Below, in pieces: positions 1 to 35,094 of a stretch of 35,094 bases of DNA (positions within the stretch are counted from its first letter, which is position 1; every line of letters begins with the position of its first letter). The notes below the pieces were generated by a model, which searched no databases, had not been told where the DNA came from, and saw only the letters and a program-made list of their open reading frames with translations. Location: the NCBI GenBank assembly GCA_035686305.1, contig DASRZP010000100.1:1-35094 (forward strand), given 5' to 3'. Origin of the DNA: Thermodesulfovibrionales bacterium (GTDB taxonomy: Bacteria > Nitrospirota > Thermodesulfovibrionia > Thermodesulfovibrionales > UBA9159). A program made the translations under genes and the position numbers.

Positions 1-403
1 GGAAGAGAGAGAATCCGGAAAGGTGCGGAATCGCCGTGTTCACATGGCGAACGAGCGGACCTTCCTTGCGTGGATAAGGACGAGCATCGCGATTATGGCC
101 TTCGGTTTTGTCGTCGAGAGGTTCGCCCTGTTTGTGAGGCAGATGGCCTATATTTTGGGGAAGGCGACTTCAGGCGCTGCGGAGGTCGAGCCCGGCGCCC
201 ATGGATATTCGTCAATCCTGGGGATATTCCTTGTCGGACTCGGCGCATTGATGGGAGTTCTCTCGTTTGTAAGATACAAGAAGATCGAACGACAGATTGA
301 TGAAGACAGGTACCAGCCGTCACTCATCCTCGATACCCTGTTGGCCATATCGGTACTCGTAATCGCGGTCTTCCTCATAATATACATCGTCCATAGTATC
401 TAA
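1..403 (+). CDS. DUF202 (YidH-type) small membrane protein, 5' partial
   Basis: The frame is open to the left edge of the window, so the true start is probably outside it. The first in-window starts are GTG at 23 and ATG at 44. The N-terminal stretch with NERTFLAWIRT followed by a hydrophobic helix is the DUF202/YidH signature. Three membrane segments are visible, near residues 18-36, 62-80 and 104-124 counted from the GTG, which is the usual size of about 120 residues. The short polar linker after the second helix is rich in Lys, Arg, Glu and Asp. Molecular function is unknown for the family; it is an inner-membrane protein. It is separated by about 300 bp from the nickel module and there is no sign that they are co-transcribed. 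Confidence 0.8.
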   Translation, partial: EERESGKVRNRRVHMANERTFLAWIRTSIAIMAFGFVVERFALFVRQMAYILGKATSGAAEVEPGAHGYSSILGIFLVGLGALMGVLSFVRYKKIERQIDEDRYQPSLILDTLLAISVLVIAVFLIIYIVHSI

Positions 404-652
404 GTATCTAACCGAGATCCATCCGTCTTCTTTTTCGGAGTCGACATCCGCTTCTCGGCAAGAGAGTGGCCGTCTGTGGGTATTTCAACGGCGTTGCCCT
501 AAAATCACTTCTTCAGATCAAGTGCTTGCGGTCCGAACCGGCCAATATCCCCGACTCTTGCCTGCAGATCATAAGCCGGTCCGCAAAGTTTAGGAATTAT
601 CTGGGTTAGTCTCCAGGCATTAGCTGATTGGCCTTGAGAGGCCTGTAGGTTC
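404..652. other. intergenic stretch with one long-loop inverted repeat
   Basis: No convincing ORF is seen. An interrupted inverted repeat pairs TTGCGG (526-531) and ACCGGC (537-542) with GCCGGTCCGCAA (575-586), leaving a 5-nt bulge and a loop of about 32 nt. No T-run follows, so it is not a standard terminator for the upstream gene. It could be a decayed repeat or part of an RNA structure. Nothing else is recognisable before the nikR promoter. Confidence 0.35.
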
Positions 653-682
653 TTGACGAGGCGACGCAGGAGGTGCTATAGT
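653..682 (+). promoter_or_regulatory. predicted sigma70-type promoter of nikR
   Basis: TTGACG (653-658), an 18-nt spacer and TATAGT (677-682) match the -35 and -10 consensus at 5/6 positions each. Transcription would begin near 689, giving a leader of about 20 nt. The -10 element overlaps the left arm of the NikR-like operator (678-710), so binding there would block the promoter. Confidence 0.5.
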
Positions 683-710
683 GTTATCAATAAAGAAATC
701 GTAACACTAT
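678..710. promoter_or_regulatory. NikR-type operator (perfect inverted repeat)
   Basis: A perfect 9-bp inverted repeat, ATAGTGTTA (678-686) and TAACACTAT (702-710), is separated by 15 nt. Expressed as 7-mers it is GTGTTAT-N13-GTAACAC, close to the GTGTTAC-N13/14-GTAACAC motif remembered for deltaproteobacterial NikR. The right arm includes the first two bases of the nikR ATG at 709, and no clear Shine-Dalgarno lies in between. Autorepression by Ni-NikR is the natural inference. Confidence 0.75.
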
Positions 711-1125
711 GGGCGTCATCAGATTTGGGATATCACTCGAAAACCCCCTCCTTGAGAGGTTTGACGACCTCATTGAGAAAAAGGGTTATGCAAGCCGGAG
801 CGAGGCCATCAGGGACCTCATCAGGGATAGTCTCGTCACGGAGGAATGGGAGTCCTTTGCCACAGAGACGGTCGGGACAATCACCCTCGTCTATTCCCAT
901 GACACAAGGGAATTAACCGATACCCTTACGGACCTCCAACATCATTTCCATAACGCCATCATCTCTTCCATGCACATTCATCTTGACGAACACAACTGCC
1001 TTGAGGTGATTGTCGTGAAAGGCAAGGCAAAGGATATCAAGACGATAGGAGACAGACTGATAGGGACAAGGGGAGTGAAGCACGGCAAACTGACCGTGAC
1101 GACAACCGGAAAACACCTGAAGTAA
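709..1125 (+). CDS. nikR: nickel-responsive transcriptional regulator NikR
   Basis: Length is 138 residues, normal for NikR. Residues 1-48 form a ribbon-helix-helix DNA-binding domain, with IRFGISLE as the beta strand, followed by a C-terminal ACT-like tetramerisation and metal-binding domain. The square-planar nickel ligands of E. coli NikR (H76, H87, H89, C95) are all present at a constant offset of two: H78, H89, H91 and C97. A cytoplasmic Ni2+-sensing repressor is therefore well supported. The ATG lies inside a perfect inverted-repeat operator and lacks a strong ribosome binding site, consistent with tight autoregulation and low expression. The gene is followed after 67 bp by a TonB-dependent receptor gene whose upstream region carries the same GTAACAC half-sites, and then by a full nickel importer. 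Confidence 0.95.
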
Positions 1126-1141
1126 TTTTTTTTGGTTTCAT

Positions 1142-1170
1142 GGTAACACCAATTGAATAAAGGTAACACT
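1142..1170 (+). promoter_or_regulatory. tandem NikR-like half-sites before the TonB receptor
   Basis: GGTAACACC (1142-1150) and GGTAACACT (1162-1170) are direct repeats 20 bp apart. The similarity continues into a following AATTRAA on both copies. Written as 7-mers they are GTAACAC-N13-GTAACAC, the same spacing as the nikR operator but with the left arm in the opposite orientation. They lie 23 bp upstream of the receptor ATG, just before its ribosome binding site (AAAAGGAGG, 1175-1183), so they are placed to control the import operon. Confidence 0.5.
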
Positions 1171-1192
1171 AATTAAAAGGAGGATTCGGGTT

Positions 1193-3292
1193 ATGCGTTT
1201 GGGTCATCGCACAGTGACTGTTCCATATTATGTCGGGCTGGTTGCACTACTCATGAGCTTTTTTTTTGTCTCCTTTGCCTTCGCCGGAGGGATACAGACA
1301 CTGGACGTAGTGGAGGTAACGGACTCCACGGAAAATCTTGTCGGAACCGCAGACTCGGCAAATGAGGGGACCGTTCCGCGGGAGCAGATTGAGGCCCGCC
1401 CGGTGTACCGGATAGGGGAGCTGATGGAGGTGACCCCGGGGCTGATCGTCTCTCAGCACAGCGGCGAGGCAAAGGCAAACCAATACTACCTCCGGGGAAT
1501 GAACCTCGACCACGGTACGGATTTAAGGATCACCGTTGACGGCATGGTGGTCAACGAGCGCACTCACGGGCATGGGCAGGGGTATGCCGATCTGAATTTC
1601 ATGATACCGGAACTCATCAGCAGCCTGCAGTACAGAAAGGGGCCGTACTATGCCGCTTACGGAGACTTTGCCTCTGCCGGCGCCGTAGACATCAACTACG
1701 TAAACTCCCTGCCTAAGGGGATCGCAAGCGGAACCGTGGGGCAGGATAACTACCAGAGGGCCCTCCTTGCCGATGCATTCAAAGTCGGACCCGGAAATCT
1801 GCTCTTTGCTCTGGAAGCCGTCCACAGTGACGGTCCCTGGGATAATCATGAAGACCTGAGAAAGTATAACGGAGTGCTGCGCTATAGCGTTAGGGACGAA
1901 CAGAACGGCTTCAACATTACCGCTATGGCATACAACGGAAAGGATAACGCGACCAATCAGGTTGCAGAACGCGCCGTGGGTGAAGGACTGATTTCACGCT
2001 TCGGTACCCTGAACCCCACCGATTATGTGGATGCGACCCGGTACAGTCTCTCCGGCGCATGGCAGCGCACCGTGGGTAATTCCATCACCAAAGTCAATGC
2101 ATATACGATCGTCAATCATCTTGCCCTGTTTTCCGATTTTACCTATTTTCTCAACGACCCTGTCAACGGCGACCAGTTCGAGCAGTCCGACAGGCGTGTC
2201 ACAAACGCAGTGAATGCCAGCCAGACCTGGCTCTCCACCTGGGCTGGGCGTCAGATGGAAAATACCATCGGCCTTCAGTTACAAAACGACAATATCTTTG
2301 TCGGCCTCGACAATACCAAAGACCGGCAGGTCCTTTCGGTGGTACGGTTTGACCACGTTGTTGAGAACAGCGCGGGACTGTATTTCGAGAACAGCCTCCA
2401 GTGGTTTGAAAAATTTCGCACGGTGGCGGGAATACGGGGCGACTTCTACCACTTTAAAGTTGCCAGCGACAACCCCGCAAACTCAGGGACAAAGAATGAT
2501 AGCATCGCAAGCCCGAAGCTGAACATGATATTCGGGCCCTGGGTCAAGACCGAGTTCTTCATCAATCTGGGCGAAGGGTTCCACAGCAATGATGCCCGGG
2601 GTACCACGATAACAGTAGTGCCGGGGACAGGAGTCGACGCGAACCTTCCCGCGCAAAAGGTTACGCCCCTGGTGCGCTCAAAAGGATATGAAACAGGGGC
2701 GCGCACCGCGATCATCCCGGGACTTCAGAGCTCTTTAACCTTCTTCGTTTTGAAATTCGACTCGGAGTTGGTATTTGCCGGAGATGCAGGCACCACAGAG
2801 GCGGGCAGGCCCAGCCGCAGGCGGGGTTTTGAATTCGCGAATTACTACAAACCAACCCCCTGGCTCACCATAGATGCCGATTTCGCTTACACGTGGGCTC
2901 GCTTTACGGAGCCGGACCCCGATCCTTCCGTGCATGGTGACCATATCCCCGGTGCACCGGAAGGAGTGGGCTCGTTCAGCGCAACCGTAGACAATCTCGG
3001 ACCCTGGTTCGGCAGTTTGCAGTTGCGCTATCTCGGACCCCGCCCGCTCATCGAGGACAACAGCGTGCGCTCAGGTAGTTCCACGACGCTGAACGGCAGA
3101 ATAGGCTATAAATTCACCAAAAACCTGATGGCCTATCTTGAAGGGTTCAATATCCTCGACGCCAAGGTCAGCAACATTGATTACTATTATACCTCCAGAT
3201 TGCCTGGAGAGCCTGCTGAAGGGGTGGCCGATATCCATTTCAAGCCGATGGAGCCGCGCACCTTCCGGATAAGTGTAATATATAATTTTTAG
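1193..3292 (+). CDS. TonB-dependent outer-membrane receptor, probably for nickel
   Basis: The product is 699 residues. A signal peptide of about 31 residues ends at SFAFAGG, a TonB-box-like LDVVEV follows, then a plug domain (about 55-165) and a long beta-barrel ending in a terminal Phe (ISVIYNF), as expected for BAM-inserted porins. The plug contains an NERTHGHGQGYADLN segment, a His-containing motif that could contact a metal ligand. The ribosome binding site AAAAGGAGG sits 9 nt before the ATG. Substrate assignment to nickel is inferred from context: NikR upstream with half-sites in the promoter, and ExbB, ExbD, TonB and NikMNQO genes immediately downstream on the same strand. A siderophore or cobalamin substrate cannot be excluded from sequence alone, but no corrinoid riboswitch is seen upstream. 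Confidence 0.88.
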   Translation: MRLGHRTVTVPYYVGLVALLMSFFFVSFAFAGGIQTLDVVEVTDSTENLVGTADSANEGTVPREQIEARPVYRIGELMEVTPGLIVSQHSGEAKANQYYLRGMNLDHGTDLRITVDGMVVNERTHGHGQGYADLNFMIPELISSLQYRKGPYYAAYGDFASAGAVDINYVNSLPKGIASGTVGQDNYQRALLADAFKVGPGNLLFALEAVHSDGPWDNHEDLRKYNGVLRYSVRDEQNGFNITAMAYNGKDNATNQVAERAVGEGLISRFGTLNPTDYVDATRYSLSGAWQRTVGNSITKVNAYTIVNHLALFSDFTYFLNDPVNGDQFEQSDRRVTNAVNASQTWLSTWAGRQMENTIGLQLQNDNIFVGLDNTKDRQVLSVVRFDHVVENSAGLYFENSLQWFEKFRTVAGIRGDFYHFKVASDNPANSGTKNDSIASPKLNMIFGPWVKTEFFINLGEGFHSNDARGTTITVVPGTGVDANLPAQKVTPLVRSKGYETGARTAIIPGLQSSLTFFVLKFDSELVFAGDAGTTEAGRPSRRRGFEFANYYKPTPWLTIDADFAYTWARFTEPDPDPSVHGDHIPGAPEGVGSFSATVDNLGPWFGSLQLRYLGPRPLIEDNSVRSGSSTTLNGRIGYKFTKNLMAYLEGFNILDAKVSNIDYYYTSRLPGEPAEGVADIHFKPMEPRTFRISVIYNF

Positions 3293-3323
3293 AGAAGGCG
3301 AAAAACGTAAAAGGAGTTTGGTC

Positions 3324-3968
3324 ATGGAAGAGCTGTATAATTCATTCAAGGCGCTGCAATTCGGCGGTGTGACGATATATCCACTCCTGCTTTTGGGTGT
3401 GATGGCGCTGGTCATCATCCTCGACAAGGCATTTGTATACTGGCGGTATGTCAGGCTCTCGGCCTCCCTGCTGAAGCTGCTTGAAAAATACCGGTTTGCC
3501 TGGTCCGACCTTGAGCAGCAGATGGCAGTCCTTGTCCCGGGAAATTACTTCGGTCGCTTCTTTCAAGCAATACTCGATAACCGAGCAAATCCGGCATGGT
3601 GGGTTGAGTCCCGTGCAGCGGATGAAGCCCTCCTGATAGAAAAGGCTCTGAACAGGGGACTGTGGGTATTGGAAACTATTGTAACAGCCGCACCCTTACT
3701 CGGGCTGGTAGGGACTATCATCGGCATGATGGGCTCATTCAGGTTGATCGGTGGAAGCGGGTTGGTAAACCCGACGGGAATAACCGCCGGAGTGGCCCAA
3801 GCCCTGATTGCAACGACGCTCGGCCTTATCATCGCACTTATTGCGCTGTTTGCATTCAACTTCTTTTCATATCTGCAGTCCAGGACCATGGACGAGATGG
3901 AACGCCTCGGCACACGCCTGGTGGACCACATACGGATGGACCAGGAAAAGAACGGGACTGCAGCATGA
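3324..3968 (+). CDS. exbB: ExbB/TolQ/MotA-family proton channel
   Basis: Length is 214 residues. The ATG at 3324 is chosen over an in-frame TTG at 3318 because AAAAGGAG (3309-3316) is ideally spaced for it. Three membrane helices are visible: an N-terminal one near residues 18-36 and a C-terminal pair near 112-138 and 150-176. The region LETIVTAAPLLGLVGTIIGM is the conserved MotA/TolQ/ExbB core that lines the proton path. With ExbD it energises TonB using the proton gradient. The gene starts 31 bp after the receptor and overlaps exbD by an ATGA junction, so it is clearly part of the receptor operon. This suggests a dedicated energiser rather than the cell's general copy. Confidence 0.92.
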   Translation: MEELYNSFKALQFGGVTIYPLLLLGVMALVIILDKAFVYWRYVRLSASLLKLLEKYRFAWSDLEQQMAVLVPGNYFGRFFQAILDNRANPAWWVESRAADEALLIEKALNRGLWVLETIVTAAPLLGLVGTIIGMMGSFRLIGGSGLVNPTGITAGVAQALIATTLGLIIALIALFAFNFFSYLQSRTMDEMERLGTRLVDHIRMDQEKNGTAA

Positions 3969-4369
3969 AGATACGCAGGTCCCGGCGGTCCAGGCGCGGC
4001 CGGATAGAAATTATTCCCATGATCGACGTGATGTTCTTTCTCCTGGCGACCTTTATGCTCGCATCACTCTCACTTCAGAATCTCCATTCCCTGCCGGTGA
4101 ACCTGCCCCAGGGCAAGGCGGCGCCGATCCGGGCCAGGGGTCCCGTCACTCTCACCATCACCAAAGATGGGGCAATTCTGCTGGACAGCACCCCTGTGAG
4201 TCTGGAGAGCCTATCCGGAACCCTGAAGTCGATGCTCAGGAGCCCGAATGACCACATCATTGTTGCCGCAGACAGCAAGGCATCTCACGGCGTCGTTGCC
4301 CAGGCCATGCTGCGTGCCAGGGCAGCCGGGGCAGAGCATTTCATTATCGCCGTAAAATATAATGAGTAA
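3965..4369 (+). CDS. exbD: ExbD/TolR biopolymer transport protein
   Basis: Length is 134 residues, typical of ExbD. The start ATG at 3965 overlaps the exbB stop (ATGA). The N-terminus is very basic (KIRRSRRSRRGR) and is followed by IIPMIDVMFFLLATFML, the single membrane helix with the conserved Asp (residue 21) that carries protons in ExbD/TolR. The rest is the periplasmic domain, ending in VAADSKASHGVVAQAM and the usual small C-terminal fold. It works with ExbB and TonB at the inner membrane. It also overlaps tonB by 8 nt, which argues for translational coupling across exbB-exbD-tonB. Confidence 0.92.
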   Translation: MKIRRSRRSRRGRIEIIPMIDVMFFLLATFMLASLSLQNLHSLPVNLPQGKAAPIRARGPVTLTITKDGAILLDSTPVSLESLSGTLKSMLRSPNDHIIVAADSKASHGVVAQAMLRARAAGAEHFIIAVKYNE

Positions 4370-5120
4370 CAATCCTCCGGCATCACAACTTCTTGACATT
4401 GATAACCCCTGGCGTCGCCTTCCATGTGTCATGCCGGCGGCCCTTCTCATCTGGGTGGGACTGCTCTGGGGATTCGGCTTCATAACAGGGCGAATGACGG
4501 AGCACGTTGAGCCGCCAAACAGCATAGACGCACAGATTATCGAGATGAAAATGCCGGAAAAACGTATTGTTGTTCCTGTGCAGCCGGTGAGAAAGGCTGT
4601 GTCCAGAACGGCTCCGTCCCAAATACCGGCCCCAATGCGACAACCCGTAACTCTGGGAGACACCCAGTCGAAGCCTGCAGAAAAGCCTGTCATGCAGCCG
4701 GCGCTTCCCTCAACTCCTGCCGTTTCACTTCCTGAAACAAATCTGCCTGCCGGCAATCAACCGTCATCAGTGCTCATTCCGCCACGAGGCACGTCAGAAC
4801 GCGGTATGCTGCCCAAGGGTACGACAGGTGAGTCTATCTCCCCTCCACAATTTGGCGCCGCGTATTTGAATAATCCAAAACCTCTTTATCCCGCTTCTGC
4901 GAGACGAATGGGAATGGAAGGGACTGTTATGCTAAAAGTCTTGGTAAGTCGAGATGGAGGTGCGGTCAAAATTGAGATAGCTCAGTCTTCCGGGCACGAA
5001 ATTCTGGATAAGGCGGCTGCTGAAGCAGTGAAAAACTGGCGTTTTGTACCGGCACGACAGGGAGATTCTCCGCTGGAGGAGTGGGTACAGGTGCCTGTGG
5101 CATTTCGTTTGAAAAAATGA
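4362..5120 (+). CDS. tonB: TonB energy-transducing protein
   Basis: The product is 252 residues. One membrane anchor lies near residues 22-42. A Pro-rich periplasmic spacer follows (about 50-160), and the C-terminal TonB domain (about 165-252) begins with NPKPLYPASARRMGMEGTV and ends with NWRFVPARQG and VPVAFRLKK. The YPxxARRxGxEGxV motif is diagnostic of this domain, which contacts the TonB box of the outer-membrane receptor. The gene overlaps exbD by 8 nt and is followed after 25 bp by the nickel permease gene. The TonB domain is complete; no frameshift is seen. Confidence 0.92.
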   Translation: MSNNPPASQLLDIDNPWRRLPCVMPAALLIWVGLLWGFGFITGRMTEHVEPPNSIDAQIIEMKMPEKRIVVPVQPVRKAVSRTAPSQIPAPMRQPVTLGDTQSKPAEKPVMQPALPSTPAVSLPETNLPAGNQPSSVLIPPRGTSERGMLPKGTTGESISPPQFGAAYLNNPKPLYPASARRMGMEGTVMLKVLVSRDGGAVKIEIAQSSGHEILDKAAAEAVKNWRFVPARQGDSPLEEWVQVPVAFRLKK

Positions 5121-5145
5121 TTACTGTGGTAACATGGGGATGTAA

Positions 5146-5832
5146 ATGCATATACCTGATGGTTACCTGAGTCCTCAAACATATGTGCCTCTTTATGGAG
5201 CATCTTTTGTATTCTGGTCAGTTGCTCTCAAGAAGATAAAGAAAGAGCTTTCTGCAAAGCATGTTCCCTATCTCGCGATGGCGGCGGCCTTCTCTTTTCT
5301 TATCATGATGTTCAACGTGCCGATCCCAGGCGGGACCACAGGCCATGCTGTCGGCGGCGGAATCATCGCCATCCTTTTGGGTCCGTGGACAGCAGTGATC
5401 GCCGTATCCGTCAGCCTGATAGTTCAGGCTATTGTATTCGGGGACGGGGGGATAACGGCTATCGGCGCTAACTGTTTCAATATGGCAGTGACAATGCCCT
5501 TTGTATCTTATTGGGTTTTCAAACTCATAAGAGGAAATGCCGTCACCGGCGCAAGGCTCAATATCGCAGCCTTTCTATCCGGCTATGTCGGGCTTTCTGT
5601 GGCAGCAATAATTACAGCGATCGAATTCGGGATTCAACCCATGATCGCAAGCGGGCCTGACGGAAGACCGCTCTATGCGCCTTACCCGCTGTCGGTGGCT
5701 CTCCCGGCAATGGCATTGGAACATATGTTGTTATTCAGCGTCGTTGAGGGTGTCGTTACTGTTTTATTATTCAAATATTTCGCTAAGCATGAGCCCGATC
5801 TGATATATGCGTTAACTGAGAAGGAGGCATGA
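5146..5832 (+). CDS. cbiM: CbiM/NikM substrate-binding subunit of an ECF-type Ni/Co transporter
   Basis: Length is 228 residues. The protein begins MHIPDGYLSP, the invariant CbiM/NikM N-terminus whose Met1 amine and His2 coordinate the metal. About six to seven hydrophobic helices follow. Other family marks are PIPGGTTGHAVGGG (about 64-77) and the NCFNMAVTMP segment. It captures Ni2+ or Co2+ in the periplasm and passes it through the membrane with CbiQ. Specificity cannot be read from the sequence; nickel (NikM) is preferred because NikR-like sites lead the module and a NikN-like partner follows. Only a modest GGGGA precedes the ATG. The next gene begins one base after the stop. Confidence 0.92.
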   Translation: MHIPDGYLSPQTYVPLYGASFVFWSVALKKIKKELSAKHVPYLAMAAAFSFLIMMFNVPIPGGTTGHAVGGGIIAILLGPWTAVIAVSVSLIVQAIVFGDGGITAIGANCFNMAVTMPFVSYWVFKLIRGNAVTGARLNIAAFLSGYVGLSVAAIITAIEFGIQPMIASGPDGRPLYAPYPLSVALPAMALEHMLLFSVVEGVVTVLLFKYFAKHEPDLIYALTEKEA

Positions 5833-5833
5833 G

Positions 5834-6169
5834 ATGACACAATCACAGAAGAAACTCTGGATAGGTCTTTTCATTATGGCGCTTCTTACGCCTATAGGGG
5901 TCATCCTGCCTGAAAAATTCAAGGCCGGCGGCGCCTGGGGCGAGTGGGGGCCGGGGGAGCTCGAAAAACTTCTCGGTTACGCGCCTGAAGGATTAAAGAG
6001 ATTGGCCGACCTCTGGAAAGCGCCTCTCCCCGATTACAACTTCGGCGGAGAAGGCGCTTCCATGACCGTTCAGGTGATTTCTTACATAGCGTCAGGTCTT
6101 ATTGGAATACTGGTGGTGGGTCTTGTGATATATGTAATTTCGCGGGTAATTGCAAAAGATGAAAAGTAA
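5834..6169 (+). CDS. nikN: NikN-like (PDGLE-domain) accessory subunit of the nickel transporter
   Basis: The product is 111 residues with one N-terminal membrane helix (about 8-26) and one C-terminal helix (about 82-105) flanking a periplasmic loop of about 55 residues. The segment ALLTPIGVILPEKFKAGGAWGEWG and the later AYAP-type region (LLGYAPEGLKRL) match the topology of NikN and PDGLE-domain proteins found beside NikM. NikN/CbiN are thought to help metal loading of the M subunit. A strong ribosome binding site, AAGGAGG (5821-5827), lies inside the end of cbiM, and the next gene starts 11 nt before its stop. Its assignment rests on topology, size and position as much as on motif identity. 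Confidence 0.8.
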   Translation: MTQSQKKLWIGLFIMALLTPIGVILPEKFKAGGAWGEWGPGELEKLLGYAPEGLKRLADLWKAPLPDYNFGGEGASMTVQVISYIASGLIGILVVGLVIYVISRVIAKDEK

Positions 6170-7085
6170 GATACCTTCATTTCTTTTGGAGAGGCCCTCC
6201 TCTGGTTCCTTCACGCCAGGTGAGGGGAGCCTTAAAATCCCTTTTATTGAGAGGGGCATACACCATCTGGCGGATGTCATCAAGACCGGATACATCCAGT
6301 GGGAAACTGCCTCAAAGGACAACTTCTTTCAGAGGATCGATCCCCGGATAAAAGTCCTCTTCCTTCTTTATTTCATAATTATCGTAAGTCTGAAAAAGGA
6401 CATTCTTCCGGAAGTTTTGACAGGTGTCTTTATTTTCATTCTCATGCTGATTTCCCGGCTGAATATCTTGAGCCTCTACAAACGGGTTTTCTTCATCGGC
6501 TTCTTTTTTGGTTTTCTCGTTGCGCTTCCCTCTTCATGCAATGTCATCACAAGGGGTGAGCTGATTCTTCCGATAATTCACCTGTCAAGACCTTATGATT
6601 TTTGGGTCTACCGGATACCACAGGAAATTGGTTTCACAAGAGAAGGACTTTACGGTCTCATAATGCTTACCTTTCGGGTCATGAACTCGTTGGCGCTCTC
6701 TTTCTTTGTGATATATACAACTCCCTTCCCCGAGATAATGAAAGCCCTCAAGGTCCTGAAAGTGCCCGACGCCTTTATCATGATAATAACGCTTTCCTAC
6801 AAGTACATGTTCATATTTGCAAAGACGGTTGAAGACATGCACCTTGCAAAGAAAAGCAGATTGGCCGGGCATACGAGCGATAAAGAGGCCCGGCAATGGA
6901 TAGCAGGAAGAATCGCCTTCATGTTCAAGAAGACCCGGAAAAGGTGCGAAGAGATCTTCGACGCCATGTTGAGCAGGGGCTTTTCTGAAGACATTAAAAT
7001 ATATGGTGTGAGAAAGTTTTTTCCGCGTGACTGGTATGCTGGCGCAGTCCTCTTCCTGGCCGGTATCCTGTTTTTGTGGATGTGA
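6159..7085 (+). CDS. cbiQ: CbiQ/NikQ transmembrane (T) component of the ECF nickel transporter
   Basis: Length is 308 residues from ATG 6159 (an in-frame TTG lies at 6150); the start overlaps nikN. About five membrane helices run from residue 60 to 215, with a final one at the C-terminus (GAVLFLAGILFLWM). DPRIKVLFLLYF is the usual entry into the first helix. The cytosolic region with MLSRGF (about 272-277) is the ABC-contacting motif, equivalent to the second Ala-Arg-Gly-type motif of T components. Residues 9-25 are Ser/Gly/Pro-rich and are encoded by an imperfect palindrome (6195-6229) that could be an in-frame insertion. It couples ATP hydrolysis by CbiO to transport. Confidence 0.9.
   Translation: MKSKIPSFLLERPSSGSFTPGEGSLKIPFIERGIHHLADVIKTGYIQWETASKDNFFQRIDPRIKVLFLLYFIIIVSLKKDILPEVLTGVFIFILMLISRLNILSLYKRVFFIGFFFGFLVALPSSCNVITRGELILPIIHLSRPYDFWVYRIPQEIGFTREGLYGLIMLTFRVMNSLALSFFVIYTTPFPEIMKALKVLKVPDAFIMIITLSYKYMFIFAKTVEDMHLAKKSRLAGHTSDKEARQWIAGRIAFMFKKTRKRCEEIFDAMLSRGFSEDIKIYGVRKFFPRDWYAGAVLFLAGILFLWM
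6195..6229. repeat. imperfect palindrome inside the cbiQ coding region
   Basis: CCCTCCTCTGG (6195-6205) and CCAGGTGAGGGGAG (6216-6229) form an imperfect stem with a 10-nt loop. The segment is translated in frame as a low-complexity Ser/Gly/Pro stretch before the conserved part of CbiQ. Read on the minus strand it shares CCCCTCAYC and ACCAGAGG with the palindrome inside mfd (24932-24972). Relationship between the two is a suggestion only. Confidence 0.35.
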
Positions 7086-7092
7086 GGTTATT

Positions 7093-7914
7093 ATGGAAGA
7101 TATCATAAGTCTAAGAGAGATAAGCTACAGTTATTATGGCAAGATCCCCGCTGTCTGTGACATAAGCCTTGGCATCAAAGAGGGAGAGAGATTTGCCATT
7201 ATCGGAGCCAACGGGAGCGGCAAGTCTACTCTCCTGCAGATCATGAACGGACTGATACGGCAATCTGAGGGGAGTTATTTTTTCAGAGGGAATGAGATAA
7301 CACCGCAGACCTTAAGGGACAAGGGCTTTCTGCGGTTCTTTCGAGGGTGTGTCGGCTATGTGTTCCAGGACTCGGATGTTCAACTCTTCTGCCCCACCGT
7401 CCTCGATGAGCTCCTCTACGGCCCTCTTCAATTGGCGATTGATGAAAAGAAGGCATTGGAGAGGGCGTTTGAGATCATGCAGATGCTGAATATAGAGAGC
7501 CTGAAAGACAGACCTTCCTACATGCTCTCAGGAGGCGAGAAGAAGCGGGTCGCCATTGGTTCGGTGCTGACCATGAACCCGGAAGTCTTGCTCCTCGATG
7601 AGCCAACAAATGGCCTTGACCCCAGAACTCAGTGTTTCCTCGTCGAGCTGCTCCTTGCCCTCCATGAGGCGGGCAAGACGATCGTGGTCGCGACGCATGA
7701 CCTGTCCTTGGTTGATGAACTCCATGCGCGGGTTGCCGTCCTCTCGGAGGATCACCGAATCGTGGCAACAGGGAATGCCCACGATATCCTGAGGGACGAC
7801 CAGCTGCTCCTGAATGTGAATCTTATCCATGAGCATATCCATTTTCACGGGTCTTCTTCCCACAGCCACCTTCATTCTCACTATCTCTTCCACCGGCACC
7901 AGAATAGCGAATAA
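7093..7914 (+). CDS. cbiO: CbiO/NikO ATP-binding subunit with a His-rich tail
   Basis: The product is 273 residues from ATG 7093, which follows the GAGG at 7084-7087. ABC ATPase motifs in order: Walker A GANGSGKST (about 36-44), Q-loop YVFQDSDVQLF, signature LSGGEKKRVAIGS, Walker B EVLLLDEPTNGLD, and the switch His in VVATHDLSLV. DSDVQLF after the Q-loop is typical of CbiO/EcfA ATPases. It powers the NikM-NikN-NikQ complex from the cytoplasmic side. The last 28 residues contain ten histidines (EHIHFHG, SHSHLHSH, FHRH), an unusual tail that could hold or sense the imported metal. A convergent gene begins 30 bp downstream and I see no terminator between them. Confidence 0.93.
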   Translation: MEDIISLREISYSYYGKIPAVCDISLGIKEGERFAIIGANGSGKSTLLQIMNGLIRQSEGSYFFRGNEITPQTLRDKGFLRFFRGCVGYVFQDSDVQLFCPTVLDELLYGPLQLAIDEKKALERAFEIMQMLNIESLKDRPSYMLSGGEKKRVAIGSVLTMNPEVLLLDEPTNGLDPRTQCFLVELLLALHEAGKTIVVATHDLSLVDELHARVAVLSEDHRIVATGNAHDILRDDQLLLNVNLIHEHIHFHGSSSHSHLHSHYLFHRHQNSE

Positions 7915-7944
7915 TCCGTAACATCATCGCCTATTCACTCACGG

Positions 7945-9435
7945 TCAGCTGAAGAGCCTTCCCTGGTCTCTCCTCAGTTGAGCTATACACTCTTCGGGGA
8001 AAGAAAAGACATTCTTAAAAACCCTGTTCATGAGAAAGACCAACTGGCGGAATTTGTAAGCGTCATGGTGGGAGTCTCCCTTTTGTTCGGACATGCGCCA
8101 GCTCTCCTTGTCTGATATGCGAAGCTCTACCCCCAGCGTGTGCTGCTGGGTCTTCTTCCCGATGCGGTCTCTCTTCTCGTATATTGGTGTCCCCGGCACC
8201 ATGATTTCATTCGTATCGGCGGTACGGTGAATCGGCAGGGAAAAATTTATTTTACACTGGAACTTTTTGTGACCCGCTGAAGAATGCCGGTTCTTTGCAG
8301 CATTCACGCTCAGCGCCTCAAAGAATTCCCTCGCATTGACGAGCAACGCTTCTTCACCTGGCATGTCGTTGCTCCCCTCGCTTTGAGCAAGACTGATCAT
8401 GAGTCTCCGCACAGCCTCCCTCATGCTTTCCGGGTCATCGAAGAGTGTCTGCGTTATGGAATGTGAGGTGGTGTTTTCCTGGAGTATGACGCCCCGCTTC
8501 TGGAGGGCATGAAAGAGCTTGAGCGTGTCGTCCCTGCTCCTCAGGATGAAGGTGATCGCCAGGATATCCCTGATATCATAAGCCTCGCCTTCCAGGTCTT
8601 TCCCCAGTTTGGTGACCATACTTTCGGGGCTCTTCAACCTTGCCTTAATCTCCACAATGTCGACCTCGACGCCGTCGCCGCTATCGAAGCACAGACATCC
8701 CCTCTCCGTATCGAAGGTCATTGACTCTTTCAGTTTATGGAAGAACGTGGAGATTTTGACGAAGGCCCTCCTTGCGGACTCGCTTTCGGGGAGACGTCCC
8801 GGATTCTCCCAGTCGTAATGATAGAGGTCATGAAGGCTCATGTCCTCCATTTCGATGAAGGAGCCAAGCTGGGCATAATCGTCGATGTCCTGGCTGTCCT
8901 CTTCAATAGACTTGATCAGATGGGCCATCTTAAGGAGTGAGCAGGCTGCTTGTTGCCATGGGACGGGGACGTCCATGGTCTTCCTCCTATATCCACGAAA
9001 AACATGGGGATATTTTCTCGATGAGGCGAGGAGGAAGAGATGACGGGGGTCTTCATCGACGATCCGCCGGAACTCCCCACCCTTCAAGAGCGCTGCTACT
9101 TCTCCGATGACCTGGATGCAATGAAGGTAGAGGCCTTCGTTTTCGGAATGCAAGGCAGCGAGCCTTTCCAGCTGATTCTTAAAAAAGGGGAACATCGAAT
9201 CGAAGAAATAGCTGTAAACCCGCTCAATATACTTTTGCGCCCTTTCTCTCTCACTCGCAAGCAATTCGTCATGATGAACGTCAAACCCTCGGTTGGCCAT
9301 CATCTTTGACGCCTGGCACAGGGCTGCTTCATAATTCCAGGCGCGCAATAACAAAAAGGGGGTCATCTCGGCCCTGTCAAGGATAGAACCGAAAATTTCG
9401 TGATAGAGTTCCTGGTCTGATGATGTGTCATCCAT
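7945..9435 (-). CDS. uncharacterised protein with a diverged RelA/SpoT-like nucleotidyltransferase region
   Basis: The product is 496 residues with ATG at 9433-9435 and an in-frame stop just upstream. I do not recognise the N-terminal 230 or so residues, which look helical. From about residue 265, ARLKSPESMVTKL and DIRDILAITFIL resemble the RxKxxxS and DxxGxR regions of RelA/SpoT synthetases. Near the C-terminus, LGVELRIS and, about 20 residues on, HHDAYKFRQ resemble the VEIQIRT...H..YK end of that fold. The guanine-stacking GYxSxH motif is not present as such; GHKKFQCK stands in the right place with His for Tyr. It may therefore be a non-synthesising homologue or use another nucleotide. It is alone on the minus strand, convergent with the nickel module. 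Assignment is by motif reading only. Confidence 0.55.
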   Translation of the reverse strand: MDDTSSDQELYHEIFGSILDRAEMTPFLLLRAWNYEAALCQASKMMANRGFDVHHDELLASERERAQKYIERVYSYFFDSMFPFFKNQLERLAALHSENEGLYLHCIQVIGEVAALLKGGEFRRIVDEDPRHLFLLASSRKYPHVFRGYRRKTMDVPVPWQQAACSLLKMAHLIKSIEEDSQDIDDYAQLGSFIEMEDMSLHDLYHYDWENPGRLPESESARRAFVKISTFFHKLKESMTFDTERGCLCFDSGDGVEVDIVEIKARLKSPESMVTKLGKDLEGEAYDIRDILAITFILRSRDDTLKLFHALQKRGVILQENTTSHSITQTLFDDPESMREAVRRLMISLAQSEGSNDMPGEEALLVNAREFFEALSVNAAKNRHSSAGHKKFQCKINFSLPIHRTADTNEIMVPGTPIYEKRDRIGKKTQQHTLGVELRISDKESWRMSEQKGDSHHDAYKFRQLVFLMNRVFKNVFSFPEECIAQLRRDQGRLFS

Positions 9436-9704
9436 CGATGATTCTCAGACATGTGCCATGACCGCCTCGTGACAATCCGGCAATCCTGTCCTTAACGAGA
9501 ATTACTCTATAGCTTATCACAGATGCATCGACTCTGCTTCTCTGACCAGGGTCTTTATGATTTCCGGACAGGCATCCTGCCTGTCGGCACGCCTCACCCT
9601 CCTCGTGAGGCTCCCTGTGGCGCTAAACCCTTTCATCGACCGTTCTCCTGCCTTACAAGGGTGCCCCTCCTTCATGGATGGTAAATCATGGTACCATGGG
9701 TTCA
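9436..9704. other. divergent intergenic region with repeats
   Basis: This stretch separates the minus-strand RelA/SpoT-like gene from the binding-protein gene. It holds two adjacent hairpins (9567-9611), a 12-bp palindrome CATGGTACCATG (9687-9698) directly upstream of the -35 element, and no believable coding sequence. I could not find a convincing minus-strand promoter. Confidence 0.4.
9567..9611. repeat. two tandem hairpins of a dispersed-repeat type
   Basis: GACAGGCA (9567-9574) pairs with TGCCTGTC (9578-9585) around a 3-nt loop, and GCCTCAC (9591-9597) pairs with GTGAGGC (9605-9611) around a 7-nt loop. On the minus strand the first hairpin translates as DRQDACP, a string familiar from spurious ORFs over common intergenic repeats. 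A repetitive extragenic element is the likely explanation. Confidence 0.5.
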
Positions 9705-9733
9705 TTGAATTCTTTCGTTAGTGTATCTATAAT
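9705..9733 (+). promoter_or_regulatory. sigma70-type promoter of the binding-protein/kinase operon
   Basis: TTGAAT (9705-9710), a 17-nt spacer and a perfect TATAAT (9728-9733) make one of the best promoters in the window. The expected start of transcription, 6-7 nt past the -10, falls at 9739-9740, on the GTG that begins the next gene. A 12-bp palindrome (9687-9698) abuts the -35 and could be an operator. Confidence 0.6.
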
Positions 9734-9738
9734 AGAGA

Positions 9739-10575
9739 GTGCGGATATCCAAGAAATATCGATACAAAACCATTCTCTTGTCGGTTTTTCTCCTGTCCCT
9801 CTTGCCGAACATCGCAGCTTCTGCAGGTTCACTCACCGGTACCGGATGCTCTGTGAGCGTTCCCGGATATCTCTCTGATCTTGCCCTGGAGTATGAAAGA
9901 GAGACGGGCGTCAAGATCTTCGTTCTCGGCGGCGGCAGCGTGCGGGGTCTTGCCGACTTGCATGAGGGAAGGGTCGATTTCGCTGCGTCGTGCCAGTCAA
10001 AGTCTGCCGAGGATCCCGAGGACTTTGAATATATTCTCGCATCCTGGGATGCCCTAGTCTTCATCGTTCACAAATCGAACCAGGTGAGCTCGATATCACC
10101 GGCGCAGGTGAGAGACATCTATGAAGGCAGGATAGACAATTGGAAACGCCTTGGTGGTCCTGATCGGAGACTCATATCCATCATCTCGACCCCCAACGGC
10201 ATGGGCGGCATTGGGGAAGCGCTCAGCAAGATGGTCCTGAACGGGAAGAGGCCGCTGCAGCAGAAGAATTCCTCTCTCCAGGCTTCTTCCGCTGCCATTT
10301 GGGAGCAGTTGGTCGAAGAGATGCCCGAGGGATTTGCGAGCACGGGTTTCGGCAGTGCGAGGAAGCGTAATGTGAAGATGCTGAAGGTGAACGGTGTCCT
10401 CCCTACGAAGGACAATATCATATCAGGTAAATATCCCTTCAGAAGGCCCCTTTACATCGTAATCAGAAAAGACGCTAAGCCCGAAGTCAGAAAATTCGCA
10501 GCATTTGTCACAAGCAGGAAAGGCCAGGCACTGATATCCTCGTACGGCATGCCGTCGCTGAATGATCTGAAGTGA
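9739..10575 (+). CDS. PstS-like periplasmic substrate-binding protein
   Basis: The product is 278 residues starting at GTG 9739; an in-frame stop at 9733-9735 excludes an earlier start. A signal peptide (about 1-28, ending NIAASAG) is followed by a PstS-type PBP-like domain: an initial TGTG turn, LGGGSVRGLADL near residue 57, and GRVDFAAS, the stretch that in phosphate-binding relatives lines the anion site. SPAQVRDIYEGRIDNWKRLGG is highly typical of this family. It probably binds an oxyanion or other small ligand in the periplasm. No permease or ATPase gene is nearby; instead the stop codon overlaps the GTG of a hybrid histidine kinase. A role as the ligand-binding partner of that sensor is therefore likely. 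The ligand is not known. Confidence 0.82.
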   Translation: MRISKKYRYKTILLSVFLLSLLPNIAASAGSLTGTGCSVSVPGYLSDLALEYERETGVKIFVLGGGSVRGLADLHEGRVDFAASCQSKSAEDPEDFEYILASWDALVFIVHKSNQVSSISPAQVRDIYEGRIDNWKRLGGPDRRLISIISTPNGMGGIGEALSKMVLNGKRPLQQKNSSLQASSAAIWEQLVEEMPEGFASTGFGSARKRNVKMLKVNGVLPTKDNIISGKYPFRRPLYIVIRKDAKPEVRKFAAFVTSRKGQALISSYGMPSLNDLK

Positions 10576-13220
10576 GACTCTCCGTAACAACAAAAGTGAC
10601 CGCCCTCGTTGCTGTTGCAGTCATTTCCATGAGCTCCGTAAGCACCTATCTCTACATATCGGCACAGAAAAGGGGCATCGAGAGGGAAGTCACGGCAAGG
10701 GGAATTGCTTTGTCAGAGGCCCTTTCGAGGTCAGTGAGTGAGGGGCTCGCAGAGGAAAATCTGAACCTCATAAGACAGGTTGAAGATATTGTCCATACAA
10801 AAGACGTAATTCTTACCCAGGTATTCTCGAGTTTATGGCTTGACGTAGCCTCTGTTCCTTTTGATCAACTGAACGTTCCCCCGGACCCCGCTGCTGTTGA
10901 GTATTTCAAAGCCCGCAAGGGAGGGCACAGCCCTTTTTCCAAGAGTGTGGGTTCCTCGATTGATATCTATAAGCCCGTATTTTTGGAGTCCCATGATACC
11001 GGGATTCCCGATCTTCTTATCGGCTACGTGCGGTTGAAGATCTCGACCAGGGAGATCAAGGAAACCATTGAAAAAGCGGTTGTGATGAACATGTTCGTTG
11101 CGGCCTTATTGACGGTTCTTGCGATTGTCGTCCTGAATTCGATTATCGGGAAATATGTCCTCGGACCTGTCCTGAACCTCCATAAGTCGATTTCGAAGCA
11201 TAAAGGGGGTGAGTTTCCGGAAATGGTCCCGGTAGGTACGAGGGACGAAATAGGCGAGCTTTCTTCGGAATTTAACGAAATGAGCCGGGTCCTCAGGGAA
11301 CGGGAGGAGCGGCTCAGTGAAGAAAAAGAACGTCTTGCGGTGACCCTCGGCAGTATCGGTGACGGCGTGATCGTCACCGATGGTGAAGGCATCATCACCC
11401 TCATGAATACCATGGCAGAACGCTTTACGGGATGGTCTTCGCAAGAGGCGATCGGCAGAAGGCTGTCGGAGGTTCTTTCCATTGTCGACAAGAGCAGCCG
11501 GGAACGGTGTGACGATCCCGTGAACAAAATCAAAGAACGGGGACTCATCACAGGACCTTCGAAAAATTCCGTTCTCATCAGAAAGGACGGATCCGAGATC
11601 ATCATCGAGGAAAGCGGCGCTCCTATCAGGGACAGGGACGGAGAAATTGCGGGGACGGTTCTCGTGCTCCGCGATGTGACCGAGCGCAAGATGGCCGAGG
11701 ATGCCCTCTATGCGTCAGAGAAGAAATTCAGGGACTTGCTCGAGACGATACACCTCGCGGCCGTGATCCTTGATTGCGATGGCATTATAATCTTCTGCAA
11801 TGACTACCTCTTTCGTCTCACCGGCTGGTCAACGGATGAAGTGCTCACCAAGAACTGGTTTGACCTCTTTTTCCCTGAAGACGTGAGAGAATCTGAGAAA
11901 ACAGTCTTCAGGGCGAACATTGAGCAAGGCGCCATGCTGCACCATGAGAACCAGATCCTCACGCGCGACGGCGCCTTCTTGCATATGGTTTGGGACGTTG
12001 CTGTTTTGTATGGCTCTGCGGGCAGGGCGACAGGGATTGCAGGCATCGGCATTGACGTTACGGAGCAGCGTAAGCTTGAGGAACAGCTGAGGCAGGCGCA
12101 GAAGATGGAGGCGATCGGCCACCTCGCCGGAGGGGTGGCACATGATTTCAACAATATCCTCACGGCCATCATCGGTTATGGGAGCCTCCTCCTCAACAAA
12201 ATACCCGCGGATAACCCTTCCCGTGCCTATGTTGATCACATTCTCGCCGCATCTGAGAGGGCCGCCAATCTCACACAGAGTCTCCTTGCCTTCAGCAGGA
12301 AGCAGATCTTGAACCCGAAGCCCGTCAATGTGAACGACATCGTATTGGGCATGAAGAAGATATTAGAGAGGGTCATTGGCGAAGATATCGAGATTAAGGT
12401 CGGAACGGCGGATTACAACTTAATCGTAAAGGCCGATAAGAGCCAGATAGAGCAGGTGCTCATGAACCTTGCTACCAATGCGCGGGATGCAATGCCCCTG
12501 GGCGGAATCTTGACGCTCACTACCGAAGAAGTCGAGATAGACAACCGGTTTATTCAGATGCATCAGTACGGTGAGGCCGGCAGGTACGCCGTTATTTCGG
12601 TCGCCGATAACGGTGTGGGCATGGACGAAAAGACAAGGGGGAGCATCTTTGAACCCTTTTTCACGACGAAGGAGGTCGGTAAGGGAACCGGCCTGGGATT
12701 GGCGATGGTCTATGGGACGGTGAAGCAGCATAACGGTTTCATCAATGTTTACAGCGAACCTGGCGAGGGGACGAGATTTAACATATATTTGCCGCTGGCA
12801 GAGTCCGATCCGCAGATCGCAGGAAAGAAGGCATCAACTCCACTCTCCCTAGGTGACGAGACGATCCTTTTGGTCGAAGATGATGAAGCCGTCAGAAGGG
12901 TGACAAAGACCATGCTTGAGGAATCAGGGTACACCGTACTCGAGGCCGTTGACGGAGAAGAGGCTGTGAGACTCTTCGGGGAAAGAAAGGATGCCGTGCA
13001 GCTTGTTATTTCCGATATTATCATGCCGAGACAGAGCGGGAAGGATCTGCAGAAGGAATTGAAAAAGATTGATTCCGGGGTAAAAGTGCTCTTTATCAGC
13101 GGCTATGCTGCGGATATCCTTACGCAAAAGGGGATTGCTGACGAAGGAGTGTACTTTTTGTCGAAACCGTTGGTACCTCATATCCTTTCGAGAAAGGTGC
13201 GGGCGGTTCTCGATGCGTGA
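10572..13220 (+). CDS. hybrid sensor histidine kinase (HAMP-PAS-PAS-HisKA-HATPase-REC)
   Basis: The product is 882 residues, GTG start overlapping the upstream TGA (GTGA). Order of parts: membrane helix (about 8-28), periplasmic sensor (30-170), second helix (172-192), HAMP (193-245), PAS (255-370), PAS (385-500), HisKA with phospho-accepting His524 in GVAHDFNN, HATPase with N-box NLATNARDA (632-640), DNGVGM (679-684), FEPFFTT (693-699) and GTGLGL (705-710), then a receiver (765-882) with acidic D770/D771, phospho-acceptor D815 in SDIIMP, S843 and K865. All catalytic residues are present. The co-translated PstS-like protein probably supplies the signal. No separate response regulator or DNA-binding output lies nearby, so the final output is unknown. 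Confidence 0.93.
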
Positions 13221-13520
13221 TATCAGAGGCGCGTTCTCTTCCAATGGTGGTTCATGAAATGGTGCACCCTGAAAGACGCCTCATTGAGATGAATGGCTCA
13301 TCCTGAGAAATTGGCAGGGTACCGTTCTCTGTGGTACAATGGTACCTCGGAGCGGTCAGGTATGTGCTTTATTCCCGCTCCTTTCTTCCGGGAGAAGACG
13401 GGAAGCGCGTCCTCTTGCGTTTTCCCGAGGAGCCTCTCGCTCAGAAAGATAACGAGATTTTTTGTTCCTTTTTCGGTCAGGAGAAACAGCAAAAACTATC
13501 TCAAAAAAGGGAGGAACTCA
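13221..13520. promoter_or_regulatory. intergenic region with a predicted promoter for the acyl-CoA synthetase gene
   Basis: TTGGCA (13311-13316), 18 nt and TACAAT (13335-13340) form a plausible sigma70 promoter, leaving a leader of about 175 nt before the ATG at 13521. GGTACC occurs just before and just after the -10 (13319-13324, 13341-13346). The reading frame of the synthetase is open through this region, but its translation does not resemble the family. No terminator was found after the kinase gene. Confidence 0.4.
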
Positions 13521-15416
13521 ATGGGGAGGTATGAAGAGCTTTTCACGAGGAGCGTCCGGGATCCAGGAGCATTTTGGGGAGCGGCAGCAGAGGCCATCGA
13601 CTGGTATAAGAAGTGGGACAACGTCCTTGATGACTCAAAGAGACCCTTTTACCGGTGGTTTACGGGCGGAGAGCTGAATACCTGCTACAATGCCCTTGAC
13701 CGTCATGTCGAGAGGGGAAGGGCGGATCAGACCGCTCTCATCTACGACAGTCCTGTAACAGGACAGATTCAGAAATTCACCTATCGCGAACTGCTCGATC
13801 GGGTTTCCCGTTTTGCCGGGTCCCTTGCGGATCTGGGCGTCACTAAGGGAGACACAGTCATTATTTATATGCCAATGGTCCCCGAGGCGGCTGTTGCCAT
13901 GCTCGCATGCGCACGCCTCGGAGCTGTGCACTCGGTCGTCTTCGGTGGGTTTGCTCCCCATGAGCTCGCCATACGCATTGACGACGCGAAACCGAAGATC
14001 ATCATCTCTGCTTCCTGCGGCATCGAGGTGAAACGAGTCATAGAATACAAGCCCATGCTCGACAAGGCGATCGAGCTTGCCAATCACAAACGAGAGAAGT
14101 GTATCATCTTGCAGAGACCGCAGGCAAAGGCCGGGCTTGCCGCCGGAAAAGATTTGGACTGGGACGATCTCATGGCAAAGGCCAAACCGGCTGCCTGCGT
14201 GCCTGTCAAGGCCACCGATCCCCTCTATATCCTTTATACATCGGGAACAACGGGTGTTCCGAAGGGCATCGTCCGCGATAATGGCGGCCATGCCGTCGCG
14301 CTGCGGTGGAGTCTCGAACATATCTATGATACAAAGCCCGGCGAGGTCTACTGGGCGGCGTCTGATGTCGGTTGGGTCGTTGGTCATTCCTACATTGTGT
14401 ACGGTCCTCTCATGACCGGCTGCACGACAGTGCTCTACGAAGGGAAACCTGTCGGGACACCCGATCCTGGAGCATTCTGGAGGGTGATTTCCGAGCATGG
14501 CGTGAAGACACTCTTTACAGCTCCCACAGCCTTTCGCGCGATAAAGAGAGACGACCCCCAGGGAGAGTACGTAAAGAAGTACGATCTCTCCTATTTCCGC
14601 TATCTCTTTCTTGCCGGAGAACGGCTTGACCCCGACACCTATCACTGGGCTCATAATCTGCTGAAAAAGCCCGTCATAGACCACTGGTGGCAGACCGAGA
14701 CGGGATGGCCTATCACGGCAAACTGCATGGGCATAGAGCCCTTCCCTATCAAGCCCGGCTCCTCGACAAAGCCCGTTCCCGGATTCGATGTCAAGATCGT
14801 CAACAGCGAAGGCAAGGAGCTGGGACCGGACACGGAAGGCATTGTGGCTATTAAACTGCCTCTTCCCCCCGGAACCCTACCGACACTCTGGCAGGCGGAT
14901 CAGAGGTTTCTACAGTCCTATTTAAGTATGTTCCCGAAATACTATTTCACTGGTGACGGAGGCTTTGTGGACGATGACGGGTATATCTTCATCATGGGGC
15001 GCGTGGACGATGTGATCAATGTGGCAGGTCACCGGCTCTCGACAGGAGAGATGGAGGAGATCATCGCCACCCATCCCGACGTTGCAGAGTGTGCGGTCAT
15101 CGGCGCCCGTGATTCCCTGAAAGGTCAGGTCCCTATTGGCCTTGTTGTTATAAAGGCCGGCGTAAACCGGAACAGGGAGGAGATCAAGAATGAACTTGTT
15201 CAGTTGATCCGGGAGGAGATCGGGGCCATCGCCTCCTTCAAAGAGGCTGCTGTTGTCGCCAGATTGCCGAAAACGCGTTCCGGCAAGATATTGAGGGGTA
15301 CAATGAGAAAGATCGCCGACGGTGAAGATTATAAGGTCCCCTCGACGATCGATGATCCTGCGATTCTCGGAGAGATAGAAGAGGCACTGAAGCAGATGGG
15401 GTATGGAAGAAGATAG
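13521..15416 (+). CDS. prpE: propionyl-CoA (acyl-CoA) synthetase, PrpE-like
   Basis: Length is 631 residues from ATG 13521, which has AAAGGGAGG (13506-13514) upstream; the frame extends further 5' but without family similarity. It belongs to the ANL adenylate-forming enzymes: acid + ATP + CoA to acyl-CoA + AMP + PPi, in the cytoplasm. Motifs are the phosphate loop YTSGTTGVPKGI (about 239-250), WWQTETGWP, FTGDGG, GRVDDVINVAGHRLS, and the C-terminal PKTRSGKILRG with the catalytic Lys near residue 588, which is also the usual acetylation site. LPLPPGTLPTLW is typical of PrpE-type enzymes rather than classical acetyl-CoA synthetase. Substrate could be propionate or acetate. It stands alone with its own promoter. 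Confidence 0.88.
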   Translation: MGRYEELFTRSVRDPGAFWGAAAEAIDWYKKWDNVLDDSKRPFYRWFTGGELNTCYNALDRHVERGRADQTALIYDSPVTGQIQKFTYRELLDRVSRFAGSLADLGVTKGDTVIIYMPMVPEAAVAMLACARLGAVHSVVFGGFAPHELAIRIDDAKPKIIISASCGIEVKRVIEYKPMLDKAIELANHKREKCIILQRPQAKAGLAAGKDLDWDDLMAKAKPAACVPVKATDPLYILYTSGTTGVPKGIVRDNGGHAVALRWSLEHIYDTKPGEVYWAASDVGWVVGHSYIVYGPLMTGCTTVLYEGKPVGTPDPGAFWRVISEHGVKTLFTAPTAFRAIKRDDPQGEYVKKYDLSYFRYLFLAGERLDPDTYHWAHNLLKKPVIDHWWQTETGWPITANCMGIEPFPIKPGSSTKPVPGFDVKIVNSEGKELGPDTEGIVAIKLPLPPGTLPTLWQADQRFLQSYLSMFPKYYFTGDGGFVDDDGYIFIMGRVDDVINVAGHRLSTGEMEEIIATHPDVAECAVIGARDSLKGQVPIGLVVIKAGVNRNREEIKNELVQLIREEIGAIASFKEAAVVARLPKTRSGKILRGTMRKIADGEDYKVPSTIDDPAILGEIEEALKQMGYGRR

Positions 15417-15469
15417 GGCAGATCTCCGGCCATAACGCGGGAGTTCTTTTCATCAAACTATAGGGCATC

Positions 15470-16312
15470 TTGAAAAAAGGATTGGCATTAGGCGATATTG
15501 AGCTCATCTGGCTTAACGGCGGAACCTTTGAACTAGACGGTGGAGCGATGTTCGGGGTCGTGCCGAAGGTCCTGTGGTCGAAGAAATACCCCTCGAATGA
15601 AGAGAATTATATTCCTATGACCGCCTCACCGATCCTGGTAAAGACGCCCGGTCCCCTTATCATCATCGAATCGGGGCTGGGAAATAAGCTGACGGAAAAA
15701 CAGAAGAAGATCTTCAGGGTGAGAGATGAATGGTCAGTCCCCGACGACCTGCGTTCCCTCGGGATCGGGAGGGAAGATATAGACGTTGTGGTCCTCACCC
15801 ATTATGATTTTGACCACGCAGGCGGCGTTGTTATGACCGATGAGACGGGAACCCCGACCCTCACCTTTCCGCGGGCAAAGCATATTATCCAGAAAAAGGA
15901 ATGGGAAGATGTATTGAACCCGAACAAGAGATCGGCGAACACGTACTGGCCGATAAACAATGAGCTCCTCAGAGAGAGCAGATATCTCGAACTCCTCGAT
16001 GGCGACAGCGAGATTACCGAGGGAGTGAAGGCCATCTTCACCGGCGGCCATAACAGAGGGCATCAGATTGTGAGGATCGAATCGCAGGGTCAGATAGCTG
16101 TTCATTTAGGAGATCTCCTCCCTACCCATGCCCATGTGAATCCTCTCTGGATCATGGCCTACGATAACTTCCCTCTTGAATCGATCAGGCTGAAGGAAGA
16201 TATCGAGAGGCAGTATATTTCAGAGGGAGCTTGGTTCACCTTTTACCATGATGCCTTTGCGCTGGCATGCAAGTTTGACGAAGATGGCAGGGTGACCGAC
16301 AGAGTGACGTGA
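15470..16312 (+). CDS. MBL-fold metallo-hydrolase
   Basis: The product is 280 residues. The start is taken as TTG 15470 (AGGG at 15463-15466 as a weak ribosome binding site); another TTG at 15482 is possible. The metallo-beta-lactamase metal site is clear: LTHYDFDHAGG (HxxxDH, about residues 111-121), a further His in TGGHNRGHQ, the bridging Asp in HLGDLLPTHAH, and a final His in FYHD. The general layout resembles quorum-quenching lactonases and related hydrolases, but a substrate cannot be assigned. It follows the synthetase by 53 bp with no terminator between, so co-transcription is possible. No signal peptide is seen, so the product is likely cytoplasmic. Confidence 0.85.
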   Translation: MKKGLALGDIELIWLNGGTFELDGGAMFGVVPKVLWSKKYPSNEENYIPMTASPILVKTPGPLIIIESGLGNKLTEKQKKIFRVRDEWSVPDDLRSLGIGREDIDVVVLTHYDFDHAGGVVMTDETGTPTLTFPRAKHIIQKKEWEDVLNPNKRSANTYWPINNELLRESRYLELLDGDSEITEGVKAIFTGGHNRGHQIVRIESQGQIAVHLGDLLPTHAHVNPLWIMAYDNFPLESIRLKEDIERQYISEGAWFTFYHDAFALACKFDEDGRVTDRVT

Positions 16313-16373
16313 CGACGTGACAACGGTGCTCTATCCTTCCATTTTTCATATCACTCGGCAGAATTTTCTTTCG

Positions 16374-16403
16374 TTGCGATTTTAACCTGATATCAGGTAT
16401 AAA
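16374..16403 (+). promoter_or_regulatory. promoter with an embedded 14-bp palindromic operator
   Basis: TTGCGA (16374-16379), an 18-nt spacer and TATAAA (16398-16403) suggest a promoter. The spacer is filled by the perfect palindrome ACCTGATATCAGGT (16385-16398), which touches the -10. This is the classic position for a dimeric repressor. Confidence 0.45.
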
Positions 16404-16409
16404 AGAGGG

Positions 16410-16562
16410 ACGTTGGTTTTCCATCTCTGCGTTGCTGGTGGAACGGATATGGGAGATGTTCATTGAGGCGGCAAAGACATGCCGTTGGCGTGCCACGACA
16501 ACAGGAGAGATGAGGGTGAAATCTCATCGACCTCCTGTTTTTCTGAGCGGAGGTTCTGACAA
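16410..16562 (+). ncRNA. structured 5' leader of the DUF882 gene (candidate attenuator)
   Basis: From the predicted start near 16410 the leader is about 150 nt. It contains a hairpin CGGCA/TGCCG (16469-16484) and a terminator-like hairpin (16500-16542) ending 20 nt before the next ATG. CATCTC (16422-16427) can pair with GAGATG at 16453-16458 or with GAGATG at 16507-16512, which lies inside the terminator stem, so alternative folds are possible. A 26-codon ORF (16479-16559) ends three bases before the gene. I recognise no known riboswitch. Confidence 0.35.
16500..16542 (+). terminator. intrinsic terminator-like hairpin
   Basis: AACAGGAG (16500-16507) pairs with CTCCTGTT (16532-16539), and GATGAG (16509-16514) with CTCATC (16523-16528), separated by a small internal loop. 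A run of five T (16538-16542) follows. It may end the upstream MBL transcript or act as an attenuator for the gene starting at 16563. Confidence 0.6.
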
Positions 16563-17147
16563 ATGAAGTCCAGGGAGAAATTATCCTGTTTGATATTCAG
16601 CCGCGGCGTGAGCCGTAGAGAGTTTCTTGCCGCAGGACTGGTGACGACGGCTGCATGTCTTTTCCCCTATAAGGCCGTCGTTGAGGCTTCAAGAGCTGTT
16701 TCTCCTGAACGGGTGCTCTCCTTTTATAACACCCATACCGGCGAGAACCTGAAGACCGTTTATTGGAGCGACGGAACATATGTGCCGCAGGGACTGGCCG
16801 ACGTCAACGCCATATTGCGGGACCACCGTACTGGAGAGGTGAAGGAGATCGACACCGATCTCCTGGATCTCCTTTTTAACCTCAAGGAGAAGATGGGAAG
16901 CGCTGGCCCCTTCCATATCATTTCCGGCTATCGTTCGCCGGAAACGAATGCATTTCTGAATATGATCAGTAAAGGAGTGGTAAAGAACAGCCTCCATATT
17001 CAGGGAAAGGCCATCGATATACGTCTTCCCGGGCGTGAACTGAAAACCCTGCAGCGCGCTGCTCTTGATCTGAGAAGAGGAGGGGTGGGGTATTACCCCG
17101 GCTCAGATTTTGTCCATGTGGATGTAGGAAGATTCCGCTTCTGGTAG
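16563..17147 (+). CDS. Tat-exported DUF882 (YcbK/MepK-like) peptidoglycan peptidase
   Basis: Length is 194 residues. The N-terminus carries a twin-arginine signal, SRREFLAAGL (about 18-27), followed by a hydrophobic stretch. The DUF882 domain follows: SFYNTHTGENL, then FHIISGYRSPETN, SLHIQGKAIDIRLPG (HxxGxAxD) and FVHVDVG. The three His and one Asp are the expected zinc ligands of the peptidase M15-like fold, and the known relative MepK cuts peptidoglycan cross-links. The substrate here is inferred. Its ribosome binding site is GGAGG (16550-16554). The strong leader structure and palindromic operator upstream suggest regulated expression. A hairpin directly after the stop (17149-17192) closes the unit. 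Confidence 0.88.
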   Translation: MKSREKLSCLIFSRGVSRREFLAAGLVTTAACLFPYKAVVEASRAVSPERVLSFYNTHTGENLKTVYWSDGTYVPQGLADVNAILRDHRTGEVKEIDTDLLDLLFNLKEKMGSAGPFHIISGYRSPETNAFLNMISKGVVKNSLHIQGKAIDIRLPGRELKTLQRAALDLRRGGVGYYPGSDFVHVDVGRFRFW

Positions 17148-17503
17148 GTCGGGAAGCGGAGATACGCTTCATATCTCCTTCTCTCTTCCCGAACCTGTAG
17201 TGATAGGTGCCGCTACCTGATCTGAAGGTTTCAGGGAGGAATGTTGTCCTTCCGGATACATTCATTCTTAAACACTGTGACACAGCGGTCATGATTCTCC
17301 TATTGTGCCATTGCATATCGCGGAATAATTACCGTCATTTTACGGGGTCGATGTGGTATTATAGTGAAAACCGTTATTACCATTGAGATCGAGGAGGGGT
17401 TTCCCCTGTCGGACATTGCACAATTTCAGCTTGCCAATGCTGCTCATCATGACAACCCTTTCGGTAAGATGGTCGGGCGAACCCCAGGATGCGAGGAGAT
17501 AAG
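17148..17503. other. intergenic region with a strong hairpin and a possible small ORF
   Basis: TCGGGAAG (17149-17156) and GGAGATA (17158-17164) pair with TATCTCC (17172-17178) and CTTCCCGA (17185-17192), directly after the DUF882 stop. There is no T-run, so it may be a 3'-end stabiliser or processed terminator. Further on, TATTAT (17357-17362) could be a -10 without a good -35. A GTG-initiated ORF of 54 codons (17364-17528) lacks a ribosome binding site and is not called. Confidence 0.45.
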
Positions 17504-19177
17504 GTGCGGTCGAGAATTGCGGGTTTGATCTTTTTGGGTATCGTTCTTTTTGCCGGTTCTGCTCTGGCTCAGGACCCTCTCAACCGTTTGAAGGACGAGA
17601 CACTGGCGTATTTCGCGCCAATGAAGGGGAAGATACTGTCTGTGAAAGGTTCCCTTATCACTTCCGATCTTGGAACAAAGTCAGGCATAAAGGCCGGAAT
17701 GAGGTTCACCGTTCTGAGGGTGGGCGAGCCTTTTTTCCATCCCGTGACCAAGGAACCTTTGGGTAAGATGGAGGCGCTTGTCGGGTCTGCAGTAGTGAAG
17801 GATGCGGGGCCTGACAACTCCACATTGACCGTAATAACGGGTGACGTCAAGGCAGGAGATATCCTCCAGATTTCGGAGACGAAGGTGAGGGTCTTTTTTT
17901 ATCAGGACAAGAGTGTTGAATGGGGTCTTGGAGAGCATTACTACCGTCTGTTGAAGGAAAGCAACAGGGTCGAGTTCATCGACACGGCCCTTGATTCCGG
18001 TGAAGATTCTGCGATACTGTCGGATGCGAAACAGAAGGGCGCTCAGATCGCCCTTATCCTCAGGGCTGATGAGTCGGGGGGCGACACTTTTGTCAGGCAG
18101 AGACTCTTCTGGGTTGACGATTCATCGAAGATCGCCGACAGCGCGGTGAAGGTCGACAAGACCTTCCAGAAAGAGGTGAGTCTCGCGGATAGCAGGTATG
18201 CCCCTTTTGCCTCAGCAGGCGATGCCATGCTCTTTTTCGATCTTCCCTTTAGCGGGAGGCTTGTCGCCTCGGGTGATGTGAACGGAGACGGGAAACTGGA
18301 GATGATCCTGACGAGCGGAAGATACGTACGGGTCTATGCGCCGGGTCAAAGCCTCCAGAACCTCTATGAGATAAAGGGGAATGCCTCTGACGACTTCCTC
18401 TGGATCGATACCCTCGATATCGACGGAGACGGCAAGGACGAGATTATTGTGACGTCCCTGCAGGGCGGCCGGGATATCGTCTCCTATGTCTATGGACTGA
18501 AAGACGCTGGGTTTGCCGTGCTCTGGAAGAGCAACCTCTTTCTCAGACGGCTGGACGATGGTCTCATCGCTCAGGAGTTTGAGAGGGGGGAAGGCTTTTC
18601 CGGCCCTGTTTACAGGATTATCTATGAGAAGGGGCAATTCAAGAAGGGCAGTCCCCTGAAACTCCCGAAGGGCGTGAACATCTACGATTTTGCCGTGATC
18701 GATGGTCCTGACGGCATGAAATATACCCTCGCCTATAACGAAAACGGCATGCTGAATCTTTACAACCCTGAGGGGTTAAAGGTCTGGAACAACAGTGAGC
18801 CTTCAACGGGGTTCGAGACGAGCTTTAAGAAAGAAGCCCCTACGATCATGGTGGACAGAGGTGTCTGGACGGTCAAAGACAGGCTGCTGTCCAGGAATAG
18901 AGAGGTTTTTGCCGTGAAGAGGGTGCCCCTCGCGAACGTGGCGCGGGGGCTGGGATACAAGAGTTCCCAGATAAAGTCGCTCTTCTGGACAGGACTTTCG
19001 ATGGACGAAAGGGTGCTCGTTGACTCCATATCGGGGTCTGTTCTGGACTATGCAATTGCGGGGGACCTCCTCGTTGTGCTGAGCAAGCCGCTCTTCGGCA
19101 TAAAGCCGATGAACATCCTGAAAGGCGAGAGTCCGATGGGGACGATGCTCTATGTCTACTCCCTGAAGGGAAGGTAG
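17504..19177 (+). CDS. exported FG-GAP/VCBS-repeat protein of unknown function
   Basis: The product is 557 residues from GTG 17504, preferred over ATG 17489 because GAGGAG (17493-17498) is correctly placed for it. A signal peptide ends near GSALAQD. The N-terminal part (about 30-125) contains short beta-rich segments with KGxLITSDLGTKSGIKAGMRF. The C-terminal two thirds contain FG-GAP-type repeats with calcium-loop motifs DVNGDGKLE (about 258-266) and DIDGDGKDE (about 306-314), suggesting a beta-propeller in the periplasm or outer membrane. I cannot name a function. It ends 6 bp before uppS, so it is likely co-expressed with the envelope-precursor genes that follow. No catalytic residues are apparent. 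Confidence 0.75.
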   Translation: MRSRIAGLIFLGIVLFAGSALAQDPLNRLKDETLAYFAPMKGKILSVKGSLITSDLGTKSGIKAGMRFTVLRVGEPFFHPVTKEPLGKMEALVGSAVVKDAGPDNSTLTVITGDVKAGDILQISETKVRVFFYQDKSVEWGLGEHYYRLLKESNRVEFIDTALDSGEDSAILSDAKQKGAQIALILRADESGGDTFVRQRLFWVDDSSKIADSAVKVDKTFQKEVSLADSRYAPFASAGDAMLFFDLPFSGRLVASGDVNGDGKLEMILTSGRYVRVYAPGQSLQNLYEIKGNASDDFLWIDTLDIDGDGKDEIIVTSLQGGRDIVSYVYGLKDAGFAVLWKSNLFLRRLDDGLIAQEFERGEGFSGPVYRIIYEKGQFKKGSPLKLPKGVNIYDFAVIDGPDGMKYTLAYNENGMLNLYNPEGLKVWNNSEPSTGFETSFKKEAPTIMVDRGVWTVKDRLLSRNREVFAVKRVPLANVARGLGYKSSQIKSLFWTGLSMDERVLVDSISGSVLDYAIAGDLLVVLSKPLFGIKPMNILKGESPMGTMLYVYSLKGR

Positions 19178-19183
19178 GAGGAC

Positions 19184-19900
19184 ATGTTATTATCCGGCAG
19201 AATTCCCGCACATATTGCCATTATCATGGATGGGAATGGGCGGTGGGCGGCAATGCGCGGTCTACCAAGAGTCGAGGGGCATAAACGCGGCGCGGAAAGG
19301 GCGAAGGAGATTATTACCGCTGCGAAGGAAATAGGGGTGGATACCCTTACGCTCTATGCCTTTTCGATCGAGAACTGGCAGCGGCCTGACGATGAAGTCT
19401 CGATGCTCATGAGACTCCTCGAGTTTTACATCAAGAAGGAATTCCATGAATTGATAAAGAAGGGAATGGTCTTCAGGACGATCGGCGAGATCTGGAGACT
19501 GCCGGAAAACATCCGGGGGCTTCTCGAAGATATGACGACGCGGTCTTCAGGGAACACCGGGATGAAACTCGTCCTCGCCCTGAGTTACGGGGGCAGGAAC
19601 GAGATCATCCGCGCAGTACGGAAACTGGTGGATTCGAAGGCCAGATCCGAGGACATTACCGATAGCTCTTTTGAGTCCCTCCTCGATACATCAGGCCTTC
19701 CTGCCCCCGACCTCATCGTCAGGACGAGCGGAGAAAAACGGATCAGCAATTTCCTCCTCTGGCAGGCTGCCTATGCCGAGTTTTATTTTACGGACACCCT
19801 ATGGCCTGATTTTACGAAGGATGAGTTCTTTCTTGCCCTCCACGATTACCAGCAGAGGGAGCGAAGGTTCGGGGCAGTTCCACTCAAGGTCGGCTTCTGA
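19184..19900 (+). CDS. uppS: undecaprenyl diphosphate synthase (isoprenyl transferase)
   Basis: Length is 238 residues, normal for UppS. It condenses farnesyl diphosphate with eight isopentenyl diphosphates to make the C55 lipid carrier precursor for peptidoglycan and LPS. Diagnostic features are HIAIIMDGNGRWA with catalytic Asp16, the GHKRG His33, YAFSIENW, LALSYGGRNEI, and the C-terminal DLIVRTSGEKRISNFLLWQ with LWPDF. AGGAGG sits 6 nt before the ATG. The next gene starts one base after the stop. Order uppS-cdsA-dxr-rseP is a widely conserved bacterial block. Confidence 0.97.
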   Translation: MLLSGRIPAHIAIIMDGNGRWAAMRGLPRVEGHKRGAERAKEIITAAKEIGVDTLTLYAFSIENWQRPDDEVSMLMRLLEFYIKKEFHELIKKGMVFRTIGEIWRLPENIRGLLEDMTTRSSGNTGMKLVLALSYGGRNEIIRAVRKLVDSKARSEDITDSSFESLLDTSGLPAPDLIVRTSGEKRISNFLLWQAAYAEFYFTDTLWPDFTKDEFFLALHDYQQRERRFGAVPLKVGF

Positions 19901-19901
19901 G

Positions 19902-20693
19902 ATGCACGCAACCAGGCTGGTTGTAGCAGTCATCGTTCTGCCCCTTTTCTACCTCTATGTCATGAAACTCCATCAGATCTATTTTTTCGTTCTTATCCTT
20001 ATTGTGGCTGCAGTCGCACAGGCGGAGTTTTACGCTATGTACCGGGTTCGAGGGCTGCTGAAGGCTTCAGGCCTGGTCGGAGGCCTTGTTCTGTTAGCGA
20101 TCATGTACTTCTCGAGAACGGCTATGACCGATGGTATCATATCGGTCTTTCTCATCATTGCGGGCATGAGACTGATCGGGAAGCGGGACCCTTCGCAGTC
20201 CCTCCATGACATAGCTCCCGTCATCATAGCGCTCCTGTATATACCCTGTTCCCTTGGCTTCCAGCTATTGTTGCGAAGCGAAGGACCTGCATGGATCCTC
20301 TTCCTCTTCGGCTGTGTATGGGCATCCGACAGTCTTGCTTACTATGTCGGGAAGGGCATTGGAAAGAGGAAATTATACGTTGAGGTGAGTCCGAACAAGA
20401 CTGTTGCCGGCGCCTTTGGCTCCCTTTCTGGAGGCGCCGCTGCAGGATGGCTTTTGAATCTCCTCCTTATTCAAACGATGGGTCACGCGGAATCGCTGAT
20501 CGTCGGCCTTATTATCGGCGCGACCTCCATCGTCGGCGATCTTGTCGAGTCGATGTTCAAGCGTGATGCCGGGGTCAAGGATTCAAGCACCCTGATCCCC
20601 GGTCACGGAGGGGTCATCGACAAGATCGACGGCGTTCTTTTTGCGGGGCCTGTGCTCTACTGGGTCTCAAGGGTCTTTGGTTTCATAGCATGA
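19902..20693 (+). CDS. cdsA: phosphatidate cytidylyltransferase
   Basis: The product is 263 residues from ATG 19902; the longer open frame to the left lies over uppS and is not coding. It makes CDP-diacylglycerol from phosphatidate and CTP at the inner membrane, the entry point to all phospholipids. Multiple hydrophobic helices run through the first 200 residues. The C-terminal half has WASDSLAYYVGKGIGKRKL, SPNKTVAGAFGSLSGG and the CDP-alcohol family signature SMFKRDAGVKDSSTLIPGHG with DKIDG. Ligand residues D (GDLVES) and K (FKRD) are present. Overlaps the dxr start. Confidence 0.95.
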   Translation: MHATRLVVAVIVLPLFYLYVMKLHQIYFFVLILIVAAVAQAEFYAMYRVRGLLKASGLVGGLVLLAIMYFSRTAMTDGIISVFLIIAGMRLIGKRDPSQSLHDIAPVIIALLYIPCSLGFQLLLRSEGPAWILFLFGCVWASDSLAYYVGKGIGKRKLYVEVSPNKTVAGAFGSLSGGAAAGWLLNLLLIQTMGHAESLIVGLIIGATSIVGDLVESMFKRDAGVKDSSTLIPGHGGVIDKIDGVLFAGPVLYWVSRVFGFIA

Positions 20694-21841
20694 AGAGAAT
20701 CGCTATCCTCGGTTCAACGGGCTCCATAGGGAGGAGTGCCCTCGATATCATTTCCCGCCACAGAGACAGATTCGTTGTTGTAGGGCTTGCAGCAAGGAGT
20801 AATATAGCCCTCCTCGAAGAGCAGGTGAGGGTCTTCTCTCCTAAGGTAGTTGCCGTCGCCGATGAACGTGCGGCCCTAGAACTCACAAGGAGGCTCGGGA
20901 CAAAAACTGAAATCTGTTCAGGAGAAGAGGGCATCAATGCGGTGGCGGCTTACAGTGAGTCCGATTTTGTCCTGTCCGCAATGGTCGGTTTCAGCGGTCT
21001 GGTCCCTACGGTCCTGGCTATCCGGGCAGGCAAGACTATAGGGCTCGCGAACAAGGAGGTCCTTGTCACCGCAGGGGACATCGTTATGGAGGAGGCGAAG
21101 GCTGCCGGGGTGCGGTTGCTCCCCGTTGACAGCGAACACAGCGCTATCTTCCAATGTATGGACGGACAGGACGCGAGGTATCTGAAGAGGATAATCCTTA
21201 CGGCTTCCGGCGGACCCTTTGTCGGAAAGAAGTCGGAAGACCTGAAGGACGTCAGCCCCGAAGATGCTTTAAACCATCCCAACTGGAAGATGGGGAGGAA
21301 GATTACGATCGACTCTGCGACCCTCATGAACAAGGGACTTGAAGTGATCGAGGCTGCCCACCTTTTTGGTCTGACCGCTGAAAGGATCGATGTCCTGATA
21401 CACCCGCAGAGCCTTGTCCATTCTCTTGTGGAATTCAACGACGGCAGCATGCTTGCGCAGATCTCCTTGCCCGACATGAGGGGACCGATTGCCTATGCCC
21501 TTTCCTATCCCGAGAGGCTGAGTGACACTGTTGCGACTCTCAGGCTGGATGAGATTGGGAAACTGACGTTTCAGACGCCCGACACCGGCAGTTTCCCCTG
21601 CCTCAGATACGCCTATGAAGCTTTGAAGGAGGGAGGGACGATGCCGGCGGTCCTGAATGCTGCCAATGAGGTCGTTGTGAATGCTTTCCTTGAAAAGAGG
21701 ATCTCTTTTCATGATATCCCTGTTATAATTAACAAGACCATGGAATCCCATGAGGTTCAGGAGGCCATTGAACTTGATGCAGTTATTGAAGCGGACAGAT
21801 GGGCACGGGCAAGGGCAGCCGAATATATCCATGCACCATGA
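20690..21841 (+). CDS. dxr: 1-deoxy-D-xylulose 5-phosphate reductoisomerase
   Basis: Length is 383 residues, standard for Dxr. It converts DXP to 2-C-methyl-D-erythritol 4-phosphate with NADPH, the first committed step of the MEP isoprenoid pathway that feeds UppS. The NADPH loop GSTGSIG is at 8-14. Metal ligands are D147 and E149 in PVDSEH and E218 in NKGLEVIEA. Substrate residues include S173 in TASGGPF and the flexible loop HPNWKMGRKITIDSATLMNKG (196-216). The ATG overlaps the cdsA stop by 4 nt. The sequence is complete with no anomaly. Next gene rseP is 87 bp away. Confidence 0.97.
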   Translation: MKRIAILGSTGSIGRSALDIISRHRDRFVVVGLAARSNIALLEEQVRVFSPKVVAVADERAALELTRRLGTKTEICSGEEGINAVAAYSESDFVLSAMVGFSGLVPTVLAIRAGKTIGLANKEVLVTAGDIVMEEAKAAGVRLLPVDSEHSAIFQCMDGQDARYLKRIILTASGGPFVGKKSEDLKDVSPEDALNHPNWKMGRKITIDSATLMNKGLEVIEAAHLFGLTAERIDVLIHPQSLVHSLVEFNDGSMLAQISLPDMRGPIAYALSYPERLSDTVATLRLDEIGKLTFQTPDTGSFPCLRYAYEALKEGGTMPAVLNAANEVVVNAFLEKRISFHDIPVIINKTMESHEVQEAIELDAVIEADRWARARAAEYIHAP

Positions 21842-21928
21842 AGTGTCCGGACTGCATCCTGCAGGCAGAGGTGTCCCTTTGCACGATCAAGGTTTCTTTT
21901 TGTATCAAAGGAATGGAGTGAAACAGCG

Positions 21929-22999
21929 ATGACCTTTCTTTCCGCACTTATCTTGCTCGGCATCCTCATCTTTGTCCATGAACTCGGTCATTTTCTTTTT
22001 GCAAAGATGATGAATGTAAAGGTCCTCAAGTTTTCACTCGGTTTCGGACCGAAGATCCTTGGAAAGAGATACGGTGAGACAGAGTATCTGCTGTCATCCA
22101 TACCGCTCGGGGGGTATGTGAAGATGGTCGGAGAAGATCAGCTTGAGGAGATCAATGAAGAGGACAGGGCCAGGGCCTTCAATTTTCAGCCTGTCTGGAA
22201 AAGACTTCTCATCGTCCTTTCCGGTCCTCTCTTTAATATACTTTTTGCGGCGATTGTTTTCATGTGTGTCTTCCTGACAGGGGTACCTTCACTCCTCCCC
22301 GAGGTCGGAGAAGTAATGCCTGACTCACCCGCAGCACGCTCAGGCATGACAAAGGGAGACGCCATTTTTGAGGTAGAGGGGATCCCGATTCATCGTTGGG
22401 ATGAGATGACAGAAATCATCCATAAGAGTCCGGGAAAACCATTAGCCATAAAGATAAAGCGTGGCAGCGAGGTCATTGCCCTCAATGTTACGCCCGAACG
22501 GAAGGCCATGCCCAATCTCTTTGGTGAAAAGAAGGAGGTCGGTCTTATCGGCATAAAGCCTTCCGGGAACACCTTTACGGAGAAGGAGAGTATCGGAGGG
22601 GCCTTCGGACAGGCGGCAAAAAGGACCTGGGACATATCGGTCCTGACGGTGGTGTCGGTCGTAAAGATTATTCAGCGGATTATTCCTGCTGATACGATTG
22701 GCGGTCCTATTTTGATATTCCAGATGGCAGGTGAGCAGGCTTCCCAGGGTCCGATGAATTTCTTTGCCTTCATGGCCGTTATCAGTATCAACCTCGGCAT
22801 AGCTAATCTTCTGCCCATTCCGATCCTCGACGGCGGGCATGTTCTTTTCCTCGGTATCGAGGTCATCAGGAGAAAACCTCTGAGCGAAAAGGTGGTGATG
22901 ATCGCCCAGCGAGTCGGACTGACAATCCTTGTGGCGATCATGGTCCTTGCATTTTATAACGACATTATGAGACTTATCGCCGGAAAGACGATTCCCTGA
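21929..22999 (+). CDS. rseP: RIP zinc metalloprotease RseP (site-2 protease)
   Basis: Length is 356 residues, shorter than E. coli RseP because only one PDZ domain is present (about 110-190). The zinc site HELGH is at 17-21 in the first membrane helix and the third ligand lies in LLPIPILDGGH (Asp301). The GFGPKILGKRYGETEYLLSSIPLGGYVKM segment is the membrane-re-entrant loop region typical of the family. It cuts anti-sigma factors and remnant signal peptides within the inner membrane. A single-PDZ form is common outside gammaproteobacteria. The ribosome binding site is weak (GGAG, 21913-21916). It overlaps the following Nudix gene by one base (TGATG). Confidence 0.95.
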   Translation: MTFLSALILLGILIFVHELGHFLFAKMMNVKVLKFSLGFGPKILGKRYGETEYLLSSIPLGGYVKMVGEDQLEEINEEDRARAFNFQPVWKRLLIVLSGPLFNILFAAIVFMCVFLTGVPSLLPEVGEVMPDSPAARSGMTKGDAIFEVEGIPIHRWDEMTEIIHKSPGKPLAIKIKRGSEVIALNVTPERKAMPNLFGEKKEVGLIGIKPSGNTFTEKESIGGAFGQAAKRTWDISVLTVVSVVKIIQRIIPADTIGGPILIFQMAGEQASQGPMNFFAFMAVISINLGIANLLPIPILDGGHVLFLGIEVIRRKPLSEKVVMIAQRVGLTILVAIMVLAFYNDIMRLIAGKTIP

Positions 23000-23442
23000 T
23001 GAGACCGGCCACGATAAAGAATCAGGAGTCCTCAGGCGGGGTAATCTTCAAGAGGTCTGACAATGAGATTGAGATAGCCCTTGTTGCCGTGAAGGGCGGT
23101 ACGGTCTGGTGCCTTCCGAAGGGGATTGTGGAAAAAGGTGAAGAACCCGAACAGACTGCTGTAAGAGAAGTGCGTGAAGAGACCGGCCTTACGGGCAAGG
23201 CAGTGAAAAAGATCGGTGACATAACCTACTGGTATTACATCAAAGATGATAATACGAAATGCCGGAAGACGGTACACTTCTATCTGATGGAATATTTGAG
23301 CGGCAGCACCGCCGATCACAATTGGGAAGTCGATCTCGCCGAGTGGGTTCCCTTGGACAAGGCCCTGGAAAGGGTGAGTTACCGCGGTGACAGGGAGATC
23401 GTGGAGAAGGCCAGGGATCTGCTTTTGTCGGGCGGCAGGTAG
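22999..23442 (+). CDS. Nudix hydrolase
   Basis: The product is 147 residues. The Nudix box GX5EX7REVXEEXGL is complete at residues 42-64 (G42, E48, R56-E57, E60-E61, G63). It hydrolyses a nucleoside diphosphate linked to another group; the specific substrate cannot be read from the sequence. SSGGVIFKR and WCLPKG before the box fit the diadenosine-tetraphosphatase-like or general mutT-like group. It starts on the last base of the rseP stop, so it is translationally coupled to the envelope block. Length is normal. Confidence 0.9.
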   Translation: MRPATIKNQESSGGVIFKRSDNEIEIALVAVKGGTVWCLPKGIVEKGEEPEQTAVREVREETGLTGKAVKKIGDITYWYYIKDDNTKCRKTVHFYLMEYLSGSTADHNWEVDLAEWVPLDKALERVSYRGDREIVEKARDLLLSGGR

Positions 23443-23501
23443 CCGGGAGGAAGGAAATGCCTTGTCCGCACAGTTCGGGTTGCTGACTCTCCGTTATTGT
23501 C

Positions 23502-23963
23502 ATGGGAAAGATCCTCGATTGGAATGGTTTGAAGGAGGCCATCGCCCCTGCAAAGGCAGCCGGCAGCAAGGTCGTATTTACCAACGGCTGTTTCGATCTT
23601 CTTCATGTCGGACACGTGAGGTATCTCAGAGAGGCAAAGGGCCTCGGTGACATCCTCGTCGTCGCCCTGAATACTGACCGTTCCGTCTCAAGGCTGAAGA
23701 GGGGGAGGCCCATAACGCCTGAAGATCAAAGGGCTGAGGTTGTTGCGGGTCTTGAGATGGTCGATTACGTGACCCTCTTTGACGAAGATACCCCCTATGC
23801 CTTGATAGCGTTTCTTACCCCTGATGTGCTCGTGAAGGGCGGTGACTGGCGGAAGGAAGAGATTGTCGGCTCAGACATCGTTTCAGAGACTTACAGCCTG
23901 CCTTTTTCCCCGGGCGTATCGACGACGGCGATCATCGAAAAGATCAGGAGTACGATACATTAA
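23502..23963 (+). CDS. rfaE2: D-glycero-beta-D-manno-heptose 1-phosphate adenylyltransferase
   Basis: Length is 153 residues, the stand-alone form of the HldE C-terminal domain. It makes ADP-heptose for LPS core from heptose 1-phosphate and ATP. The nucleotidyltransferase signature [13 protein letters not shown] has the HxGH motif at 35-38. [28 protein letters not shown] and a C-terminal [10 protein letters not shown] complete the family pattern. The kinase half (RfaE1) is not encoded here. It lies 59 bp after the Nudix gene. Presence implies an LPS with a heptose core. Confidence 0.93.
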
Positions 23964-24140
23964 CCTGCCATGATCTCTGTCATCCCATGATCCTGGAAAC
24001 CGCAATTGGAAGAACATCCCTTCGCTCCGGAAGCTCGATTTCTGCCGTTCTAAGCTCATTCCGCTGCATCCGTGAAACTCACCCTACGGTTCAGACACTC
24101 ACGGGTGCGGACGCTTCATGTCACGAAGAACGGCAACGAA

Positions 24141-27100
24141 ATGCGGGCAAAGTCGTTCAAGTCTGCTCTTCCAACTGCAGAACATAGGAAGATGGAGTTT
24201 CTGCGTGATTTCTTTCGCAGGGTCCCCTCAGATGTTTCACGCGTTTACAACCTCCCAGGTTCATCGGTAGCCCTCTTTCTCTGTCTGTTGAAGAAGCCCT
24301 TCATCGCAGTGGAGCAGACCGAAGAGGTCGGCCGCACGCTCTCCGAAGATATGAGATTCTTCAGGGCACTGATGGATGAGCAACAGCCCGGAGTCTTCTT
24401 CCTTCCTGATCCCGATGGCGCAGAAAGCCTGGGGAGGAGGGCTGAAGTTATCCATAAGATGGGCGAGGGAGATTCAGTGGTGACCTCAGTGGACGGAATA
24501 TCTGCGCCGGTGTGGCCCAAGAAAGAACTCGCAAAGGCGGCCTTCTCTCTTATCAAGGGACAGGAAATGGACAGGGATTATGTGGGTGAGAGACTGAGGA
24601 GTCTCGGCTACAGGCGCGTCTCTATTGTGGTAGAAAAGGGCGAATACTGCATCAAGGGATGGATCATCGATATCTTCCCTCCCACAGCAGATGATCCTGT
24701 CCGCATCGAATTCTTCGGTGACGAGGTCGAGAGCATAAAGACCTTTGATCTCGATTCGCAGAAATCTATCAGTCAGACTGATAATCTCCTCCTGTTGCCG
24801 GTGATCGGGCCAACGAGCATGAGCGCACTCACATCAGGAGTCAGCGCCGTGGTCTATCTTGTCGACCTTCCTGCCGGGCAGAGAGGTCCGGCTGCAAAGT
24901 ACCTGTATCCGGAGCCATCGCCATTCGCTTCACCCCTCATCCCCTTATTACCAGAGGGAAGGGAGGAGGGGTTGTTAAGGCCGGTCCTCCTGTCGCGTTT
25001 TCCTTTCCAGGGAGATGGCTCTGACGCTGGGTTGCTTCCCATAGGAGGCCATGGAATATATCCTGATGAGAGGAAGTCCCTCTCCGACTTCCCCCCTGCT
25101 CTCGAAAGGCTCATGAGAGAGAACCGCGTACTGATCGTCTCTCCATCAAAGGGGCAGGCCGAAAGAGTGAAGGATATCCTCCTTGAGGGTGGCATGATTG
25201 CTCCTGTTATTGACCTCGAAGAAGCGGGGGACTATGAGGGCGACATTGCGATCGTACCGGGAAGACTCTCCTCGGGCCTCTTTATCCCCGGCATGCTTAT
25301 TCTCACCGAGAGGGAGATCTTTGGAGAAAGACCCTCGTTCAGGCCTATCAGGAGATCAAAGGTCTCGAAACTCCTCACAACGATAGATGATATCTCGCCC
25401 GGTGACTTTGTGGTCCACAAAGACCACGGCATCGGCAGGTTCATCGACATCCAGAGGCAGGCTGCTGAAGACTATGAGAGCGATCTCGTGGTCCTTGAGT
25501 ACTTGGGCGGCGACAGGCTCTATATACCTCTCTACAACATTGAGCGGATAAAAAAATATAGTGCAGAAGAAGGGGTGCTGCCCCACCTCGACAGACTCGG
25601 GGGGAAGAGCTGGCAGAGGACGAAGGCGCGGGTGAAGAAAGCCGTAAAGGAGATGGCGGAACAACTCCTCAGGCTTTACGCTGAACGGGAGATTGCTCAG
25701 GGTTTCGCCTTCAGCCCTGACACGGAACTCCATAGAGAGTTCTATGGCTTCTTCCCTTATGAAGAGACGCCTGATCAGGTCAAGGTGATCGAGGAGATCG
25801 GCCGGGATATGGAGTCTGAGAGACCGATGGAGAGGCTTCTCTGCGGTGATGTGGGGTATGGCAAGACCGAGGTGGCGATGCGTGCAGCCTTCAAGGCTGT
25901 GTACGACGGCAAACAGGTTGCGGTCCTCGTGCCGACGACGATTCTCTGTGAGCAGCATTTTCTGACTTTTACCACCCGCTTTTCCGCGTTCCCCGTGACC
26001 ATCGATTACCTGAGCAGATTCAAGACAAAGAGAGAACAGGACCTGACGCTGAAGGCCCTTGCAAAGGGCGAGACGGATATAATCATCGGGACCCATGGTC
26101 TCCTCAAGAAAGGCGTCTGCTTTGAGAACCTCGGTCTCCTCATTATCGACGAGGAACACCGGTTCGGTGTGAAGCAAAAGGAGAGGGTAAAGGAGCTCAA
26201 GAAGGGGATAGATGTCTTGAGCATGACCGCGACCCCTATACCGAGAACTCTCCAGATGGCCCTCTCAGGCATCAGGGGCATGAGCCTCATAGAGACGCCT
26301 CCCGAGGAGAGGCTTGCCGTGAGGAGCATCGTCTCGGTCTTTGACGAGGACTTGATAAAAGAGGCCGTGGAGCGTGAACTCAGGCGGGGAGGCCAGGTCC
26401 TCATGGTCCATAATGTCATCCTTGACATAGAAAAGGTTGCCGACAGGCTCAGGAGAATGCTGCCAAAGACGAGGATCGATATCGCTCACGGTCAGATGCC
26501 TGAGAAGAGGCTTGAGGAGGTCATGCACAGCTTCCTGAAGGGGGATCTTGATGTCCTGTTGTCGACGAACATCATAGGGGCGGGCATTGATATCCCGACT
26601 GCCAATACCATTATCGTCGATAGGGCAGAGAAGATGGGGCTCGCAGACCTCTATCAACTCAGGGGAAGAGTGGGCAGGAGCAATGTCAGGGCTTACGCCT
26701 ATTTCCTCATCCCTGGAGAGGATCTCATGACAGACGAGTCGAAAAAGAGGCTTCAGGCGATGAGAGATATGAGTTTCCTCGGGGCAGGATTCAGACTTGC
26801 GATGAAGGACATGGAGATCAGGGGCGCAGGGAACCTCCTCGGTCCCCAGCAATCAGGCCACGTTCATGCTGTGGGCTTCGACCTCTATGTGGAGATGCTC
26901 GAAAAGGCCGTAGCCGAGTTGAAAGGAGCTAAGGTCAAGGAAGAGCCGGAACCTTCTATCAACCTGAAACTCTCGGCCTTCATACCGGAAGGCTACATCG
27001 AAGACCTGACATTGCGGTTAAGTATCTACAGAAGGATAGCGCAGGCAAAGGACATAGACGCCGTGGATATGATCGAGTCGGAAATGGAAGACCGCTTCGG

Positions 27101-27377
27101 ATCGCTGCCTGATGAGGTCGGGAGACTTCTCGACATCATGAGACTGAAGATCATGGCAAGAGGAATGTCAGTCACGAACCTATCCGAGACCGACGGGAAG
27201 GTGAGATTGGTATTTTCCGACGAAACGCCTGTTCTGCCGGAGAAGATATTTGGTCTCCAGAAGACCTTCGGCGGTCTTCGGGTCCACCGTGACGGTTTTG
27301 AGATCTCCTTGAAAGGCGGCTCGAAAGACCGCAGGAACATGACGGTCTTGTTTGACGTGATGAAGGGATTGACGTGA
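24141..27377 (+). CDS. mfd: transcription-repair coupling factor Mfd
   Basis: The product is about 1,078 residues from ATG 24141; GTG 24072 and ATG 24192 are alternative starts, and none has a strong ribosome binding site. Mfd removes RNA polymerase stalled at lesions and recruits UvrA. Order: UvrB-like N-terminal module, RNAP-interacting domain (GDFVVHKDHGIGRF), RecG-like helicase with Walker A GDVGYGKT (about 568), DEEH (about 670-673), SMTATPIPRTLQ, and helicase C motifs (STNIIGAGIDIPTANT, QLRGRVGRSN), then the C-terminal TRCF domain. A Pro-rich segment near residue 265 is encoded by a palindrome (24932-24972) and may be an insertion. The C-terminus overlaps the next frame by 4 nt. Confidence 0.95.
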   Translation: MRAKSFKSALPTAEHRKMEFLRDFFRRVPSDVSRVYNLPGSSVALFLCLLKKPFIAVEQTEEVGRTLSEDMRFFRALMDEQQPGVFFLPDPDGAESLGRRAEVIHKMGEGDSVVTSVDGISAPVWPKKELAKAAFSLIKGQEMDRDYVGERLRSLGYRRVSIVVEKGEYCIKGWIIDIFPPTADDPVRIEFFGDEVESIKTFDLDSQKSISQTDNLLLLPVIGPTSMSALTSGVSAVVYLVDLPAGQRGPAAKYLYPEPSPFASPLIPLLPEGREEGLLRPVLLSRFPFQGDGSDAGLLPIGGHGIYPDERKSLSDFPPALERLMRENRVLIVSPSKGQAERVKDILLEGGMIAPVIDLEEAGDYEGDIAIVPGRLSSGLFIPGMLILTEREIFGERPSFRPIRRSKVSKLLTTIDDISPGDFVVHKDHGIGRFIDIQRQAAEDYESDLVVLEYLGGDRLYIPLYNIERIKKYSAEEGVLPHLDRLGGKSWQRTKARVKKAVKEMAEQLLRLYAEREIAQGFAFSPDTELHREFYGFFPYEETPDQVKVIEEIGRDMESERPMERLLCGDVGYGKTEVAMRAAFKAVYDGKQVAVLVPTTILCEQHFLTFTTRFSAFPVTIDYLSRFKTKREQDLTLKALAKGETDIIIGTHGLLKKGVCFENLGLLIIDEEHRFGVKQKERVKELKKGIDVLSMTATPIPRTLQMALSGIRGMSLIETPPEERLAVRSIVSVFDEDLIKEAVERELRRGGQVLMVHNVILDIEKVADRLRRMLPKTRIDIAHGQMPEKRLEEVMHSFLKGDLDVLLSTNIIGAGIDIPTANTIIVDRAEKMGLADLYQLRGRVGRSNVRAYAYFLIPGEDLMTDESKKRLQAMRDMSFLGAGFRLAMKDMEIRGAGNLLGPQQSGHVHAVGFDLYVEMLEKAVAELKGAKVKEEPEPSINLKLSAFIPEGYIEDLTLRLSIYRRIAQAKDIDAVDMIESEMEDRFGSLPDEVGRLLDIMRLKIMARGMSVTNLSETDGKVRLVFSDETPVLPEKIFGLQKTFGGLRVHRDGFEISLKGGSKDRRNMTVLFDVMKGLT
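24932..24972. repeat. palindrome inside the mfd coding region
   Basis: ACCCCTC (24932-24938) pairs with GAGGGGT (24966-24972), with further pairing between CCCCT and AGGG inside. It is translated in frame as a Pro/Leu/Glu/Gly-rich stretch (ASPLIPLLPEGREEGLL) that looks foreign to Mfd and falls in a variable linker. Its sequence resembles the palindrome in cbiQ. It may be a small repeat inserted in frame. Confidence 0.4.
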
Positions 27378-27427
27378 TCAGTCCGCGATTTCCCTTTACT
27401 TCTCCGGAGCTTTCTGATAATTTTACA

Positions 27428-28165
27428 ATGGATATGAAGAGGTCCAAAGGAATCAGCATGGCATTGCAGGCCATCATTATCATCCTGACGCTCATTACGG
27501 GTTGCGCAAGCATGAGCAGTGATGAGAAGATAAAACGGTCCACTGCCCATTATCAGTTAGGGATATCATATCTCAATGACAACAATGTCCAGCCGGCCTA
27601 TGTAGAACTCCAGAAGGCATTGGACCTCAATCCTCATGATAAGGAGGTCCTGAACGCCCTCGGTGTTATCCATCTCCTGAAGTTTGAAGACTATCCCAAG
27701 GCAGTAGAATATTTCAAAAGGGCCTTGAATGAGGACAAGAACTTTTCTGAGGCCTCAAATAATCTCGGCTTCGCATACGAACGGGAGGAAAGGTTCCAGG
27801 AGGCTATCGAATCATACAAGGATGCCCTCTCAAACCCTTTTTACAAGAATGCGCAAAAGGCCTTCAACAATCTCGGCAGGGCCTACTACAGGATCAGGAA
27901 GTACGATGAAGCCGCAGACGCCTATAAGGAATCGATAAGGAGGTCCTCTGATTTTCCTCTTCCCTATTATGGCCTTGCCCTCTCCTACAACGCCCTCGGA
28001 AGGTATGATGACGCTGCGGCAGCCCTTAAGATGGCGATTGGGCTTGATCCCGACTATAAGGGGGATACGGAGAAGTTTCGCAAAGAGATAAGGGAGAGAA
28101 GGCTGTTCGCAAAAGGAAATGAAGAAAGGGACATAGATGACCTCATTGAAATTTTGAATTACTGA
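27428..28165 (+). CDS. TPR-repeat lipoprotein (PilF/PilW-like)
   Basis: The product is about 245 residues from ATG 27428, chosen because it gives a normal lipoprotein signal (basic start, hydrophobic helix, LITGC lipobox). A GTG at 27374, which overlaps the mfd stop and has AAGGGA upstream, would add an 18-residue non-signal extension. Five to six tetratricopeptide repeats follow, for example AYVELQKALDLNPHDKEVLNALG, YPKAVEYFKRALN and YDEAADAYKESIR. The layout matches PilF/PilW outer-membrane lipoproteins that assist type IV pilus secretin assembly, but no pilus genes are nearby, so the role is inferred from family only. It is probably transcribed with mfd. Confidence 0.85.
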   Translation: MDMKRSKGISMALQAIIIILTLITGCASMSSDEKIKRSTAHYQLGISYLNDNNVQPAYVELQKALDLNPHDKEVLNALGVIHLLKFEDYPKAVEYFKRALNEDKNFSEASNNLGFAYEREERFQEAIESYKDALSNPFYKNAQKAFNNLGRAYYRIRKYDEAADAYKESIRRSSDFPLPYYGLALSYNALGRYDDAAAALKMAIGLDPDYKGDTEKFRKEIRERRLFAKGNEERDIDDLIEILNY

Positions 28166-28399
28166 TAGCACTGCTTTCCCTATGGTTTATATAAGGAAGA
28201 TGCTCGCTTCTCACTTGCAACCTTATGGATCAACACAATTTCTGTTCAGACACTCCTACCCCGAATGAAAAATGCTTCATGAATCTTAAGGGATAACTCT
28301 AACAAAATCTTAAAATTACTTGACAATAAAGAATTAATATGATTGAATGTAAGATAGTATGAAGAAAGCTTTCTATATTTATGAGGGAGGGAAAAATAG
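28166..28399 (+). promoter_or_regulatory. AT-rich intergenic region with a -35-like TTGACA
   Basis: The region is visibly richer in A and T than its surroundings. A consensus TTGACA lies at 28320-28325. The best-spaced -10 candidate, TTGAAT (28343-28348, 17-nt gap), is weak; TAAGAT (28350-28355) is better but too far. GAGGGAGGGA (28383-28392) is a strong ribosome binding site for the ATG at 28400. No ORF is seen. Confidence 0.4.
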
Positions 28400-30250
28400 A
28401 TGACAAAAAGGATTGTCTCTATCTTTATGGCACTGTTTCTTGTATCATGCGGAAATTCCAAGATTTCCGGTGTCACTACAGAGACCCGAAGTGAGACCAG
28501 CGTTTCAAAACAGGCAGTCCTGCCCCCGGTAACGATGGAGTCGGTCCTGTCCCAGGCTGAGAAGGGAAGATACAAAGAGGGTGAACTCCTCGTCAAGTTC
28601 AAGTCCGGCGTATCGTCTCGATCTGCCTTGAGTGCCCATCGGTCATCCGGTGCGACTGTCGTGAGGAGATACAGCATCGTCGAGAACCTTGAGCACGTGA
28701 AACTTCCGAAGGGGCTCTCGGTGAAAGAAGCGATCAGCCGTTACATGGCCGATCCTAGTGTGGAATATGCAGAGCCGAACTATACAAAATGTCTCAGCTC
28801 TACCGTTCCTAATGACCTTTATTTTAATCCGCAGCAGTGGGCCCTCAATAATACCGGCACCTACGCCAACGGTACAGCAGGCGCGGATATCAAGATGCCT
28901 ATCTCGTGGGACATTACAACGGGAAACGGGAATCTCATTATCGCTGTCCTGGACACAGGAATAGACTACGGCCATCCCGATTTAGTGAATAACATATGGA
29001 CGAATCCCGGAGAGACATGCTCGGACGGCATAGATCACGATGGAAACGGCTTTGTCAATGACTGCAAGGGATGGGATTTTGTGAATGGCGACAATGACCC
29101 GATAGATGACAATGGACACGGGACGCATGTGGCGGGGATCATCGGCGCCGTCGGCAATAATGGGACAGGCATTAGCGGCGTAATGTGGAATGTGAAGCTC
29201 ATGCCACTGAAGATCTTCGATGCAACGGGTCAGGTGGAAGATACCCAATGTGGAGGGCCATCAGGTTTTATAGCCGACGAAGTTGCAGCCATCGAGTATT
29301 CTACTGCGAACGGTGCAAAGGTTATCAATGCCAGTTTTGGCGGGCCTGATTTCTGTAATACTGAGCTCTCTGCCATAGCATCGGCGAATGCTGCAGGTGT
29401 CCTTTTTGTTGCTTCTTCCGGTAATAGCGGCACAAACAACGACCTTGCGCCGGAATACCCTGCCAGTTACAGCCTTCCCAATATCATCTCTGTCAGTGCC
29501 ACTGACCAGAACGACAGGAGGGCCTCCTTTGCTAATTTCGGTCTACAATCCGTTCATGTCGCAGCGCCCGGTGTCTATATTCTAAGTACGATCACTCCGG
29601 GTTTAACCTTTTCCCTCTGCACTGGTGCACCCTTCCCCGGATATGATATCTGCAGCGGAACCTCCATGGCCGCTCCCCATGTCTCTGGGCTTGCCGGGCT
29701 CCTCTTGAGTTACTATACGAATTTTACCTATATCCAGGCACGTTCAACGATCCTCAGGTATGTCGATGTTCTCCCTGACCTCACAGGATGGGTCGAGACA
29801 GGGGGAAGGATCAACGCTTATAAGGCGCTTTCGTCGTTGTTGACGCCGACAAATCTTCAGGCAACAGGAACAACTCCATCGAGCATATCGTTGTCCTGGA
29901 CAGACAATGCCACTGGTGAGGACGGATACAAGGTAGAAAGAAAAGGTGCGGACGGAACGTTCGTCCAGATAGCTGTGCTCGGACCGAATTCCACGACTTT
30001 TACTGATTCCGGTCTCACTCCTTCCACCGGCTATACCTACCGGGTTAGGGCATACAACACGATCCCTGCGGACTCCTCGTACTCGAATGAGACATCCGCC
30101 ACTACGCTGTCTGCATCAGCCGACCAAGGAGGCGGAGGAGGAGGGGGCTGTTCCATTGGTGCGAGACAGAACATGCCGACGACGATGGCCGATGCCGCTC
30201 TCATCCTGTTACCCCTGGTATACGTCGCACTTATGAGGCGGAAGAGATAA
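28400..30250 (+). CDS. subtilisin-like (S8) lipoprotein protease with a Cys-type C-terminal sorting tail
   Basis: The product is 616 residues. A short lipoprotein signal ends in the lipobox LVSC (Cys17). An inhibitor-like propeptide segment covers about 58-130 (GELLVKFKSG to EYAEPNY). The S8 domain (about 145-475) has the full catalytic set: D185 in AVLDTGID, H240 in NGHGTHVAG, N342 in SSGNSG and S422 in SGTSMAAPH. A fibronectin type III domain follows (about 483-570). The end is seven Gly (577-583), Cys584, a polar stretch, a membrane helix (about 596-612) and RRKR. This layout is that of MYXO-, Synerg- or JDVT-CTERM sorting tails processed by glutamic-type intramembrane proteases, one of which is encoded directly downstream. 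Having both an N-terminal lipobox and this tail is unusual. Confidence 0.9.
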   Translation: MTKRIVSIFMALFLVSCGNSKISGVTTETRSETSVSKQAVLPPVTMESVLSQAEKGRYKEGELLVKFKSGVSSRSALSAHRSSGATVVRRYSIVENLEHVKLPKGLSVKEAISRYMADPSVEYAEPNYTKCLSSTVPNDLYFNPQQWALNNTGTYANGTAGADIKMPISWDITTGNGNLIIAVLDTGIDYGHPDLVNNIWTNPGETCSDGIDHDGNGFVNDCKGWDFVNGDNDPIDDNGHGTHVAGIIGAVGNNGTGISGVMWNVKLMPLKIFDATGQVEDTQCGGPSGFIADEVAAIEYSTANGAKVINASFGGPDFCNTELSAIASANAAGVLFVASSGNSGTNNDLAPEYPASYSLPNIISVSATDQNDRRASFANFGLQSVHVAAPGVYILSTITPGLTFSLCTGAPFPGYDICSGTSMAAPHVSGLAGLLLSYYTNFTYIQARSTILRYVDVLPDLTGWVETGGRINAYKALSSLLTPTNLQATGTTPSSISLSWTDNATGEDGYKVERKGADGTFVQIAVLGPNSTTFTDSGLTPSTGYTYRVRAYNTIPADSSYSNETSATTLSASADQGGGGGGGCSIGARQNMPTTMADAALILLPLVYVALMRRKR

Positions 30251-30271
30251 TCGAGAGACAACACCTATAGG

Positions 30272-30814
30272 CTGAAGATCAGAAAGGCAATCGCTACATA
30301 TCCGGCAGTATTCTGCCTGGTGTTTCTGTATCATGCCTTTCCGTTTTCGGCCTTGAGATACCTGATTCCCCTTGTTCTCGTCATGATCCCTTACGTGCTG
30401 CGGGAAAGGGTGAATCTTAGGTTTGACACGAAGGATATCGTTGCCGGTGTCGCTGTTTCTGCCATAGTCCTCCTGCCGTTCTGGTTCCTCCTTTCTCAAC
30501 CCGGAAGATCTCTTCCCTCTCCCTCCGTGAGCACCATGCTTTTCCAGGTCCTTGGCGCTGCCTTTCCTGAGGAGGTTTATTTCAGGGGTTTCCTTCAGGA
30601 GCAGGTCGGGAACAATGTCAGAGGGCTTTTGGTTGTGAGCCTCCTTTTTTCTATCATGCACCTGCCCCAGCTTATCTTCTATGGCGACCCTTACGCCATC
30701 TTGACCTTTTTCCCTTCCCTTGTCATGGGTTTTCTCTACATGTGGACATCCAATGTCATTCCATCAACCATTTTCCACGCTGCTGCAAATACTCTGTTCG
30801 TCGGCCTTTTATGA
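30272..30814 (+). CDS. CPBP-family (glutamic-type) intramembrane protease, MrtJ-like
   Basis: The conserved part is clear: FPEEVYFRGFLQE (EExxxR), IMHLPQL and FHAAANT, the three catalytic motifs of the CAAX/Abi intramembrane protease fold, embedded in about five to six helices. The first ATG/GTG/TTG in frame is GTG 30320, which would cut the first helix (YPAVFCLVFLYHAF). The homology-like reading begins at CTG 30272 (LKIRKAIATYPA), so I set the start there with reserve. The frame is the same as that of the S8 protease and only a TAA (30248-30250) and seven codons separate them. Close relatives are remembered as dedicated proteases of JDVT/MYXO-CTERM sorting, and the preceding gene has such a tail. 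The gene overlaps the upstream ATG option of aroC. Confidence 0.82.
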   Translation: MKIRKAIATYPAVFCLVFLYHAFPFSALRYLIPLVLVMIPYVLRERVNLRFDTKDIVAGVAVSAIVLLPFWFLLSQPGRSLPSPSVSTMLFQVLGAAFPEEVYFRGFLQEQVGNNVRGLLVVSLLFSIMHLPQLIFYGDPYAILTFFPSLVMGFLYMWTSNVIPSTIFHAAANTLFVGLL

Positions 30815-30825
30815 TATACTTGAGC

Positions 30826-32031
30826 ATGCCGGGCCTCAGATTTCTAACATCAGGAGAGTCACACGGTAAGGCCCTCAGCGGGATTATTGAGGGAATTCCT
30901 GCAAATCTCTTGCTCTCCCCGGCCGATATCGACTGCGAGTTGAAGAGAAGGCAGTCGGGTTTCGGCAGGGGCGGAAGGATGAAGATAGAGGCCGATCGTG
31001 CCGAGATACTTTCGGGCGTGCGGTGGGGAAAGACCATCGGCTCTCCGATAACCCTTCTCATAGAAAACAGGGACCATAAGAACTGGCTTGAAGGGATGTC
31101 ATCTGACAGCGCCGCGAAAGACTCTATCCCTGCCGTTACGAGGCCGAGGCCGGGACACGCTGACTTGGCAGGGGCCCTGAAGTACGACCAGCATGACATC
31201 AGGAACATCCTCGAACGCTCAAGCGCACGGGAGACCGCAATGAGGGTAGCCCTCGGCGCAGTTGCAAAGAGATTTCTTGCCGAATTTAGGGTCAGGGTCG
31301 GGAGCTTTGTAATACAGATAGGAGATCAGGGAACAGAGGTCAGAAGTCTGAAGTCCGACGAAGAGGAATTGTTGTTTCTCTTCACGAAGGCCGAGGCATC
31401 GCCAGTCAGGTGTCCTGATGAGGCATCGGCAAAAGGGATGGTTGAGGTTATAGAGAAGGCAATGAAGGAGGGAAACTCTCTCGGCGGTATCTTTGAGGTC
31501 TTTGTGACAGGTCTTCCCGTGGGCCTCGGAAGCCATGTCCAGTGGGACCGCAGGATGGATGGGAGGCTTGCGCAGGCGTTGATGTCCATCCAGGCCATTA
31601 AGGGAGTCGAGGTTGGAGCGGGGTTTGAAATGGCAGGGCGCTTCGGCTCTGACACCATGGATGAGATATTTTACGGCGTGCAGGGGGAAGGGGGACAGGG
31701 GCCGAAGGGGGGCTTTTATCGAAAGACGAATAACGCCGGCGGCATCGAGGGTGGCATGACCAATGGAATGCCGGTGGTGGTCAGGGCAGCGATGAAGCCG
31801 ATACCCACGCTCAGAAAGCCCCTCAATTCCGTTGACATTCTCACCAAGAGGCCCTTTGAGGCTGCCTACGAACGGTCCGATGTCTGTGCTGTAGCTGCTG
31901 CCTCAGTGGTAGGAGAAGCGATGACGGCTCTCACCGTAGCCGACGCCTTCCTCGAAAAGATCGGCGGTGACAGCATGGAGGAGGTTAAGAGGAACTTTGA
32001 GGGATACCTGGAGTATCTGAAGCAATTCTGA
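30826..32031 (+). CDS. aroC: chorismate synthase
   Basis: Length is 401 residues from ATG 30826; an in-frame ATG at 30811 overlaps the upstream stop (ATGA) and is possible. It converts EPSP to chorismate using reduced FMN, the last step of the shikimate pathway. Signature motifs are present: GESHGKAL (10-17), RRQSGFGRGGRM (41-52), RPRPGHADLAGALKY, ERSSARETAMRVALGA, and NAGGIEGGMTNGMPVVVRA. Length is normal and no key region is missing. It heads an aroC-aroK-aroB run. The link to the protease genes upstream is probably only positional. Confidence 0.97.
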   Translation: MPGLRFLTSGESHGKALSGIIEGIPANLLLSPADIDCELKRRQSGFGRGGRMKIEADRAEILSGVRWGKTIGSPITLLIENRDHKNWLEGMSSDSAAKDSIPAVTRPRPGHADLAGALKYDQHDIRNILERSSARETAMRVALGAVAKRFLAEFRVRVGSFVIQIGDQGTEVRSLKSDEEELLFLFTKAEASPVRCPDEASAKGMVEVIEKAMKEGNSLGGIFEVFVTGLPVGLGSHVQWDRRMDGRLAQALMSIQAIKGVEVGAGFEMAGRFGSDTMDEIFYGVQGEGGQGPKGGFYRKTNNAGGIEGGMTNGMPVVVRAAMKPIPTLRKPLNSVDILTKRPFEAAYERSDVCAVAAASVVGEAMTALTVADAFLEKIGGDSMEEVKRNFEGYLEYLKQF

Positions 32032-32121
32032 GATGTGAAGCGTAACTCGTAGGCGGGCTCCAAGTATCGTGCTGAAGGGTCTCACAGGATACCTGCTCGC
32101 CGGTATGTCCTTAGAAAAAAA

Positions 32122-32643
32122 ATGGATCTCCAGATGAGAAATATCATCCTTACGGGTTTCATGGGTGTGGGGAAGACTGCCGTCGGCAGGGAGCTTTCGA
32201 ATATCCTCGGCTGGAAACTCGTCGATGTTGATGAAGAGATCGTAAAGGCAAAGGGTATGAGCATCAACGAGATCTTCAGCCTCTTTGGAGAGCCCCTATT
32301 CCGTGATATCGAGACGGAGATGATACGGGAGATCGCAGCGAAAGAAAATATTATCATCTCGACGGGTGGAGGGGCTGTGCTCAGGCAGGAAAATATGGAG
32401 ATCCTCCGAAAGAGCGGCACGATCGTCGGCCTCTCGGCAAGGCCCGACACGATACTGAAAAGGACGAGCGCTAACAGGGAGAGACCTCTCCTCCAGGTTG
32501 AGGATCCGTACCAGAAGATCAGGGAACTTCTTGACTTCAGGAGACCCTATTACGAAAAGGCCGATATCATGATCGACACCGAGTCCGGGACCCCGCGTCA
32601 GATAGCCGAGGAGATAGTGAAAAGAATCAAGGGTGAAGGATAA
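32122..32643 (+). CDS. aroK: shikimate kinase
   Basis: Length is 173 residues. It phosphorylates shikimate at the 3-hydroxyl with ATP. Walker A GFMGVGKT is at 12-19, substrate residues are D35/D37 in LVDVDEEI, R61 in LFRDIE, and STGGGAV at 80-86; the lid Arg is R121 in ERPLL. Start ATG 32122 is kept, although ATG 32134 would also leave the P-loop intact; neither has a clear ribosome binding site. It lies 90 bp after aroC and 3 bp before aroB. Confidence 0.96.
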   Translation: MDLQMRNIILTGFMGVGKTAVGRELSNILGWKLVDVDEEIVKAKGMSINEIFSLFGEPLFRDIETEMIREIAAKENIIISTGGGAVLRQENMEILRKSGTIVGLSARPDTILKRTSANRERPLLQVEDPYQKIRELLDFRRPYYEKADIMIDTESGTPRQIAEEIVKRIKGEG

Positions 32644-32646
32644 GGG

Positions 32647-33750
32647 ATGAAGGATGAAGGCAAGAAGATAGAACAGGTACGCGTAGACTTGGGTGAGAGA
32701 AGCTATGACATATGGATAGGGTCTGACATCCTGACGAAATGCGGGCGGCTGATCGGGGACCTTCATTTCAGTCGGATTGCCATAATCAGCAATCCCACGG
32801 TCTACGGCTTGTATGGCGAGCCACTTACGAATACCCTCAGGAACCTCGGGAATACGGTCGATGTGGTTATTGTCCCAGACGGAGAGGAATACAAGGACCT
32901 CCTCTGGACGTATTACATTCATGGGGAACTCCTCAAGCGCAGGCTCGACAGGTCATCGGCACTCATCGCCCTCGGCGGCGGCGTCATCGGCGACATAACG
33001 GGGTTTGTGGCCTCAACCTATATGAGGGGCATCTCCTTCATTCAGATACCTACGACGCTCCTCGCCCAGGTCGATAGTTCCGTGGGCGGGAAGACCGGCG
33101 TCAACCATCCCCTCGGGAAAAACATGATCGGCACTTTTTACCAGCCGAGACTTGTCTGGACCGATGTGAATACGTTGAAGACCTTGCCGAGACGGGAGTT
33201 CCTCGCGGGAATTGCCGAGGTCGTTAAGTACGGCGTGATATGGGACGAGGAGTTCATCCGGTTTCTCGAAGAGAAGAGGGAGAGGATTCTCGGACTCGAC
33301 GACAGTGCCGTATCATCCATCATCAAACGCTCCTGTGAGATCAAGGCAGAGGTCGTCTCAAAGGATGAGAGAGAGGCCGGACCGAGGGCGATCCTGAATT
33401 ACGGCCATACCATCGGCCACGCTATAGAGACTGCCACCGGATATACTGCGTATCTTCATGGAGAAGCCGTTGCCATCGGGATGCTTCGGGAGGCTCGGCT
33501 CTCCTGCCTCCTCGGGCTTCTCGATAGCGGGGACGGAGAGAGGATCGGCAGTCTTATCGAATCCTATGGCCTGCCGACAAAGATGCCTTCGGGCATAGAC
33601 ATTGATAAGATCATATCGTCTATGGAGCTTGACAAGAAAGCGGTGAGGGGCGAGCTGAAATTTGCCCTTCCCGAGAAGATGGGGTCCGTCAAGGTGAGGG
33701 AAGTTTCGGACAGAGCGATGATTGTTGAGTCTCTGCGAGCGAAGGAATGA
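32647..33750 (+). CDS. aroB: 3-dehydroquinate synthase
   Basis: Length is 367 residues. It cyclises DAHP to 3-dehydroquinate with NAD+ and a divalent metal. The NAD region GGGVIGDITGFVASTYMRG, the phosphate-binding IPTTLLAQVDSSVGGKTGVN, and metal ligands E191 (GIAEVVKYG), H254 (NYGHTIGHA) and H271 (LHGEAVAIGM) are all present. The ATG follows AAGG in the overlapping end of aroK. It overlaps bioB by 4 nt (ATGA). Together with aroC and aroK it supplies three of the seven shikimate steps. Confidence 0.97.
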   Translation: MKDEGKKIEQVRVDLGERSYDIWIGSDILTKCGRLIGDLHFSRIAIISNPTVYGLYGEPLTNTLRNLGNTVDVVIVPDGEEYKDLLWTYYIHGELLKRRLDRSSALIALGGGVIGDITGFVASTYMRGISFIQIPTTLLAQVDSSVGGKTGVNHPLGKNMIGTFYQPRLVWTDVNTLKTLPRREFLAGIAEVVKYGVIWDEEFIRFLEEKRERILGLDDSAVSSIIKRSCEIKAEVVSKDEREAGPRAILNYGHTIGHAIETATGYTAYLHGEAVAIGMLREARLSCLLGLLDSGDGERIGSLIESYGLPTKMPSGIDIDKIISSMELDKKAVRGELKFALPEKMGSVKVREVSDRAMIVESLRAKE

Positions 33751-34715
33751 TAACGGGCCTCGAAGAAAAGGTTTTGTCCGGCTTTCAACTTTCTCAGAGG
33801 GAAGCCTTTTCCCTAGCCTCAGTCAGGACCACTGACGCAGAACTCCACCGGCTCTTCTTCGCTGCAGCCAGGGTCCGCGAACACTTCAGAGGAAAGAGGA
33901 TAGACCTCTGTTCCATCACGAATGCCAAATCCGGCGCATGTTCTGAAGACTGTTCCTATTGCGCACAATCGGCAAAGAGCAATGCTAAGATCCCCGTCTA
34001 TCCCCTTGTCTCTGAAGAGGCCGTGATCGAGAAGGCCCTTGAGGCGAAGGAGGCCGGAGTCAAACGATTCTGTATTGTTACGAGCGGAAAGAAGGCAGGG
34101 GAGAAGGAACTGAAGGCGATAGCGGCAACTGTCAAGAAGGTGAGGCAGACAGGCCTGCTCCCCTGCGCCACCCTTGGACTCTTGGACAGGGATGAACTGT
34201 CTCTTCTCATGGAGAGCGGTCTCGAGAGATACCACCACAATCTCGAAACATCAGAGCGATTTTTTTCAGAAGTTTGTTCCACCCATTCCTATTCCGAAAA
34301 GATGAAAACCATCGAGGCCGCGAAGTCAGTCGGCCTCTCCCTCTGCTCGGGAGGTATCTTCGGCCTTGGTGAGTCGTGGCAGGATAGGGTGGAGATGGCT
34401 TTCGCCCTGAGAGATCTCGACGTCGACTCCATTCCGATAAATTTCCTGATCGCCGTAAAGGGGACGCCGATGGAACAGAGAGAGCCTCTCCATCCCCTTG
34501 AGGCCCTCAAGGTCATAAGTCTCTACCGCCTGATCCTGCCGGAGAAGGAGGTGAGGGTCTGCGGGGGCAGGAGACAGACCCTCGGTGAGTTCAGTCCGAT
34601 GGTCTTCATGGCAGGCGCCGATTCAGTGCTTACGGGAAACTATCTCACGACAACGGGCATTACCTATGAGGATGATATCCGGCTCATCAAGACCTGTGGA
34701 CTTGAGGTCGGATAG
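33747..34715 (+). CDS. bioB: biotin synthase
   Basis: Length is 322 residues, typical for BioB. It inserts sulfur into dethiobiotin by a radical SAM reaction using a [4Fe-4S] cluster and a [2Fe-2S] sulfur donor. The radical SAM motif C65-x3-C69-x2-C72 is in GACSEDCSYCAQS, a further Cys lies at 55, and the SGGIFGLGE, IPINFLIAVKGTP and VRVCGGRRQT segments are specific to BioB. Start overlaps aroB, so it is translationally coupled to shikimate genes, which is not a usual functional partner. No other biotin genes are in the window. Confidence 0.97.
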   Translation: MITGLEEKVLSGFQLSQREAFSLASVRTTDAELHRLFFAAARVREHFRGKRIDLCSITNAKSGACSEDCSYCAQSAKSNAKIPVYPLVSEEAVIEKALEAKEAGVKRFCIVTSGKKAGEKELKAIAATVKKVRQTGLLPCATLGLLDRDELSLLMESGLERYHHNLETSERFFSEVCSTHSYSEKMKTIEAAKSVGLSLCSGGIFGLGESWQDRVEMAFALRDLDVDSIPINFLIAVKGTPMEQREPLHPLEALKVISLYRLILPEKEVRVCGGRRQTLGEFSPMVFMAGADSVLTGNYLTTTGITYEDDIRLIKTCGLEVG

Positions 34716-34773
34716 GTAATTGTCGCAGTCTAATGTCTGAACTGTGCAGTGGCGAGAGACTCTGCTCAGCGGG

Positions 34774-34808
34774 GTCGTTCCCGACGCGCGCAGCGCGGCG
34801 GGAACGAC
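34774..34808. repeat. GC-rich palindrome downstream of bioB
   Basis: GTCGTTCCCG (34774-34783) and CGGGAACGAC (34799-34808) form a perfect 10-bp stem around a GCGC-rich loop. It is followed on the + strand by AAAAA rather than T. Its core matches common extragenic palindromes with TTCCCG/CGGGAA arms, so it is more likely a dispersed repeat than a terminator for bioB. Confidence 0.55.
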
Positions 34809-34815
34809 AAAAATC

Positions 34816-34881
34816 ATCCGGCGCAGAGAAAGCATTTTCGAAAATCAATGAGCGGCTATTCCGCGACCGCTGGATTTTTTT
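34816..34881 (+). terminator. probable terminator region of the aro-bioB operon
   Basis: AGCGG (34851-34855) pairs with CCGCT (34867-34871), and ATCCGGCG (34816-34823) can extend it with CGCTGGAT (34868-34875, one G-T pair) in an alternative longer fold. Seven T follow (34875-34881). The stem is short, so this is a moderate call. Confidence 0.45.
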
Positions 34882-35010
34882 GTTAAGCGTTGTGTCGTCC
34901 TTGTTATTAACAGTCTCAAAATAATATTTACAGATGTGCTCCCTATTATTGGTCAGGACTTTCGGAGATCTAAGCTGACAACAGGGCACAAATGGTTGAT
35001 AATGGCTGGT

Positions 35011-35094
35011 TTACAGCTTTGAATTTTGTAAGATCCAACCGTCCTTTACTGCATATCCAAAGATCTTTAGGACTTCGGATTGGGTCTTCGTTAG
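35011..35094 (-). CDS. possible 3' end of a minus-strand gene, partial
   Basis: Read on the minus strand from the window edge, 27 codons are open and end in TAA (35011-35013). The translation begins LTKTQSEVLKIFGY and ends DGWILQNSKL, which has a natural protein composition with charged and hydrophobic residues alternating. The plus strand has a competing open ATG (34992) whose translation looks less natural. No family can be recognised from so short a piece. Confidence 0.3.
   Translation of the reverse strand, partial: LTKTQSEVLKIFGYAVKDGWILQNSKL

Follow-up and report, generated by a model that had tools for sequence, protein, structure and literature searches.

In Myxococcus xanthus, the CPBP-family protease MrtX cleaves MYXO-CTERM tails, whose cysteines are needed, and has been shown experimentally to be required for the cleavage and surface anchoring of TraA (PMC11980579). 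A second system of this kind, JDVT-CTERM with its protease MrtJ, has been described in beta- and gammaproteobacteria (PMC11980579). The locus described here lies in a 35,094-nucleotide stretch of a Thermodesulfovibrionales genome (Nitrospirota; contig DASRZP010000100.1), hereafter the window. Like MYXO-CTERM/MrtX, it combines a tail made of a Cys signature, a transmembrane (TM) helix and an Arg-rich end with a CPBP-family protease and a type II secretion system (T2SS) in the same cell. It differs in its tail signature, in the number of tails (35 in M. xanthus versus one in the window's genome) and in the lipobox that the subtilase substrates carry as well. With JDVT-CTERM/MrtJ it shares the layout of two genes conserved as a pair, one for a substrate and the other for a CPBP protein, as well as the nearest, weak tail match, but it belongs to Nitrospirota rather than to beta- or gammaproteobacteria.

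The substrate candidate is an S8 subtilase composed, in order, of a type II signal peptide, a Fervidolysin-type prodomain, the S8 domain, an fn3 domain, a Gly-rich linker and a Cys-TM-Arg tail (Table 1). The S8 domain (PF00082) covers residues 178–453 with intact motifs around D185, H240 and S422, and the fn3 domain (PF00041) spans residues 482–555. The protein ends in GGGGGGGC(584)-TM-RRKR, that is, seven glycines (G577–G583), C584, a hydrophobic helix and R613-R-K-R616 directly before the stop codon. NalP and SphB1 are also lipidated subtilases, S8 proteases made as N-terminal lipoproteins, as is predicted here; they are, however, beta-barrel autotransporters without a Cys-TM tail or a CPBP partner. 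Just upstream (window positions 27374–28165), a TPR protein resembles Tgl/PilW pilus lipoproteins, at scores below cut-offs (114 bits versus 225).

Table 1. Positions of the subtilase and CPBP features in the window and of the prodomain-bearing secretin of the same genome
Feature	Position	Strand	Evidence
S8 subtilase pre-pro-protein, 616 aa	28400..30250	+	sequence, domain models
N-terminal lipobox LVSC (L-V-S-C17), Gly at +2	28439..28450	+	sequence
Prodomain PF22148 (Fervidolysin-type), residues 48-127	28541..28780	+	64.4 bits vs cut-off 21
Candidate C-terminal sorting tail GGGGGGGCSIGARQNMPTTMADAALILLPLVYVALMRRKR; Cys584 codon at 30149	30128..30247	+	sequence, tail profile, aligned tails
CPBP/Rce1-like glutamic intramembrane protease, 180 aa, probable CTG start	30272..30814	+	PF02517, E=7e-19
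Catalytic codons, CPBP gene	EExxxR from 30569; His137 at 30659; His176 at 30776	+	sequence
Own GspD secretin with C-terminal PF22148 prodomain	L265:7520-9736, contig C50	-	55 bits vs cut-off 21

The adjoining gene encodes a protein whose family model, EExxxR, H and HxxxN residues and predicted fold all place it among the CPBP/Rce1-like proteins (PF02517), and it is the only PF02517 protein of the genome. Open reading frames and domain matches bear out the earlier note, which had proposed an S8 protease with a GGGC-TM-RR tail beside a CPBP gene; the catalytic motifs it had named are likewise intact (E107-E108..R112, H137, H176..N180), and E107, E108, R112, H137, H176 and N180 are invariant in an alignment of 36 CPBP homologs. 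The reading frame has no stop codon between 30251 and its end at 30814, and its first standard start is a GTG at 30320. Because an in-frame CTG at 30272 is kept in most close homologs, the residues encoded upstream of the GTG are conserved (Y17 nearly invariantly) and a start at the GTG would cut off a first helix that the AlphaFold2 model shows with confidence, the coding sequence probably runs from the CTG (30272–30814), and the GTG is probably not the true start. The Shine–Dalgarno-like sequence upstream of the CTG is only weak. In the window and at four other loci (L037, L042, L203 and L038), the CPBP frame continues in the same frame after the stop codon of the protease gene.

The Rce1 fold of the CPBP protein is a confident prediction. 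The AlphaFold2 model has a mean pLDDT of 95.8, and VIA-align places it closest to SpdC (6u0o; Z 15.0) and MmRce1 (4cad; Z 13.7, with 178 residues aligned), the next row scoring Z 5.7. Foldseek alone gave a best E of 0.04 at a probability of 1.00, with no match at E ≤ 0.001. The predicted fold and the catalytic residues are those of Rce1. That enzyme acts in the cytosol, where it cleaves prenylated CAAX ends, whereas the tail cysteine of the window subtilase is predicted to be periplasmic.

None of the NCBIfam CTERM or Mrt models reaches its cut-off with the window tail or CPBP protein. The best-scoring Mrt model is MrtS, the protease of the Synerg-CTERM system (NF040589; 69.5 bits, E=3.7e-19, cut-off 130), and the CPBP protein also scores with Mrt_core, the myxosortase family model (NF040914; 50.3 bits, E=2e-13, cut-off 100), MrtC (51.4 bits, cut-off 195), MrtJ (NF033192; 43.8 bits, cut-off 75) and MrtX (30.9 bits, cut-off 180); the models used for MYXO-CTERM and for MrtX or MrtC were TIGR03901 and NF040593 or NF040594. 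All 19 first-round CPBP homologs match Mrt_core at E ≤ 1e-3 (best 7e-20), with the Mrt models at similar levels. The only CTERM model to match the window tail is JDVT-CTERM (NF033191; 14.7 bits, cut-off 27), which weakly matches 10 of the 13 first-round tails (best E 0.0099). MYXO-CTERM matches three of the 13 weakly (best E 0.13) and leaves the window tail unmatched, and the Synerg-CTERM model gives hardly any match (E 2.2 at best among the 13). The homologs and tails of relatives likewise stay under every curated cut-off. Since the Mrt and CTERM models are matched weakly and below cut-offs, we treat the pair as a branch of its own within the myxosortase kind. Of the comparison with MYXO- and JDVT-CTERM made previously, the pairing of a substrate with a sorting protease has stood, being strongly supported by bimodal orthology, co-occurrence, linkage with orientation changes and several substrates in relatives; membership of either system has not, as the cut-offs are not reached. 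Judged from sequence, the window pair is related to the myxosortase sorting systems but undescribed, being neither JDVT nor MYXO, and the two genes likely form a dedicated, myxosortase-like sorting pair on a branch outside the existing models.

The tail has the consensus GGGC-S-I-G, followed by a proline in the TM segment and an RR end. Among 42 aligned tails, 36 have Ser directly after the Cys, 38 have Ile or Val at +2 and 32 have Pro at +21, and the last ten residues include two or more Arg or Lys; this alignment was anchored on a Cys preceded by Gly or Ser, which makes the constancy of the Cys and of Gly(-1) partly circular. In an alignment of 23 tails made without the Cys anchor (A3), G7, C8 and P29 are invariant. 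A short Cys signature, a TM helix, an Arg-rich end and a co-occurring dedicated protease together mark the tail as a Cys-type C-terminal sorting signal, a working kind.

Across 296 Nitrospirota genomes, the score of the CPBP ortholog is bimodal, with 32 genomes at 148 bits or more and all others at 45 or less. At a tail profile threshold of E ≤ 0.001, 27 genomes matched; 23 have both tail and protease, nine the protease only, four the tail only and 260 neither (Fisher p=4e-23, uncorrected for phylogeny). Every genome with a strong tail has the ortholog (19/19), and among 61 relatives the 16 with a confident tail all fall within the 19 with the ortholog. Three of the protease-only genomes (G199, G244 and G277) show a variant GGGC tail beside the ortholog, and in G023, G033, G060, G183, G252 and G295 the ortholog is present with no tail detected next to it or over threshold. 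The tail-only genomes hold weak variants (three GGGCGVID and one short GGGCSV); like the six genomes with an ortholog but no detected tail, they count against the pairing. In each of seven families (f1, f2, f3, f7, f10, f12 and f13), some members have tail and protease together and others lack the two, which makes a single event an unlikely origin of the association, and its recurrence across the order and over the 296 genomes indicates that the tail and the adjoining CPBP gene are not together by chance.

Another Nitrospirota family carries a variant tail, GGGGGGCGVIDSNKN-TM-KRA (L219, L220 and L221 in G062, G088 and G101), and no ortholog of the window CPBP was found in these three genomes. 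Sequence searches of named genomes turned up records foremost from Nitrospirota, followed by Dadabacteria, Aquificota and Myxococcota among others. Dadabacteria genomes with related CPBP proteins also bear GGGC tails, and one of them (G311; L281, L290 and L299) has 13 tail-profile matches, several clustered on one contig; it is perhaps a many-substrate version of the system.

In most genomes with the ortholog, the neighbour of the CPBP gene is a tailed subtilase, co-directional in the closest relatives and convergent in seven genomes (G015, G036, G045, G054, G175, G234 and G287). The gene aroC often flanks CPBP on the opposite side, so the adjacency is partly inherited synteny, and adjacency alone was discounted as proof of pairing. 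Tail and CPBP are nonetheless both kept on different contigs in six genomes (G011, G047, G195, G242, G247 and G266): the subtilase remains beside aroC in G195 with CPBP elsewhere, and CPBP remains beside aroC in G047 and G266 with the subtilases elsewhere. The two are retained together in the genome even when physically apart.

Further tails, which the earlier note had expected a genome search to find, did not appear in the window's own genome, which holds one tail and one CPBP protein. Only the window tail, out of 27 GGGC-coding places inspected by profile and DNA pattern, a search that could miss tails with fewer than three glycines before the Cys, is followed by a TM segment and a basic end. 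The single tail counts against the sorting idea but does not refute it, since about a dozen relatives have at least two tailed proteins per genome, non-subtilases among them, and a Dadabacteria genome has its 13 matches. Most tailed proteins of relatives are subtilases. Three of these (L205:8831-11569, L211:6371-9064 and L233:1919-4594) have a metallo-beta-lactamase-like domain (PF12706/PF13483) inserted within S8, and L206, L209, L213 and L214 encode tailed Temptin_C-like proteins with ordinary type I signal peptides.

Contig C50 of the window's genome bears a gsp cluster that comprises gspC, D, E, F and G together with additional genes of pseudopilin type. In two relatives (G036 and G015), the gene of a tailed subtilase is directly followed, on its own strand, by gspC-gspD-gspE-gspF; GspC and GspD were identified there by Pfam and TIGR02517, and gspE and gspF were named by sequence and order. 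The second prodomain match in the window's genome, which at first seemed to be a protease paralog, is the C-terminus of that genome's GspD, and this domain is 48% identical to the prodomain of the window protease over the aligned stretch. A C-terminal prodomain-like domain is present in the GspD of G004, G006, G011, G012, G015, G029, G036 and G277, weakly in G008, and was not seen in that of G018; loci besides L265 are L266, L267, L269, L272, L274 and L278. Most GspD secretins examined carry the subtilase-type prodomain, two genomes without the tail system included, and our literature search found no paper on such a fusion. A strict coupling to the tail system was rejected, as G004 and G008 have the prodomain without CPBP or tail and G018 shows the reverse. 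The T2SS is probably the export route of the tailed subtilase, supported by the adjoining gspC-gspD genes in two relatives and by the prodomain on most GspDs, although this prodomain is not confined to the tail system.

Architecture, conservation, co-occurrence, linkage, the multiple substrates of relatives and the gsp cluster are observed in sequence and by comparison. From them we infer tail cleavage and its site, lipidation of either cysteine, prodomain removal, passage through the T2SS and surface location. The subtilase would be exported by Sec until its C-terminal helix halts in the inner membrane, leaving RRKR on the inside and GGGC584 facing the periplasm. Cys584 would probably be lipidated, by Lgt or another acyltransferase, before the tail is cleaved, on the helix side of this residue, by the CPBP protease encoded next door, and the cut would leave the subtilase held on its C-terminal lipid. 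Cys17 would be lipidated as well, but that lipid would sit on the propeptide and tether the zymogen; once autoprocessing near residues 128–140 had removed the prodomain, the mature enzyme would depend on its C-terminal anchor. The T2SS would then carry the anchored subtilase to the outer surface. The CPBP protease very probably trims the tail, so that the subtilase would be kept there.

Subtilase prodomains are normally removed during maturation, and nearly every subtilase substrate whose N-terminus is complete has a lipobox-like cysteine ahead of this domain. Because the lipobox precedes a removable domain, the propeptide should keep the N-terminal lipid, which would leave the C-terminal anchor to hold the mature enzyme. 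It had been suggested previously that the protein could be lipidated at both ends or at one only; the lipobox is conserved in subtilase substrates, but the position of the prodomain makes the N-terminal lipid likely to serve the zymogen only. That both lipids stay and tether the mature protease at either terminus is, in our view, unlikely: the lipobox-like cysteine and the GGGC tail are both conserved across the subtilase group, but the former precedes the PF22148 domain that subtilases normally cut off, and those tailed proteins that lack a prodomain have type I signal peptides in place of the lipobox. Slightly less doubtful, though still speculative, is a two-ended lipid relay, in which the zymogen would be held by the propeptide's N-terminal lipid, handed to the lipid on the cysteine exposed by CPBP and docked at the T2SS through the prodomain copy fused to GspD, which would serve as inhibitor or receptor of the protease in transit.

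Other readings concern the tail itself. It might be a plain C-terminal membrane anchor beside a CPBP protein with another job, such as Abi-type immunity or general membrane proteolysis. CPBP proteins do have varied roles, the aroC synteny is inherited and processing of the window tail is predicted from its sequence. Strong tails nevertheless occur only in genomes that have the ortholog, a simple anchor has no need of a fixed GGGC, an intramembrane Pro and an Arg cluster, and the association survives inversion and separation, which together make this reading improbable. A sortase-like transpeptidation, in which CPBP itself would attach the cleaved C-terminus to a lipid or sugar and Cys584 would serve for recognition alone, appears less probable still: Rce1-type enzymes are hydrolases, and the Cys does not vary among the aligned tails, in line with a residue that is modified. 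Joining of this kind has been suggested for exosortases, archaeosortases and rhombosortase (PMC11980579). Cleavage by another sorting enzyme, such as the rhombosortase of GlyGly-CTERM tails, is highly improbable. The Gly-rich stretch before the TM segment and the basic end recall GlyGly-CTERM in outline, but the tail tracks CPBP; rhombosortase was rejected as the processor, as TIGR03902 matches nothing in the window's genome and, among the 61 genomes searched, stays below cut-off in every one that has the tail.

With the likely sorting pair, the range of Cys-dependent C-terminal sorting by CPBP proteases comes to include Nitrospirota and probably Dadabacteria. As a compact pair of one substrate and one enzyme it suits biochemistry, and a 180-residue enzyme with a defined tail would help to test which enzyme modifies the invariant Cys. 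Why a single protein should carry two lipid signals finds a testable explanation in the combination of lipobox and prodomain, and the fusion of a prodomain to GspD suggests that subtilases are specifically linked to the T2SS.
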